A DNA stretch of 64,000 nucleotides, from assembly GCF_000024845.1 (NCBI RefSeq), contig NC_013501.1:2584874-2648873 (forward strand), given 5' to 3'. Numbering within the stretch: position 1 is the first letter of the stretch; each line of letters opens with the position of its first letter. This DNA comes from Rhodothermus marinus DSM 4252. GTDB taxonomy: Bacteria > Bacteroidota > Rhodothermia > Rhodothermales > Rhodothermaceae. Below, one piece after another: positions 1-64,000 of the stretch. Below the pieces are notes generated by a model. It worked only from the letters and a program-made list of their open reading frames with translations. It was not told where the DNA came from and searched no databases. A program made the translations under genes and the position numbers.

Positions 1-1762
1 CCCGTTTGTTGGGCGTGACGACCGCCACGCCGGCCATGAGCAGGTCCGGGTACCGGCGGGCCACCTCTTCGGAAGCTGTTGCATCGACCACCACGAGGCG
101 ACGCGGCCGCTCGGTGGTCAGGAGTTGCACCAGCCGGTCCAGGTCCATGGGCTCCCCTTCGGCACGCAGCCGCTCGCGCGCTTCGTTCCAGGGAGTGCCG
201 GCCGGCTGCCAGAGCATGCGTTCGGCGGTTGCCAGACCGGCCAGTCGGAGTTCAAGCCCTTCTTCTTCTTTCAATTGTGGAATCTGGCGGGCCAGCATGT
301 CCAGCAGCGTCCCTCCGATCACGCCGGTCCCGATCAGGAACAGATGCGCTCGCATCGTGCGCAGGATGAACGTCTCGTGCAGGGCCTGCACGGCCCGCTG
401 GGCATCCCGCTGGGCGATGACGGCCGAGATGTTCGTCTCGGCGGCTCCCTGCGCAATCGCCAGCACGTTCACGTTGGCCTGCCCGAGCGCCGAGAACATG
501 CGTCCGGCCAGTCCCGGCTGGTGGCGCATGCGATCGCCCACCACGGAAACCGTCGCGCATTCGGGCACAAGGTAGATGCGCCGGATGCGACCGGTCTCCA
601 GTTCGAAGGCGAACGTGCGCCGGAGCACGTCCAGCGCCGTCTCGGCATCGGCGGCCCGCACGCCCAGACAGAGACTCTGCTCGCTCGAAGCCTGCGAGAC
701 CAGCAATACGTTGATTTTATGCTCGGCCAGCGCCTGGAATGCCCGTCCCGTAAGTCCCGGTGCACCCAGCATACCGGACCCTTCGAGCATGAGCACGGCC
801 ACGTCCCGAATGGCCGTCACAGCCCGGACGTACCATGGCGGCGGCGGGGCCTCGGCCGTGATCAGCGTGCCAGGGGCCGCCGGATTCAGCGTGTTGCGAA
901 TGCGCAGCGGAATTCCTTTCGCCTGCAGCGGCTCCATGGTGCGCGGGTGCAGCACCTTGGCGCCAAAATAGGCCATCTCAGCCGCTTCCCGGTAGCTCAG
1001 GTGCGGTAGCACAAACGCCTCGGGTACCAGGCGGGGATCGGCCGACATCACGCCATCGACGTCGGTCCAGATCACCACCAGCTCGGCATCCAGCGCCGCT
1101 CCCAGAATGGTGGCCGTATAGTCGCTCCCAGAACGTCCCAGTGTGGTCGTCACACCCTCCGGTGTGGACCCGATAAAGCCGGTGACCACCACGATCTGGT
1201 CTTCGGGGATGGCGGCAAAGCGTTCGCGAATCAGGCGGTTGGTGGTGGCGAAGTCAACGTTGGCTTCTCCGAAGGTGTCGTCCGTGCGGATCAGCTCGGT
1301 AGCTTCGAGCGCGATGGCCTCGCTGCCGGCTGCCCGGAAGGCGGCCGCCACCAGCGGCGCCGAAAGCCGCTCGCCGAAGCTGATGATCGCGTCCCGCGTT
1401 CGGGGCGTACACTCGCGCAGCAGGTACAGGCCGTCGAGCAGTTCGGTCAGCGCCTGCCAGTGCGCGTTGAGCTGGGCTTCGAGCGCCGTTCGTTCTTCCG
1501 GGAGCACGAGTGCTTCCAGCACCTCCTGATGCCGCTGGCGAAGCGCCTCGATCGTCGTGCGGTGGGCGCCGGTGCGGGCCAGGGCCGCGTCGATGCAGCC
1601 CAGCAGCTGGTCGGTCACACCACCCAGTGCCGAGACCACCACGACGCGCCGAGCCGTTTCCGGCTCGGCCTGCACGAGCTGTACCACGCGCCGGATGCGG
1701 TCGGCCGTGGCTACCGATGTACCCCCGAACTTATGGACCCGAACGGGACGCGCTGCGGTCAT
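1..1762 (-). CDS. thrA: Bifunctional aspartokinase / homoserine dehydrogenase, 3' part beyond window
   Basis: This enzyme would phosphorylate aspartate and later reduce aspartate semialdehyde to homoserine, the entry and branch steps of threonine and methionine synthesis. The visible 587 residues start with the kinase motif VHKFGGTSVA. The amino-acid kinase fold follows (ISFGERLSAP, TGFIGSTPEG), then two regulatory ACT segments (around residues 320-460), then the Rossmann motif LIGTGVIGGT that opens the homoserine dehydrogenase half. The gene runs off the left edge; ThrA proteins are about 820 residues, so roughly 230 are missing. The ATG at 1762 fits the family N-terminus. A terminator-like hairpin lies about 115 bases upstream on the same strand and could act as an attenuator. 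thrB and thrC would be expected to the left but are not visible. Confidence 0.95.
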   Translation of the reverse strand, partial: MTAARPVRVHKFGGTSVATADRIRRVVQLVQAEPETARRVVVVSALGGVTDQLLGCIDAALARTGAHRTTIEALRQRHQEVLEALVLPEERTALEAQLNAHWQALTELLDGLYLLRECTPRTRDAIISFGERLSAPLVAAAFRAAGSEAIALEATELIRTDDTFGEANVDFATTNRLIRERFAAIPEDQIVVVTGFIGSTPEGVTTTLGRSGSDYTATILGAALDAELVVIWTDVDGVMSADPRLVPEAFVLPHLSYREAAEMAYFGAKVLHPRTMEPLQAKGIPLRIRNTLNPAAPGTLITAEAPPPPWYVRAVTAIRDVAVLMLEGSGMLGAPGLTGRAFQALAEHKINVLLVSQASSEQSLCLGVRAADAETALDVLRRTFAFELETGRIRRIYLVPECATVSVVGDRMRHQPGLAGRMFSALGQANVNVLAIAQGAAETNISAVIAQRDAQRAVQALHETFILRTMRAHLFLIGTGVIGGTLLDMLARQIPQLKEEEGLELRLAGLATAERMLWQPAGTPWNEARERLRAEGEPMDLDRLVQLLTTERPRRLVVVDATASEEVARRYPDLLMAGVAVVTPNKR

Positions 1763-1875
1763 CGTCGTACCGTTAAATTTTGAACAGTTTAGTCGTGGAA
1801 TTTACAATGAGCCCCGGCGCTTTCCGTTTTAAAGACGCATTAAATCGTTGAAAGCGCTTTGCATCGGAAGCCGTG

Positions 1876-1899
1876 AAAAAACGGCGCAGGAGCGCGCCG
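1876..1899 (-). terminator. Rho-independent terminator or attenuator upstream of thrA
   Basis: Read on the minus strand, a 6-bp perfect stem CGGCGC/GCGCCG with a six-base loop is followed at once by six T. It lies between the tRNA-Ala promoter and the thrA start and points towards thrA. It may stop antisense transcription coming from the tRNA/TerC side, or be an attenuator of thrA. No leader peptide rich in Thr or Ile codons was recognised. Confidence 0.5.
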
Positions 1900-1903
1900 G
1901 ACG

Positions 1904-1933
1904 TTGACGCGGGCGGAGCTTTTTTCGTAAGAT
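1904..1933 (+). promoter_or_regulatory. Candidate sigma-70 type promoter of tRNA-Ala
   Basis: A TTGACG -35 box (1904-1909) and a TAAGAT -10 box (1928-1933) are separated by 18 bases and lie about 22 bases before the tRNA. This is a pattern match by eye. Confidence 0.5.
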
Positions 1934-1955
1934 GGCGTTCCAGCGATCGCAACGT

Positions 1956-2028
1956 GGGGCCATAGCTCAGTTGGTAGAGCGCCACAATGGCATTGTGGAG
2001 GTCGCCGGTTCGAATCCGGCTGGCTCCA
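1956..2028 (+). tRNA. tRNA-Ala (anticodon GGC)
   Basis: The cloverleaf closes fully. The acceptor arm GGGGCCA pairs with TGGCTCC (one G-T), the D stem is GCTC/GAGC, and the anticodon stem CCACA/TGTGG holds the loop ATGGCAT with anticodon GGC. The T arm contains GTTCGAATC and the discriminator base is A. CCA is not encoded, so it must be added after transcription. A strong hairpin terminator follows. Confidence 0.96.
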
Positions 2029-2033
2029 CCCCG

Positions 2034-2070
2034 AAGCGGGACGTCATGCGCGACGTCCCGCTTATTTTTT
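2034..2070. terminator. Bidirectional terminator between tRNA-Ala and the terC-like gene
   Basis: A 12-bp perfect stem AAGCGGGACGTC (2034-2045) / GACGTCCCGCTT (2052-2063) with a six-base loop is followed by a T run. It sits between two convergent genes and also overlaps the stop codon of the terC-like gene. Confidence 0.85.
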
Positions 2071-2841
2071 TGAAGTGCTCTTCTCCAGTGCTTTCTTCAG
2101 GCCCGGTTGGTGCAGGCGGACGGGCTGCGCCCGACGTGCTCCGGCCTTGATGTTCAGCAACTCCACGAACAGCGAAAAGGCCATGGCGCTGTAGATGTAC
2201 CCGCGCGGGATGTGCTGCCCGAAGCCTTCGGCCACCAGCATCACCCCGATCAGCAGCAGGAAGCTCAGCGCCAGCATCTTGATCGTCGGATGCCGCTCAA
2301 TGAACCGGGCAATCCCTTCGGCCAGCACCATCATGACGAGCACGGCCAGCACGATGGCCACCACCATGACCGGCACGTGCCGGGCCATGCCCACGGCCGT
2401 GATTACCGAATCCAGCGAAAAGACCAGATCCAGCAGCAGAATCTGCGTGATGACGCCCGCGAAAGACGCCGTTCCGGCCGCCCGATCGACTGCTTCCTCG
2501 TCAACCCCTTCCAGTCGGTGATGGATTTCGTGCGTGCTTTTACCGATCAGAAACAGCCCACCCGCCAGCAGGATCAGATCGCGCCCGGAAAACGTCCGCC
2601 CCAGCAGCGCAAACAGCGGCGCAGTCAGTCGCATGATCCAGGCGATGCTGAGCAGCAATGCAATACGCCCGGCCATGGCCAGTCCGAGTCCGAGCAGCCG
2701 GGCCTTGCGCTGCTGATGCCGAGGAAGACGGCCGGACAGGATCGAGATGAACACGATGTTGTCGATGCCCAGCACGATCTCCAGCGCGGTCAGCGTGACC
2801 AGCGCCGCCCAGGCTTCGGGACTGGTCACCCAGTCGAACAT
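2062..2841 (-). CDS. TerC family integral membrane protein
   Basis: This 259-residue protein belongs to the TerC family of membrane proteins, linked to metal-ion (mainly manganese) handling and tellurite resistance. The signature LEIVLGIDNIVFIS, with the conserved Asp-Asn in the first membrane segment, lies near residues 20-33. A second family signature, LLLDLVFSLDSVITAVG, lies near residues 132-148. About seven hydrophobic segments are visible, split by a polar loop rich in Glu and His (residues 103-120), as in the YgdQ/YoaE branch. The gene stands alone, convergent with tRNA-Ala and divergent from citrate synthase. The substrate cannot be told from sequence. Confidence 0.9.
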   Translation of the reverse strand: MFDWVTSPEAWAALVTLTALEIVLGIDNIVFISILSGRLPRHQQRKARLLGLGLAMAGRIALLLSIAWIMRLTAPLFALLGRTFSGRDLILLAGGLFLIGKSTHEIHHRLEGVDEEAVDRAAGTASFAGVITQILLLDLVFSLDSVITAVGMARHVPVMVVAIVLAVLVMMVLAEGIARFIERHPTIKMLALSFLLLIGVMLVAEGFGQHIPRGYIYSAMAFSLFVELLNIKAGARRAQPVRLHQPGLKKALEKSTSKK

Positions 2842-3025
2842 GATGCGATATGCCGTTTGACTTCAGCTTTTCTTCAAAAATAGGCGCTTCGAGCGGCCTC
2901 ATTCTATGATTTTTTCGTACGCTTCTAACGAAGAAGGCTGGTAGATCCGAGGCTCAAAGCGTAACTTCGCTAAGGCAGAAGCCCTTTTTGTCCTGAAAAT
3001 TTTTCACAGGAAATCGGAGCCGACC

Positions 3026-4303
<1,278 letters not shown>

Positions 4304-4320
4304 GAGCCCGAGCGGTTACG

Positions 4321-4349
4321 ACGCCTCCCCGCAGCGGGAGGCGTTTTTT
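4321..4349. terminator. Rho-independent terminator after gltA, shared with the opposite gene
   Basis: A 9-bp stem ACGCCTCCC/GGGAGGCGT with a six-base loop is followed by six T on the plus strand. The stop codon of the convergent anti-sigma gene lies at its edge. Confidence 0.85.
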
Positions 4350-4623
4350 ATTTCTGCGAAAGGCGCTCGCGGAGAAAGGCCAGCGTTTGCTCGATGAGTT
4401 CCTGCGGCGGTTCGGGCACCTCGGCGGCCCGGCGGGTCAGTTCGATCGTCTTGCGATACTGGTCCAGGTAGGCCTGACAGTCGGCGCAGGCCTGGAGGTG
4501 CGCCTCGAAGGCCGCCCGCGTCCGCGCATCCAGTGCGCCGTCCAGATAGGCCGCCAGAAATTGGTTCACCTCTTCACAGGTGAGCCGCTTACGGCCCAGC
4601 CATTTTTTCAGCCACTGCTTCAT
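4348..4623 (-). CDS. Soluble zinc-binding anti-sigma factor (zf-HC2 type)
   Basis: This 91-residue protein carries the zinc-associated anti-sigma motif H-x3-C-x2-C (His42, Cys46, Cys49), with a further Cys16 in the first helix, the standard ZAS ligand set. Family members bind and silence a cognate ECF sigma factor. Here the start overlaps the stop of the sigma gene by four bases (ATGA), which supports a cognate pair. No membrane segment is present, so this is a cytoplasmic anti-sigma. It may respond to redox state through its zinc site, as RsrA does, but that is inference. The rest of the protein is a short charged helix. Confidence 0.85.
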   Translation of the reverse strand: MKQWLKKWLGRKRLTCEEVNQFLAAYLDGALDARTRAAFEAHLQACADCQAYLDQYRKTIELTRRAAEVPEPPQELIEQTLAFLRERLSQK

Positions 4624-5222
4624 ACGTCACCCTTTTCAATATGCGGACTGAGCAGGGCCCGCAATGCCTGTCGGGCTCGGTGGAGCCGCACCCGCACGGC
4701 CCCTTCGCTCAGGTTCAACAGTCGGGCCACTTCCTCGGTAGAGAGTTCCTCGATGTCGCGCAACAGGATGATTTCCCGGTAGCTGTCCGGCAGCCGGTCG
4801 ATGGCCTCCCGGACCAGTCGCCGCAGGTCCTCACGCTCGGCCAGCACGTCCGGCGGCCAGGGCCGATGGCGCTGCGCGTACATCCCTCGCGAAAAGGTCG
4901 GCTGCAACCGGTCCAGGTCGGCCTCGTCCATGGCCTCATAGCGGCGTTTTTTGCGTAGCAGCACACGGGCCTGGTTCAGCGCAATGCCATAGAGCCAGGT
5001 GGTCAGCCGCGCCTCACCCCGGAAGGTGTCGATTCGCTGAAACGCCTGCAGAAATGCCTCCTGCATTACGTTACGGGCATCCTCTTCATTCTCCAGAAAA
5101 CGCAGCAGGAAGCGAAACAGACGCGGGCTTTCTGCACGCACGAGCGCCTCAAAAGCGGCCGGATCGCCACGCTTCAGTGCCTCCAGATCGTAGGTGGGCT
5201 GCGTTTCCGGAGCGTCTGGCAT
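4620..5222 (-). CDS. ECF-type RNA polymerase sigma factor
   Basis: This sigma-70 family, extracytoplasmic-function sigma factor is about 200 residues. Region 2 is visible (FRFLLRFLENEEDARNVMQE, then AFQRIDTFRGEARLTTWLYG) and region 4 ends the protein (LPDSYREIILLRDIEELSTE, then RLLNLSEGAVRVRLHRAR). I chose the ATG at 5222 because AGGGGTG lies five bases upstream. A GTG at 5270 would add 16 residues but has no advantage. It forms a two-gene unit with the downstream anti-sigma gene. A helical linker rich in basic residues separates regions 2 and 4. Target promoters are unknown. Confidence 0.92.
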   Translation of the reverse strand: MPDAPETQPTYDLEALKRGDPAAFEALVRAESPRLFRFLLRFLENEEDARNVMQEAFLQAFQRIDTFRGEARLTTWLYGIALNQARVLLRKKRRYEAMDEADLDRLQPTFSRGMYAQRHRPWPPDVLAEREDLRRLVREAIDRLPDSYREIILLRDIEELSTEEVARLLNLSEGAVRVRLHRARQALRALLSPHIEKGDV

Positions 5223-5227
5223 AAATA

Positions 5228-5234
5228 CACCCCT
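5228..5234 (-). promoter_or_regulatory. Shine-Dalgarno site of the ECF sigma gene
   Basis: AGGGGTG lies five bases before the ATG at 5222. Clear sites are uncommon in this window, and this one decides the start. Confidence 0.65.
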
Positions 5235-5290
5235 GTGTGCCGGTAGGGATCGATATGTTACCAACCCCACCCCTTCGGTTCAAGGACCAT

Positions 5291-5944
5291 TCAGCCCGAA
5301 CGCTCGTTTTCGACCCACTGAACCGCGTGCTGCATGAGCTCGGCCGCCGTCCGAAGCCCCAGCTTGGCCTTGATGCGTGCCCGATAGGATTCGACGGTTT
5401 TGACCGAAAGATGCAGTCGCTCGGCGATCTCCCGCGTGCTGAGGCCCTGCCCCGTCAACTCGAACACTTCCAGCTCCCGGTCGCTGAGCAGTTCCATGGG
5501 CGACTGGCCGGTCGTGCGCCGGTGACCGGTCATGCTCATCAGCAGCCGCTCGCTGACCTCCTGGCTCACGTAGAGCCCTCCGGCCAGCACGCGCCGCACG
5601 GCTTTGACGATCACATCGACCGCCTCGATTTTCATCACGTAGCCGCGCGCGCCGGCCCGAATGGCCCGCTCTGCATAGAGTGCTTCGTCATGTCGCGAAA
5701 TGACCAGCACGGGCAAATCCGGATTCCAGGCATGCAGGTGTTTGATCAGCTCCAGCCCGCTCATGCCCGGCAGCGAGATGTCCACGATGGCCAGATCGGG
5801 CCGGACTTCATCCAGCATCCCGAGCGCCTCCTCGGCCGAAGCGGCCTGTCCGCATACCTCCAGATCGGGCTCGGCCTCGAGCGTCAGCGCCAGCCCTTTG
5901 CGCACGAGCGGATGATCGTCGACGATCAGGATCCGTTTTTTCAT
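5291..5944 (-). CDS. NarL/LuxR-type response regulator
   Basis: This 217-residue response regulator has an intact receiver domain: acidic pair Asp9/Asp10, phospho-acceptor Asp55 in IVDISLPG, a Ser in VLVISRHD and a Lys in GYVMKIE. A LuxR-type helix-turn-helix follows (LSDRELEVFELTGQGLSTRE, then LHLSVKTVESYRARI, residues about 150-205). It follows its sensor kinase gene by seven bases, so the two are surely co-transcribed. Phosphorylation should promote DNA binding. Target genes are unknown; the nearby sigma factor and flagellar genes are possible but unproven. Confidence 0.95.
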   Translation of the reverse strand: MKKRILIVDDHPLVRKGLALTLEAEPDLEVCGQAASAEEALGMLDEVRPDLAIVDISLPGMSGLELIKHLHAWNPDLPVLVISRHDEALYAERAIRAGARGYVMKIEAVDVIVKAVRRVLAGGLYVSQEVSERLLMSMTGHRRTTGQSPMELLSDRELEVFELTGQGLSTREIAERLHLSVKTVESYRARIKAKLGLRTAAELMQHAVQWVENERSG

Positions 5945-5951
5945 GACGCCT

Positions 5952-7916
5952 TCAGGGGATCACTTCGGTTTCCGGAAGCACCTGCGACGCATCGGCCGGG
6001 AGCACGCGTCCGGTCAGCGGGACGGCCGCGTGCACTTCGGTGCCTCCCTCCTCCCGCCGACGCACTTCCAAATGGCCGCCCAGCAGCCGTGCTCGGTAGT
6101 GCATGATGCGCAGGCCCATGCCGGCCGTTTCGGGCAGTTTTTCCGGAATGCCCACACCGTCGTCGCGCACCCACAGGTGGAGCGCTTCGTCGTCGGCCGC
6201 CAGCGTGACGGTGATGGTCTGCGCCCGGCCATGCCGCACGGCGTTGTTGAGCGCCTCCTGCGCGATGCGATACAGGTGCGTTGCCACCATGTTGTCGGCC
6301 ACCGGCACATCCTTTTCGGCCTCAAAGCTACAGCGTATGCCGAAAAGCTCCTCGGTCTGACGGGTCAGCCGGTAAAGGGCGGCCTGCAGACCGTTGGCTT
6401 CCAGCTCGACGGGAATCAGGCCGCGCGCCAGCGTACGGGCCTGCCGATCGGCCTGACGGATCAGCTCGGTCAGTTCTTCGAGCTCGCGGGCTTCGGGACG
6501 CCCCTGCGCGGCCAGACGGCGGGCCAGGCTCTGACTGATCAACGCCATGCCGGTCAGCATCTGGCCGAGTCCGTCGTGCAGGTCCTGTCCGATGCTGCGC
6601 CGCTCCTCGTCGCTGATGCGCAGGATTTCCTGCTCCAGGCGCCGCGTTTCGGACAGATCGCGCACGATCCCGGTAAACAGCCGCCGGTCGGGTAGGCGCA
6701 CCTCGCTGACGGCCAGGTACATGGGAAACGTCGTGCCGTCTTTGCGCAGGCCCGTCACCTCGCGTCCCCGTCCGATGATGCGGCGGCGGCCGGTTTCCAG
6801 GTAGTTGCGGATGTAACGATCGTGCTGCTCCCGGTAGGGCGAGGGCATCAGGATCGAGATGTTGCGGCCGATGACCTCCTCGGCCCGGTAGCCGAAGAGG
6901 CGTTCGGCGGCCGGATTGAACAGCAGAATACGGCCGGTTTCGTCGATCGTGATGATGGCATCGACCGCCGTTTCCACGATGGCGCGGTAGCGGGCCTCGC
7001 TTTCGCGCAGCGCCTCCTCACGTTCTCGGCGTTCGATGGCCGTGGCCAGCACGTGCGCCACCGCCTGCAGAAAGTGCACGTCGTCGTGCGAAAAAGTGCG
7101 CGGGCGACAGGTATGGGCTCCCAGTACGCCCCACGAGTGGCCCCCTACAAAGATCGGCACGCTCAGCCCGGCCTGCACGCCGTGGCGTCGGAGCAACTCC
7201 GGGCAGGCGAAGCGGTTTTCCCGGGCGAAATCCTCTACGACGACGGGGCCACCGGCGCGGAGCGTGTAACCGGCCTGCGAGTCGGTGCCGGCCGGCACAC
7301 GAAACGTCCCCACCAGTCCATCCTGCCAGCCATAGCCGGCCACCAGCAGAAATTCCCGGCCGTCGGGTAGCAGACGCAACACCTTGGCCAGTTCGACGCC
7401 CAGTGCCGCCGCCACGCGCTCGGTGGCATACTCCAGCAGGAGCGGCAGCGGCATGTTGGCCAGAGCCCGGCGGCCCAGTTCGGCCACGACGGCCTGCTGT
7501 CCGACCCGCACCTGGAGTTCACGCTCGATGTCCCAGCGGCGCCGACGGGCCCGAGCCCGTCGCACCAGCAATCGCAGCCGGGCGCGCAACAGCGGCGGTG
7601 GCGCGCCCACATCCAGGAGATCATCGACGCCCGAGCGGAGCAGGCCTTCGAGCGACTCGGGCGTGGTGCGGTCCGACAGCGCCGCCACCAGCACCACCTG
7701 TTCGCCGCCAGCCGATGCCCGCACGGCCTCCACCTGCTCGCGCAGACTTTCGGGGTAGCCCAACAGGATGAGCAGGTGGGGCAGCGTTTCAGGAGCGGAC
7801 GGAAAGGTGCCGGGGTGCAGCGAGACCGTAACATCCCCCGCTTCGTGGAGCAGTCGGCTTAGCCGCTGCCCCACGCTCCGCGAAGCGCCCCAGATACCGA
7901 CCTGAACGGGAGTCAT
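5952..7916 (-). CDS. Cytoplasmic sensor histidine kinase: receiver-like, GAF, PAS, HisKA_3, HATPase
   Basis: This 654-residue kinase has no membrane segments. Its domains in order are a receiver-like N-terminus without a phospho-acceptor Asp (residues 1-115), a basic linker, a GAF domain (about 150-300), a FixL-like PAS domain (about 310-425, with ERLFGYRAEEVIGRNISILM), a HisKA_3 dimerisation domain with phospho-acceptor His447 in QDLHDGLGQ, and a HATPase with EALNNAVRHG and DDGVGIP. It phosphorylates the response regulator encoded seven bases downstream. The FixL-like PAS could hold heme or flavin, but the sequence alone does not prove this. The signal is probably intracellular (gas, redox or small ligand). 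Confidence 0.93.
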   Translation of the reverse strand: MTPVQVGIWGASRSVGQRLSRLLHEAGDVTVSLHPGTFPSAPETLPHLLILLGYPESLREQVEAVRASAGGEQVVLVAALSDRTTPESLEGLLRSGVDDLLDVGAPPPLLRARLRLLVRRARARRRRWDIERELQVRVGQQAVVAELGRRALANMPLPLLLEYATERVAAALGVELAKVLRLLPDGREFLLVAGYGWQDGLVGTFRVPAGTDSQAGYTLRAGGPVVVEDFARENRFACPELLRRHGVQAGLSVPIFVGGHSWGVLGAHTCRPRTFSHDDVHFLQAVAHVLATAIERREREEALRESEARYRAIVETAVDAIITIDETGRILLFNPAAERLFGYRAEEVIGRNISILMPSPYREQHDRYIRNYLETGRRRIIGRGREVTGLRKDGTTFPMYLAVSEVRLPDRRLFTGIVRDLSETRRLEQEILRISDEERRSIGQDLHDGLGQMLTGMALISQSLARRLAAQGRPEARELEELTELIRQADRQARTLARGLIPVELEANGLQAALYRLTRQTEELFGIRCSFEAEKDVPVADNMVATHLYRIAQEALNNAVRHGRAQTITVTLAADDEALHLWVRDDGVGIPEKLPETAGMGLRIMHYRARLLGGHLEVRRREEGGTEVHAAVPLTGRVLPADASQVLPETEVIP

Positions 7917-7969
7917 CGTGCCTCTGGCTTACGTGCCGCCGGATTGGCTCATGGGAGTATAGCCAACCC

Positions 7970-8152
7970 TCAGGCGGCACGCAAGCCGGAGCGTCCGGTT
8001 CCCGGTCGTCCGAGCAGCAGGGCGGCGCTGCCGGCTGCGTCCAGCCGCGCCTCCGGCCCCAGCACATAGGCCAGAAACACGAAGAACGCCACCATCAGCA
8101 CAAACAGCAGTACCAGCGTCACCAGCAGCCAGCGGGGGGTGAGTTCGGCCAT
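7970..8152 (-). CDS. Small single-pass membrane protein, unknown
   Basis: This 60-residue reading frame has a polar N-terminus, one strong membrane segment (about residues 9-31, rich in Leu, Val and Phe) and a basic, Gly/Arg-rich tail. It lies between the sensor kinase gene and the TPR-glycosyltransferase gene on the same strand, with about 50 bases before the kinase and 70 after the neighbour. I do not recognise a family. Its coding status rests on the well-formed hydrophobic segment and on the position in an otherwise empty gap. Confidence 0.5.
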   Translation of the reverse strand: MAELTPRWLLVTLVLLFVLMVAFFVFLAYVLGPEARLDAAGSAALLLGRPGTGRSGLRAA

Positions 8153-8224
8153 AGACGATCGCTTTCAGCAGGTTCGGATACACTACCCGCCTCAAATAAC
8201 CGAACCCGCCCGCAATTCGTCAAG

Positions 8225-10360
8225 TCAGAAAGCTGCAATCAGCACGATGTGATCGCGAAGGGCCGGGTATCGTTGCAGCAGATCGATTGTCCGGCCGTCC
8301 AGCGAACCGGGTCCCTGCGCAAAGCAGAACCGCTCAACTTCAAACCCGGCCTCGCAGACCACCTTGCTGAGCGTATACGGCGTAAACCAGAATCGGTGGT
8401 CGGAATTGATAATTTCCAGATGTTGCCGGGCAGCTTGCTGGTTCAACCATTTCAGGGCGTTCGGTACAGTGAGAATCAGACGATCTACCAGGCCCCGGTA
8501 TTTTTCATGGATCTGTTGCAGGAAAGCGACCGGATTATCGATATGCTCCAGCACCTCACCCAGTACCATGTAGTCCCAGTGCTCGGCCTTTACCTCATCC
8601 GGTACCGGGTCGGTCAGCACATTGTGCCGGTAGATCGGATACCCCAGCCGTTGCGCCACGGCAATGGCCTCTTCATCCACGTCCAGTCCGACACACCGAC
8701 GGGCCACGCGGGCCAGTTCGGCATGCAGCCAGCGTCCCTGCTGCAGCTTCTGTTCGATCAAAGGCGCATGGTCGGCACAGCCGACGTCCAGAATGGCCTG
8801 TCCCTTCACCAGATCCTTCAGCAGCTCCTGCCTGTACACCAGCGGCGCATCGGGATGTGCAATAACAAGTTGCAGTCCGTTATCAAACTTTTCACCTTTC
8901 AGATAAGCCTGCCACGTCGAAGGATCAATCCATCCATCGCGTTCATGCAGTGCTGCGCTGTCTGAAGACCGGCCACTAAGGCTAACCGATACCGGTTTAA
9001 TGGATGCAATCAAACGGTCAATTGCATCTATCTGATCTGTCTGATCGAAATGGTCTATAATCCAGTTTCGATATGCTCTGCTATCGTAATCAGGGGATTG
9101 TACAATGTTTACAAACTCCTCAACATTGCGAAACAGCCACGTTTCAGGAAATAGTTTTTCTGCTCCATGAAAATGGTGAACCACCGGCTTGATGCCACAG
9201 GCGGCGGCTTCCAGCACGTTGTACGGGCACCCTTCATGTACACTGGTGGAAATCAGAAAATTCTTATCCTCCAGCCAGGCATCGATGTCGTTCACCCATC
9301 CCTCCATGATCACATGATCCTGCAGGCCCAGTGTCTGGATCATGTGATTCCAGTAAACCTCAAAACGCCGCTCCTGGTGGACGCCGGCCACATACAGCCG
9401 ATAGCGGCTATCTTCCCGCACCAGTCGATCAAGACATTGCAGCAGCAAAGATGGATTCTTTTTGTGATTGATATATCCCACATAGGCCAGATTAAATCCC
9501 GGGCCGCGCTCTCTAAATGCAAATCGGTTAACGTCCACTCCGTTTGGAATCACCTCCTTTTCTACCCGATAGGCTATACGCGGGAAATATTGCTCAAAAA
9601 GTTGCTGCATGTGCGGTGCCACGAAGATCAGTCGATCCACAAATTCCCAGTTTACCCGCTGCGGTAAATCGGAGAAGACTTCATAGCTGTGCAGCCGGCA
9701 AACGACGGCCGCGCGTTTTTCCAGGTGCCGGCTGGCCTCTACGAGGATCTGGTCGCACCATTCGAACCACACCACATCGGCCCAGTCCAGCGCTTCCTGG
9801 ATCTTCAACAGATCCAGTCGCTGTGTGAAATGATACACGCGCACGTGGTGGCGGCGGGCCAGTCGCTCTTCGATGTCGAAGATGAACTTCGTATGTGGCC
9901 CGCATACGAACGCCACCTTGAGCACTTGCTCGCCAGGTTCGGTCGGCTCGCCCAGATAGATGCCGGGATTGGCGTTCAGCGTGGCTTCCCACTGCTTTCG
10001 GGCCGCCCGCGCCAGGTCTTTTTCGTATTTGCGTTTCTGCTCGCTGTCGGGAATGGCCTCCTGGTAGCGCAGAAACGTCTCGACCGCCAGATCGAACTGG
10101 TTGTAGCGCAGCAGTTGATCGATCAGGTTGAAAAACGCGTTTTCGTGGCCGGGGTCGGCCTGCAGTGCCCGCTCGAAGCATTCGACGGCCCGGTCCAGTT
10201 GCCCCAGTTCGGCATAGGCCAGCCCGGCATCGTTCAGCGCATAAGGATTGCTCGGATCCTCTTCCAGAACGGCTTCGAACGTCTGTAAGGCCTGCGGATA
10301 GGCCCCTTTCAGAAACAGGTCTTCTCCTTCCAGGAGTCGGGTCTTCAGATCTTCGCGCAT
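8225..10360 (-). CDS. TPR - GT4-like glycosyltransferase - SAM methyltransferase fusion
   Basis: This 711-residue protein fuses three modules. Tetratricopeptide repeats fill residues 5-120 (ALNDAGLAYAELGQLDRAVE). A GT-B glycosyltransferase spans about 150-450 (IPNGVDVNRF, NLAYVGYINHKKNPSLLL, EGCPYNVLEAAACGI). A class I methyltransferase ends it (about 515-711, ILDVGCADHAP, VLGEVLEHIDNP). Such fusions usually build or cap glycans, and TPR-bearing glycosyltransferases often modify proteins. The gene ends the cluster just before a divergent flagellar operon, so flagellin glycosylation is a reasonable guess, not shown by sequence. The central part (about 8900-9650) is clearly more AT-rich than the ends, suggesting a mosaic origin. 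Confidence 0.85.
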   Translation of the reverse strand: MREDLKTRLLEGEDLFLKGAYPQALQTFEAVLEEDPSNPYALNDAGLAYAELGQLDRAVECFERALQADPGHENAFFNLIDQLLRYNQFDLAVETFLRYQEAIPDSEQKRKYEKDLARAARKQWEATLNANPGIYLGEPTEPGEQVLKVAFVCGPHTKFIFDIEERLARRHHVRVYHFTQRLDLLKIQEALDWADVVWFEWCDQILVEASRHLEKRAAVVCRLHSYEVFSDLPQRVNWEFVDRLIFVAPHMQQLFEQYFPRIAYRVEKEVIPNGVDVNRFAFRERGPGFNLAYVGYINHKKNPSLLLQCLDRLVREDSRYRLYVAGVHQERRFEVYWNHMIQTLGLQDHVIMEGWVNDIDAWLEDKNFLISTSVHEGCPYNVLEAAACGIKPVVHHFHGAEKLFPETWLFRNVEEFVNIVQSPDYDSRAYRNWIIDHFDQTDQIDAIDRLIASIKPVSVSLSGRSSDSAALHERDGWIDPSTWQAYLKGEKFDNGLQLVIAHPDAPLVYRQELLKDLVKGQAILDVGCADHAPLIEQKLQQGRWLHAELARVARRCVGLDVDEEAIAVAQRLGYPIYRHNVLTDPVPDEVKAEHWDYMVLGEVLEHIDNPVAFLQQIHEKYRGLVDRLILTVPNALKWLNQQAARQHLEIINSDHRFWFTPYTLSKVVCEAGFEVERFCFAQGPGSLDGRTIDLLQRYPALRDHIVLIAAF

Positions 10361-10390
10361 CGCAGAGGGTGGTGATGATGAACCACGCGT

Positions 10391-11305
10391 TCACGGCGGC
10401 TTCGTATCAAATGCATTGCCACTCCCGCCACTGGCGAAGTCGGAAGCGCCCGGATGACGCGGGTCCAGGTTGAAAAAGGCCTGTAATGCGGCAAAAAGCT
10501 CGGGATGGCGATGGGCCAGCAGCTCCGGGCGCTCGAAAAAGTTTTCCACCGCCACGGCAAAAAATTCAGCCGCGTTCGTGGCGGCGTAGCGTCGGAGCAG
10601 GGAGCGCCCCTGCCGGACCTTCACCATTTCCTGTCGGATCAGCCGCCGCCAGGCCTCGGCCGAGGCCGGATCCAGCAGCGTCGGCATGCCGTCGGCGTCC
10701 AGGTCGCCAAAGTCGAACACGTGCGCCAGCTCGTGCAGCACCACGTTGCTGCCATCGTTGGGCACGGCCCAGCCTTCCTCGACGGCTTTCGCCGACAGGA
10801 TGATCGGCCCCTGGGCATGTGCCATCCCGTCGAATTCGCCCGCCTCGTCTTCGAAATAGTCCGCGTCGAACCGATCCGCATAGAACAGAATGGTGCGGCG
10901 CGCGGGCCACTCCCAGTCGGGCCGTCCGTGCAGCAACAGCGCCGCTCCGGCCGCCACGGCCAGCCGGAGTTCGTCGGTCACCTCGACGCCCACCCCCTCG
11001 AACCGCTGCTCGGCGAGGAAGAACTGCACATCGCGCTCGAAACGACGGCGCCCCGCCACATCCAGCGCCCGGTAGAAGGGCACGTGCGCCTCGAGCCATC
11101 GGCGCCAGGCTTCGGGAAAAGGACGACGGGCCAGACGCCAGCGCCGGAGCGGCTTTCGGGCCCCCACGGCCAGCACCCCCAGCGCCACCACCCCGCCCGG
11201 CCAGGCACCGACCCCGGCCCGCAATCCGACCAGCGCGGCCAGACCGCCCAGCACCAGCGCCAGCATCCCGTAAAACCAGACCGTCACCGGCCGTACAATC
11301 CGCAT
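10391..11305 (-). CDS. mtfA: MtfA-like zinc-dependent peptidase with N-terminal membrane segments
   Basis: The protein matches the MtfA family of zinc metallopeptidases (peptidase family M90). The zinc motif HELAH sits at residues 191-195 and is followed by the family's VFDFGDLDADG. Further conserved segments are ILFYADRFD and YAATNAAEFFAVAVENFFE, which carries the third, acidic zinc ligand. Length is 304 residues; E. coli MtfA is about 265. The extra length is an N-terminal pair of hydrophobic segments (about residues 8-47), so this version is probably membrane-anchored. E. coli MtfA binds the repressor Mlc; whether that applies here is unknown. It is divergent from the flagellar operon. Confidence 0.9.
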   Translation of the reverse strand: MRIVRPVTVWFYGMLALVLGGLAALVGLRAGVGAWPGGVVALGVLAVGARKPLRRWRLARRPFPEAWRRWLEAHVPFYRALDVAGRRRFERDVQFFLAEQRFEGVGVEVTDELRLAVAAGAALLLHGRPDWEWPARRTILFYADRFDADYFEDEAGEFDGMAHAQGPIILSAKAVEEGWAVPNDGSNVVLHELAHVFDFGDLDADGMPTLLDPASAEAWRRLIRQEMVKVRQGRSLLRRYAATNAAEFFAVAVENFFERPELLAHRHPELFAALQAFFNLDPRHPGASDFASGGSGNAFDTKPP

Positions 11306-11420
11306 AGTATCGCCCGTCTGGTAGCAAACTCAAGGAAAAGTTGCCCGTCTCGCTGGAAAATTATGCCTTTTCCGGACGAATCACGCCCGGCAAATCCGCG
11401 CGTTTCCGCACCTGCAACAC

Positions 11421-11435
11421 TGGCAATGCTTTTGC
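11421..11435 (+). promoter_or_regulatory. Sigma-54-like -24/-12 promoter before flgF
   Basis: TGGCA, six bases, then TTGC gives the strict GG-N10-GC spacing of sigma-54 promoters. It lies 42 bases before the flgF ATG, leaving about 30 bases of leader. Sigma-54 control of flagellar genes is known in other bacteria. Whether this genome has rpoN cannot be seen here. Confidence 0.5.
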
Positions 11436-11476
11436 CGGAGGCCTCCTCGGGTTCATTCAGCCATCCTGCCCTGCCC

Positions 11477-12205
11477 ATGCTGTTACGCCTGCAGAATGCC
11501 GCGGCGTCGATGACCGAGGCGATCCGCCAGCAGGAACGTCTCGCCAACAACCTGGCCAACGTCAACACGGCCGGCTATAAACAGGAGCGCTTCTTCGTGG
11601 AGGCGCTCAACGAACGGCTCGACGCCGAACGCTCGCCGAGAAGCGACCGGCGCCTCACGCAGTGGAACGACCTGACCCAGGGGGCGCTCGAGCACACGGG
11701 CAGCCCGCTGGACGTGGCCATCGAAGGCGACGGTTTCTTCGTGGTCACCGATGCGGCGACCGGGGCCACCTTCTACACGCGCGCCGGCCAGTTTCGACTG
11801 GACGGGGAAGGTTACCTGCGCACGATCGACGGCCTGCTTGTGGAAGGCGAAGACGGTCCGATCCAGCTCCTGCCCCACGAGCGCAACCGCACGCTTTCGA
11901 TCAGTCAGGACGGCGTGCTGCGCGCCGACGAACGCGAGGTCGCCCGCCTGCGCATCGTGCGCTTCGCCCGCCCCGAAGCGCTGCAGCGCGTCGAAGGCGC
12001 CCGCTTTGCCGCCACCGACCAGGAGCCCCTTCCGGTCGAAACACCCCACCTGCGTCCCGGCTTCCTGGAAAGCAGCAACGTAAATCCGGTGCTCGCCATG
12101 ACCGAGATGATCGAGCACTTTCACCGCTTCGAGACGCAGCAGAAGGTCATCCAGACCACCGATCAGCTGCTCGGACAGATTACCCGGGATCTCGGAAAGT
12201 TCTAA
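11477..12205 (+). CDS. flgF: Flagellar proximal-rod protein FlgF (FlgF/FlgG family)
   Basis: This 242-residue rod protein belongs to the FlgE/F/G family. The N-terminal rod signature is present (RQQERLANNLANVNTAGYKQ, residues 14-33). The core motif ALEHTGSPLDVAIEGDGFFV follows, and the C-terminal heptad segment ends NPVLAMTEMIEHFHRFETQQ. Two FlgF/G genes in a row with this one first, and its shorter length, argue for FlgF. FlgG is the next gene. The ATG at 11477 starts the conserved helix; upstream open frame is shared with the opposite gene and is not expected to be coding. It starts a tight flagellar operon. Confidence 0.9.
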   Translation: MLLRLQNAAASMTEAIRQQERLANNLANVNTAGYKQERFFVEALNERLDAERSPRSDRRLTQWNDLTQGALEHTGSPLDVAIEGDGFFVVTDAATGATFYTRAGQFRLDGEGYLRTIDGLLVEGEDGPIQLLPHERNRTLSISQDGVLRADEREVARLRIVRFARPEALQRVEGARFAATDQEPLPVETPHLRPGFLESSNVNPVLAMTEMIEHFHRFETQQKVIQTTDQLLGQITRDLGKF

Positions 12206-12223
12206 ACCATCCGTCGTGCACTT

Positions 12224-13012
12224 ATGCTTCGGGCCCTCCGCACCGCCGCGCTGGGCATGAACGCCCAGCAGACCAACGTCGATAACATCGCCCACAACCT
12301 GGCCAACGCCAACACGACGGGCTTCAAAAACGCCCGCGTGGTCTTTCAGGACCTGCTCTACCAGACCGTCCAGACGCCCGGCCAGGAAGAAGCCGAGGGG
12401 CTCACGCCACCGGCCTCGCTGCAACTGGGCAGCGGTGTGGCCGTCGTGGCCACCGTGCGCCAGTTCACGCAGGGCAGCCTGGTGGAAACCGGCAACGCGC
12501 TGGACCTGGCCATCAACGGCGACGGCTTCTTCCAGATTCGGCGGCCAGACGGCACCATCGTTTACACGCGCGACGGCACCTTCACGCTGAACGCCGACGG
12601 CACATTCGTCACGCAGACCGGCCTTCCGCTCGAGCCCGAGCTGAGCGTGCCCCCCGATACCATCGAGATTCACATCAGCCAGGATGGCGTCGTGTCGGTC
12701 CGGCTGCAGGGCGAGACGGAAAGCGTGGAGATCGGCCGGCTCGAGCTGGCCCGCTTCCCGAACCCGGCCGGCCTGCGGGCCATCGGTGGCAACCTCTACG
12801 AGCAGACCGAAGCCAGCGGCTTTCCGATCCTGGGGGCACCCGGTGAGGAGGGCTTCGGCACGGTCAAGCAGGGCTTTCTGGAAGCGGCCAACGTGGACGT
12901 CGTGCAGGAGATGGTCAACCTGATCACGGCCCAGCGGGCCTACGAGATCAACTCGAAGATGGTCACCACCACAGAAGAAATGCTTCAGACGGCCAGCCAG
13001 ATGAAACGCTGA
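12224..13012 (+). CDS. flgG: Flagellar distal-rod protein FlgG
   Basis: The 262-residue length is that of FlgG, which forms the distal rod of the flagellar basal body. The N-terminus reads MLRALRTAALGMNAQQTNVD and continues with NIAHNLANANTTGFK. The central motif is ETGNALDLAINGDGFFQI, and the C-terminus has QEMVNLITAQRAYEINSKMV, the classic FlgG ending. The stop overlaps the flgA start (TGATG), pointing to translational coupling. Confidence 0.97.
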   Translation: MLRALRTAALGMNAQQTNVDNIAHNLANANTTGFKNARVVFQDLLYQTVQTPGQEEAEGLTPPASLQLGSGVAVVATVRQFTQGSLVETGNALDLAINGDGFFQIRRPDGTIVYTRDGTFTLNADGTFVTQTGLPLEPELSVPPDTIEIHISQDGVVSVRLQGETESVEIGRLELARFPNPAGLRAIGGNLYEQTEASGFPILGAPGEEGFGTVKQGFLEAANVDVVQEMVNLITAQRAYEINSKMVTTTEEMLQTASQMKR

Positions 13013-13725
13013 TGATGCGGCTGCTGTGGATCATCGGACTGTTACAGGTGCTCGGCCTGCGTCCGGCCGCCGAGCCGGTGGACGTGCGGCTCCGGCATGC
13101 GATCGATTCGCTGCTGGCCGCGGCGTTTCCCGCGCTGGTCGGCCACCTGGAGCCGCGCCTGGTGCGCTATCAGGCCGCCGAGTCCGATCGGATTCAGTTG
13201 CGTCTGCCGCCGGCTGTCGATGATCCCACCGGCTCCCTGCAGGTCGAGATCTGGGCACCCGACGCGCGCGGCGCATGGCGCAAGGCGGGCTGGGCGCTGT
13301 TCTACGTGGCCCGGTACGACTCGGTCATCGTCGCCCGCCAGGCGCTCCGCCGCGACGAACCGGTCGATCCGAGCGCCCTGGAGGTCGTCTGGCAGGAAAC
13401 CACCCGGCTCCGGACACCTCCGCTGACCCCGACCCGGCTTCGCCAGCTCCAGCGGCAGGGCCCCCTGCTGGCCGTGCGCTCCGTGACGGCCGGACAGGTC
13501 CTACGCGCCGACGATCTGCGTCCGCCCTATGCCGTCCAGACCGGCGAAACCGTCTGGATGCGCTATCGCCGGGGCGGCATTCTGCTGCGCCTGCGCTGCC
13601 AGGCACGCGCGGCTGGCTTCGTGGGCGACGAGATCGAACTGTATGCCCCCCAGACCCGGGCCACTTATCGGGGCCGTATCGTGGCGCCCGGTCTGGTCGA
13701 ATGGATTGCCACCCTCCAACCATGA
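13012..13725 (+). CDS. flgA: Flagellar P-ring assembly chaperone FlgA
   Basis: FlgA is a periplasmic protein that helps FlgI assemble into the P ring. This 237-residue protein starts with a signal peptide (residues 1-20, ending near AAEP). The C-terminal half is an SAF domain, visible in the segments ALRRDEPVDPSALEV and LLAVRSVTAGQVLRADDLRP, then TGETVWMRYRRGGILLRLRC. Its place between flgG and flgH/flgI matches the job. Overlap with flgG by one base indicates coupling. The N-terminal half is poorly conserved, as usual. Confidence 0.88.
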   Translation: MMRLLWIIGLLQVLGLRPAAEPVDVRLRHAIDSLLAAAFPALVGHLEPRLVRYQAAESDRIQLRLPPAVDDPTGSLQVEIWAPDARGAWRKAGWALFYVARYDSVIVARQALRRDEPVDPSALEVVWQETTRLRTPPLTPTRLRQLQRQGPLLAVRSVTAGQVLRADDLRPPYAVQTGETVWMRYRRGGILLRLRCQARAAGFVGDEIELYAPQTRATYRGRIVAPGLVEWIATLQP

Positions 13726-13738
13726 GCTGCACTGACCC

Positions 13739-14320
13739 ATGCGCGCCCTTTTGCTTGCACTGAGCTTCCTGCTGCCCGGCCTTTCGGCCGTGGCCCAGTC
13801 GTCCCTGTACGCCGACTTCCGCGCGGTGCGTCCGGGCGACGTCATCACGATCATCCTGGCCGAGCGCACCGCCGCTCAGCGCGAAAGCAACTTCGAACAC
13901 CTGGCCAATGCCAAAATCGGCGGCGCCGGAGCCGTCAGCGGCACGCTGGGCGGCAAGTTCAGCGCCGACGCCACGTTTTCGCGCGAGAGCAAGGCCAACA
14001 ACGAAACGCTCCAGCGCGACCTGCTCGAAGGCACCGTCACGGCGCTCGTCGTGGGCATCGACTCCACCACGGGCAACCTGCTCATCCGGGGCGAACGCAA
14101 ACTCAACATCAACGGCGTCACGCACCTGATGCGCATTTCCGGTACGGTGCGACCCTACGACGTGCGCTACGACAACACGGTGTTTTCCTACCAGATTGCC
14201 AACGCGCACATCGAGTACCGGCAGAGCGGCCTGCCGCGCAAGTTCTTCCGTCCGGGCTTCCTGACGCGTCTGGGCGCCCTGGCGCTGATCGGTGCCGCCA
14301 TTGCCCTCGGGGTTCAGTAA
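13739..14320 (+). CDS. flgH: Flagellar L-ring protein FlgH, without a lipoprotein Cys
   Basis: FlgH forms the outer-membrane L ring around the flagellar rod. The family pattern is clear: SLYADFRAVRPGDVITIILA near the N-terminus and LLIRGERKLNINGVTHLMRI, then SGTVRPYDVRYDNTVFSYQIA, in the second half. At 193 residues it is a little short. A cleavable signal peptide ends near AVAQS (residue 20), but no Cys follows, so it is not a lipoprotein, unlike most FlgH. The last 20 residues (LTRLGALALIGAAIALGVQ) form a hydrophobic tail that is unusual and could replace the lipid anchor. Confidence 0.9.
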   Translation: MRALLLALSFLLPGLSAVAQSSLYADFRAVRPGDVITIILAERTAAQRESNFEHLANAKIGGAGAVSGTLGGKFSADATFSRESKANNETLQRDLLEGTVTALVVGIDSTTGNLLIRGERKLNINGVTHLMRISGTVRPYDVRYDNTVFSYQIANAHIEYRQSGLPRKFFRPGFLTRLGALALIGAAIALGVQ

Positions 14321-14336
14321 ACGAGCGCGAAGTGCC

Positions 14337-15446
14337 ATGCGTCGGCTGATTTTGCTCGGACTGTTGCTGCTGCCGCTCCTGCCCGCCCGGGGTCAGGACG
14401 CCGGACAGGCACGCCTGAAGGATCTAATCACGGTGGAAGGCGCCGCGCCGATCCAGCTCATCGGCTACGGGCTGGTGGTGGGACTGGACCGCACGGGCGA
14501 CCGGGCCCGCGGCCAGCGCGGCTCGCCCTACACGGTGCAGAGCATCGCCAACATGCTGCGCCGCTTCGGGATCACCGTCGATCCCAACCTGCTGCAGGCC
14601 CGAAACGCCGCGGCCGTCATGGTGACGGCCACGCTGGATCCGTTCGCGGCGCCGGGCACGCGCCTGGACGTGACCGTCTCGGCGCTGGGCGACGCCCGCT
14701 CGCTCTCCGGCGGCGTCCTGCTCCAGACCCCCCTGCAGGACCCCACCACCGGACAGGTGTACGCCATCGCGCAGGGGCCGGTCTCGACCGGCGCCGTGCT
14801 CGCCTCCAGTTTCGGTTCTTCGGTCCAGATCAACCACACGAACACGGGCCGCGTGCCCGGCGGCGCCGTGGTGACGGCCGCCCCGCCGGTCACGCTCGGC
14901 GGGCCGCAACTGGGTCTGGTGCTCAAACGGCCCGACTTCGTAAACGCCACGCGCATCGCCGAAGCCATCAACGGCCGCTACCCGAACGCGGCCGAAGTGG
15001 TCCATGCCGGACTGGTGCGCGTCAACCTCCCCAACGGTGTCGACAACCCCGCGCAACTGCTGGCCGAACTGGAGCCGCTGACGATCGACGTGGACATCCC
15101 GGCGCGTGTCGTCATCAACGAACGCACGGGCACCATCGTGGCCGGCGGCAACGTGCGCATCAGCGAAGTGATGATCACCTACGGCAGCCTGGTCATTTCC
15201 ACCCAGGCCGAACCGTTCGTGGCCCAGCCGGCACCCTTCAGTCAGGGCGAAACAGTCACCGGGGCGCGCGCCACCATCGACGTGCAGGAAGAAGTGGCCC
15301 GCTCGGTGGTGCTGGGCCCCAATGCCGACGTCGCCCAGCTGGCCGCCGCCCTCAACGAGCTGGGCCTGACCGCCCGCGACATCATCGCCATCTTTCAGGC
15401 CATCGAACGCGCCGGTGCCCTCCAGGGTGAACTGGTCATTCTGTAA
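14337..15446 (+). CDS. flgI: Flagellar P-ring protein FlgI
   Basis: This 369-residue protein forms the periplasmic P ring. It has a signal peptide (residues 1-20, ending ARGQD). Family motifs include IQLIGYGLVVGLDRTGD, NMLRRFGITVDPN, RNAAAVMVTATLDPFAAPGT, IAQGPVSTGAV, and the C-terminal RVVINERTGTIVAGGNVRIS and LAAALNELGLTARDIIAIFQ. The ATG at 14337 is chosen because it starts the signal peptide; an earlier in-frame ATG overlaps flgH. FlgA, its chaperone, is encoded two genes upstream. Confidence 0.96.
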   Translation: MRRLILLGLLLLPLLPARGQDAGQARLKDLITVEGAAPIQLIGYGLVVGLDRTGDRARGQRGSPYTVQSIANMLRRFGITVDPNLLQARNAAAVMVTATLDPFAAPGTRLDVTVSALGDARSLSGGVLLQTPLQDPTTGQVYAIAQGPVSTGAVLASSFGSSVQINHTNTGRVPGGAVVTAAPPVTLGGPQLGLVLKRPDFVNATRIAEAINGRYPNAAEVVHAGLVRVNLPNGVDNPAQLLAELEPLTIDVDIPARVVINERTGTIVAGGNVRISEVMITYGSLVISTQAEPFVAQPAPFSQGETVTGARATIDVQEEVARSVVLGPNADVAQLAAALNELGLTARDIIAIFQAIERAGALQGELVIL

Positions 15447-15449
15447 GCC

Positions 15450-15791
15450 ATGATCAAGGAAATTCAACCATCCCCGGGACCCACCGGCAGCGCCGCCCTG
15501 CTGGGCGTGCGCCGGCCGCACACGCCCGAAGAGGCCGCGCGCCAGTTCGAAGAGATCCTGCTGCGCCAGTTTGTGCAGGCGATGACGCGCGACCTCTTTC
15601 GCGAGTCGCTCACCGGCGACGAAGCCCCCGGCTGGCTGGGTTCCTATCGCGACACGCAGCGCGACGTGCTGACCGACGTGCTGGCCCGCCACCTGGCCGA
15701 GCAGGGCCGACTGGGCATCGCCGAACTGCTCCTGCGCCAGTGGCGCCAGGCCGGACATCTTTCCGCGAACGAATCGGAGACGAACCCATGA
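15450..15791 (+). CDS. Flagellar rod-binding protein, FlgJ N-terminal domain only
   Basis: This 113-residue protein matches the rod-binding domain of FlgJ (AARQFEEILLRQFVQAMTRD, with a C-terminal helix rich in Leu and Arg). The muramidase domain found in enterobacterial FlgJ is missing, so peptidoglycan must be opened by another enzyme. Single-domain versions are common outside the gammaproteobacteria. The stop overlaps the next start by ATGA. Position directly after flgI supports the call. Confidence 0.82.
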   Translation: MIKEIQPSPGPTGSAALLGVRRPHTPEEAARQFEEILLRQFVQAMTRDLFRESLTGDEAPGWLGSYRDTQRDVLTDVLARHLAEQGRLGIAELLLRQWRQAGHLSANESETNP

Positions 15792-16312
15792 GCGTCCCGT
15801 CCAACATCCTGCAGCAGTTTATCGAAGCGATCGAAGAAGAATTGAACCTGCTGGGCCAACTTGAGCAGAGCTTCGAAGCCCAGCTCGAAGCCCTGCGGCG
15901 CCACGATCACGAAGCGCTGGAGCAGGCCGCCATGCAGACCAGCGAACTGGTCACCCGACTCGAACGCCTTCAGCAGAAACGCGCCGGCAAGGGACGCCTG
16001 CTGCGCCGCATGTTGAAGCTGGAGCTGACGGCCTCGACCGAGCAACTGCTGGCCGCCCTCGAAGCCCGCTCGGAAACGCAGGCGGCCGCTCATACGCTTC
16101 GGGGATTGCAGCAGCGGCTTCAGCAGCAGCTCCAGCAGACGCGCCAGCGCTGCGAATCGCTTGAGTTTTCACTGAAATATGCGATACAAATAGGACAGGA
16201 GCTGCTGGAGCTGTTGCAGGCGTTGGACCAGCCCGCCAGCCGCGTGTACACCCCCACCGGACAGACCCGACAGGCCAGCCCGCAACGATCCGTCGTCAAC
16301 CGCCTGGGGTAA
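15788..16312 (+). CDS. flgN: FlgN-like flagellar chaperone
   Basis: This 174-residue protein is almost fully helical, with heptad-like Leu/Gln/Glu patterns (residues 10-145), as in FlgN, the secretion chaperone of FlgK and FlgL. flgK and flgL follow directly, which is the main support. The N-terminus (FIEAIEEELNLLGQLEQSFE) fits the FlgN family. The start at 15788 overlaps the flgJ-like stop (ATGA). The tail (about residue 150 on) is polar and poorly conserved. Sequence identity in this family is low, so the name rests on context. Confidence 0.75.
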   Translation: MSVPSNILQQFIEAIEEELNLLGQLEQSFEAQLEALRRHDHEALEQAAMQTSELVTRLERLQQKRAGKGRLLRRMLKLELTASTEQLLAALEARSETQAAAHTLRGLQQRLQQQLQQTRQRCESLEFSLKYAIQIGQELLELLQALDQPASRVYTPTGQTRQASPQRSVVNRLG

Positions 16313-16315
16313 GCG

Positions 16316-17710
16316 ATGAGCCTGAATCAACTGTTCAGCCTGACGCGCCGCTCGTTTCAGACGATCCAGGCGGCGATGAACACCGTCGGGCAGAACGTAG
16401 CCAATGCCAACACCGAAGGCTACGCGCGCCGGCGCGTGACATTGCAGGCCGTCAACATCCGGGACACGGGCATTTATACAGCCCTTCCGCCCCGCTCGGC
16501 CACCGGCCTGGGCGTTTCGGTGGCCACCTACGAGCGCCTGCGCGACCACCTGCTCGACGTGGCCGCCTGGGACGCGCGCGCCAGCCTGGGTGCCGCCGAC
16601 GAAGAAACGCGCATCTATCAGGTGCTCGAAAGCCTGCTGGCCGCCGACGACGACACCGGTCTGGCCGCCCTGCTGAACGATTTCTGGAACCGCTGGAGCG
16701 ACCTGGCCGACAACCCCACCGACACGGGCGTCCGCGAAGCGCTGCGCGGCCAGGCCCAGACGCTCATCGACACGTTCCACCGGCTGGCCCGCGATCTGGA
16801 CACGCTCACGATCCAGACCACCGAAACGCTGCGCGACGCCGTCGATCAGGCCAACAGCTTGCTCGAAGAGCTGGCCTCGCTCAACGCCACGATCCAGGCC
16901 GCCCGCCAGAAAGGCAATCCGGATCTGGTGGCCGAAGACCGCCGCGACCAGCTCGTCCACGAACTGGCCGAACTGCTCCCCGTCCAGGTGCATGCGCTGG
17001 AGGACGGCTCCTACCAGCTCACCGTGGGCGGCATGGCGCTCGTGCAGGGCGACCAGGTCATGCCGCTGACGCTGGACCTGAGCGGCGGCACGCCCTCGCT
17101 GACCTTCGGCAACACGGGCATCGCCTTCCGGGCACCCGAAGGGCAGGACGGCCGCATCGGCGCGCAACTGCGTATGCTGACGCAGACGATCCCCGACGTG
17201 CGCCAGCGGCTCGACACGCTGGCCGCCACGCTGGTCAATGAAGTCAACAGCCGACATGCGAGCGGTTACGGACTCGACGGCCTGACCGGCCGCGCCTTCT
17301 TCGACCCGGCCGGCACCACGGCTTCCACGATCGCCCTGTCGGCCGACGTGCTGGCCGACAGCCGCGCCATCGCCGCCTCGGGCGACCCCACCGCCCCGGG
17401 CGACAACAGCGTCGCCCTCCAGATTGCCGGACTGCGCGACGCCCTGCTCTTCAACGGCGGCACCGAAACGGCCGAAACCTACGCGATCAACCTGGCCGGC
17501 ATCATTGGCGCCGCCGCGAAAGATGCCACCGGCCGCCTGGAGCGCTCGCGGGCGACCATCGATCACCTGGACGCGCTCCAGCAGGGCGTCATGGGCGTCT
17601 CGCTCGACGAAGAACTGACCAACATGATCCGCTTCCAGCAGGCCTACGCGGCCACCGCGCGCGTGCTGGACACCGCCCGGAGCATGATGGACACGCTGCT
17701 GAACCTCTGA
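16316..17710 (+). CDS. flgK: Flagellar hook-associated protein 1 FlgK
   Basis: FlgK forms the first hook-filament junction. This 464-residue protein has the N-terminal motif QTIQAAMNTVGQNVANANTE, then GYARRRVTLQ. The D0/D1 helices carry AVDQANSLLEELASLNATIQ, and the C-terminus has GVSLDEELTNMIRFQQAYAA. It lies at the short end of the family, lacking much of the variable outer domains. Spacing to flgN is three bases. Confidence 0.96.
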   Translation: MSLNQLFSLTRRSFQTIQAAMNTVGQNVANANTEGYARRRVTLQAVNIRDTGIYTALPPRSATGLGVSVATYERLRDHLLDVAAWDARASLGAADEETRIYQVLESLLAADDDTGLAALLNDFWNRWSDLADNPTDTGVREALRGQAQTLIDTFHRLARDLDTLTIQTTETLRDAVDQANSLLEELASLNATIQAARQKGNPDLVAEDRRDQLVHELAELLPVQVHALEDGSYQLTVGGMALVQGDQVMPLTLDLSGGTPSLTFGNTGIAFRAPEGQDGRIGAQLRMLTQTIPDVRQRLDTLAATLVNEVNSRHASGYGLDGLTGRAFFDPAGTTASTIALSADVLADSRAIAASGDPTAPGDNSVALQIAGLRDALLFNGGTETAETYAINLAGIIGAAAKDATGRLERSRATIDHLDALQQGVMGVSLDEELTNMIRFQQAYAATARVLDTARSMMDTLLNL

Positions 17711-17721
17711 CGTAGCCGACC

Positions 17722-18654
17722 ATGGATCCGCTCAACGTCGCCTTCACCCGCCAGCAGAGCCTCTACCAGCTGCTGGCCGAGCGCCAGATTCAGGAGCGCC
17801 GGCTGGAGCTGGCCCGGCTGCAGGAGCAGATGGCGACCGGCCGCCGCGTCAACCGTCCCTCGGACGATCCGGGCACCTACACCCGGAGTCAGGCGCTGCG
17901 CCGGCTGGCCCAGCGCTACGACCAGCACGAGCGCACGCTGACCATCGGACGGGCCTGGCTAACCGCCACCGAAGACGCCCTCTCGACGCTCGTCGATCTT
18001 TTCAACAGCGCCTACGAAGAAGGCGTGCGCATGGCCACCGATACGGCCTCGACGGCCGACCGCGCCACTACGGCCGACGTGCTCGAACAGCGTCTGCAGG
18101 CCGTACTCGACCAGCTCAATGCCCGCCACAACGGCGAATACCTGTTCGCCGGCACCCGCACCACCATGCAACCCTTCCAGCTCAGCGGCGGCACCGTCGT
18201 CTATAACGGCAACGACCAGACGCGTCAGCTGGAGATCGCGCCCGGGCTCCAGATCGCCGTTAACCTGACGGGGAACGACGTCTGGGAAGTGGATGAAAAC
18301 GGCGACGGCGTCACGGACTTCACCATCACCGAAGCCTGGCAGGACCTGATCGACGCGCTCCGGGCCGACGACACCGCCCAGATCCAGAACGCCATGGCCC
18401 GGGTGGAGACGGCGCGCGATCATCTGCTCGATCGGATCGCGCAGGTGGGCGAAACCTCCCGGCGTCTGTCGATGGCCGAAACGGAACTGCAGGACGCCCG
18501 CCTCCGCCTCGAATCACAGCGAAGCGATCTGGAAGACGCCGACTTTGCCGAGATCGCCGTCAAACTGCAACGCCATCAGCTCAGTCTCGAAGCCACCCTC
18601 CAGGTAACCTCCCGCCTGCTGCAAACCAGCCTGCTGAACTATCTGGCGCCATGA
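17722..18654 (+). CDS. flgL: Flagellar hook-associated protein 3 FlgL
   Basis: FlgL is the second hook-filament junction protein and is related to flagellin. The N-terminus contains LARLQEQMATGRRVNRPSDD, with the typical SDDP segment, and QALRRLAQRYDQHERTL. The centre has HNGEYLFAGTRTTMQPF. The C-terminus has LEDADFAEIAVKLQRHQLSL, then EATLQVTSRLLQTSLLNYL, which is the family D0 helix. Length 310 is normal. The stop overlaps the next start (ATGA). Confidence 0.95.
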   Translation: MDPLNVAFTRQQSLYQLLAERQIQERRLELARLQEQMATGRRVNRPSDDPGTYTRSQALRRLAQRYDQHERTLTIGRAWLTATEDALSTLVDLFNSAYEEGVRMATDTASTADRATTADVLEQRLQAVLDQLNARHNGEYLFAGTRTTMQPFQLSGGTVVYNGNDQTRQLEIAPGLQIAVNLTGNDVWEVDENGDGVTDFTITEAWQDLIDALRADDTAQIQNAMARVETARDHLLDRIAQVGETSRRLSMAETELQDARLRLESQRSDLEDADFAEIAVKLQRHQLSLEATLQVTSRLLQTSLLNYLAP

Positions 18655-19475
18655 CGAACGGATCGTTTCTGGAAAACTTTCGCCTGCCGCTGCCCGCGTT
18701 TGAGCGGACGGAGCGGCTCGGTGAACAACTGCGCGCGCTCTGGGAAGCCGTCCGCCGCCAGGAGTCGCGGCGCGTACTGACCCGGGCCGCCTCGCTGCTG
18801 GCCCTGCCCGAAATGGCGGCCCCGGAAATGCGTGCGGCGCTCCTCAATGCGATGGGCGCCGCCCGCCTGCAGCTCCGCCACTACGAAGCGGCCGAGCGCA
18901 TGCTGCGGCTCTCGCTGGCCGCCCTGCCCGACCAGTGGATGGCCACGCGCCTGCTCGTACACGTCTGCGAGGTGCAGCGCCGCTACGAAGCGGCCTACGA
19001 CCTGCTGGAACGCATGCAGGCGCAGCCTTCCGAACCCTCGTGGGACGAACCGCTCACCGAAACGGAATGGCATCTGGGCATGGCGGCGCTGGCCTGGCGA
19101 CTGCGCCGGTGGAAAGTCGTCGGTACGCACGTGCGTGCCGCGTTCCCGAAGGTTACCGAAATGCCACCGGCGCTCCAGGCCGACCTGCTGCGGCTGGCCT
19201 TCTACCGGGAGCGTCCCGCCGAGGCGCTGGCCATGGCCCGCCACCTGCTCGAACGGCAACCCGACGAGCAGGCCGTCGATACGCTGCTGCAGACGTTCGT
19301 CCAGCAGGGCTGGAAGCAGGAAGCCTGCATGCTCTATCGCCAGGCCTACCAGCGCTATCCCGAAAGCGAACGTTTCCGGCGCCGCCTGGTCGCCCTCTGT
19401 TTGCAGACCGGCGCCGTCGAGGAAGCCCGACGGCTGGCCCGCCTGGGGGTACTTTCGATGGATGTGGAACCCTGA
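18651..19475 (+). CDS. TPR-like helical repeat protein in the flagellar operon, unknown
   Basis: This 274-residue cytoplasmic-looking protein is made of helical pairs resembling tetratricopeptide repeats (for example ALLNAMGAARLQLRHYEAAE and LVHVCEVQRRYEAAYDLLER). There is no signal peptide or membrane segment. It is coupled to flgL by an ATGA overlap and followed 13 bases later by the HDOD gene. I know no named flagellar protein that fits. An adaptor or assembly role is a guess based only on position. Confidence 0.7.
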   Translation: MTNGSFLENFRLPLPAFERTERLGEQLRALWEAVRRQESRRVLTRAASLLALPEMAAPEMRAALLNAMGAARLQLRHYEAAERMLRLSLAALPDQWMATRLLVHVCEVQRRYEAAYDLLERMQAQPSEPSWDEPLTETEWHLGMAALAWRLRRWKVVGTHVRAAFPKVTEMPPALQADLLRLAFYRERPAEALAMARHLLERQPDEQAVDTLLQTFVQQGWKQEACMLYRQAYQRYPESERFRRRLVALCLQTGAVEEARRLARLGVLSMDVEP

Positions 19476-19488
19476 CCGTTTTTGAAGC

Positions 19489-20442
19489 ATGCACGCGGCG
19501 CGTCCGACCCTGAGCCGACTGGAACTGCGGTGCCCACCGCTTCCCCAGACGCTGGTGGAAGCGATGAAATTGCTCAACCGGCCCGATCAGCTCGAAGTGA
19601 AGCCGATCACCCGGCTGGTGGAGCGCGACCCCGTCGTGGTGGCCCGCCTGCTTCAGATCGTCAACTCGGCCTACTACGGGCTGCGCCGCACGGTCAGCAG
19701 CGTCGAACGCGCCGTGGTACTGCTGGGCCCCGTCAGCGTGGCCGGCATCATCGTGGGCATGCACATGCTGCAGTTGCGTACCACGCTGCCCGGTTCGGCC
19801 ATGGCCTGCTTCAATCGCCTGGCCCAGCACTGCCAGGCCACCGCCTTTCTGGCCCGCCACCTGCTCGAAACGGTCCTCCCCCGCCTGAGCGGCCAGACGA
19901 GCGTGGGCTTTACGGCCGGCCTGTTGCACGATTTCGGCAAAATCATGCTGATCTACAACTTCCCCCAGGAAGCCGTCGGCTTCTACGAACAGCAACGTCT
20001 GCAAAACGAAGTGCAGGCCCGCGACGAGCGCCACCTGGAGCAGCTCCTGTTCGGCTGCGACCACACCGAAGCCGGCGAATACGTGGCGCGTAAGCTGAAC
20101 TTCCCCGATGTGCTCGTCGATGTGATCCGCTACCACCACGTGCCCCACCAGACGCCCGCTACCAGCGAGGCCTACATGATCACGCCGGCCGTGGCCGTGG
20201 CCGACCTGGTCGCCCGCACCATGGGTTACGCCTTCACGCATCCGCTGACGCCGGAGCAGTGCCTGGAGCACCCGGCCTGGCGACTCCTGCAGCAGCGTTA
20301 CAACCTGAGCGACTGGACCCCCCGAAGCCTGCTGACTCACCTGCAGGAGCAGCAGGAATTTCTGGATCAGCATGTGCAACACCTGAGCCTCCCCAACCCG
20401 CCCCAGCGTAACCGACGTGTTCTGTCAACTACCCACGACTGA
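19489..20442 (+). CDS. HDOD domain protein, 3' end altered by a mobile element
   Basis: The 317-residue protein has an N-terminal HDOD domain (LVERDPVVVARLLQIVNSAY, residues 42-61; YGLRRTVSSVERAVVLLGP, residues 62-80). HDOD proteins are HD-like signalling proteins that often lack phosphodiesterase activity. Here some HD-type residues occur (FTAGLLHDFGKI, HHVPHQTPA), so weak enzymatic activity cannot be excluded. The last residues (STTHD) and the stop codon lie inside the terminal hairpin of the TnpB element at 20432-20451. The native C-terminus was therefore probably different. The gene is otherwise in series with the flagellar operon, where HDOD proteins may signal to motility. Confidence 0.85.
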   Translation: MHAARPTLSRLELRCPPLPQTLVEAMKLLNRPDQLEVKPITRLVERDPVVVARLLQIVNSAYYGLRRTVSSVERAVVLLGPVSVAGIIVGMHMLQLRTTLPGSAMACFNRLAQHCQATAFLARHLLETVLPRLSGQTSVGFTAGLLHDFGKIMLIYNFPQEAVGFYEQQRLQNEVQARDERHLEQLLFGCDHTEAGEYVARKLNFPDVLVDVIRYHHVPHQTPATSEAYMITPAVAVADLVARTMGYAFTHPLTPEQCLEHPAWRLLQQRYNLSDWTPRSLLTHLQEQQEFLDQHVQHLSLPNPPQRNRRVLSTTHD

Positions 20443-21591
20443 AGTCATGGGCTTGTAGCTGCTCTTTGACCCATTCCGATTCTGACCATGCAGAACCGTC
20501 AGGACACTGGCGAGCGCTACTTCGGGACGGTTGACAACGCCCCCGAGAGCAATGTTAATTGCGCCAACCACATCGGCGTTGGCTTCCAGCCCGCACAGGC
20601 GACAGACAAACTCGCTCTGGCTCTTGCGGTTGGCTTTCTCCACGTGCCCACAGACCGGGCATCGCTGCGAGGTGTAACGGGGATCAATCAGCTCGAAGGG
20701 CACCCCGGCAAGGGCGCACTTGTACGCGATTTTGGTGCGCAAATCGTGGAACGCCCAGCGGTGGATTCTTCTGCGCTGCGATTTGTTTCGAGCACGTACC
20801 CTTTTACGAATACCGCTGAGGTCTTCGAGCCGGACACCCTTACCCTCGGCGGCAGCCCGGTCTACGATACGGCGACTGATGGTGTGGTTGATCGACTGCT
20901 GGAAGCGCCGCTCCCTTCCCGAGAGCCGTTTCAGGACGCGCTTTGCGCCCCTCGTGCCTTTTCGCTGGAGGGAGCGGCGGGTTCTTTCATACCGAGCACG
21001 GACCCGCTCTATCTGGTCGCCGCTGAACACCGTGCCGTCGCTCAGCGTGGCAATGCTCGCGATTCCAAGGTCGACGCCAATCCACCCGTGCTCATCTTCA
21101 GGTGGGGGCGTCTCTACGTTAATGTGGATACCGATGTAGTAGTCTCCTTGCCGCGTCTTCCAGACCACGGCGCTGGTCGGCTTCCTACTGCTGAGAAGCC
21201 GCTTCTGATAAGCTCCAACTGCAATCGGAACGCGAATCCGTCCCTGTACTGTGGAGAGGCTGACCGTCCAGTCGGCTTCTCGGAAGGAGAAGATGCGGGC
21301 GTCGTAGTCGATGCTTGTCGGGCGAACGGTGCTGTTCCTGCGCTCCTTGATCTTGAGGATACTCGCTGCCCGAGCGATAGCACGCACGGCGAGGTTGGCT
21401 GTAAGACCATGCCTTGCTCTGAGGTCGCTGTAGCAGACGCGGTGGATACGAATGTTCGACGTGGTATTCAGTCTTCGACCGACGGCGATTGCGTCATTGC
21501 ACGCGGCAGCAAACGCTCGCATGGTGGTGTCAAGCGCCTCTCGCTGCTCCTTAGAGAGGACCAGTTTGCATTTGACCGTGAGCGTCTGCAT
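20425..21591 (-). CDS. tnpB: TnpB RNA-guided nuclease of an IS200/IS605-family element
   Basis: TnpB proteins are RNA-guided DNA nucleases, ancestors of Cas12, that cut next to a short motif using an RNA made from the element's right end. All three RuvC catalytic residues are here: Asp174 in GVDLGIAS, Glu256 in RLEDLSG and Asp340 in ANADVVGAINIA. The zinc finger CPVCG...CRLCG lies between. Length is 388 residues from the ATG at 21591, where the conserved N-terminus (QTLTVKCKLVLSKEQ) begins; a further upstream start adds 22 unlikely residues. The last codons read through the terminal hairpin. It appears intact. The matching guide RNA should end at the right border near 20424. Confidence 0.93.
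   Translation of the reverse strand: MQTLTVKCKLVLSKEQREALDTTMRAFAAACNDAIAVGRRLNTTSNIRIHRVCYSDLRARHGLTANLAVRAIARAASILKIKERRNSTVRPTSIDYDARIFSFREADWTVSLSTVQGRIRVPIAVGAYQKRLLSSRKPTSAVVWKTRQGDYYIGIHINVETPPPEDEHGWIGVDLGIASIATLSDGTVFSGDQIERVRARYERTRRSLQRKGTRGAKRVLKRLSGRERRFQQSINHTISRRIVDRAAAEGKGVRLEDLSGIRKRVRARNKSQRRRIHRWAFHDLRTKIAYKCALAGVPFELIDPRYTSQRCPVCGHVEKANRKSQSEFVCRLCGLEANADVVGAINIALGGVVNRPEVALASVLTVLHGQNRNGSKSSYKPMTSVVGS
20432..20451. repeat. Right-end hairpin of the TnpB element
   Basis: An 8-bp stem with one mismatch and loop TGAA. It encodes the last residues of TnpB on the minus strand and the last codons and stop of the HDOD gene on the plus strand. Confidence 0.75.
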
Positions 21592-21723
21592 GGCGGCAAA
21601 CGTTTGTGGGAAGGTATTATGCGCTGGTGTCAACGGTATGTCATGGGTATGGGGCAATTCCTTCTATGTTGTAGGTTTCCCGGCTTGAATCATTGCGATG
21701 ATTTGAGTCCAAAGGCGGCTCCT

Positions 21724-21743
21724 CCCACGGCTAAAGCCGTGGG
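21724..21743. repeat. Left-end hairpin of the TnpB element
   Basis: A perfect 8-bp stem CCCACGGC/GCCGTGGG with loop TAAA, typical of IS200/IS605-family ends. It lies upstream of tnpB. Confidence 0.8.
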
Positions 21744-21776
21744 TTTCCGCCGCTTTGAATTCAAAACACTACCGTC

Positions 21777-22232
21777 ATGAAGCTACTACTGATCGAACCC
21801 TCCCAGCTCCGCTGCCGCATCAGCAACCTGCTGCGGCTGGGCGGCATCGAGGACGTCACCGAAGCGACGAGCAGCACCGAAGCGCTCCGGCTGCTGCAAA
21901 AGCAGGTGGTCGATCTGCTCCTCATCGGGCCCACCGTAACGGATCCCTCCGGCCTGGAACTCCTGCGTCGCGTGCGCCAGATGGAAGGCCACGAAGACAC
22001 GGCCGCACTGATCTTTCTGGACATGCCCACCGACGAACTCGTGCTGGAAGCGGCCGAACTGGACGTGCAGGGCATCATCGTGGTGCCTTTTGAAGACGAC
22101 TACCTGCTCTATCGCGTGCGCGAGACGCTGCGCAAGCTGCGCCAGCGCCGACAGCAGGCCGAAAAGCCCGCCTACCGCAAGCGCCTGCACCTGGTTATCA
22201 CTTCTACCCCCGGCCAGTCCTCCACGTCGTAG
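21777..22232 (+). CDS. Degenerate (pseudo-)receiver domain protein
   Basis: This 151-residue protein folds like a CheY receiver, judged by the spacing of its hydrophobic strands (MKLLLIE, VDLLLIG, TAALIFLD, VQGIIVV). The key residues are gone. The phospho-acceptor Asp is Gly in LLIGPTVTD, the acidic pair is reduced to one Glu, the Thr/Ser of strand 4 is Asp (FLDMP) and the Lys-Pro of strand 5 is Val-Pro. It cannot be phosphorylated in the normal way and probably acts by protein binding. It was likely the last gene of the flagellar operon before the TnpB element arrived. Confidence 0.8.
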   Translation: MKLLLIEPSQLRCRISNLLRLGGIEDVTEATSSTEALRLLQKQVVDLLLIGPTVTDPSGLELLRRVRQMEGHEDTAALIFLDMPTDELVLEAAELDVQGIIVVPFEDDYLLYRVRETLRKLRQRRQQAEKPAYRKRLHLVITSTPGQSSTS

Positions 22233-22325
22233 CGAAACCGTTTCCAAAATGATCGCCGCTCTTCTCATTCAACACGTCGGGCCGTAGATTCCGGGCAGAC
22301 CGCCGCAAACCAACCCGGCCTGCCC

Positions 22326-24155
22326 ATGCACCTGACGTGGCTCGACGGCGTACTGATCGCCGCCTATTTCGTCTTTTCGCTGGGAATCGCGCTGTATTAC
22401 TACCGCCGCGCCGGAAAAGACACCTCGGAGTTTTTCCTCTCTGGCCGCAGCATGCCTTGGTGGCTGGCGGGCACCAGCATGGTGGCCACCACGTTCGCGG
22501 CCGACACGCCGCTGGCCGTTTCGGAGCTGGTGGCCTACAACGGGATCGCAGGCAACTGGCTCTGGTGGAATTTCGCGCTGGGCGGCGTGCTCACCGTATT
22601 TTTCTTCGCCCGGCTCTGGCGACGTAGCGGCGTGCTGACCGACGTCGAGTTCGTCGAACTGCGCTACAGCGGACCGGCCGCCGCCTGGCTGCGCGGCATC
22701 AAGGCCGTCTACTTCGGCCTGCTGATGAACGTGATCATCATCGGCTGGGTGTCGCTGGCCATGGAAACGGTAATCGACGTGCTCTTTCCAGGCCTGACGC
22801 TTTTCGGCCGCACGTCGTTTACGTTGCTGGGCATCGAGATGAGCGCCTCGCTGGTGCTCGTCGGGCTGCTTGTGCTTCTGGTGGGCGTCTACTCGCTGAT
22901 TTCCGGACTGTGGGGTGTGGCCGTCACCGACCTGTTCCAGTTCGTGCTGGCCATGGTGGGCACCACGCTGCTGGCTGTTTTTGCGCTGGACCTGCCCGAA
23001 GTAGGCGGTCTGGCCGGTCTGAAAGCCCGCCTGCCGGAGACCACCTTCCGCATGCTGCCCACCATCGGCGAAGCCGTTCAGGGCGCGGGCGTGCTGGCGC
23101 TTTCGGCGGCAGCCTTTGCAGCCTACGTGGGCGTCCAGTGGTGGGCGAGCTGGTATCCGGGCGCCGAGCCGGGCGGCGGCGGCTACATCGCCCAGCGCAT
23201 GCTGGGAGCGAAGGACGAGCGACACGCCGTGTTCTCCGTGCTCTGGTTCAACATCGCCCACTACTGCCTGCGGCCCTGGCCCTGGATCCTGACCGCCCTG
23301 GTGGCGCTGGTGCTCTTTCCGGACGACCCCCCCCGCGCCGCCTACGTGCTCGTCATGCGCGACACCCTGCCGCCGGGCCTGCTGGGCCTCCTGTTTGCCG
23401 CCTTTCTGGCCGCCTTCATGAGCACGGTCTCGACCCAGCTCAACTGGGGCGTCTCGTACCTGGTCAACGACGGCTGGCGCCGGTTCGTGCGCCCCGACGC
23501 CGACGAAAAACACTACGTGCGCGTCGGGCGCGTGCTGACCTTCCTGCTGGCCGTCGTCAGCGTGCTGGTCACCACCCAGCTCGAATCCATCAGCGGCGCC
23601 TGGAGCCTGATACTGACCGCCTCGGGCGGGCTGGGCCTCGTGCTGATCCTGCGCTGGTACTGGTGGCGCGTCAACGCCTGGAGCGAACTGACGGCCACAC
23701 TCGTACCGCTATGCCTGGCCGGACTGGCCCTGCTGGGGGTGCCCGTGCCGGGCCTGCTGGATCCCTTCCCCACCAACCTGTTCGCCGTCGTCGCCTACAC
23801 GACGCTGGCCTGGGTGACCGTCACGCTCTTCACGCCGCCGACCGACATGGCCACGCTCGACGCCTTCTATCGCCGCGTACGTCCCGCTGGACCCGGCTGG
23901 CGTCCCATCGCCGCCCGCCATCCCGACATTCACCCCGACACTTCGCTGCGCACGCTCGCCATCGACTGGCTGGCCGGCGTCGTGCTCGTCTACAGCACGC
24001 TCTTCGGGATCGGCCAGCTCCTGGTGGGCTCGGCCGGACTGGGCCTGTTGCTGCTGGCCGTGGCCGTCGGTGCCGGCGCGTTTCTCTGGCGCCATCTGCG
24101 CCATCAGTTGCCCCACACGACGCCTGCCGCGCGAAACGTCCCGCCGACCGATTGA
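22326..24155 (+). CDS. Sodium:solute symporter (SSS family)
   Basis: This 609-residue membrane protein has 12-14 hydrophobic segments. The first is LDGVLIAAYFVFSLGIALYY, followed by the family motif SEFFLSGRSMPWWLAGTSMV and TTFAADTPLAVSE. It belongs to the sodium/solute symporter family that includes sugar, proline and myo-inositol transporters. The substrate cannot be assigned. The distinctive segment WYPGAEPGGGGYIAQRMLG matches a subgroup of uncharacterised Bacteroidota transporters. It is 40 bases upstream of the GroES-like gene and may share a transcript. Confidence 0.88.
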   Translation: MHLTWLDGVLIAAYFVFSLGIALYYYRRAGKDTSEFFLSGRSMPWWLAGTSMVATTFAADTPLAVSELVAYNGIAGNWLWWNFALGGVLTVFFFARLWRRSGVLTDVEFVELRYSGPAAAWLRGIKAVYFGLLMNVIIIGWVSLAMETVIDVLFPGLTLFGRTSFTLLGIEMSASLVLVGLLVLLVGVYSLISGLWGVAVTDLFQFVLAMVGTTLLAVFALDLPEVGGLAGLKARLPETTFRMLPTIGEAVQGAGVLALSAAAFAAYVGVQWWASWYPGAEPGGGGYIAQRMLGAKDERHAVFSVLWFNIAHYCLRPWPWILTALVALVLFPDDPPRAAYVLVMRDTLPPGLLGLLFAAFLAAFMSTVSTQLNWGVSYLVNDGWRRFVRPDADEKHYVRVGRVLTFLLAVVSVLVTTQLESISGAWSLILTASGGLGLVLILRWYWWRVNAWSELTATLVPLCLAGLALLGVPVPGLLDPFPTNLFAVVAYTTLAWVTVTLFTPPTDMATLDAFYRRVRPAGPGWRPIAARHPDIHPDTSLRTLAIDWLAGVVLVYSTLFGIGQLLVGSAGLGLLLLAVAVGAGAFLWRHLRHQLPHTTPAARNVPPTD

Positions 24156-24198
24156 GTATCAGAGGGGCGTTCACGAAGCAGTCGTCAGAGCAGGCACC

Positions 24199-24618
24199 AT
24201 GCACAGGTTTCGGGGGGAACTGATCATCGTCGGCGATCGCGTACTGATCGAGCCGGACGAAGGGGAACGCCAGACGCAGACCGGCCTGTACCTGCCGGCC
24301 ACCGTGGTGGAACGCGAGCGCGTGGGCACGGGCCGCGTCGTCAAGGTGGGACCGGGCTACCTGATGCCCAACCCGGAATACTCCGAAAGCGAACCCTGGG
24401 CCTCGCACAAGGAAGCCGTCCGTTACCTGCCGCTGCAGGCCCAGCCCGGCGATTATGCCTTCTTCCTGAAGAAGGACGCCATCGAACTGACCTACGAAAA
24501 CCGCAACTACGTGATCGTCCCTCACAGCGCCATTCTGGCCCTGGTGCGCCCGCACACCGAAGACATCCTGGAAAATATGGACGACCTGGAAGACCTCGAC
24601 GACCTGCTCAACGCTTAG
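24199..24618 (+). CDS. GroES-like co-chaperonin (Cpn10 family), stand-alone
   Basis: The 139-residue protein matches the Cpn10 fold: VGDRVLIEPDEGERQTQTGL near the N-terminus and a strand near NRNYVIVPHSAILALV. The mobile-loop region is present (QTQTGLYLPA). Compared with GroES (about 97 residues) it has an insert around residues 55-80 and an acidic C-terminal tail (about 20 residues, many Asp and Glu). No groEL lies next to it, so it is likely an extra paralogue, not the main GroES. The start at 24199 gives the family N-terminus. Confidence 0.85.
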   Translation: MHRFRGELIIVGDRVLIEPDEGERQTQTGLYLPATVVERERVGTGRVVKVGPGYLMPNPEYSESEPWASHKEAVRYLPLQAQPGDYAFFLKKDAIELTYENRNYVIVPHSAILALVRPHTEDILENMDDLEDLDDLLNA

Positions 24619-24702
24619 CCTCCTCTCCGGATAGGCCACATGTAGAAAACGAGCAGGCCAGCACCCATCTGTTTCAAGTGCCAGTTTCGTGCTCGGACGT
24701 CA

Positions 24703-26529
24703 CTATCCCGCCTGTTCCCACCAGGGCCGATCTTCGTCGAGCGCTACGGAAACGGCGGGTGGCGCGGTATGAACGACAGAAGGTGGCGGGGGCACCGGGG
24801 GCGCCGGTGCCGACTCGGGCGACGGCAAGGGGCGCCACCGCAGCAGGTAGGCCAGATAGTGAGCGAACGTCAGCGGAGGCAGCGTCGCCAGTCGTTGTGC
24901 GACCTGCTCCCGTTCTTTCTGCTGCACCTGCATGCGCTCGAGCAACCGCTGCCGCTCTTCTTCGAAGCGGGCCAGCCGCTGGCGCACGTAGCGCTCCAGG
25001 CGCAGCTCTTCGGCCGGCGAGAGCCGATCGGGCAGCTCGTCCCGGTAGCGGGCGACCAGTCCGGCCCGCCAGAGGTTGACGCGAGCGCGCGTCTCGTCGC
25101 TGAGCTGTCGGGCACGGGCCACCCGCTCGGGCGTGGCCTGATAGGCGTTGCGGATGCCGGCCGCCTTGAGCCGGATCACTACTTTGTGCGACAGCCCCTC
25201 GAACTGCGCGGCCTCGTCGATGAAATGATACTTTAGCCGATCGTACAGCGCTTCTTCGCGCAATTCCTCCAGCCGCCGTGCCCGAAGCGTCTGCTGCTGC
25301 GCGAGAAACGTGCGCCGCTCCACGTCGATCCGGTCGAGCTGCCGGTGCAGCCGCTCCAGCAGGCGGTCGAAGAAAGCCAGCTCGCGCCGGAGGCGCCGCC
25401 GACGCCGCACGATCGGTAGCCGCCGGTAATGTGCCAGCGCCGCTCCCAGCATCGCCAGCCCCCCGAGCCCCCACACGGCGACGCCCGCGGTGAGCCCGAC
25501 CGCAAGCGTCAGGCCCGCTCCGAGGGCACCGGTGCCCAGCACGCCCGGAAGCCAGGCCCGCTCGAAACGACCGCGCGTCGCTTCCGGCTGCCGACGCGGC
25601 CTGCGCCTCCGGGTCTGTACGGGTTCGGCTTTGACCGCGCCTTCGTGCACCTCGGCCAGCGAGGGCACCTGCTCGGGCTCCAGGTGACAGGCCTGTCGAA
25701 GCAGCGTCACCAGCGGCCGGATCGGCTCCAGCCCGGCCAGCTCCTGAAACAGCGGCGAGCGGTCCGGTGCGTAAAAGTCGCCCGCCCGGAACAGCAGCGC
25801 TTCGTCGAGCGGGTAGCGACGTCCCAGTTCCGGTCGGTGCTGCAATGCCTGCAGCGCCGTGTAGATGACCAGCGCCGGAAAGCGATCGATCCACGGGCCG
25901 AAGTCCGCCTCGCTTCGATCCGGGTGCTGGTAGTTACGATGGCCGAGTTCGGGACTTTTGCGACCGCGCAGCGCCGGCACGTACACCGCGTCGTAATCGA
26001 CCAGCGTGAGCTTCAGTCTGTCCGATTCCTGCGCGACGAGCACGTTGCCGTGCTGCAGGTCGCCGTGGGCTATCCCGGCCCCTTCCAGCTGTTCCACCAG
26101 CGCCACCCAGGCCTCAATCAGACGCGCGAGCACCTCCGGCGCGTCCAGGTGCTCGGCCACGAAGCGGTTGAGCGGCACGCCCTCGGCCCAGTCCATTTTC
26201 AGCAGGGGCCAGGTCCGGTCGTCCACCCGAATACCGTCCTCCTGAAACGCAAAGTCCACAAAGGGAAGCGACGGATGCCGCTCCAGATGTCGGGCCAGCG
26301 CCCGGTAGCGCTCGGCCAGATCCGGCACCGGGGCATGGAAACAGCGCACGGCCCACCGCCGCGCACGCCCCTGCAGCACGAACACGGTCGCAAAGGCCCC
26401 GCTGATCGCCCGGGGCAGTCCCAGCGCGTCCACCTCGGGCGTGGCCTGTTGTAGCTCCGGATCGGTGAAGGCCGTCTCCGGAAACTGCACCGCCTCGCGG
26501 TACTGACCGGGTGTGGGGAATGCCGGCAT
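24703..26529 (-). CDS. YegI-like protein kinase with membrane segment and helix-hairpin-helix
   Basis: The 608-residue protein has an N-terminal protein-kinase-like domain with the catalytic loop HGDLQHGNVL (residues 155-164) and a metal-binding DYD following LTLVDYDAVYVP. One or two membrane segments lie near residues 330-365. A long charged coiled coil follows (about 370-430), then a helix-hairpin-helix segment (VVIRLKAAGIRNAYQATPER) and further coiled coil. This layout is that of E. coli YegI, the kinase of the TerY-P triad. Its partners, a PP2C phosphatase and a TerY-like vWA protein, are encoded 3 kb away. The start is four bases after the stop of the ScfR/RamB-like gene, so the two are coupled. 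Confidence 0.85.
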   Translation of the reverse strand: MPAFPTPGQYREAVQFPETAFTDPELQQATPEVDALGLPRAISGAFATVFVLQGRARRWAVRCFHAPVPDLAERYRALARHLERHPSLPFVDFAFQEDGIRVDDRTWPLLKMDWAEGVPLNRFVAEHLDAPEVLARLIEAWVALVEQLEGAGIAHGDLQHGNVLVAQESDRLKLTLVDYDAVYVPALRGRKSPELGHRNYQHPDRSEADFGPWIDRFPALVIYTALQALQHRPELGRRYPLDEALLFRAGDFYAPDRSPLFQELAGLEPIRPLVTLLRQACHLEPEQVPSLAEVHEGAVKAEPVQTRRRRPRRQPEATRGRFERAWLPGVLGTGALGAGLTLAVGLTAGVAVWGLGGLAMLGAALAHYRRLPIVRRRRRLRRELAFFDRLLERLHRQLDRIDVERRTFLAQQQTLRARRLEELREEALYDRLKYHFIDEAAQFEGLSHKVVIRLKAAGIRNAYQATPERVARARQLSDETRARVNLWRAGLVARYRDELPDRLSPAEELRLERYVRQRLARFEEERQRLLERMQVQQKEREQVAQRLATLPPLTFAHYLAYLLRWRPLPSPESAPAPPVPPPPSVVHTAPPAVSVALDEDRPWWEQAG

Positions 26530-26533
26530 GGCG

Positions 26534-28051
26534 TCAGGGCAACCGTCCGTTGCGTACCGCTTCAAGTAATGCTTCCAGCGCGGCCTCTCGTTCCCGCTGC
26601 GCTTCCTGGGCCCGGTACACCTCGGGCTCGGCCGCCCGCTCGGCACAGTCGGTCAGCGGGCAGCGCTCGCAGGTCAGGTTGACCTCCAGATCCGGCAGCG
26701 CCGGGTCCTGCGCAAAATGCACCTGCTCACGGCAATGCGCGTCCAGCAGAAAGCCGATCGCCACGCAGGCGTTCTGCTCGGGCGTGAGCACCAGCGGACG
26801 CGCCAGCGCAACGGTAAAGAACGTGGCGTCTTCGTTGATGAAATGCATGCGGGCCGCCGCCACCAGCGGATCGCCTCCCGGGTCCGGCGGGGGCGTCTGC
26901 GCGGCCAGCCGACGCAGCAGTTGAATGGCCACCCAGCGGCGGCAGTAGTGCTCGCCCAGTCCGATCCCGTGCGGCACCGGCACCCGCGACAGGTTGAAGA
27001 CCTTCGTGAGCTGGAAACGATCGGTGCCCGGCCGATGGAACAGCCGCAGGAAAAAGAGCTCCCGCAGGCCGAAGTGCTGCGGGAGCAGTTCGGTCAGCCG
27101 GTAGCAGAGCATTTCGGGCGTGGCGCCGTAGCGTTTCAGAAAGGCCCGGAGCACGGCCCCGTCCCAGTGCGGGTAGCTCAGGAAGGTGCGCAGATCGGCG
27201 CAGAGCGTGGCTTCGTCGAGCAGCAGCGCACCGGCGAAGTAGGAAGCCCGGAAGTTGTTGAGCACCTGATCGAACGACTCGACGCGCAGCCAGGACGAGG
27301 TGATAGCCCGCTCCTTCATGTCCAGAAACCGATAGCCCAGCTCACGTGCCATGATGAAGGCCTGCTGCGCCGGCAGCAACCGGCCGTTGACGAACAGTAC
27401 CGGCTGCGGCCCTTCGGCAAAGACAGAGCGAAAACCGTGCAGCACGGGATGCTGCGGGAGCGTCTCCGTGTCGATCCGGTAGCCGTAGTCTTCTTCCAGG
27501 ATCCGACGCAGGCGCTCGGGCGGAATCGGCTCGCCGGCGGGCAGGTCGTAGCGGGCCCGAAACGCGCGCGCGGCCTCTTCCAGCTCCGGGAAGTAGTTGT
27601 TGTGCAGTTGCTGGTAGGAGCGCAGCGCGGCAAACAGGAAGTGCTCCACCTGCACGTCGTACATCTTCCCGATCTCCAGGAAGGTGCGCACGAGCGCCCC
27701 GGCCTTCGTGGGCTGGTCCGTAAAGAGCTGGAAGAGATCTTCAGGCGTCAGGCCAAACAGCTCGAAGGGAAACTCCTGCACGAAAGCGGACGAAAAGACC
27801 GCGGCCAGCGGATCGAGCCGCTCGTCGAGGCGGGGTGAGATCAGTTCCTCGTAGGAGACGGAAAAGACCGAAGCCAGGTCGATGAGTTTGTCAGGTTTCG
27901 GAAATTTTTTGCCCTTTTCGATCTCGCTCAGGTAAGAGACGGAGAGCCCGGCCCGCGAGGCCACATCCTGGAGCGTCAGGCCGCGTTGCTGGCGGAGCGC
28001 TTTGAGTTTCAGGCCGAGGACGAAGCGTACCAGGTCGGCGTTGAGTTCCAT
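26534..28051 (-). CDS. ScfR/RamB-like transcriptional regulator (XRE + IrrE-like domain)
   Basis: This 505-residue regulator starts with an XRE helix-turn-helix (LKALRQQRGLTLQDVASRAG, then LSVSYLSEIEKGKKFPKPDK, residues 14-53). An IrrE/DUF955-like segment follows (around FIMARELGYRFLD). The C-terminus carries the conserved Cys cluster CERCPLTDCAERAAEP. This is the architecture of the RamB/PrpR/ScfR family, which controls the glyoxylate and methylcitrate pathways in actinobacteria. Here the gene is divergent from isocitrate lyase, with two GAAATTTC palindromes between them, which strongly supports control of aceA. The start at 28051 places the helix-turn-helix at the usual position. Confidence 0.9.
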   Translation of the reverse strand: MELNADLVRFVLGLKLKALRQQRGLTLQDVASRAGLSVSYLSEIEKGKKFPKPDKLIDLASVFSVSYEELISPRLDERLDPLAAVFSSAFVQEFPFELFGLTPEDLFQLFTDQPTKAGALVRTFLEIGKMYDVQVEHFLFAALRSYQQLHNNYFPELEEAARAFRARYDLPAGEPIPPERLRRILEEDYGYRIDTETLPQHPVLHGFRSVFAEGPQPVLFVNGRLLPAQQAFIMARELGYRFLDMKERAITSSWLRVESFDQVLNNFRASYFAGALLLDEATLCADLRTFLSYPHWDGAVLRAFLKRYGATPEMLCYRLTELLPQHFGLRELFFLRLFHRPGTDRFQLTKVFNLSRVPVPHGIGLGEHYCRRWVAIQLLRRLAAQTPPPDPGGDPLVAAARMHFINEDATFFTVALARPLVLTPEQNACVAIGFLLDAHCREQVHFAQDPALPDLEVNLTCERCPLTDCAERAAEPEVYRAQEAQREREAALEALLEAVRNGRLP

Positions 28052-28116
28052 GCGACAGACGGTATGCGATGGCTGGACCGCTCCGTTAACGAACAAGTCG
28101 GCCAAAAGTCTCTTTT

Positions 28117-28145
28117 GTGAAATTTCTATGTTGGCGAAATTTCGC
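28117..28145. promoter_or_regulatory. Candidate operators: two GAAATTTC palindromes between regulator and aceA
   Basis: The 8-bp palindrome GAAATTTC occurs at 28119-28126 and at 28136-28143. The second is part of a perfect 12-bp palindrome GCGAAATTTCGC. The copies are 17 bp apart centre to centre and lie just upstream of the aceA promoter, so they are good candidates for the divergent regulator's binding sites. Confidence 0.6.
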
Positions 28146-28147
28146 TA

Positions 28148-28181
28148 TTGACATATCTTTTCGCCAGTCGTATGGTATAAT
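28148..28181 (+). promoter_or_regulatory. Candidate promoter of aceA
   Basis: A perfect TTGACA (28148-28153) is followed after 17 bases by TATGGT (28171-28176), which runs into TATAAT (28176-28181, 22-base spacing). Either -10 box is possible. The site abuts the palindromic operators. Confidence 0.55.
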
Positions 28182-28218
28182 CAGACGCTTTCAATCATCA
28201 ACCAACCCCGCAGTCGCC

Positions 28219-29505
<1,287 letters not shown>

Positions 29506-29513
29506 GCGTCCGC

Positions 29514-30203
29514 CTACCGCGGACAGTGCACCACCACGGCGGCCACGTCGTCGTTGCGCAACGCGCGACGGCGGCGGGCCGCCGTAACGTGTCGGGCCAG
29601 CTCGCCGGTCGTCAGGCGCAGCGGCAGCGTCGGATCGTCACCCAGCAACCAGGCGCCCAGCGCGTCGGTGGCCAGCACGAACGCATCGCCCGGCGCCCAC
29701 CGTCCCCCGGTGCCTTCGACGGGCGGCGCGCCGTCCTCCCGGCTACCGATCAACGTCGGGCGGTGATGAAACCGACCCGGATCGTCGATGGGCCAGGCCG
29801 CAAGCAGCCGATTTCCGCGCAGGTGGAGCAGCACCGCATCGCCGACGGCCACGGCCTGCCAGGTGCCGTCCGGCTGCACGACGAGCCCCAGCAGCGCGGC
29901 GAAGGCGCCTTCTTCCAGCTTGTCCGCCACATACCAGGGAAGCGTGGCCGGCACGTCGGGTTGCCAGGTGGCGCGCCAGTGCGCCAGCCGGTGCTGCAGG
30001 GCCTCGGGGGTAGCGGGCAGCTCGCGGCAGAAGCACCGCACCAGGTGTCGCGCCCAGGCGCCCGAAAAGGCCGACTCGGTGGCGCCGTCCGCCACGGCCG
30101 CCGCAAACGGCCAGCCGGGCCGCACGGCGAAGGCGTCCTCGCACGCGGTGGGCGCGCTTCCGTCCCGCGGCAGCCAGAACGTACGCACCAGCGGCGCCTG
30201 CAT
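29514..30203 (-). CDS. PP2C-type phosphatase of a TerY-P/YegK-like module
   Basis: This 229-residue protein keeps the PP2C metal-binding motifs: Glu-Asp in ACEDAFAV, VADGATES, an Asp in LATDALGAWL and the Asp pair in RNDDVAAVVV. It lies seven bases downstream of the vWA gene and is surely co-transcribed with it. In E. coli the same pair is YegK and YegL, which work with the kinase YegI; the kinase homologue here lies 3 kb away. The role is probably to reverse the phosphorylation of the kinase or its targets. It converges with aceA, with eight bases between stops. Confidence 0.85.
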   Translation of the reverse strand: MQAPLVRTFWLPRDGSAPTACEDAFAVRPGWPFAAAVADGATESAFSGAWARHLVRCFCRELPATPEALQHRLAHWRATWQPDVPATLPWYVADKLEEGAFAALLGLVVQPDGTWQAVAVGDAVLLHLRGNRLLAAWPIDDPGRFHHRPTLIGSREDGAPPVEGTGGRWAPGDAFVLATDALGAWLLGDDPTLPLRLTTGELARHVTAARRRRALRNDDVAAVVVHCPR

Positions 30204-30210
30204 GGCCGGC

Positions 30211-31074
30211 TCAGCGCAGGGTGCTCGGACGCGTGCCGATCTCCAGAAAGCGCACCAGCGCCACCGGATCGGCATTGAACACGAAGCCGCGCGTGTCCAT
30301 CGTCACGCGGTAGCCCTCCTGCTCGGCCGCCGCCCGCATCGTAAAGGGCAGCAGGCTCGACATCTGGAACAGCAACACCGCGTACTCGTCGCGCGGCAGC
30401 TCATCGACGCTGGAAGGCAGCTCGACGGCCGGCTCTTCGGACGAGGAGAGATGCACGTTGAAAAGCAGCGTCTCGCCGTCGTCGGTGGCAAAGCTCCGGA
30501 GCTGTTGCGCGTAGCGCAGCGGATCGCCGTCGGTGGCCTCCCCGTCGGTGATGTTGATCACGATGGGCGGGAAGGAATGCGGGTGCAGGTCGATCCAGGT
30601 CCGCACCATCGAAGCGGCCAGATCGAGCGCCTGGCACATGGGCGTCCCGTTTTTCGCATGGGGATCGAACCAGACCGGGAATTTGACGCGCTGCTCCACG
30701 AAGCCGCCCTTGCCGTCCGGCACCTTCTTCAGGCGCTCCTCCAGGCGCAGCGGGCGCTCGGCCAGGTGGCTGATCGGGACCAGATCGCCCGCCACCCGGT
30801 ACTCCTCGGCGGGACGAATCAACGGCTGCACGCGCTCGCCGTAGCCGATCACCCCCACGTAGAAGTAGTCGCGCACGCCGTCTTCCTTGGCGCAGCGCAG
30901 GATCAGGTTCTGCAGCAGGCGATTGACCACGTCGGCCAGCACGCGCGCCTTGCTCGGCGCGGCATCGCCCCGCTGTTCGGCCCCGCCGAACGGTTCCTGC
31001 ATCGAGGCCGACTGATCCAGCAGAAACAGGATGGCCGTCGGTGAAGTCCGGCTGATTTCCGCAGAGTACGCCAT
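30211..31074 (-). CDS. TerY/YegL-like von Willebrand factor A domain protein
   Basis: This 287-residue cytoplasmic vWA protein has an intact metal-ion-dependent adhesion site: Asp20-x-Ser22-x-Ser24 in LLDQSASM, a Thr in AKNGTPM and an Asp in NITDGEATDGD. TerY-like vWA proteins pair with a PP2C phosphatase and a kinase in the TerY-P triad, a metal-dependent signalling module described by comparative genomics. The PP2C gene follows directly. The segment RDEYAVLLFQMSSLLP near the C-terminus may contact the partners. The upstream 480 bases are non-coding and repeat-rich. Confidence 0.87.
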   Translation of the reverse strand: MAYSAEISRTSPTAILFLLDQSASMQEPFGGAEQRGDAAPSKARVLADVVNRLLQNLILRCAKEDGVRDYFYVGVIGYGERVQPLIRPAEEYRVAGDLVPISHLAERPLRLEERLKKVPDGKGGFVEQRVKFPVWFDPHAKNGTPMCQALDLAASMVRTWIDLHPHSFPPIVINITDGEATDGDPLRYAQQLRSFATDDGETLLFNVHLSSSEEPAVELPSSVDELPRDEYAVLLFQMSSLLPFTMRAAAEQEGYRVTMDTRGFVFNADPVALVRFLEIGTRPSTLR

Positions 31075-31261
31075 CTATGCTCGTCCGTGGCTGGTTTTCA
31101 GAAGACACACGCCGGATAAAGAACACGCGAAGGCGGGAAAGGTTGTCGCGCTGTTTGCCGAAGGAAATGACGGGCGGACACACAGGCGCACCCTATATGA
31201 GATCGCTGATTTACTGGTGCATGAGGGTATCACACCCCGTGTGGCGGACGTGATCTGGCGG

Positions 31262-31339
31262 GGGGCGGACACAGGGGTCCGCCCCTACAGGATAGGGAAA
31301 ACGTCAAGGATCTGTAGGGGCGCACCACCGTGTGCGCCC
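31262..31339. repeat. REP-like pair of palindromes
   Basis: The first hairpin GGGGCGGAC/GTCCGCCCC (31262-31285) and the second GGGCGCAC/GTGCGCCC (31318-31339) each close over six bases. The pair is joined by a perfect inverted repeat CCCCTACAG (31282-31290) / CTGTAGGGG (31312-31320). This tail-to-tail order resembles bacterial interspersed mosaic elements. Confidence 0.7.
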
Positions 31340-31382
31340 GTGCTTTCTCACATGCACGATGATTTTCTGGAAATTATATAAG

Positions 31383-31531
31383 CCACGAAGGCGTCAGTCG
31401 CAGTGGCATTACCCGAGACGGTACTCCGCTACGCTCCGTGCCTGACTACAAGCGCGTTGGTGAACCACAGAGGCGTCAGCCAAAATGACGCTTTTTGAAA
31501 CGGCACTTCGCTTCGCTCCGTGCCGAACTAC
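31383..31531. repeat. Two 67-bp imperfect direct repeats
   Basis: The units at 31383-31449 and 31465-31531 share the opening CCAC-AGGCGTCAG, a middle CGGTACT/CGGCACT and the end GCTCCGTGCC-GACTAC. They are 82 bases apart start to start. Only two units were seen. Confidence 0.7.
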
Positions 31532-31556
31532 GAACGATATACGCCCTGGCAAACAT

Positions 31557-32315
31557 TCAGCGGATGCGTGCCAGCAGGCGACGGGCTTCTGCCTGATAGG
31601 TCGTGTCGTCGGGTTCGGTGGGCGGCAGGGCCAGCGCCCGTTCCAGCTCGTGGATGGCTCCTTCGCGGTCGCCCAGTCGCAGCAGCGTGCGGCCCAGTTC
31701 CAGATGGTGCACCACGCGCTCGCGGAGGGCCAGCGCCCGTCGGAAGTCCTCGGCCGCTTCCTCCAGCGAGGCGTCCGGAAGCCCGCCGTAGATCAGACGC
31801 ACCAGCGTACGTTCAAAGAAGCTAAGCGTGGCGACTTCATAGCGCCAGCGTCCGCGCAGGTGATAGGCGATGTCGTCGTTCGGATCGAGCGCAAGGGCGC
31901 GATCGATGTAGGCACGGATCTGACGGGCGAGTTCCACCTTGGCCCGGGGACCGGAGACCAGCGCCAGACGGCCGGCGGCTATGGCGGCCGCCACGTAGGC
32001 GCGGCTGTTGAGTGAATCGGCGGCAATGGCGGCGCGGGCATCCTCCAGCCCCAGCCGGTACAATCCGCGCCGGCGTTCTTTATCGCGAGCGCGCAGGCCG
32101 AGTTCGACGCGCAGGCGCGACCGACGCCAGAGCAGTTCGGCGGCGTTCGGGTTGCGTTGCAGACTGTCGTCCAGCAGCGCCAGCGCCTCCTCGAAAGCCC
32201 CCTGTTGCCACAGACTGTCCACGTGGGCCAGCCACAGGCCGTCCTGGGCCCACCCTACCTTCGCGCCAAGTAGCCAGAGCGCAACGATCAGCAGCCGGCT
32301 TTTGCCCGAACGCAC
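31557..32315 (-). CDS. Exported TPR-type protein, unknown
   Basis: The 252-residue protein begins with a signal peptide (ending near VGWAQ) and continues with tetratricopeptide-like helices (for example LWQQGAFEEALALLDDSLQR, AYIDRALALDPNDDIAYHLR and ALAAFRRALALRE-like segments). I chose the GTG at 32315: it lies eight bases after the ricT stop and has AAGGA just before it. An earlier ATG at 32375 would overlap ricT by about 50 bases and lengthen the signal peptide implausibly. It is likely a periplasmic or outer-membrane-associated scaffold. Function unknown. Confidence 0.8.
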   Translation of the reverse strand: MRSGKSRLLIVALWLLGAKVGWAQDGLWLAHVDSLWQQGAFEEALALLDDSLQRNPNAAELLWRRSRLRVELGLRARDKERRRGLYRLGLEDARAAIAADSLNSRAYVAAAIAAGRLALVSGPRAKVELARQIRAYIDRALALDPNDDIAYHLRGRWRYEVATLSFFERTLVRLIYGGLPDASLEEAAEDFRRALALRERVVHHLELGRTLLRLGDREGAIHELERALALPPTEPDDTTYQAEARRLLARIR

Positions 32316-32322
32316 CGTTCCT

Positions 32323-33288
32323 TCAGGATTTGCCCGCGGAGACTCTGGGTCGAAGATACGGCTGCACGTCCTCAAGTGCCATATCTTCCCAGTTTCCGTC
32401 CTCGTACTGGATCCAGACGCGCCGTTTGAAGATGTCCAGCTTCTGGACCGTCCCCCGACCGCGCTCGGTCTCGACCGGCGTGTCCACCGGTGGAAAGTCT
32501 TTCAGCGCGGCCATGTACTGCTCCAGTTCGTAGTTCAGGCAGCATTTCAGCCGGCCGCACTGGCCGCTCAGGCGGGCCGGGTTCAGCGGCAGGTTCTGAA
32601 TCTTGGCCGTCTGGGTGGCCACCGGCTTGAACTCCTGCAGCCAGGTGGAACAGCAGAGCTCACGGCCGCAGGAGCCGATGCCCCCGATGCGGGCCGCCTC
32701 ATCACGGGCGCCGATCTGACGCAGCTCGACGCGCGTGCGAAACGTACGGGCGAGCTCGCGCACCAGTTGTCGGAAGTCCACGCGATGATCGGCCGTGAAG
32801 TAGAAGGTGATCTTCTTGTGATCGAATTGCCATTCGGCATCGACCAGCTTCATGGGAAGCCCCAGCCGTTCGATGGCCTCGCGGGCGACGTAGAACGCCT
32901 CGATCTCCTGCTGTTTGTTGGCTTCCCAGCGGTCGATGTCGTCGAGCGTGGCCAGGCGCACGATGCGCGGGAACTCGGCATCGTCGTCGAGCCCCTTGGC
33001 GCGCACGCGCAGGCGGACGAGCTCGCCGGTCAGGTGGACGATCCCGAAGTGCACGCCCCGATCCGCTTCCACGATCACGTAGTCCCCTGCCTGAAGGTCC
33101 AGTCGATCCACGTTGCGGTAAAGTCCTTTGCGGCGGCCTTTGAAGCGGACCTCCACGATGTCGTAGGTCGGATAGGGGCCGCTGAGGTGACTCAGCCAGT
33201 CGAACACGTGCAGCGAGGGGCAGCCGTTGCCGGAGGCGCACCCGCCGCCGCATCCCCCTCCCTGCACGCACGCACTACCACAGGCCAT
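32323..33288 (-). CDS. ricT: RicT/PSP1-domain protein with Cys-rich N-terminus
   Basis: The protein (321 residues) has the PSP1 domain of RicT (YaaT), part of the Ric complex that carries iron-sulphur clusters and, in Bacillus, guides RNase Y. The cluster-binding segments GSCGRELCCSTWL and GQCGRLKCCLNYE are intact. The first 23 residues carry five Cys among Gly (MACGSACVQGGGCGGGC and beyond). This N-terminal Cys run is seen in Bacteroidota homologues and might bind metal. holB lies 74 bases upstream, as it does in many genomes. Confidence 0.9.
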   Translation of the reverse strand: MACGSACVQGGGCGGGCASGNGCPSLHVFDWLSHLSGPYPTYDIVEVRFKGRRKGLYRNVDRLDLQAGDYVIVEADRGVHFGIVHLTGELVRLRVRAKGLDDDAEFPRIVRLATLDDIDRWEANKQQEIEAFYVAREAIERLGLPMKLVDAEWQFDHKKITFYFTADHRVDFRQLVRELARTFRTRVELRQIGARDEAARIGGIGSCGRELCCSTWLQEFKPVATQTAKIQNLPLNPARLSGQCGRLKCCLNYELEQYMAALKDFPPVDTPVETERGRGTVQKLDIFKRRVWIQYEDGNWEDMALEDVQPYLRPRVSAGKS

Positions 33289-33362
33289 GGTCTATGATCA
33301 GGCAGATTTTTCGAAGCCAGCGTGTCTCTGATAGACCCGCGCGGACCTCAAGGTTCCGCGGC

Positions 33363-34556
33363 TCAGGCCAGTCCGAGCGCCAGCGGGTCGTCCAGCGCCG
33401 GCACGAGGCGCTCCGGTGCCCGGCCGTGCATGGCATCGCGCAACGCCGCGGCCAGCACGCTCAGCACCAGAAACGGCTGCACGTTCCGCTCGATCAACTC
33501 GAGCGCTTCTTCGAGCAGTCGTGCCATACCCTCCAGGTCGGCTTCGGGCAGGTTCTGGCAGAAGCGCCGGATGGCCTCCTGCTGGTCCAGGTTGACCAGC
33601 TCGGCTCCGTCGCCGAGCGTCCGAAACAACACCAGGTCGCGCACCCAGCCCAGCATGAGCTGTAGCAATCCCTTGAGGCGCTCGCGTCCCAGCGCGCTCA
33701 ACTGTTCCACCAGATCGACCAGCGCCTCGCTGTGGAAGCGGTAGGCCTGGCGCAGGAAGGCCAGCGCCTGCTCACGGTCGGCCTGCAGCACCTCGTTTTC
33801 GAGCAGGTCGAGCGCCCGGCTGTAGGAGCCGTCGGCCATGCGCGCCAGCACCATGGCCCGCGCTTCGTCCACCCCCTCTCGCTCCACAAGGGCCTGTGCG
33901 ATCGCCTCGGCCGGCAGCGGATCGAACCGGAGGTGCTGGCAGCGCGAGCGAACGGTGGGCAGCAGATGATCGGGACGAGACGTGGTCAGGATGAAGACCG
34001 TCTGCGGGCCCGGTTCTTCCAGCAGCTTCAGGAAAGCGTTGGCCGCCTCGACCCGCATCCGGTCGGCATCGATCAGGATGGCGACTTTGTAGCGGCCTTC
34101 CAATGGTTTGAAGCTGACGCTGCGCCGGAGCGATTCGTTGATGCGGGCCACGGAATAGAACGCCTGCTTGTTGGACGCCCGCGTCGGGTCGTCCAGCACA
34201 GGCCGGCGAATGTAATCCACGGTGGCGTAGGGCTCGGCGGCCAGTCGTTGCAGGCGTTCGTAGAGGTCGTCCGGGTCGGCGTCGCTGGGATGCGGCAGCA
34301 TCACCTGGACGTCCGGGTGAATCAGGCGCTGCACCTTGGTGCAGGGCACGCACTGGCCGCACGGATCGCTACCGCCCTGCTCACACTGCAGCGCCTGCGC
34401 GAACATCAGCGCGGCCGCCCGCTTGCCCGTCCCGTCGGGGCCGTAGAACAGATAGGCGTGGGCCACGCGCTGCTGCGCCAGCGCCCGCCGCAACGCCTCC
34501 ACGACGCGCTTCTGTCCGATGATGCGATCCCAGGTCATGGGCCTGTCGTTTTGCAC
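33363..34556 (-). CDS. holB: DNA polymerase III subunit delta' (clamp-loader)
   Basis: Delta' is part of the clamp loader that puts the sliding clamp on DNA. The protein (397 residues, or 391 from Met7) contains FYGPDGTGKRAAA (Walker A), a zinc-binding cluster (CEQGGSDPCGQCVPC), and ILTTSRPDHLLPTVRSRCQH, the sensor region of delta'. Walker B is replaced, as usual for delta'. It leads the ricT-TPR gene string. The start at Met7 (34538) would also suit, since the family begins WDRIIGQ. Confidence 0.93.
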   Translation of the reverse strand: MQNDRPMTWDRIIGQKRVVEALRRALAQQRVAHAYLFYGPDGTGKRAAALMFAQALQCEQGGSDPCGQCVPCTKVQRLIHPDVQVMLPHPSDADPDDLYERLQRLAAEPYATVDYIRRPVLDDPTRASNKQAFYSVARINESLRRSVSFKPLEGRYKVAILIDADRMRVEAANAFLKLLEEPGPQTVFILTTSRPDHLLPTVRSRCQHLRFDPLPAEAIAQALVEREGVDEARAMVLARMADGSYSRALDLLENEVLQADREQALAFLRQAYRFHSEALVDLVEQLSALGRERLKGLLQLMLGWVRDLVLFRTLGDGAELVNLDQQEAIRRFCQNLPEADLEGMARLLEEALELIERNVQPFLVLSVLAAALRDAMHGRAPERLVPALDDPLALGLA

Positions 34557-34657
34557 GCTATTAACGGGACGGGTCGAAACAAAGTGCCCGCCTTGCTCAT
34601 TGGCAAGGACGCTTGCGGGAACGTTGGTGCCCGCCGTAATTTCAAGTAAAGGCGTCT

Positions 34658-34731
34658 GGCGCGGTAGCTCAGTCGGTTAGAGCGTCGGATTCATAACCCG
34701 GAGGTCGAGGGTTCGAATCCCTCCCGCGCCA
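34658..34731 (+). tRNA. tRNA-Met (anticodon CAT), elongator type
   Basis: Acceptor GGCGCGG pairs fully with CCGCGCC, the D stem is GCTC/GAGC, the anticodon loop TTCATAA gives CAT, and the T stem is GAGGG/CCCTC. The paired first base rules out the initiator tRNA. A tRNA-Ile with lysidine-modified CAT cannot be fully excluded. The closing pair 31-39 of the anticodon stem is A-C. CCA is not encoded. Confidence 0.92.
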
Positions 34732-34740
34732 CTACGAAAA

Positions 34741-34770
34741 AAAGCGCCCCGATTCACGTCGGGGCGCTTT
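34741..34770. terminator. Bidirectional terminator between tRNA-Met and the EF-G-like gene
   Basis: A 12-bp perfect stem AAAGCGCCCCGA/TCGGGGCGCTTT with a six-base loop. The A and T flanks let it serve both strands. Confidence 0.85.
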
Positions 34771-34790
34771 CTGTTTATGAATCGCGAGCC

Positions 34791-36914
34791 TCAGGCTTCC
34801 TGCATGGCCTCGGCTTCGGCCACCACCTTGTCCTGCACGTGGCGCGGCATGGGCTCGTAGTGGCTGAAGCGGGCCCGATGGATGCCGCGCCCCTGTGTGA
34901 GCGAGCGCAGCGTCGTGGCGTAGCGGTACAGCTCGGCCTCGGGCACGTAGGCCTTGATCTTCTGGAAGACGCCTTCCGTCTCGATGCCCTGAATGCGGGC
35001 GCGGCGCGTGTTCAGATCGCCCATGACGTCGCCGGTGAAGGCATCGGGCACGATCACCTCCACCTCGTCGATGGGCTCCAGCAGCACGGGTTGCGCTTTC
35101 TTGAACGCTTCGCGGAAGGCCATGCGGGCGGCCGTCTTGAATGCCGCTTCGTTGGAGTCGACCGGGTGCATACCGCCGTGGTAGATGATCACGCGCACGT
35201 CGCCCACCGGATAGCCCGCAATCGGACCGTTCTGCATGGCCTCCAGCACGCCTTTCTGGATGGCGCCGAAGAACCGCTTCATGTCGATGACGCCTCCCAC
35301 GATCGCATCGACGAAGTGCACGCGCGCGCCCCAGTTCGTCTCGACGGTCACCTCGCCGCGCACGGTGATGTCCGAGGGCGGCTGGAACGGTTCGGTCAAC
35401 GGCTCGATGTGGATGGAAATGTCGGCGAACTGTCCGGCACCGCCCGTCTGCTTCTTGTGGCGGTAGGAGGTGCGGGCGCTCGTCTGGATCGTCTCCCGGT
35501 AGGCTACCTTCGGCTTGACGAACTCTACCTCCACGCCGAAGCGGTTCTTGAGCCGGAAGCGGGCGATCTCCAGGTGCATCTCGCCCTGTCCGGCCAGCAC
35601 AATCTGGCGCAACAGCGGATCCTGAATGATCTTCAGCGAGGGATCCTCCTCGACGAGCTGGTGCAGCCCCTGCATCATCTTGTCTTCGTCGCCCTCGCGG
35701 AGCGGGCGCACGGCCACCGCGTAGCGCGGCTCAGGGAATTCGATGGGCGGCAGCACGTAGGACGTCCCTTTGGGCCGGAGCGTGTTGTTCGTGTGCGTAT
35801 CGCGCAGCTTGACCGTGGCGCCCAGATCGCCGGCCACCATGCGCGGGACGGCCTCCCGCTCACGGCCGTTCATGGCGTAGAGTGGGCCCAGCCGTTCCAT
35901 GGTGCCGGTCTGGGCGTTTTCCAGATCCATCCCCTGCTCCAGCGTGCCCGAGTAGACGCGGAAGTAGGAGAAATCGCCCACATGTTGCTCGGCCATCGTG
36001 CGGAAAATGAAGGCCACCGGCGGTCCCGACGGATCGGGGGCCAGCGTGCCGCCGTCCACCAGCTTCGCGGGTGGCATGTCGGCGGGCGAGGGTGCCACGT
36101 TGACCAGAAAGCTCAGCAGCCGCGAGATGCCGATCACCTCGGTGGCGCTCACCACGAAGATCGGGAAGAGCTGTCGGCGGATCATCGCCGCCCGGAGCCC
36201 CTTGCGCATTTCGTCTTCGGTGAGCGTGCCCTTCTCGAAGTAGAGCTCCATCAGGCCCTCATCGTTTTCCGCAATGTCCTCGATAAGCGCCGTATGGAGC
36301 TCTTCCGCCTCCTCGCGGAAGGCCGGATCGATCTCGTTTTCCTCCGGCGTGAGGCTGCCTTTCGGGTAGGTGAGCTGCTTCATGTGCAGCACGTCGATGA
36401 TCGTGCGCGTGCCCGTTCCGGCCGGAATCTGCACCACCGTGGCCCCGCGCCCGAACCGTTCCTTGATCTGCGCCACCAGCGTACGGAAGTCGGATTCGGC
36501 CCGGTCCAGGTGGTTGACCACGAACATCGACGGAATCTCCTGCTTGAGACCGTACTCCCAGGCCAGCTCCGTGCCCACCTGGACGCCTTCGACGGCGTTC
36601 ATCACGTAGATGGCCAGATCTGCCACCCGGAGCGCGGCCAGTACTTCTCCGACGAAGTCCGGGTAGCCCGGCGTGTCGAGCACGTTGATTTTATGGTCCT
36701 GCCAGGGCACATGCAGCAGCGACGTGAAGACCGACATGCCGCGCTCCTTCTCGCTGGGGTGGTAGTCGCTGACCGTGTTGCCCTCTTCGATGGAGCCCAT
36801 GCGCGAGATGACGCCGGCCGTGTAGAGCATGGCTTCGGTCAGCATCGTCTTGCCACTCCCCTGGTGTCCGACCAGCGCAACGTTACGAATGTGCGTGGCT
36901 TCGTAGACCTTCAT
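34791..36914 (-). CDS. EF-G-like translational GTPase (EF-G2 subfamily)
   Basis: The protein (707 residues) has the full EF-G layout: G domain with P-loop GHQGSGKT (16-23), DTPGYPDF and the G4 motif NHLD in place of the usual NKMD, followed by domains II to V. The switch I region reads EKERGMSVFTSL where classic EF-G has ERGITI. These differences mark the EF-G2 branch, a paralogue of uncertain role in ribosome recycling or stress. The ATG at 36914 is preceded by AGGAGGT at four bases, a very strong site for this genome. Divergent from tsaB; its promoter lies between. Confidence 0.88.
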   Translation of the reverse strand: MKVYEATHIRNVALVGHQGSGKTMLTEAMLYTAGVISRMGSIEEGNTVSDYHPSEKERGMSVFTSLLHVPWQDHKINVLDTPGYPDFVGEVLAALRVADLAIYVMNAVEGVQVGTELAWEYGLKQEIPSMFVVNHLDRAESDFRTLVAQIKERFGRGATVVQIPAGTGTRTIIDVLHMKQLTYPKGSLTPEENEIDPAFREEAEELHTALIEDIAENDEGLMELYFEKGTLTEDEMRKGLRAAMIRRQLFPIFVVSATEVIGISRLLSFLVNVAPSPADMPPAKLVDGGTLAPDPSGPPVAFIFRTMAEQHVGDFSYFRVYSGTLEQGMDLENAQTGTMERLGPLYAMNGREREAVPRMVAGDLGATVKLRDTHTNNTLRPKGTSYVLPPIEFPEPRYAVAVRPLREGDEDKMMQGLHQLVEEDPSLKIIQDPLLRQIVLAGQGEMHLEIARFRLKNRFGVEVEFVKPKVAYRETIQTSARTSYRHKKQTGGAGQFADISIHIEPLTEPFQPPSDITVRGEVTVETNWGARVHFVDAIVGGVIDMKRFFGAIQKGVLEAMQNGPIAGYPVGDVRVIIYHGGMHPVDSNEAAFKTAARMAFREAFKKAQPVLLEPIDEVEVIVPDAFTGDVMGDLNTRRARIQGIETEGVFQKIKAYVPEAELYRYATTLRSLTQGRGIHRARFSHYEPMPRHVQDKVVAEAEAMQEA

Positions 36915-36918
36915 AGGC

Positions 36919-36925
36919 ACCTCCT
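36919..36925 (-). promoter_or_regulatory. Strong Shine-Dalgarno site of the EF-G-like gene
   Basis: AGGAGGT, the perfect anti-16S complement, four bases before the ATG at 36914. It decides the start over in-frame codons further upstream. Confidence 0.75.
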
Positions 36926-37017
36926 GCTGGTTTGGAACCGGGCCGAAGCGCTTTCGGAAACGCCCCGCAAAACCCCGGCTGTTTTCGGAAAAGAACTGTC
37001 CCTTTCGGGTTTTGTTT

Positions 37018-37045
37018 AAGATACAAGCGAATCCGAAATAGTCAA
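37018..37045 (-). promoter_or_regulatory. Candidate promoter of the EF-G-like gene
   Basis: On the minus strand TTGACT (37045-37040), 16 bases, then TATCTT (37023-37018). It leaves about 100 bases of leader. Confidence 0.5.
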
Positions 37046-37057
37046 GCCGACCGCTGC

Positions 37058-37792
37058 ATGAAACCCCTACTGCTTGCTCTGGAAACGGCCACGGACGTGT
37101 GCGGGGTGGCCCTGTTTGCGGGAGAAGCGCTCTGCTTCGAGGCCATCCTGCAGCGCGGACGTGTCCATGCCGAGCAGCTCGCTCCGTTGATTGCCGATGC
37201 GCTGGAGCGGTGCGCACTGCAGGCCGCCGATCTGGACGCCGTGGTCGTCTCCATGGGGCCGGGTTCCTACACGGGACTCCGCGTGGGTGTCAGCACGGCC
37301 AAAGGACTGGCCGAAGCGACCGGCGCCCGGCTGATCGGAGTGCCCACGCTGGAGGCGCTGGCTGCCTCGGTCACGCCCTACGCTGCGGCCGGCGACGTCG
37401 TCGTCCCGCTGCTGAACTCGCGCCGTACCGAGGTGTACACGGCCGCCTACCGGATCACGTCTGATGCCACGCTGGAGTTGCTGGCCGAACCCGCTGCGCT
37501 GGAAGCGGCCTCGGTGCCCGACTGGCTGCCACGGCCGGACGGCGACGGCCAGCTCTGGCTGGTGGGCGAAGGCACGGCACGCGTGGCGGCGCACCTGACC
37601 GAGCCGCCCGCTTCGCTCCGGCTGCTCGATCCCCTGCAGCACAACCTGCGGGCCTTCTGGGTGGGGCGGCTCGGACTGGAACGCTACCGGTCCGGACGCT
37701 TCGAGGATGTGGCGAGCTTCGAGCCCTTCTACCTGAAGGATTTTGTGGCAAAGCCGCACCGCCGCGCGCCGGCTGCTTCCCTTTCCTCCTGA
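37058..37792 (+). CDS. tsaB: tRNA threonylcarbamoyladenosine biosynthesis protein TsaB
   Basis: TsaB is the scaffold partner of TsaD in making the t6A37 modification of ANN-decoding tRNAs. The 244-residue protein has the family signature LLALETATDVCGVALF at the N-terminus and VSMGPGSYTGLRVGVSTAKG (residues about 64-83). tsaD is present 13 kb downstream (50379). The ATG at 37058 begins the conserved strand. accD follows after a short gap and may be co-transcribed. Confidence 0.94.
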   Translation: MKPLLLALETATDVCGVALFAGEALCFEAILQRGRVHAEQLAPLIADALERCALQAADLDAVVVSMGPGSYTGLRVGVSTAKGLAEATGARLIGVPTLEALAASVTPYAAAGDVVVPLLNSRRTEVYTAAYRITSDATLELLAEPAALEAASVPDWLPRPDGDGQLWLVGEGTARVAAHLTEPPASLRLLDPLQHNLRAFWVGRLGLERYRSGRFEDVASFEPFYLKDFVAKPHRRAPAASLSS

Positions 37793-37836
37793 ATTTTTGT
37801 ATGCTACAGACCCTCCCCAACGAGTTCTGCAGCAAC

Positions 37837-38718
37837 ATGGCCTGGTTCAAGCGCAAGACGCAGGGCATTCTGACCTCCCGCGACGAGCAGATCGACGTGC
37901 CGGAAGGCCAGTGGGAGAAGTGTCCCAAATGCTCCCACATCCTGCACCGGCGCGAGCTGGCCGAGCATGCCCGCGTGTGCCCGAAGTGCGGGCATCATTT
38001 TCCCATGACGAGCCTGGACTACTTCCGGCTCATCTTCGACGAAGGTCGCTTCACGCTGCATGACCAGCACCTGACCTCAGCCGACCCGCTGGAGTTCGTC
38101 GATCGCAAGCCGTACACGGTGCGTCTCGAAGAAGCCCGGCGCCAGACCGGCCTCAACGAGGCGGCACAACGGGCTACCGGCACGGTGGGCGGCCACCGCA
38201 TCTCGGCGGCCGCGCTGGACTTCCGCTTCATCGGGGGCTCGATGGGGTCGGTGGTGGGTGAGATCGTCGCCCGTGCCATTAAAACGGCCTATACCGAGCG
38301 GATCCCGCTGCTGATCATCTCCCAGAGCGGCGGTGCCCGCATGATGGAAGGCATCCTCAGCCTGATGCAGATGGCCAAAACGGCCGCGCTGCTCACCCGG
38401 CTCGATGAAGCACGGCTTCCTTATATCTCTCTGATGACAAACCCCACCACGGGCGGCGTGACGGCTTCGTTCGCCATGCTGGGCGACATCAACCTGGCCG
38501 AGCCCGGTGCCCTGATCGGCTTTGCCGGCCCGCGCGTCATCCGTCAGGCGGTGGGGCAGGACCTGCCGCCCGGCTTCCAGAGCGCCGAGTTTCTGCGGGA
38601 GCACGGCTTTCTGGACGACATCGTGGATCGTCGCCAGCTCCGGCGCTACCTGATTCACCTGCTGGATCTGCTGCTGGAGTCCGGTGCCCCCTTGCCCGAA
38701 ACCCCGTCGTCGTCGTAG
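37837..38718 (+). CDS. accD: Acetyl-CoA carboxylase carboxyltransferase subunit beta
   Basis: AccD carries the carboxyltransferase half that makes malonyl-CoA for fatty acid synthesis. The N-terminal zinc ribbon is complete (Cys29, Cys32, Cys48, Cys51). Later motifs include GGSMGSVVGE, IISQSGGARMMEGILSLMQM and MTNPTTGGVTASFAMLGD. The ATG at 37837 (MAWFKRK) matches the usual AccD start; one at 37801 adds 12 residues. accA is not in this window. Confidence 0.96.
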   Translation: MAWFKRKTQGILTSRDEQIDVPEGQWEKCPKCSHILHRRELAEHARVCPKCGHHFPMTSLDYFRLIFDEGRFTLHDQHLTSADPLEFVDRKPYTVRLEEARRQTGLNEAAQRATGTVGGHRISAAALDFRFIGGSMGSVVGEIVARAIKTAYTERIPLLIISQSGGARMMEGILSLMQMAKTAALLTRLDEARLPYISLMTNPTTGGVTASFAMLGDINLAEPGALIGFAGPRVIRQAVGQDLPPGFQSAEFLREHGFLDDIVDRRQLRRYLIHLLDLLLESGAPLPETPSSS

Positions 38719-38894
38719 CTTTACCTGTGGTCTGCTTTTTGATTGCCGGCATGCACGCAAGCCCAACCCGCTGGAGTCGTATCGCGCGAGCGCTACCACG
38801 TCGAATCATCCACCCATAACCGGCCTGCGCCCTTCCCTGCGGGGAAGGCAAGGTGGGCGAACGTCCGGAAAGAACGTATCCTGTCCGGTTGGTC

Positions 38895-41800
38895 ATGAGC
38901 GAAGCGCTGCGTGCCGGGAAATTCTGGAGCGGGTTGGCACTGCTGCTGGTGGGAGGGTTGCTGCTACCCGGACTGCACACGCCGACCGGCACCTGGGCGC
39001 TGCATGCCCAGACCTTACCCGACAGCCTGCAGGCCGACTCGTCCCGCACCGATACGCTGCACACGCCGCGCGCCGACCGCCTGCTACCGCGCCGCACACG
39101 CGATTTCCCTTATGCTCGACTTTGGCCACGCACCGCTTCGCTGACAACACTACGTCCGAGCACCTGGAAGCACGAAGTCACGCTCGACTCGACCCGTCTG
39201 GTCTATCACATCCACGAGCGCATCGGCCAGACCGACGTGCGCGTGCCCGTCACGCTCGACTTCGAGCGCTATCGGAAGCTGCGCCTGCGCCAGGCGCTGC
39301 GCCAGAACTGGAGCACCGTCCAGACCCAGCGGCAACGCCAGGCCAACCAGCGGCGCCGGGGCGGTCTGGGCGTGAGCATCGCCCTGCCCGGCGGCCGCCA
39401 GAGCGCCTTCACCACGATCTTCGGCCGCCCCGAGGTGGACCTGCGCGTCAACGGCCAGGCCAACATCAACGCCGGCTTCAACTACCGCAAAAGCGACCAG
39501 CAGGTGGCCTTTTCGGGCCGTGCCGCCCAGCTCGACCCGGACTTCAAGCAGGACCTGCGGCTGGGCATCACCGGCACCATCGGCGACAAACTCCGCGTCA
39601 ACGTCAACTGGGATACGAACAACCAGTTCGACTACCAGAACCAGCTCCGGCTCGAATACACCGGCTACGAAGACGAAATCATCCAGCGCATCGAGGCCGG
39701 CAACGTCATGCTGCAGACGCCCTCACAACTCATCCGGGGCGGCCAGAGCCTGTTCGGCATCAAGGCGCAATTCCAGCTCGGCGGCCTGCAGCTCACCACC
39801 GTGGCCAGCCAGCAGGAAGGCCAGGCCAACTCGCTGACGATCAGCGGCGGCGCCCAGACCACCACGTTCGACCTGCAGCCCACCGACTACGACGACGGCC
39901 GCCATTTCTTTCTGGCCTACTATTTCCGCAATCGCTGGGAGGACGCCCTCTCCGATCCGCCAAACATCCGCGTGGCGAACGGCTTCGAGCGCATCACCGA
40001 GATCGAGGTCTGGAAGCTGGTCTACCCGGTGCGCGACGACGAAAACGTGCGCCAGGTAGTGGCCATCGTCGATCTGGGCGAGCCCGAGGAGCTGCTGACG
40101 CTGGCCGACGCCTACACGCGCGACGATGCTGGCGCCCTGCCCGACAACCGCAACGACCGCTACGACGACACGCCCGGCGGGGAAGTCGACACCTACCTGC
40201 GCAACGGCCAGGCCAACGCAGCGGCCTACCTGAAAGACCAGCGTGGCCTGAGCGAAGACGACTTCCAGATCGGCCGCTTCAAGCGTCTGGAGCCCGGCCG
40301 CGACTACACCTACGACGAAGTGCTCGGCTACATCTCGCTCACGCAACGGCTGCAGGAAAACGAGGCGCTGGCCGTCGCCTTCCGCTACCGGGCGGGCGGC
40401 CGCATCTATCAGGTGGGCGACTTCTCGTCGGAGACGGGCGGTGCCGGCGGCGGCCAGGACGAAGACCGCCTCGTGCTCAAGCTGCTACGGCCGAGCCAGC
40501 TTCGCCAGCCTTCGCCCGCCACCGGCTACAACCCGGCCGTCTGGTACCTGGAGCTGCGCAACCTCTACCGCCTGCCCGGTCGCGGCATCAACCCCGAGGA
40601 TTTCGAACTGGAGATCTACTACCAGCCGCCCGGCAAGACCGCCCAGAAGTTCCTGACCGAGCTGGGCGCCCAGCGCACACTGCTGCAACTGCTCGGCCTG
40701 GACCGCCTCAACCAGGATCAGGCGCCCGTGCCCGACAACCGCTTCGACTTTCTGACCAGCATCACGATCGACCCGGGCGAGGGCCTGCTCATCTTCCCCT
40801 TCCTGGAACCCTTCGGTAAGCGTCTCGAACAGCTCATCGAAGCCACCGAGCTGCCCGACGATCAGAAAGCGGCCCTCGAAGACCGCTACGTCTTCCGCGA
40901 TCTCTACACCCAGAAAAAGGAAAACGCCCGCCGCAACACGCAGCACAACGTCTACCGCATCCAGGGCTCCTACAAGAGCGCCGTGCAGGACTTCTACGAC
41001 CTGCAGGCCTACGCCGGACTGGTCGAAGGCTCCGTGCGCGTCACCTCGGGCGGCACCCCGCTGCAGGAAGGCGTCGACTTCGTCGTCGATTACCAGAGCG
41101 GCACGGTGCGTATCATCAACCCGGCCTACCTCACACCCGGCCGGGAAATCCAGATCTCCTACGAGCAGAACGCGCTGTTCAACCTGCAGAAAAAGACCCT
41201 GCTGGGCCTGCGGGCCGACTACACGCTGGGCGAAAACCTGGCGCTGGGCGCCACCATGATGCGCCTGAGCCAGAAATCACCCGTCGACAAATTCCGTCTG
41301 GGCGAAGAGCCCATCAACAACATGATCTGGGGGATCGACGGCTCGTTCACGGCCCAGCCGCGCTGGCTCACGTATGCGCTCGATGCGCTGCCCCTGGTCC
41401 AGACCAAAGAGCCCAGCGAGGTGTCTTTTTCCGGCGAGTTCGCTCAGCTCCGGCCCGGTCACGGCGAGACGCTGGCCTTCGAGCGCACGCGCCGCGAACT
41501 GCGCGACAACAACCGCGACTTTCCCGCCGACGAGCTGAAGGGCATCTCCTACATCGACGACTTCGAGGGCTTCGAAACCACCTTCTCGCTCAAGCAGCCC
41601 GGAAGCTGGCGGCTGGCCTCGCCCCCCGATTCGATCGCCCGCTACCCGGCCGGCTTTGTCGGAAGCCTGTACGACTCGCTGCGCACCACCTGGCGCGGCG
41701 TCTTCGCCTGGTATCAGCTCAGCGAAGTGCTGGTGGCCGACCTGGCCCGCCGCGCGCCGGTCTACGACCCCGAGGCCGTCCGTCCTGTGCTCATCACCGA

Positions 41801-44800
41801 CGTCTTCCCCAACCGGGACGTCCGCGGCGAGCTGAACCAGACGCTGCCCACGCTCGACGTGTACTTCAACCCCTACCGCCGCGGCCCCTACAACTACACG
41901 ACCGAGCTGGAAGACTTCCTCAGCCACCCCGAAGAGGTCTGGGGCGGCATGATGCAACGCCTGCCCGAGGGCTACACGGACTTCAACCTGAAAAACATCG
42001 AGTTTATCGAATTCATCTTCCGCCCCTTCCCCGAAAACCCCGAGCGCGACGCCGGTCCCGATGCCAAACTGTACATCGACCTGGGCTCCATCTCCGAAGA
42101 CGTGATTCCCAACGGCAAGCTCAACGCGGAGGACGGCCTGTCGATGACCGATCCGACTTCCGGCTTCCGGGGCGACCAGTGGAGCCGCTATCCGACCAGC
42201 ATCCAGAACAACTCGGTGGACCTGGACCTGAGCCTGCGCCGCACCGAAGACCTGGGCCTCGACGGACTCGCCTCCTACGATCTTTCGGCCTATCCGGAGA
42301 TCTACACGGAGGCCTTCCACTTCCGGCGCTTCCTCGAAGCCCTCGATCCCAACAACCCGGATCCCCGTTACCGGGCCGAGCGCGCCCGCGCGCTACGCGA
42401 CCCCTCCGGCGACGACTATCAGAGCTTCGACAACGAAGCCTTCTTTAGCGACCCAGAGCTGTTCCCACCCGAGCTGTACCCGAACGGCGTCCCGCTCCAG
42501 GAGCGCTTTGCCCACTACTTCCCCGGCCTGGAGCTGAACGCCTACGAAACTCAGAACCAGCTCGCCACGAACGCCTCCGTGCGACGCGGCAACTCCCGCA
42601 TCCCCGATACCGAAGACCTGAACTTCAACGCTTCGATAGATACGGACAACAGCTACTTCGAGTACGAAATACCGCTCAGCAAAGCCGTACTCGACTCGCT
42701 GGCCCGGCCGGACCGCGAGGACGACTACATTGTCGGCGCCATCACCAACAGCAAGGGCGAGACCTGGTATCAGGTGCGCATCCCGGTGCGCAACTACACG
42801 CGCCGCGTGGGAAATATTCAGGATTTCTCGCTGATCGAGTCAATCCGGGTATGGACCACGGGCCACCGCGTGCCCATCACGCTGCGCTTCGCCACGTTCG
42901 AACTGGTGGGTAGCCAGTGGCGCAAGGCCGAAGAGGTGGCCGTCGAGGAGCAGACGCCCTCGGACACGCTCTTCACGAACACGCGCGTCAGCATCTCCAG
43001 CGTCAACAACGAAGAAAACCCCGACATCTACCGCACGCCCAACGGGGCCATCATCAGTCAGGTGCGGACGGCCAGCGGCGTCGTGCGCAATGCCCGCGAG
43101 CAGGCCCTGGTGCTGCGCGTCGAGAACCTCTTCCCCGGCCACCAGCGCGGCATCTACAAGACTTTCACCCAGGGGCTGGATCTGCTCAAGTACTCGAACC
43201 TGCGCATGTTCGTCCACCTGCATGGTCGCCTGGGCGACGGCACGCCGCTCGAAGCACTGGCTCAGCAGGATCCCGAGGCCGCCCGCCAGAAGGTGCGTCT
43301 TTTCATACGGCTGGGCTCGAACGCCAGCGGCGACTACTACGAGTACGAACAGCCGCTCATGCCCAGCTCGGTCACCTCGGGCAACAGCGACGAGCTGTGG
43401 CAGACCTTCCAGCGCTGGGGCGACCGGGTCATCGACCTGAACTCGGTCAACATCCTGCTGGGCGCGCTCAACGAGCTGAAGATTGCCCGCGATGCGGCGG
43501 GCTTTCCGGCCGACAGCGTCTTCTGGAACGAGATCGACGGACGCCCCACGGCCCCGGGTGTGCCCGATGCCGACGAATTCGCACCACCGGGCACGCGCCT
43601 GGCCGTCAAGGGCAACCCCTCGCTGGGGCGGATCACGATGATCATCATCGGCGTGCGCAACCCGGCGCCGCCTGGTAGCGCCGACCCGCGCGACCGGCTC
43701 GAAGAGGTGGTGGTCTGGCTGAACGAACTGCGCGTTTCGGGCTACGACGAGAAAAACGGCTACGCGGCCGTGGCCAATCTGAACCTGAAGCTGGCCGATC
43801 TGGGCCGCGTGCGGGCCAACTTCCGCATGCAGACCGACGGCTTCGGCTCGCTCTCGAGCACGCTGGGCGAGCGCGAGCAGACGAACCAGCAGAGCTGGAG
43901 CATCGCCACCGATTTCAACCTGGACCGCCTGCTTCCCCGTCGCTACGGCTGGTCGATCCCCTTCTCGCTGCAGTTGCAGTCCAGCACCGCCACGCCCCGC
44001 TTCGATCCGGCCCGCGGCGACGTGCGCGTCGAAGAAGTGCTCAACCAGATCGAACGGGATAGCACGCGCTCCCGCCGCGAGCGAGAGCTGGAGCGCCAAG
44101 AGGTGATCGAGCGCGTGCAGACACACTCGTTCACGCGCTCCTACAGCTTCCGCATCCAGAAGCAGGGTTCCCGCTCCTGGCTGATGCGCACGCTGGTGGA
44201 CGGGCTCAGCTTCAGCTATGCCTTTGCCGAAACCCAGGCCCGGAGTCCCACCCTGCGCTTTCAGAATTCCTGGCGCTGGAATGCCGCGCTGAGCTACCGG
44301 CTGAACATCCGGCGTCCGCGCACGGTGCGTCCGTTCTGGTTCCTCGACGACCTGCCGCTTGTGGGCCTGCTGGGCGATCTGCGCTTCAACTACCTGCCCC
44401 AGAGCCTGTCCTGGTCCGGCAACGCCAGCCGCAACTTCTCGGGGAGCCAAGACCGTCCGGCCGTCCTGCCCGGCCGCGGCAACCCCGAGCTTCCGGACCT
44501 GGTCGCCAACCCGATCCGCGAGCAGCACAGCCTGGCCCACAGCCGCACCTTCAGCCTGCAGTACAATCCGTTCACTTTTCTGAACCTGAGCTTCGACACG
44601 AACACCCGACAGAGCCTCAATGCGATCAGCGTTGATACGGTCTATCAGGTCGTTCTGCCCGACACGGTGCTGCGCGGGCTGACGATGGCCGAAGCGCTGG
44701 AGCGAGGGCTTGTGGACTCGGCGGACGTCGGTGTGCGGGCTTTCGAGCAGTACCGACTGCAGCCGGTGCCCGTCCGGCGCGTCATGCAGCGCATCCTGGA

Positions 44801-46523
44801 CGGCGCCGAAGGCCTGCGCACCGACAACTACCAGCAGCGCTTTACGGCCGTGCTGCGTCCCAACCTGCGTACGCGCTGGCTGCAATTGCAGGACCTCAAC
44901 TACACGGCCCAGTTCAGCTGGCAGAACGGCTCGATCCAGCGCAACACGGGCGCCAGCGTCTCGAACCAGGCCAGTCTGAGCAGCGGCCTGACGCTTCGGC
45001 CACGTGAGCTATGGCGCAAGTTTGAATTCTACCGAAAGCTGGAAGAACAGGAACGCCAGTCCAATCAGCGGCGCCGCCAACCTCGAACCGAAGAAGCGGA
45101 AGACAAGCCGAAGCCGCTGATTCGCCCGCCCAATCCCATCGTGCTGCTGCGGCGGCTCTTTCTGGCCGTTACCGGCATCGAAAACCTGCAGATCACCGGC
45201 CGGGCCGGTTGGAGCAGCGCTTCGAGCAACGTCGGACGCGGTCCGATCGACAGCGTGCAGGTGGCCTACAGCCTGCTCGACGCGCTGCGCGGACGGGGTC
45301 CGTCGGTGGGCTACCGCTTCGGTCTGGACCGCCGCGTCGATCTCGAAAACCGCGTGCTGGATCCCAGCCTCCAGGTGGCCGACGCGCTCAGCAACGATTA
45401 CGAACTGCGCGCTTCTACCGCCCTGCAGCTCAGCCCGAATCTGCAGGTGTCGCTCAACTGGAATGTCAGCTGGAACAAACGGACCGACTACTCCTACCGG
45501 CCCGTGGAAGGGGGTGGCGTCGATACCACGATGACCGAGCGCGGCACCAGTCGGGCCTCGATCTGGGCCTTCGGGGCTTCGTACCTGGAGCTGTTCCGGC
45601 GCCAGCTCGACACCTACCGCCGGGACCTCAGCCAAGCCGCCGATCCCACCGAAATCGGCGACGAAAACGGCGACGGACGCGTGGCCCTGACCAATGCCTC
45701 GGTGGTGGCCGACTTCCGACGTGCTTTCATGCACACGCCGGGCCTGCTGGGCACCCATACGCCCATCCCCCTGCCCGGCTGGCAGCTCACCTACTCGGGC
45801 CTGTCGAACTGGCCGCTCTTCCGGCGCCTGGCCCAGAGCGTTACCGTCCGTCATGGCTACAGCGCCGACTACAGCGCCGACTACCGCACCAACCTGAACG
45901 CGCTGGTGGACGACCCGGAGGCCGCCTTCGGCACGTTCGCGCTGGGTGGCCGTCGCATCCGCTACCGCTTCTCCCGCTACGAGGTAAGCGCCGTCCGCAT
46001 CAATGAGCGCTACCAACCATTGATCGGGCTCGACATCACCTGGAAGAATCGCCTGCAGACGAACCTGGCCTGGTCGAAAAGTCACGCTTATTCGCTTTCA
46101 ACCAACAACGAGGTGAACGCGAGCGCCACGGGCGAGCTGGCCTTCACGCTCAGCTACCAGGTCCAGGGCCTGCGCATTCCGTTCCTGCCCATCAAGCGTC
46201 TGAACAACCGCGTCGGCATCAGCCTGAACATCGCCCGCTCGTCCACCGAGGAGCGGCGCTTTTCGCTCTTCCGGGCCATGCAGGCCGCCGCCGACGATCC
46301 GGAGGCCTTCGATCCGAAGGACGCCCTCAGCCCGGACTTCGCCCCCATCCTCACTTCGTGGACGCGCACCACGATCGCCCCCCAGATCTCCTATCAGTTC
46401 AGCAACCGCGTCTCGGCCAGCTTCCAGTTGCGCTACGAGCGCTTCGAGAGCGCCGACAGCCGCGTGCCTTCGTCCACGACCATGCAGGGCGGCTTCAACA
46501 TTCGCGTAAGCATCTCGAACTGA
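38895..46523 (+). CDS. sprA: SprA/Sov, outer-membrane translocon of the type IX secretion system
   Basis: At 2542 residues this is one of the largest bacterial beta-barrel proteins. SprA forms the 36-stranded pore of the type IX secretion system. It has a signal peptide (residues 1-38). Family segments include [20 protein letters not shown] and [20 protein letters not shown] near the N-terminus, [20 protein letters not shown] centrally, and the [10 protein letters not shown] end. The ATG at 38895 starts the signal peptide. The length matches known SprA (2400-2550). Its presence means T9SS should be present in this genome, with PorV, PorK-N and others elsewhere. No T9SS C-terminal sorting domain was recognised in the window. 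Confidence 0.95.
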
Positions 46524-46578
46524 GGGCACGTCGGCCGCCGCCCGGCGTAAAAGCCGCGCAAACCTTCGAAGTACTGCC

Positions 46579-47358
46579 ATGGCCGAACCGGTAGTCGTCT
46601 GTCATCTGGGGCGCGTGGCCTACAAGCCGAGCTGGGACCTGCAGAAGCTCCTGCAGGCCCGGCTGGTGGCGGCCAAGCGCCAGGAGCCCCCGCAACGCAT
46701 CCCGCACGTGTTCCTGCTCGTCGAGCACCCGCCCGTCTATACGCTGGGCAAAAACGGCCGTCTGGACCACCTGCTGCTCTCCGAAGAAGCGCTGCGCGCC
46801 CGCGGCGCCGAGTTTTTCCATATCGATCGGGGCGGCGACATCACCTTCCACGGTCCCGGCCAGCTCGTGGGCTATCCCATCCTGGACCTGGACCGCTTTT
46901 TCACCGACATTCACCGCTACCTGCGCGAACTGGAAGAGACGATCATCCGCACCTGTGCGGACTACGGCCTGCAGGCCGGACGTGTAGCCGGCCGCACCGG
47001 CGTATGGATCGGACCGGATGCCCGGGGCCCCGAGCGGAAGATCTGCGCTATGGGCATCCGCTGCAGCCGCTGGGTGACGATGCACGGATTCGCCTTCAAC
47101 CTGAACACCGATCTGCGCTATTTCTCCTACATCGTACCCTGCGGCATTGCGGATCGGGGCGTGACGTCGCTGGCCGCCGAACTGGACCGCCCCGTCGACG
47201 AAGCCGAGGTGCGCGCGCGTCTGCTACGCCACTTTGCCGAACGCTTCGAGGCGACGCTGACCGTCCACGAAGGCGACGAAGCGTTCGCGTTTCTCGAAGA
47301 TTATCTCGAAAAAGACAACCTTGCCGCTTGGGTTAAAGCGGGCGCCGTCGTATCATAG
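46579..47358 (+). CDS. lipB: Octanoyltransferase LipB
   Basis: LipB transfers octanoyl from acyl carrier protein to apo-proteins, the first step of lipoate synthesis. The protein (259 residues) contains [20 protein letters not shown], the Lys motif [19 protein letters not shown], and the catalytic Cys in [11 protein letters not shown]. These are all canonical. The downstream neighbour is a small unknown gene. lipA is not visible in the window. Confidence 0.96.
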
Positions 47359-47423
47359 AAACGGAACCGAAACCGACCGTTTCGGTTGTCTGAGCATCGC
47401 TTCGTCAACCTGCAAGGCTGGCC

Positions 47424-47777
47424 ATGGCTGCTTTCGATCTCGATCACTTCACGCGCCAGTTGATCGCCGAAGCCCTCTTCTACGACGAGGAGTACGGCGC
47501 GCTGGGCAATCTCAGCCTGGTCGATCCGCGCGAGGGCAAAGAGCGATTTATCGCCTCCTACGTGCCGGAGGAAGGACACTTCACGATCGAGGAGGCGACG
47601 GCGTGGGAGCCGGGCGAGGTCGACGAGGAGGTGGGCTACGCGCTGGCGGTCGATTCTCGCGAGTACGGCATCTACGACACGCCCGAGGCGGCGGCCGAGG
47701 CGTTGCTGGCGCTGGCCCGTGAGCACGACCTGCTCCCGAGCATCACGCTCCTTTTCGAGGAGGACGAGGTGAGCTAA
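47424..47777 (+). CDS. Small acidic protein, unknown
   Basis: This 117-residue protein is strongly acidic, with no signal peptide or membrane segment. The C-terminal half is helical (AAAEALLALAREHDL), while the first half has short polar strands (FIASYVPEEGHFTI). I recognise no family. It follows lipB by about 65 bases and its stop overlaps the stop of the convergent DUF423 gene by four bases (CTAA). The clean coding frame and close packing support a real gene. Confidence 0.7.
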   Translation: MAAFDLDHFTRQLIAEALFYDEEYGALGNLSLVDPREGKERFIASYVPEEGHFTIEEATAWEPGEVDEEVGYALAVDSREYGIYDTPEAAAEALLALAREHDLLPSITLLFEEDEVS

Positions 47778-48151
47778 GGCCGTAGTGCCTGCCAGAGGCT
47801 CCAGGCCAGCACGCCCCACCCCAGGATGAAGGCCGTGCCGCCCAGCGGGGCCACGGCGCCCAGCCACGACGTGTTGGTGAGCACCAGCACGTAGAGGCTG
47901 CCGGAAAAGAGCACGATCCCGGCCAGGAAGCACCAGCCGGCCACGCTCAATCCCGACGCGCCCAGCTGATGCAACAGCCAGCCGGTCACTAACAGGGCCA
48001 GTGCGTGATACATCTGGTAGCGCACGCCCGTCTCGAACGTCTGCAGCCGCTCGGGACTGACGCGCGGCGCCAGCCCGTGTGCGGCAAACGCCCCCAGGGC
48101 CACCGCCAGGCCGGCCAGCACGGCACCCAGCACCAGAAACGTACGGGCCAT
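47774..48151 (-). CDS. DUF423 (YgdD-like) small membrane protein
   Basis: The protein (125 residues) has four hydrophobic segments and the DUF423 pattern AVALGAFAAHGL near the N-terminus, FETGVRYQMYHALALL, and FSGSLYVLVLTNTSWLGAVA with PLGGTAFILGW at the end. Members are membrane proteins of unknown function (YgdD in E. coli). No clear operon partner. Confidence 0.92.
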   Translation of the reverse strand: MARTFLVLGAVLAGLAVALGAFAAHGLAPRVSPERLQTFETGVRYQMYHALALLVTGWLLHQLGASGLSVAGWCFLAGIVLFSGSLYVLVLTNTSWLGAVAPLGGTAFILGWGVLAWSLWQALRP

Positions 48152-48219
48152 CGTCGCTGCTCTGGTTGGTTGCGGGTTGCTCCGGCTACGTCGGCACCCG
48201 ACGAGCGTTTCGGGTTCGG

Positions 48220-48723
48220 CTATTCTTCAGGAACGCGAATCTCGAACGTAAAGACACGGCCGTTGAGCTTCAGCGTGTAGCTGCCGGGCGCCAGACTGTC
48301 GGCCAGCATCAGGTAGAAGCGAAAAGGCCGTACCACCGGCCGGCAACGCCTGCGCTGTGGTCGGCGCATCCAGAGCTGGACGTGAAGCAGATGGCCCGTC
48401 CGTTCCTGCGCGACGCTGTCCAGCTCCGAACAGGCATCGGGAAGATTGCCTTTGATCAGCAATTCGACGGGCACCGCCTGCACAGTCGGCGACAGATCCG
48501 GTCGAAAAGGCCCCGAGCGGACGTGGACGGTATCGATCGGGGCCGGATAGCGCCAGTAGCTCCGGGTTGAATCCGGAGGAGCCAGCGAAAGCGTCACCCG
48601 GCCGTCCGGTGCCTGTCCCGTGTAGCGGTGTCCGAACCGGTCGTCCGGGTTCAACAGACGGGGGCCGGTGCAGGCGCTCCAGAGCGCCAGCATCAGCAGT
48701 CCATGCCCCCACCGCACCCGCAC
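48220..48723 (-). CDS. Lipoprotein, unknown
   Basis: This 167-residue protein has a short hydrophobic signal and a lipobox (LWSAC, Cys18), so it is lipid-anchored. The rest is polar with beta-strand tendency, including YRYPAPIDTV-like segments and LMLADSLAPGSYTLKLNGRV at the end, which looks like an immunoglobulin-like strand set. No family recognised. It is 12 bases downstream of rsfS on the same strand. Confidence 0.78.
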   Translation of the reverse strand: MRVRWGHGLLMLALWSACTGPRLLNPDDRFGHRYTGQAPDGRVTLSLAPPDSTRSYWRYPAPIDTVHVRSGPFRPDLSPTVQAVPVELLIKGNLPDACSELDSVAQERTGHLLHVQLWMRRPQRRRCRPVVRPFRFYLMLADSLAPGSYTLKLNGRVFTFEIRVPEE

Positions 48724-48735
48724 GTTCGCCAGGGA

Positions 48736-49194
48736 TTAGCCTGCTGCTGTGGCTACCGGCTCCTGCAGGAGCTGCACGTCGGCGCCGGAGCGATCTTCGG
48801 CGACCTGCTCCTGCGGCGCGTCGCCCCAGAGCCGCTCCAGCGCATAGAACGCCCGCTTCTCGGGCGTGAAGATGTGCACCACCACATCGACATAATCGAG
48901 CACAACCCACTGCAGGTGCTCCCGTCCCTCCACGTGCCAGGGACGTTCCTGACAGTGCTGCTCGATCCGTTCTTCAATCGCTTCGGCAATCGCGCGAATC
49001 TGCAGGTCCGACTGTCCGGTGCAGAGCACAAAGTAATCGGCCACGCCACTGACCTGGCGCATGTCCATCACCACCAGGTCCTGCGCCTTCTTGTCCAGCG
49101 CGGCATCGACGGCGTGCCGCGCCAGCACCCGCGACGGATAGTGCACGCGATGCCGACGATCCGACTGCATCCCTTTGGTCTGTAGCTTTGTCAT
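48736..49194 (-). CDS. rsfS: Ribosome silencing factor RsfS
   Basis: RsfS binds ribosomal protein L14 and blocks subunit joining under starvation. The protein (152 residues) has the core motifs AQDLVVMDMRQVSGVADYFV and LCTGQSDLQIRAIAEAIEER, then WVVLDYVDVVVHIFTPEKRA, FYALERLWGDA. The N-terminal 20 residues are extra basic residues. It follows the LytR_C gene by 21 bases, an order common in Bacteroidota. The C-terminal tail is variable. Confidence 0.94.
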   Translation of the reverse strand: MTKLQTKGMQSDRRHRVHYPSRVLARHAVDAALDKKAQDLVVMDMRQVSGVADYFVLCTGQSDLQIRAIAEAIEERIEQHCQERPWHVEGREHLQWVVLDYVDVVVHIFTPEKRAFYALERLWGDAPQEQVAEDRSGADVQLLQEPVATAAG

Positions 49195-49215
49195 TCCTCC
49201 TCGTTTTCGTTCGAC

Positions 49216-49686
49216 TTACTCTCGAAACGGCGTCAGTTGTGCATAATCTTTTCCAATTATGACGGAGGCATCCAGAAAGAGATCCGGCTGAATCTGCTGG
49301 CGTACCCGTTCCTCGGGAATGCCCAGCACGGCGGCTACTTTGCGGGCGGCCTCCAGATCGCCCACCCGATCGATCACCATCGAATAGGGCACGTCGAAAG
49401 ACGTGTAGTCGCCCACCTCCACGACATCAAAGCCATGTGCCCGAAGATAACGCGTCGTGCGCGCCGCCACACCGTCCACCCCGCATCCGTTACGCACTTC
49501 GAGCTGGATGATGTCGCCCACCAGATGGGCCGGATTGGCTTCCCGGACCGGATCGACGCGTGGCGCCAGCAGGCGCACGCCCAGTGCGTACAGCAGCACC
49601 CCGACGCTCCCGACCAGAAGTATGAGCAGCAGATTTTCGAGCCTTCTGGAACGCCTCTTTTCCCCGCGCCTCGTCTTTTTCGTCAT
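49216..49686 (-). CDS. Single-pass membrane protein with LytR_C domain
   Basis: The protein (156 residues) has a basic cytoplasmic start, one membrane segment (about residues 18-40), and an extracytoplasmic domain matching LytR_C (LEVRNGCGVDGVAARTTRYL, then RAHGFDVVEVGDYTSFDV). LytR_C domains occur with cell-wall enzymes, but free-standing copies like this one are usual upstream of rsfS in this phylum. Function is not established. Confidence 0.85.
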   Translation of the reverse strand: MTKKTRRGEKRRSRRLENLLLILLVGSVGVLLYALGVRLLAPRVDPVREANPAHLVGDIIQLEVRNGCGVDGVAARTTRYLRAHGFDVVEVGDYTSFDVPYSMVIDRVGDLEAARKVAAVLGIPEERVRQQIQPDLFLDASVIIGKDYAQLTPFRE

Positions 49687-49717
49687 AGCGCACGGTCAGC
49701 AGGTGCGCGCGTCGCCC

Positions 49718-50221
49718 TCAGTGGTCGTTCCAGAACAGCGCCCGCTCCGCGCTCCGAAACGGATAGTAGCCATACGGCGCCATGAAGTAGCCGTACGGGC
49801 TCTGCCGCACGGTGAACTGGAAGAGCATGTTCTCGCGCGGCCGGTAGGCAATCTCGGCGTTGCGGAGGAAAATCTGCGGCCGCCGGTTCAGGCCCAGACT
49901 ACCGCCAAACGGCGAATGGGCCACGCCAATATCTACACGCGCGGCCAGCTTGTCGCTGAACTGCCAGAGCATCGAGTTCGTGTAGACGCCCAGCGAGTAG
50001 CTGTAGCCGCCGATGGTGCCCATGCTCATCTCGTAGGAGTGCTGCATGCGGAAATGCTCCGGGCTGAACAGATCGCTCAGCGAAAAGCCGGTGCCCGGAT
50101 TGTAAAGCCGTATCGGCGCGCGCTGCACGGCCGAAGAAACGTCCGCGCGGAGCTGAGCCTGTGCTGGGACGCTCACGCCCAGCAGCACCACCAGACCGAT
50201 CAGCAGGAAAGTCTTACGCAT
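49718..50221 (-). CDS. Exported protein, probably outer-membrane associated, unknown
   Basis: The protein (167 residues) starts with a signal peptide (MRKTFLLIGLVVLLGVSVPA, cleavage near AQAQ). The mature part is rich in Tyr, Phe and Ser with alternating beta patterns (SMGTIGGYSYSLGVYTNSML, FQFTVRQSPYGYFMAPYG). This suggests a small beta-structured envelope protein. The ATG at 50221 starts the signal peptide. Divergent from tsaD. No family recognised. Confidence 0.75.
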   Translation of the reverse strand: MRKTFLLIGLVVLLGVSVPAQAQLRADVSSAVQRAPIRLYNPGTGFSLSDLFSPEHFRMQHSYEMSMGTIGGYSYSLGVYTNSMLWQFSDKLAARVDIGVAHSPFGGSLGLNRRPQIFLRNAEIAYRPRENMLFQFTVRQSPYGYFMAPYGYYPFRSAERALFWNDH

Positions 50222-50378
50222 GGCTTTTTCGGAAGTTAGGAGCGTCGTGCTTATAGTGTACACGATCCGGCCGTCATTGTCAAGAACGGCGCTTTCGGTC
50301 AATTGTTGCCCGGCTGGAAACCTTTCGCAGTTTGTTGCATGCCTTTCAACCCTGAACGTGTTTGTAGCCGATCGATCC

Positions 50379-51398
50379 GTGATCACGGAAGCCCGCACCA
50401 TTCTCGGTATCGAAACGTCGTGCGACGACACGGCCGCGGCCGTGGTCGTCGAGGGTAAGCTGCGTTCGAACGTAGTTGCTTCCCAGCAGGCCACACACCT
50501 GCGCTACGGCGGCGTAGTGCCCGAGCTGGCCTCGCGCGACCACCAGCGACGCATCGTCCCGGTCGTACGCCAGGCGCTGCAGGAAGCCGGCCTGACGCCC
50601 CGCGACCTGGACGCCGTCGCCGTCACCTACGGTCCGGGACTGGTCGGCTCGCTGCTGGTGGGCCTGAGCTTTGCCAAAGCCTTTGCGCTGGGCCTAGGGC
50701 GTCCGCTCATCGGCGTCAACCACCTGGAAGGCCACATCTACTCGGTCTTCATCGAGCCCCCCTCGCCGCCGTTTCCCTATCTGTGCCTGATCGTCTCGGG
50801 CGGGCACACCCAACTCATGCGCGTCGATGAAGGATTCCGCCACACCTTGCTGGGACGCACGCGCGACGACGCGGCCGGCGAAGCCTTCGACAAAGTGGCC
50901 CGCCTGCTGGGACTGGGCTATCCGGGCGGACCGGAAATCGACCGGCTGGCCCGCCAGGGCGATCCGAACTTTGTGGCCTTCCCACGCCCACGCCTGGAAG
51001 GCTACGACTTCTCGTTCAGCGGCCTGAAAACGGCCGTACGCTACTACCTCGATCAGTTCTCGGAGGCCGAGCGGGCCCGCCTGCTCGAGCAGCATCGCGC
51101 CGATCTCTGCGCTTCGTTTCAGCAGGCCGTCGTCGATGTATTGATCGACTCCCTGCGCCGGGCCATTCAGGATACCGGGCTCCGACACGTGGCCATCGTG
51201 GGCGGCGTTTCGGCCAACTCGGCGCTGCGTGCTGCCGCCCAGGCGCTGGCGGAGGAGCTGGACGTCCGGTTGTATATTCCACCGCTGGCCTACTGCATGG
51301 ACAACGCGGCCATGATCGCCATCACCGGCTACTTCAAGGCACGCGCCGGGCTTGAAAGCCCGCTGACGCTGGCGGCCGTCCCGGCGCTGACCGTCTGA
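50379..51398 (+). CDS. tsaD: tRNA N6-threonylcarbamoyltransferase TsaD
   Basis: TsaD transfers the threonylcarbamoyl group to A37 of tRNA. It has the ASKHA-fold signature ILGIETSCDDTAAAVV, the iron-binding HLEGH motif at residues 115-119, VSGGHTQL and the C-terminal VGGVSANSALR, with the metal Asp in CMDNAAMIAI. The length is 339 residues from the GTG at 50379. That start is two codons earlier than the conserved strand and fits the family; no clear Shine-Dalgarno site is seen. Its partner TsaB is encoded at 37058. Confidence 0.95.
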   Translation: MITEARTILGIETSCDDTAAAVVVEGKLRSNVVASQQATHLRYGGVVPELASRDHQRRIVPVVRQALQEAGLTPRDLDAVAVTYGPGLVGSLLVGLSFAKAFALGLGRPLIGVNHLEGHIYSVFIEPPSPPFPYLCLIVSGGHTQLMRVDEGFRHTLLGRTRDDAAGEAFDKVARLLGLGYPGGPEIDRLARQGDPNFVAFPRPRLEGYDFSFSGLKTAVRYYLDQFSEAERARLLEQHRADLCASFQQAVVDVLIDSLRRAIQDTGLRHVAIVGGVSANSALRAAAQALAEELDVRLYIPPLAYCMDNAAMIAITGYFKARAGLESPLTLAAVPALTV

Positions 51399-51421
51399 AA
51401 CCTGGTTTCTTTCGATCGCCT

Positions 51422-51787
51422 ATGTCGCTCGAACAGCTCCACAGCGCCATCGACCACGCCCAGAACCACCGCCCGGAGTTGCCGGAATCGCCCACCGAGG
51501 CGGACATGATCCCCTGGCGTCGGCGCATCGACGAGATCGACCGGGCGATCCTCCGCCTGCTCAACGAGCGCGCCCGCTGCGCCAACATCATCGGCTACAT
51601 CAAAAAGAAACTGGGCCTGCCCGTCTACGTACCCGAACGCGAGGAGGAAGTGCTGCGCAACGTGCTGGCGGCCAACGAAGGGCCGCTCTCCAACGAGGCC
51701 GTCCGCCGCCTGTTTGAGCGCGTGATCGACGAAACGCGCGCACTGGAACGCCAGAAATACCAGGATCTCCCTCCGGAAGCTGAATGA
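51422..51787 (+). CDS. Chorismate mutase, AroQ class
   Basis: The protein (121 residues) is a stand-alone AroQ-type chorismate mutase: RRRIDEIDRAILRLLNERAR, CANIIGYIKKKLGLPVYVPE, REEEVLRNVL and the C-terminal helix ERVIDETRALERQK. It converts chorismate to prephenate for Phe and Tyr. The N-terminal 30 residues are extra and polar. It is coupled to mltG by an ATGA overlap, a pairing that has no obvious pathway link. Confidence 0.92.
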   Translation: MSLEQLHSAIDHAQNHRPELPESPTEADMIPWRRRIDEIDRAILRLLNERARCANIIGYIKKKLGLPVYVPEREEEVLRNVLAANEGPLSNEAVRRLFERVIDETRALERQKYQDLPPEAE

Positions 51788-52827
51788 AGCGCTGGATAGC
51801 TGGAGCCGTACTGATCCTGTTGCTGCTGGCCGGTGGTCTGGCCTGGATCGCGCTGGCGCCCAACACCCCGGCATACGAAGGCACGCGCGGCGTGAAGATC
51901 CCCCGGGCGGCGAGTTTCGAGCAGGTGGTGGATTCGCTGCAGGCGGCGGGCATCCTGCGCCATCGCGTCTCGTTCGTCTGGCTGGCCCGCCTGACCGGGT
52001 GGCACCGCCAGATCAAAGCGGGCTACTACACGTTCGAGGCCGGCGCTTCCAACTATCACCTGCTCAGCGTCCTGCGCCGGGGCCTGCAGACGCCCGTCCG
52101 GGTGACCATCCCGCCGGGCTCACGCCCCGAGGTGGTGGCGGCCGTCGTCTGCCGGGCGCTCGCCTGCGCGCCCGACTCCCTGCTGGCCGCGCTGCGCGAC
52201 AGCAGCCTGGCCGCCGAACTGGGAACCGACACGCTGCACCTCTTCGGCCGCCTGCTGCCCGACACCTACTTTTTCTACTGGCTCACCGACCCGCGCACGG
52301 TGATCCGACGCATACACCGGCACTTCCTCGACTTCTTCACGCCCGAGCGGCGCGCCCGCGCCGACAGCCTGGGGCTGTCCATTGACGAGGTTGTCACGCT
52401 GGCCTCCATCGTCGAATGGGAAGCCGGACCGGAAGAGCGTCCCCGCGTTGCGGGGGTCTATCTGAATCGCCTGCGCCGGGGCATGCCGCTGCAGGCCGAC
52501 CCGACCGTCCAGTACGCCGTTCTCCAGCTGGAAGGCCAGAAGCGCCGCCTGCTCTTTGCCGACTACCAGATCGATCATCCCTACAACACGTATCGCTTTC
52601 GCGGCCTGCCGCCCGGCCCGATTACCAATCCCTCGCCGAATGCCATCGACGCCGTGCTGTATGCCGAGCGGCACGATTACCTGTACTTCGTGGCCGACGG
52701 CGAAGGCGGACACGTCTTCAGCCGCACCTTCCGGGAGCACGTGCGCGCGGCCAACCGTTATCGCCGCCTCATGGAACAGCGCCGACGCCAGGCCCGCGAC
52801 ACTACCGGCGACGGGGCGGACGGGTAG
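51784..52827 (+). CDS. mltG: Endolytic murein transglycosylase MltG
   Basis: MltG cuts newly made peptidoglycan strands at the inner membrane and sets their length. The protein (347 residues) has an N-terminal membrane anchor (about residues 5-25), a LysM-like segment (RPEVVAAVVCRALACAPD) and the catalytic region TLASIVEWEAG, with Glu211, then VAGVYLNRLRRGMPLQADPT and GPITNPSPNAIDAVL. Start overlaps the chorismate mutase stop. The 3' end overlaps the convergent OmpP1-like gene by 26 bases. Confidence 0.95.
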   Translation: MKRWIAGAVLILLLLAGGLAWIALAPNTPAYEGTRGVKIPRAASFEQVVDSLQAAGILRHRVSFVWLARLTGWHRQIKAGYYTFEAGASNYHLLSVLRRGLQTPVRVTIPPGSRPEVVAAVVCRALACAPDSLLAALRDSSLAAELGTDTLHLFGRLLPDTYFFYWLTDPRTVIRRIHRHFLDFFTPERRARADSLGLSIDEVVTLASIVEWEAGPEERPRVAGVYLNRLRRGMPLQADPTVQYAVLQLEGQKRRLLFADYQIDHPYNTYRFRGLPPGPITNPSPNAIDAVLYAERHDYLYFVADGEGGHVFSRTFREHVRAANRYRRLMEQRRRQARDTTGDGADG

Positions 52828-54400
52828 CCCGGGCACGCGGCGGCTGGAACGTGTAGGTCAGACCGATCACGAATCGATTCCGCCGCACCTCTTCGCGCAC
52901 GTAGGGCGGCCGCTCCACGTCCCCGTAGGGCTGATAGTAGTCGTCGAACTGCTCCTGCGTCCAGCCGATGTTCAGACGAAACGACTCGGCCAGTTGAATG
53001 GAAGCGCCCAGCGAACCGAACACACGGCGGCGGTCGGCCTCCGCCTCCCGGATTTCCGATTTATGCGGATCCGGGAAGACGGCCACACCACCGTAGAGCG
53101 TGGTACCGCCCATCTGGTAGGCCAATCCCAGCCGGGTATTGACCACCGGCTCCATCGTGTCCCGCACCTGGCGGTTCAGGTCCTGGATGAAGCTGCGGTT
53201 GGTGGACGCATCGAAGCGCATCTGCGACCAGTCGACCAGCTCCAGGTCCAGTCCCACGTGGAGTTGCCGGGTCTGGTAGGCAACGCCCGCCCTAAGCCGC
53301 CAGGGCGTGCGGATTTCGTAGTCGAATGAGCCCGTGCCGGCATCGCCGGGCTGGCCGCCATACCGAAGCGAGCCGCCTTCGTCGAAGAAGGTCTCCAGTT
53401 CGGTACCGTAATCTTCCTGCACGGAGAAAAAGACCGGCGTTTCCACGCCGACGCCCAGCCGCCAGCTCGGCGAGAGTTGCGCCGACAGCCCCGCCCGCAC
53501 GCTGAAGCCCTGCAGATCTGACTCGAAATAATCCTGCGCCAGCAGGTAGTCAAATCCGTACAGGAATCCCCCTTCGACCGCTACGGCATACAGGTCCGGC
53601 GTGTTCTCGTTGCGGAAATCATCCTCCTCGTACCGGCGCTCGAAGCGATAGGAGCCGGTGACGATCCCGACCGAAAGCCCCAGGAACAGGTTGGGAGCCG
53701 CTTCGATGGCTCCGCCGAAGCTCAGCTCATGCAACCCGCCCTCTTCGGTCACCTCGCCGGTCTGGCGAATGGTGGTTCCGGGCGCCACGGCCTGGTAGAA
53801 TGGATAGCGTCCGGCTTCATATTCCGAAGGCAGAAATTCGATCGCCCCGGCCTGGTAGGCGATAAAGGGAATGTCGCTGTTGAACTGAAGCTCGCCGTCC
53901 GAAGTCACCGTGTATTCGTCCGGATACGGAAGGTAGGAGTCGGTGATCGAGTTGGCGTCGTTGTCGCCCTGGAAGTAGAGGCGGCGGGTGAAGTCGGCCA
54001 CGCGGGCGTAGGCCATGCCCAGCACGAGCGAACCGCGCACGGTGGGCACCTTGTAGACGGCCACCAGGTGATCCAGGTTGGTGGCGCGTAGCTCGCTTTC
54101 CCAGTCGAAGCGATTGCCGGGCACGTGATAGGTGGCCGCATCACGGGCATTCAACCAGGTCAGCCCCCCGGACACTTCCGAGGCCCGGTAGTAGCCCAGC
54201 CCGGCCGGATTGCTGAACAGCGCGCCATAGTCGGCCAGTCCGGCCGCGCTGGCGCCGCTCATGGCCGTCAGGCGTGCACCGACGCCCGGGAGTCGCTGCG
54301 AAAAACGCCAGGCGTCATCCACGGTCTGCGCGTGGGCCTGCATGACCAGCAGCATCAGCAGGCAGAGTCCACCCGAAAGGTATCGAACGGCGTACTTCAT
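52802..54400 (-). CDS. OmpP1/FadL-like outer-membrane protein
   Basis: This 532-residue protein has a signal peptide (cleavage near AHAQT) followed by the FadL/OmpP1 start (GVGARLTAMSGASAAGLADY, then GALFSNPAGLGYYRASEVSG). The rest shows alternating beta strands to a C-terminus ending near a strand (FVIGLTYTFQ), as in outer-membrane barrels. This group includes long-chain fatty-acid and hydrophobic-compound transporters, and in Bacteroidota the related T9SS protein PorV. The substrate is not known. It is preceded in the same direction by the low-complexity lipoprotein gene. Confidence 0.85.
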   Translation of the reverse strand: MKYAVRYLSGGLCLLMLLVMQAHAQTVDDAWRFSQRLPGVGARLTAMSGASAAGLADYGALFSNPAGLGYYRASEVSGGLTWLNARDAATYHVPGNRFDWESELRATNLDHLVAVYKVPTVRGSLVLGMAYARVADFTRRLYFQGDNDANSITDSYLPYPDEYTVTSDGELQFNSDIPFIAYQAGAIEFLPSEYEAGRYPFYQAVAPGTTIRQTGEVTEEGGLHELSFGGAIEAAPNLFLGLSVGIVTGSYRFERRYEEDDFRNENTPDLYAVAVEGGFLYGFDYLLAQDYFESDLQGFSVRAGLSAQLSPSWRLGVGVETPVFFSVQEDYGTELETFFDEGGSLRYGGQPGDAGTGSFDYEIRTPWRLRAGVAYQTRQLHVGLDLELVDWSQMRFDASTNRSFIQDLNRQVRDTMEPVVNTRLGLAYQMGGTTLYGGVAVFPDPHKSEIREAEADRRRVFGSLGASIQLAESFRLNIGWTQEQFDDYYQPYGDVERPPYVREEVRRNRFVIGLTYTFQPPRARATRPPRRR

Positions 54401-54527
54401 GGTCCGCATTCAGGCTTGATGAAAGAGGTTACCTGACCGGCTGCGCCGCCTCCATGCGAAAGCCCGCGCCGGTCGGCCCTGACGCGGGCTCGGTTGCGAG
54501 AAGCCTTCCGCCATACGATTCAGGCGA

Positions 54528-55937
54528 TCAGTGGCCGCCCCTGGAACTACCGCGTCCACCGCTGCTCCGGGCCGGCGCCCGGCTGCCGCCCGACGAGCGG
54601 CTTCCGGAGGAGCGGACGGCCGGAGCCGGACGCGGCGCCGGTGCCGACTGCACCCGCGGCGCAGGGGCGCTGGAACGCGGCGGCGTGGTCCGCATCCGCG
54701 GCGCAGGCGACGTCGCACGCACCGTCGTCCGTGAACGTTCCGGCGCCGAGGTCCGCACGCGCGGCACAGGCGGCGTCGAACGAATCACCGTTCGCGAGCG
54801 CTCCGGCGCCGAGGTCTGGATGGCCGGCGCCCGGTAGGTGCGCCCCGCTTCCGGGCGGTACTGCAGCTCCTGTCGGTCGTCGTTGCCGCCACGCGGCCGC
54901 GTGCGCGTCGTGGAACGGGCGGGCCGGTCGCCCGAACGCGTGGCCGGGGCCCGCTCCGTCCGCGGCGACGTGCCCTGCGTACTCGGCTGGCGCGTCACCG
55001 TGGGCCGCTGCGATTCAGGCCGCACCGCCGCACCACGATCGCCGGAACGCGACGCTTCGCGCGTCACGGTCGAGCGCGTCCGCTCGCCGGAGCGCGTTGC
55101 CTCGCGCGTCACGGTCGAACGCCCGGTCGTCGTGCGGGGCCGCTCGGCGCTGCGCACCTGCGTGTCGCGCGTGCGCGTTACCGTGCGGGCGCGCGTCCGC
55201 GTCGCCTCCTGCGTGGTGCGCCGCTCCACTCCGGTCGACGAACTGCGCGGCGTCACCGCCGTGCTCCGCGTGGTGCGGACGACCGACCGCGTGCGCATGT
55301 CGTCGCGCTCGTAGCCGCTCCGCCCCACGGTGCGCGGGCTGCGGCCAATCCAGGCGCTACGCCCCAGCGACGAACCCCGCGGCGCGTAATTCCAGGCGAC
55401 GCGTCCCCGATAGGGCGCATAGAAATGGTAGTGGTAGTGATAGCCGGGGGCGTACGCCCACCAGTAGTAGGGACTGTAGTAGTAATAGCCAAAGCCGTAG
55501 AACCAGTAATGGCCGTGGTAAACCGGCGGCCAGTAGAAGAACGGATCGCCGAAGTAGAAGCTCAGCCGGAAACGAAACGACGGTCCGTAGTAGAAGGGGT
55601 CACAGTAGAACGGATCGTAATAAAACGGATCGAAGCAGTCGTAGTAGAAGAACGGATCGCCGTAGAAGCGGGCAAAATAGCGGCGGTAGTAGTAGGGCGA
55701 ACGGTCGTAGTAGTAGTATTCCTTGATGACCGTGCTGTCGTCGTCGTAGCGTTCGACGATGACCCGATCCGGCTGCCGTTCGTAGGCTTCTTCTTCCTCG
55801 TAATAGACCCGTTCGGTGGCCGCCAGCTGCGTGTAGCAGCCCGTCAGTCCCGGCAGAAGCAGGCCGGCCAGCAGCAGGCTCCAGAAACTACCGCGGGCCG
55901 GTTCCGTTGTGTGAAGGCGTTGCAGCAGGCGGTTCAT
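54528..55937 (-). CDS. Low-complexity lipoprotein: Tyr/Phe-rich then Arg/Ser/Thr-rich
   Basis: The 469-residue protein has a signal peptide and lipobox (PGLTGCYTQ, Cys34). An acidic stretch follows, then a Tyr/Phe/Asp/Pro-rich region (about residues 70-190) with near-repeats of FYYDPFYYDP. The second half (about 195-469) is highly basic and rich in Arg, Ser, Thr and Pro, with repeats such as STVTREATRSGERTR and RTSAPERSRTTVRAT. It ends in a Gly/Ser/Arg/His tail. It has no recognisable catalytic domain. The aromatic block may be outer-membrane or surface adhesive, and the basic tail could bind polyanions. It is preceded on the other side by proS, divergent. Confidence 0.75.
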   Translation of the reverse strand: MNRLLQRLHTTEPARGSFWSLLLAGLLLPGLTGCYTQLAATERVYYEEEEAYERQPDRVIVERYDDDSTVIKEYYYYDRSPYYYRRYFARFYGDPFFYYDCFDPFYYDPFYCDPFYYGPSFRFRLSFYFGDPFFYWPPVYHGHYWFYGFGYYYYSPYYWWAYAPGYHYHYHFYAPYRGRVAWNYAPRGSSLGRSAWIGRSPRTVGRSGYERDDMRTRSVVRTTRSTAVTPRSSSTGVERRTTQEATRTRARTVTRTRDTQVRSAERPRTTTGRSTVTREATRSGERTRSTVTREASRSGDRGAAVRPESQRPTVTRQPSTQGTSPRTERAPATRSGDRPARSTTRTRPRGGNDDRQELQYRPEAGRTYRAPAIQTSAPERSRTVIRSTPPVPRVRTSAPERSRTTVRATSPAPRMRTTPPRSSAPAPRVQSAPAPRPAPAVRSSGSRSSGGSRAPARSSGGRGSSRGGH

Positions 55938-56102
55938 GGCTCGGGCCCGGTCTGGTTAACGGGGTGTTCACGGTGTTAACGTCGGGGTATTGCAAAAGGT
56001 TTGGCGGCTTGCCTGCAAGCGCCCGCGCCCCTATATTCGCGGACGCTTTCCAGTAAAAAAAGAACCAAATTGCAGGCCGAATTCGACTTTTGCGGCGCTT
56101 GA

Positions 56103-57653
<1,551 letters not shown>

Positions 57654-57773
57654 AATCAGGGGTCTGCCGTCGATAACTTCAAGCACGCACAACCAGCCGC
57701 CACCCGCCTGCCTCTATTGCTACCGTGATTGTTGTAACTGTCACCTGAGAAGCCCTGACCGGGCAGGGGTGGT

Positions 57774-60218
57774 ATGGTTCGTCTGTTTGCTTTTCTGATC
57801 CTGTTGTTTCCGGCGGCTGCGCTGGCGCAGGGCTGGGGTCGCGTGGCCGGACGGGTTACCGACGCCGAGACGGGCGCGCCGCTGGCCGCCGTGACGGTGC
57901 TCGTCGACGGTACCAACTACGGCACAGCCACCGACGAAGCCGGCCGCTACCAGCTTCGCCTGCCGACCGGACGCTACGTGCTTCGTTTTTCGGCCATCGG
58001 CTACGCCACGCGGCGCGACTCGGTGACGATCGTGCGCGACGAGACGACCTGGCTCGACGTGGCCCTGGCCGTCGAAGTCGTCGAACTGGAAGACGTGACC
58101 GTCGAGGCGCGGGCCGCCGAGACCGAAGCGGGCGTCTTTACCATCGATCCGGAAACCGCCCAGCGCATTCCGGCTCCGCTCAGCAGCGGCTTCCGGGCGC
58201 TGAAGGTGCTGCCCGGTGTCGTCTCCAACAACGAACTTTCCTACCAGTACTCGGTCCGGGGCGGCGGCTACAACGAAAACCTGGTCTTTATCGACGGCTT
58301 CGAGGTGTACCTGCCCTTCCGCGCCCAGAAAGGCGAGCAGGAAGGGCTGGGCCTGCTGAATCTGGCACTGGCCGAACAGGTGACGCTCTATGCGGGGGGC
58401 TTTCCGGCGCGCTACGGCGGCAAACTCTCCTCGGCGCTGGAAGTGCGCTACCGGCGTCCCTATCAGGAGCCGCTGCGCGGCTCGGCCACGCTCTCGCTGC
58501 TCGATGCCGGGCTGGCGGCCGGCTCCTCGGCACTTGACGGCAAGATCGGCTGGATGCTCGGTGTCCGAAAGGCGCGCGCCCGCCGCTTTTTCAGCACCCA
58601 GGAACTCAAGGGCAACTACCAGCCGGATTACACCGACCTTCAGGGTACGCTGACCTTCCGCCCCTCCGCCCGCCATACGATCGAGCTGCTCGGCATCGTG
58701 GCCCACCACGACTTCCTGCTCGATCCCGGCACACGCAAGACCTATTTCGGCACGGTCAGTTTCGACCCGACGAAACCGTCCGATCTGGAATCCATCTGGC
58801 TGAGCTACGAAGGTGAGGAACGCGCGGGCTTCCGGACGTATTTCGGCGGCGCGCGGCTGTCGAGCTGGCTGGGGCCGGGCGTGCGGCTCTCGCACGAAGC
58901 CGCCTACTTTGAAACCGTGGAAAGTGAATCCCGTGACGTTAGCGCCAATGCGGTGCTCTACCAGGTGGACCCCGGCAGCGGCGAGCATGTGCCCGAGGGG
59001 GCTGCGCGTCAGCAGGACCTGGCCGACAACCAGGTGCGCGTGCAGACCTGGACGGCCGCCCAGCGCTGGCAGTTTTACCCGCACCGTCACGCGATCGAGG
59101 CAGGCGCTTACGTGCGCCACCTGGTCTTTACCGACCGACTCGACGAACTCTCGGCGGCCGTCGGCGCCGATCCGTCCGGCCAGGGGCTGCTGCGCGTGGT
59201 GCTCGACAGCCTCAATGCTCGCGCCCGCCTCGGCACCTGGCAGGCCGGCGGCTACGTGCAGGACGCCATCGAACTTTTACCCGAAAACCGCCTGCTCGTC
59301 ACGGTGGGCGCCCGCCTGGACTATTTCGACTTCAACGGCGAGTGGACCGTCTCGCCCCGCCTGTCGGTTCGCTACAGAGCCTCCGACGTACTCACGCTCA
59401 CCGGCGCCTGGGGCATCTACTATCAGCCGCCCTCCTATCAGGAGCTGCGCGGCCAGCCCAATCCGGAGCAGCCCCTGCGCGACCAGCTCAACCGCAACCT
59501 GAAGGCCCAGCGGGCGCACCTCGTGGTGGCCGGGGCCGAGTACTTCCTGCCCCGCAAGCGTCTCTACCTCCGCGCCGAAGCCTACTGGAAGGATCTGGAC
59601 CGCCTGATCTCCTACGAAGTCGAAAACGTACACCTGGAGTACAGCGGCTTCAACGACAGCTACGGCTACGCCTACGGGCTCGATCTGCAGGTGCGTGGCG
59701 AGTTTGTGCCCGGCGTCGAAAGCTGGGTGAACTACGGTTTCCTCGTCACGCGCGAGCACTTCCTGCCCGCCTACGAGAACGACTACAACCGGGGCTGGCG
59801 GCCACGCCCCACCGACCAGCGGCACACACTGTCGCTGTTCGTGCAGGACTATGTGCCGGGCGATCCGACCTGGAAGCTGCACCTGCGCATTCTGTTCGGA
59901 AGCGGCCTGCCCTACACGCCCCCGGTACCCGGCCGCCGCGTGGGCACCTACGTGGCCCAGGTGCCCGGCCCCCGCATGTCGGCCCGCTTCCCGGAATACC
60001 GGCGCGTGGACATGGGCGCCACCAAAGAGCTGGAGCTGACCCGCCTGCCCGACGGACGGCCGGTCTATCTGGAGCTGAGCGGCGAGCTGCTCAACGTGTT
60101 CGACATGACGAACACGGTCGATTACACCTGGATTCCCGGCCAGAACGGCATCTGGAAACGCATCCCCACCCGCCTCACGCCCCGCACGTTCAACCTCCGC
60201 CTCCGCGTCCGTTTCTGA
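57774..60218 (+). CDS. TonB-dependent receptor with carboxypeptidase-regulatory-like domain
   Basis: An 814-residue outer-membrane receptor. It has a signal peptide (cleavage near ALAQG), an N-terminal CarboxypepD_reg-like domain (GRVTDAETGAPLAAVTVLVD, residues about 25-100), a plug domain (SVRGGGYNENLVFIDGFEVY) and a beta-barrel ending NLRLRVRF, with a C-terminal Phe. No SusD partner gene follows, so it is not a classic SusCD pair. The ligand is unknown; siderophores or carbohydrates are possible. Confidence 0.92.
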   Translation: MVRLFAFLILLFPAAALAQGWGRVAGRVTDAETGAPLAAVTVLVDGTNYGTATDEAGRYQLRLPTGRYVLRFSAIGYATRRDSVTIVRDETTWLDVALAVEVVELEDVTVEARAAETEAGVFTIDPETAQRIPAPLSSGFRALKVLPGVVSNNELSYQYSVRGGGYNENLVFIDGFEVYLPFRAQKGEQEGLGLLNLALAEQVTLYAGGFPARYGGKLSSALEVRYRRPYQEPLRGSATLSLLDAGLAAGSSALDGKIGWMLGVRKARARRFFSTQELKGNYQPDYTDLQGTLTFRPSARHTIELLGIVAHHDFLLDPGTRKTYFGTVSFDPTKPSDLESIWLSYEGEERAGFRTYFGGARLSSWLGPGVRLSHEAAYFETVESESRDVSANAVLYQVDPGSGEHVPEGAARQQDLADNQVRVQTWTAAQRWQFYPHRHAIEAGAYVRHLVFTDRLDELSAAVGADPSGQGLLRVVLDSLNARARLGTWQAGGYVQDAIELLPENRLLVTVGARLDYFDFNGEWTVSPRLSVRYRASDVLTLTGAWGIYYQPPSYQELRGQPNPEQPLRDQLNRNLKAQRAHLVVAGAEYFLPRKRLYLRAEAYWKDLDRLISYEVENVHLEYSGFNDSYGYAYGLDLQVRGEFVPGVESWVNYGFLVTREHFLPAYENDYNRGWRPRPTDQRHTLSLFVQDYVPGDPTWKLHLRILFGSGLPYTPPVPGRRVGTYVAQVPGPRMSARFPEYRRVDMGATKELELTRLPDGRPVYLELSGELLNVFDMTNTVDYTWIPGQNGIWKRIPTRLTPRTFNLRLRVRF

Positions 60219-60278
60219 CCGCATAGCCGCACCCCTCGCCTTCGTCATGACCGGAGCAGCCTCAGCCCGGGCGGCGCG

Positions 60279-61163
60279 CTACTCCTCGCGGCGCACCTCG
60301 TAGGCGATCAGACGGTCGGACATCATCACGGGCAGGTAGAGCCGCTGCTGCTCGGGCACATAGTCGAAGTCGGCCGTGCCCTGGCTGACCTCGACGAGCA
60401 CCTGCAGCGAGTCGATCGTAGGGTCGTAGAAAAAGACGCGGGCCGCGCCCCAGTCCGACAGGAAAAAGCCGCCGTCGGCCGGTTCCACGCCGTCGATCCC
60501 ACCCAGCGGCTGCACGGCGCCCAGCGGTCGCGGTGTACGATCCGCATAGGCGACGGCGTGCAGGTAGCGCGCACCTCCCGGACGGGCGGCGCTGCTGTCG
60601 GCCGCGGCCACCACCAGGTAGTCCGGCAGCGCGTAGATGCCGTTCGGCGAGCGAAGCAGTGGCGAATCGAGCCAGACCGTCAGCGAGTCGCCCTGCAGCC
60701 GGTAGATGCGGTGCGTCTGGGAATCGGATACGTACACGTTGCCGGCCGTGTCGGCCGTCACATCGTTCAGGAAGCGCGCGCCCGGTGCCCCGTAGCGGGC
60801 GGTGATCTGTCCGGTGGCCGGATCGATTTCGACGAGCGTATCGATGTCGGCCACGTAGAGCCGTCCCCGGCTGAGCGCCATACCCTTGGGCGCGTTCAGG
60901 CCGGTCACCCACCGGGCCTGCAGCAATGTGCCGTCGGGTGCAATGCGACTGATGTAGCCGTTACCGTCCTTTTCCGTCGGCCCGCCGTTGATGTTCGACA
61001 CATAGATCACGTTCGCAACCGAATCGAACAGGGCCGATTCGGGTCGGGCCAGGCTGTCGCTCACCTCCCAGACCGGCGTCAGCGTCCAGTGCGTCACCAC
61101 GGGCGAAGGTGCCAGCTGGCAGGCACTCAGCAGAAGCAGCAGGGCGGCAATTTCCCGGGACAT
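60279..61163 (-). CDS. Lipoprotein with NHL/SMP-30-like beta-propeller
   Basis: The protein (294 residues) has a lipobox (LLSACQLAP, Cys14) and a six-bladed propeller pattern: VIYVSNINGGPTEKDGNGYI, GLNAPKGMALSRGRLYVADI, FLNDVTADTAGNVYVSDSQT, RSPNGIYALPDYLVVAAADS. This resembles NHL and gluconolactonase/SMP-30 folds, where metal ligands and Asp/Asn residues lie in such loops. Substrate unknown. The ATG at 61163 gives a normal signal peptide. Its own promoter region is short; the GT2 gene lies upstream on the same strand. Confidence 0.85.
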   Translation of the reverse strand: MSREIAALLLLLSACQLAPSPVVTHWTLTPVWEVSDSLARPESALFDSVANVIYVSNINGGPTEKDGNGYISRIAPDGTLLQARWVTGLNAPKGMALSRGRLYVADIDTLVEIDPATGQITARYGAPGARFLNDVTADTAGNVYVSDSQTHRIYRLQGDSLTVWLDSPLLRSPNGIYALPDYLVVAAADSSAARPGGARYLHAVAYADRTPRPLGAVQPLGGIDGVEPADGGFFLSDWGAARVFFYDPTIDSLQVLVEVSQGTADFDYVPEQQRLYLPVMMSDRLIAYEVRREE

Positions 61164-61238
61164 GGCGGCCGTCTGGATCGTTTCCGGTAGCAGCTTCAAG
61201 GTGGACCGCCGATTACCGGACGAAGCCGTACTTCTGGC

Positions 61239-61892
61239 TCAAAGTCCCAGTCGGTGCAGCAGATACTCCAGGCGAGCCCGCCAGCCCAGCCCGTAGCCGT
61301 AACGGGCGGCCGTGCCACGTCCCAGATGATGCACGTAGGTTTCGATTGGAAACGAAATCAGCCCGTAGCCGGCCTGTTCGGCCGCCCGAAAGTTTCGAAT
61401 CGTCGGAAGGCCGTGGTGAATGAACGGCGGCAGTCGGAAGTAGAAGTCGCGACGCAGCAGCATGTGCGGGGTGGTGAGCACAGGCATTCCTCCCGGCTTT
61501 CGGAAGCCCCGGCGCCGATCCACCTCGACGACGCGACCGGCCCCATAAGCCATCGAATCGGCCTCCAGCGCCGCGATCATCGGTTCCAGAAAGCCGCCCC
61601 GCCGCGTCTCCGTGTCGCTGTCGAAAAAGTACACATAGGGCGTCGTGGCCGTCTCCATGGCCCGGTGCATGGCCGGACCGTGATAGATGTTTTCGGGCAG
61701 CCAGAGCGCCCGCGTCGTCCCTTCCCCTTCGGTCAGGAGCTGCTCGATGACCGTGCGGGAGTGATCCCGGGAGCCGTTATCGACGATCAGCAGCGATACG
61801 TCCGGGTAGTAGTGCCGGAAGGAACGCACGGCCACTTCCAGCAGCTCGGGCGTCTGGTAGTTGACGACGACGGCCGTAACGGGCAGCGACAT
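61239..61892 (-). CDS. Family 2 glycosyltransferase
   Basis: The protein (217 residues) is a short GT2-type glycosyltransferase. It has the N-terminal segment VVVNYQTPELLEVAVRSFRH, the nucleotide-sugar Asp in LLIVDNGSRDHS, and the DxD-like metal site FFDSDTET. GT2 members build exopolysaccharides or O-antigens, but the donor and acceptor cannot be named. The gene starts just after the terminator of the kdgK operon, so it is likely a separate unit. No membrane segment. Confidence 0.88.
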   Translation of the reverse strand: MSLPVTAVVVNYQTPELLEVAVRSFRHYYPDVSLLIVDNGSRDHSRTVIEQLLTEGEGTTRALWLPENIYHGPAMHRAMETATTPYVYFFDSDTETRRGGFLEPMIAALEADSMAYGAGRVVEVDRRRGFRKPGGMPVLTTPHMLLRRDFYFRLPPFIHHGLPTIRNFRAAEQAGYGLISFPIETYVHHLGRGTAARYGYGLGWRARLEYLLHRLGL

Positions 61893-61910
61893 GGCCCTGC
61901 AGGTTGCAAC

Positions 61911-61947
61911 AAAAAAGGCGACGAGCCTGCAACGCCGGCCCGTCGCC
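61911..61947 (-). terminator. Rho-independent terminator of the manD-eda-kdgK operon
   Basis: Read on the minus strand, GGCGACG (61947-61941), a 17-base loop, CGTCGCC (61923-61917), then six T (61916-61911). It sits 23 bases after the kdgK stop. Confidence 0.75.
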
Positions 61948-61969
61948 CGTGGATTCCGTTCGGATGGGC

Positions 61970-62998
61970 TCAGCGTTCGACGCGTCCGGAGCCCGTGCCC
62001 TGCGCCAGCTTCTCCACCTCCGCCGCGCTCACCAGATTGAAATCCCCCGGAATCGTCTGCTTCAAACACGACGCCGCCACCGCAAACTCCAACGCCTCCC
62101 GCGTGTCACCCTTCGTCAACAACCCATAAATCAAGCCCCCCGCAAACGCATCGCCCCCTCCAACCCGGTCCACCAGCTGAATCTCATACCGACGCGACCG
62201 ATAACCCTCCCGACAGTCCCGATCGTCCACCATCAACGCACTCCAGCCGTTGACCGACGCCGAATAACTCTCCCGCAACGTGATCGCCACCGCCTCAAAC
62301 CCAAACGTCCGCTTCAGCTCCTGCGCCAGCTCCCGATAGGCCGCCTCGTCCAGCTTCCCCGCCTCCACGTCCACCCCCTTCGGCTTAATCCCCAGACTCT
62401 TCTCCGCATCCTCCTCGTTCCCTATGCACACGTCCACGTATTCCATCAACGACCGCATCACCCGCTGCGCATCCTCCACGCTCCAGAGCTTGGCCCGGTA
62501 GTTCAAATCCGCACTCACCTTCACCCCCAGCCGACGCGCCACCTCCAGCGCCCGACGAAGCTCCGAGCGCACCGCCTCGCCCAAAGCCGGCGTGATCCCC
62601 GTCCAGTGAAACCACCGCGCCCCCTCCAGCACCTGCTCCCAGTCAACCTCCCCCTCGCGAAGCGTCGTGATCGCCGCATGCGCCCGGTCGTAAATCACCT
62701 TCGAAGGCCGCTGACTGGCCCCCGTCTCCAGAAAGTAAATCCCGATCCGATCCCCGCCCCGCACAATGAAATCCGTCCGCACCCCGAACCGACGCAAATG
62801 ATTGACCGCCGCCTGACCAATCTCGTGCTTGGGAAGCTTCGTCACGAAGTAACTCTCCAGCCCGTAGTTGGCCAGCGACACGGCCACGTTCGCCTCCCCG
62901 CCCCCGAACGTCACCTCGAACGTCGACGCCTGCACAAACCGACTGAAACCCGGCGTCGACAGCCGCAACATGATCTCTCCAAACGTAACTACTTTCAT
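61970..62998 (-). CDS. kdgK: 2-dehydro-3-deoxygluconate (KDG) kinase, codon use atypical
   Basis: KdgK phosphorylates KDG to KDPG. The 342-residue protein has the PfkB family pattern: [48 protein letters not shown], and the catalytic motif [15 protein letters not shown]. It belongs to an operon manD-eda-kdgK (18 and six bases between genes) that handles mannonate or glucuronate. Codon use differs sharply from neighbours, with TTG for Leu, GGG and GCG for Gly and Ala, and ATT and TTT for Ile and Phe. This suggests recent transfer or replacement of this gene alone. Confidence 0.95.
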
Positions 62999-63016
62999 GG
63001 CTGCTGCTCCGATTGG

Positions 63017-63661
63017 TTACTGGGCCCGTGCCTGTCGAATGCTTTCCATGAGCGTGCGTGCGTTTTCGGTGAGCTTCTCCCAGCGCCCCTCAGCGATCGC
63101 CGCCCGGTCCAGCAGCGCGCTGCCCACCCCCACCGCACACGCCCCCGCCCGAAGCCACTCGCCCGCGTTCGTGAGCGTCACCCCACCGGTGGGCATCAGC
63201 TTGAGCTGCGGCATCGGCGCTTTAATCGCTCGGAAAAACGCCATCCCCACCACGTCGGCCGGAAACACCTTCACAATGTCGGCCCCGGCCTCGTGCGCCG
63301 CCAGAATCTCCGTCGGCGTAAAGGCGCCCGGAAGCGCCGGCACGTCGTAGCGGTGCGCCGTCTGGATGATCTCCGGCTTGAAGACCGGACTGACCACGTA
63401 GCGGGCCCCGGCTTCGATGACCAGACGGGCCGTCTCGGCGTCGAGCACGCTCCCGGCGCCCACCAGCGCCACATCGCCCAGGCGACGCGCGACTTCTTCG
63501 ATCATCTGAAAGGCGCGCGGCACGCTCATCGTGATTTCGATGGCCGTCACGCCGCCTTCACAGATGGCTTCCACCACGCGCACCAGGCGCTCGGGGTCGC
63601 TCATGCGGATGACGGCCACCGCCCCGCGCCGGATCAATTCCGAAACAATCTCGTGGCGCAT
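63017..63661 (-). CDS. eda: 2-dehydro-3-deoxyphosphogluconate (KDPG) aldolase
   Basis: Eda cleaves KDPG to pyruvate and glyceraldehyde-3-phosphate. The protein (214 residues) has the class I aldolase motifs: VTAIEITMSVPRAFQMIEE, VGAGSVLDAETARLVIEAGA, the Schiff-base Lys in DIVKVFPAD, and KLMPTGGVTLTNAGEWL. It lies between manD and kdgK in one operon; the product of kdgK is its substrate. Codon use is normal for the window. Confidence 0.96.
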   Translation of the reverse strand: MRHEIVSELIRRGAVAVIRMSDPERLVRVVEAICEGGVTAIEITMSVPRAFQMIEEVARRLGDVALVGAGSVLDAETARLVIEAGARYVVSPVFKPEIIQTAHRYDVPALPGAFTPTEILAAHEAGADIVKVFPADVVGMAFFRAIKAPMPQLKLMPTGGVTLTNAGEWLRAGACAVGVGSALLDRAAIAEGRWEKLTENARTLMESIRQARAQ

Positions 63662-63667
63662 GGCTCT

Positions 63668-64000
63668 TTACCAGTTGAACATGGTGCCGTCTTCCTTGCG
63701 GTTGACGGGCAGATAGGCGCGCTCGTACGGATAGCGCGCCGCCAGCTCCTCGTTGAAGTCCACGCCCAGCCCCGGCGCATCGCCCGGATGCAGGTAGCCA
63801 TCCTGGAAGTAGTAGGCATGCGGGAAGACCTCGTCGGTCTCGGGCGTGTGGCGCATGTATTCCTGGATGCCGAAGTTGGGCACCCACAGGTCGAAGTGCA
63901 GCGCGGCCGCCATCGTGATGGGCGACAGGTCCGTCGCCCCGTGGAAGCCCGTGCGCACGTGGTAGAGTTCGGCCAGCGCCGCCACTTTGCGCATGTGCGT
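63668..64000 (-). CDS. manD: D-mannonate dehydratase (enolase superfamily), 5' part beyond window
   Basis: Only the C-terminal 110 residues are in the window (through the right edge). They match the end of the enolase-superfamily mannonate dehydratase, as in RspA/Man[97 protein letters not shown]. The reaction makes KDG from mannonate, feeding kdgK and eda. It opens a three-gene operon. The 5' end is outside, so length and active-site Lys/Asp are not visible. Confidence 0.9.

Follow-up and report, generated by a model that had tools for sequence, protein, structure and literature searches.

A TnpB-only IS200/IS605-type element supplies the stop codon of an HDOD gene in a flagellar operon of Rhodothermus marinus

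Elements of the IS200/IS605 family such as ISDra2 and IS608 move by peel-and-paste, in which a single strand is inserted 3' of a short motif without target duplication (PMC8612924). ISDra2 of Deinococcus radiodurans has a RuvC-bearing TnpB, subterminal hairpins and a pentanucleotide target that is not duplicated (PMC8612924), all of which it has in common with the element described here. Its target, however, is TTGAT, whereas the present element uses TTCAT, has no tnpA in either the element or the genome, and lies at a stop-start overlap. IS608 of Helicobacter pylori likewise integrates 3' of a fixed short motif without duplication, but its motif is TTAC and it carries tnpA, in contrast to the TTCAT motif and the missing tnpA of the present element. 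Autonomous members of the family carry tnpA, and its absence is usual for TnpB-only members. As for IS1341-type TnpB-only elements, which consist of a lone tnpB between two hairpin ends and presumably move in trans, no feature was found that separates the present element from them, and going by the group name we take it to belong there.

The locus lies in a stretch of 64,000 nucleotides (the window) of the R. marinus DSM 4252 genome, which comprises 3,386,737 bases in two contigs (3,261,604 and 125,133). The gene order is late flagellar genes, a TPR gene, the HDOD gene, the element, a receiver-domain gene and a sodium:solute symporter gene. Among the late flagellar genes, FlgI and FlgK were assigned by reading the open reading frames, a FlgJ-like gene by a family profile match, and a flagellin-domain, FlgL-like gene by Pfam. 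Coordinates are given in Table 1.

Table 1. Features at the HDOD/receiver junction (positions within the window)
Feature	Position	Strand	Basis
HDOD-domain gene, 317 aa	19489..20442	+	Pfam HDOD E 4e-41; orthologues 310-312 aa
TnpB-only IS200/IS605-type element, 1353 bp	20424..21776	-	six empty sites; copies L036 and L002
tnpB, 388 aa, ATG at 21591	20425..21591	-	NCBIfam guided_TnpB; RuvC and zinc-ribbon residues
Right-end (RE) hairpin, expected 3' part of omega/reRNA	20424..20460	-	fold z -2.5
New HDOD stop TGA, element-supplied	20440..20442	+	codon reading
Expected guide AGAACACGTCGGTTAC, 16 nt 3' of RE	20408..20423	-	analogy with ISDra2 reRNA (PMC8612924)
Left end (LE), long imperfect hairpin and 5' tail GACGGTAGTGTTTTGAATTCA	21700..21776	-	fold z -5.1
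Target/TAM TTCAT, reverse complement of ATGAA	21777..21781	-	directly 5' of LE here and in L036
Receiver-domain (CheY-like) gene, 151 aa	21777..22232	+	Pfam Response_reg E 7e-9; orthologues 135-151 aa
Long antisense open frame, HDOD frame	20488..21780	+	no Pfam match; taken as non-coding

Structure and class of the element

The TnpB protein matches NCBIfam guided_TnpB (E 4e-63, score 214 against a cutoff of 100) and Pfam Cas12f1-like_TNB and OrfB_IS605, and it aligns to solved TnpB/Cas12f chains. The RuvC residues D, E and D are intact (motifs GVDLG, LEDLS and NADVVG), as are the zinc-ribbon cysteines. In the orientation of tnpB the left end lies at 21776 and the right end at 20424, with a subterminal hairpin at each, and the terminal sequences GACGGTAGTG and TAGTTGAC differ, so that there are no terminal inverted repeats. 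The tnpB gene reads through the right-end hairpin, and its TGA (20425-20427) stops 1 bp before the element ends.

Both boundaries are confirmed by copies at other sites. The closest copy (L036, in the sister genome G002) shares both ends and aligns over positions 1-1353 with 93% identity, and the right end is also common to the plasmid copy L002. Near-complete copies have a right end reading ...GGTAGTTGAC, and the right-end motif GCAGCTACAAGCC...GGTAGTTGA is kept in five copies. L002 aligns only to 21754, which leaves over 22 bp (21755-21776) that resemble host spacer; because the same 22 bp occur in L036 and in the truncated plasmid copy L004/L117, they belong to the element. The left-end tail given in Table 1 is likewise common to L036 and L004/L117. 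In tnpB orientation the left end is preceded by CTTCAT at this site, by TTTCAT in L036 and by ATGCAT in the truncated copy L004, whose TAM deviates (TGCAT).

The element itself carries no tnpA, and a profile search for Y1 TnpA (PF01797) found none in the window genome or in G002, the holder of the closest copy, although the control genomes did give matches. An IS607 origin was considered and rejected, as the 1353 bp hold only tnpB and no serine recombinase or other family match. The guided_TnpB protein with RuvC D-E-D, the hairpin ends without terminal inverted repeats, the absence of target duplication and the insertion 3' of a fixed motif of 4-5 nt (TTCAT) place the element in the IS200/IS605 type as a TnpB-only member, that is, a known kind of element with a typical insertion. 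Since the insertion is precise, 3' of a pentanucleotide and without duplication, and since the ends form hairpins, single-strand peel-and-paste fits.

Several further copies were observed. L002, on the R. marinus plasmid (contig C2, about 88,465-89,796), is without the outermost 22 bp of the left end and adjoins a HicA-like frame. L004, on the same strain's own plasmid, is a truncated chimera in which a window-type left end (92%) is joined to the N-terminal portion of a tnpB of the L003 type (92% identity across 160 aa), and a copy of the L004 type (L117) is present in pRHOM17201, a plasmid of R. marinus SG0.5JP17-172. Rhodothermus phage RM378 holds a decayed copy (L116, 2447-3572) with a TnpB about 91% identical and a broken frame; its left end is lost, and it is fused to a phage reading frame. 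The phage is a possible vehicle of the element between strains. L038, in G002, is a TnpB element that lies within a PIN-domain-like gene and breaks it, in the sense direction. A genome-collection scan for close copies returned only relatives of at most 49% identity, and a phylum-wide search gave none outside Rhodothermus except L054 (79%, from the order search).

Empty sites and the altered end of the HDOD gene

The comparison set consists of all six other Rhodothermus genomes examined, each a different species from R. marinus, and an HDOD orthologue is present in every one. The sister proteins (310-312 aa) end at a TGA inside an ATGA that overlaps the receiver ATG (6/6), and the precise 1353 bp are absent at all six. 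Removing 20424-21776 from the window leaves CGTGTTCT followed directly by ATGAAG, a position that agrees with the sister sequences. The joined flanks fit the six empty sites without target duplication and without loss of host bases, the insert lying between CT and ATGA. The earlier note had reasoned that an element length divisible by three would make an ATGA overlap the original HDOD stop; with 1353 bp inserted (3 x 451) and six empty sites at hand, this is indeed where the gene ended. The divisibility is a coincidence of the window copy, since the sister-species copy L036 measures 1351 bp. The region named at that stage was 20424 to 21780; the element itself occupies 20424-21776 and stops just before the ATG.

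The HDOD reading frame now ends CGT GTT CTG TCA ACT ACC CAC GAC TGA. From the third base of Leu312 onward, through STTHD to the TGA, the sequence is the element's; everything before it, codons 1-311 plus two bases of codon 312, is ancestral. The last ancestral Leu codon thereby changed from CTA to CTG, with the residue the same. The TGA sits in the loop region of the right-end hairpin; in elements of this kind a tail stop comes about where the loop reads CTGAAG or CTAAAG on the strand opposite tnpB. HDOD and tnpB overlap tail to tail by 18 bp. The earlier claims that the final HDOD residues and stop come from this hairpin, and that tnpB on the opposite strand ends in it too, are thus borne out, together with the claim that TGA 21778-21780 overlaps the receiver ATG (21777-21779) in the HDOD frame. 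An unchanged HDOD end at empty sites, named in the earlier note as evidence against it, was looked for in the six sister species, and the ends differ.

Beyond its stop at 20440, the frame of HDOD meets one more stop (20467) and is then open to TGA 21778-21780. The 430-aa antisense frame opposite tnpB (20488-21780) ends in this way at the receiver's ATGA; it has no family match in Pfam and is taken as a chance, non-coding frame. The remaining two frames entering the right end would add 10 or 36 residues. The HDOD extension falls at a terminus that is already slightly variable between species. For HDOD and the receiver gene, dN/dS is about 0.05-0.14 in all close comparisons including the window genome; against the nearest sister species it is about 0.1, much as it is from one sister species to another. 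Both genes are still under purifying selection, and neither is visibly decaying. The receiver ATG is unchanged, and its overlap with the HDOD stop is gone.

Three other explanations of the locus were weighed. TnpB might have been domesticated as a nuclease-dead, RNA-guided repressor of the flagellar operon, as TldR regulators of this kind, in literature from 2024, reportedly act on flagellin genes. The position of tnpB inside a flagellar operon and an expected guide antisense to HDOD would suit such a role. With RuvC D, E and D all kept, the element missing from the flagellar operon of each of the six sister species, and further copies at unrelated sites, it is, however, very improbable. Scarcely credible is the view that the element is an IStron, spliced out by a group I intron so that HDOD and the overlap are restored. 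IStrons are IS605-type elements joined with introns (PMC4227781), which gives this view its appeal, but an Rfam scan of the element found no group I intron down to E = 1, its single match being a sub-threshold riboswitch. That the present HDOD stop predates the insertion, the similarity being an alignment accident, has next to no chance of being correct: no support for it was found, the six orthologues end at ATGA, so that the empty sites refute it, and the present stop lies inside sequence common to element copies elsewhere.

Start-codon junctions of this and other elements

The receiver gene begins with ATGAA, whose reverse complement is TTCAT, so an insertion abutting a start codon is to be expected. 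Two annotated plasmids hold 47 ATGAA sites outside coding sequence, of which 16 are CDS starts and 5 are stop-start overlaps. L036 abuts the ATGAAA start of an RNase II-like gene; in Meiothermus, element L124 lies directly before an annotated start (ATGAGC). Beside L036 (around 1447 and 2798), 23 bp that separate two ATGAA motifs in the sister sequence of G004 are missing, and with this loss it was rejected as a second clean start-codon case. L054 appears flush with an ATGAAA start and was left out of the count, its left boundary having no empty site.

A second, independent element in the R. marinus genome, L003 (1397-2661, contig C1 about 1,390,984-1,392,248), occupies the same site as L040 in G002. 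The L003/L040 elements resemble the window element in their near-identical right-end hairpin, in the frame of the tail stop and in ending a host gene, but their TnpB is 41% identical, their motif is TCAC/TTAC-like, and the left flank of L003 is deleted. L003 lies at the end of an MNT nucleotidyltransferase gene, which now closes with ...VVAV-SATHD-TGA and so uses the same element frame as the STTHD-TGA tail of HDOD. Of 15 MNT loci in relatives, 10 show the gene ending at ATGA, and a HEPN-type frame follows in most. Beside the left end of L003 most of the partner HEPN gene appears to be gone, and, as the sequence reads, a HEPN-like remnant seems to persist beyond it.

These junctions could be taken to mean that TnpB elements with a TTCAY motif favour stop-start overlaps and bring along a substitute stop, in frame, by which the gene upstream is spared. 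The same-frame SATHD-TGA of L003/L040, in a gene normally ending at ATGA, and the start codons abutted by L036 and L124 speak for this. Against it, 16 of 47 background sites are starts, so that such junctions are expected once gene-killing insertions have been lost, copies L038, L039 and L002 lie inside genes, and the in-frame stop is missing from the right ends of the relatives L055, L057 and L073. Since some relatives lack it, the tail stop is not a fixed property. On balance this explanation seems unlikely, and in view of the background count no particular liking for overlaps was assumed. The insertions are few, and the motif together with the loss of gene-breaking events accounts for the pattern; a real preference may exist. 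Among the papers searched, nothing turned up on a TTCAT motif or on TnpB in connection with start codons. Also rather unlikely is the idea that TnpB elements with a motif complementary to RTGA use operon overlaps and starts as low-cost sites and so spread without breaking genes, the right end handing the gene before it a short tail of standard form and a stop.

Proposed course of the insertion and its consequences

With high confidence, the present arrangement results from single-stranded DNA insertion of an IS200/IS605-type, TnpB-only element 3' of TTCAT on the antisense strand, at the HDOD/receiver ATGA overlap of the flagellar operon. TnpA acting in trans would have moved the element. HDOD is now read into the right end and halts at the hairpin TGA, with five residues added after the same Leu. 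The receiver gene keeps its ATG, now preceded by element sequence and unjoined from the HDOD stop, and has likely lost its translational coupling to HDOD. The operon mRNA would carry 1.35 kb antisense to tnpB. All these effects on expression are predicted from the gene arrangement; a scan of the element's left end for an outward sigma-70-type promoter recognised none.

If TnpB is active, AGAACACGTCGGTTAC is, by analogy with ISDra2, expected to be the element's RNA guide, antisense to the 3' end of HDOD, and its target would be the element-free junction TTCAT-AGAACACGTCGGTTAC. Production of this RNA and cutting by TnpB are presumed; TnpB with the guide would cut element-free alleles that carry TTCAT and a guide match, which may help the element's retention. 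The three nearest sister species checked have 3-4 mismatches to the 16 guide positions.

The locus is a fully resolved case in which a TnpB element edits the end of a host protein and removes a stop-start overlap with both genes left intact. The reverse complement of its motif, ATGAA, makes start codons natural landing sites. The case is relevant to the annotation of C-termini beside such elements and to the question of how such elements stay harmless.
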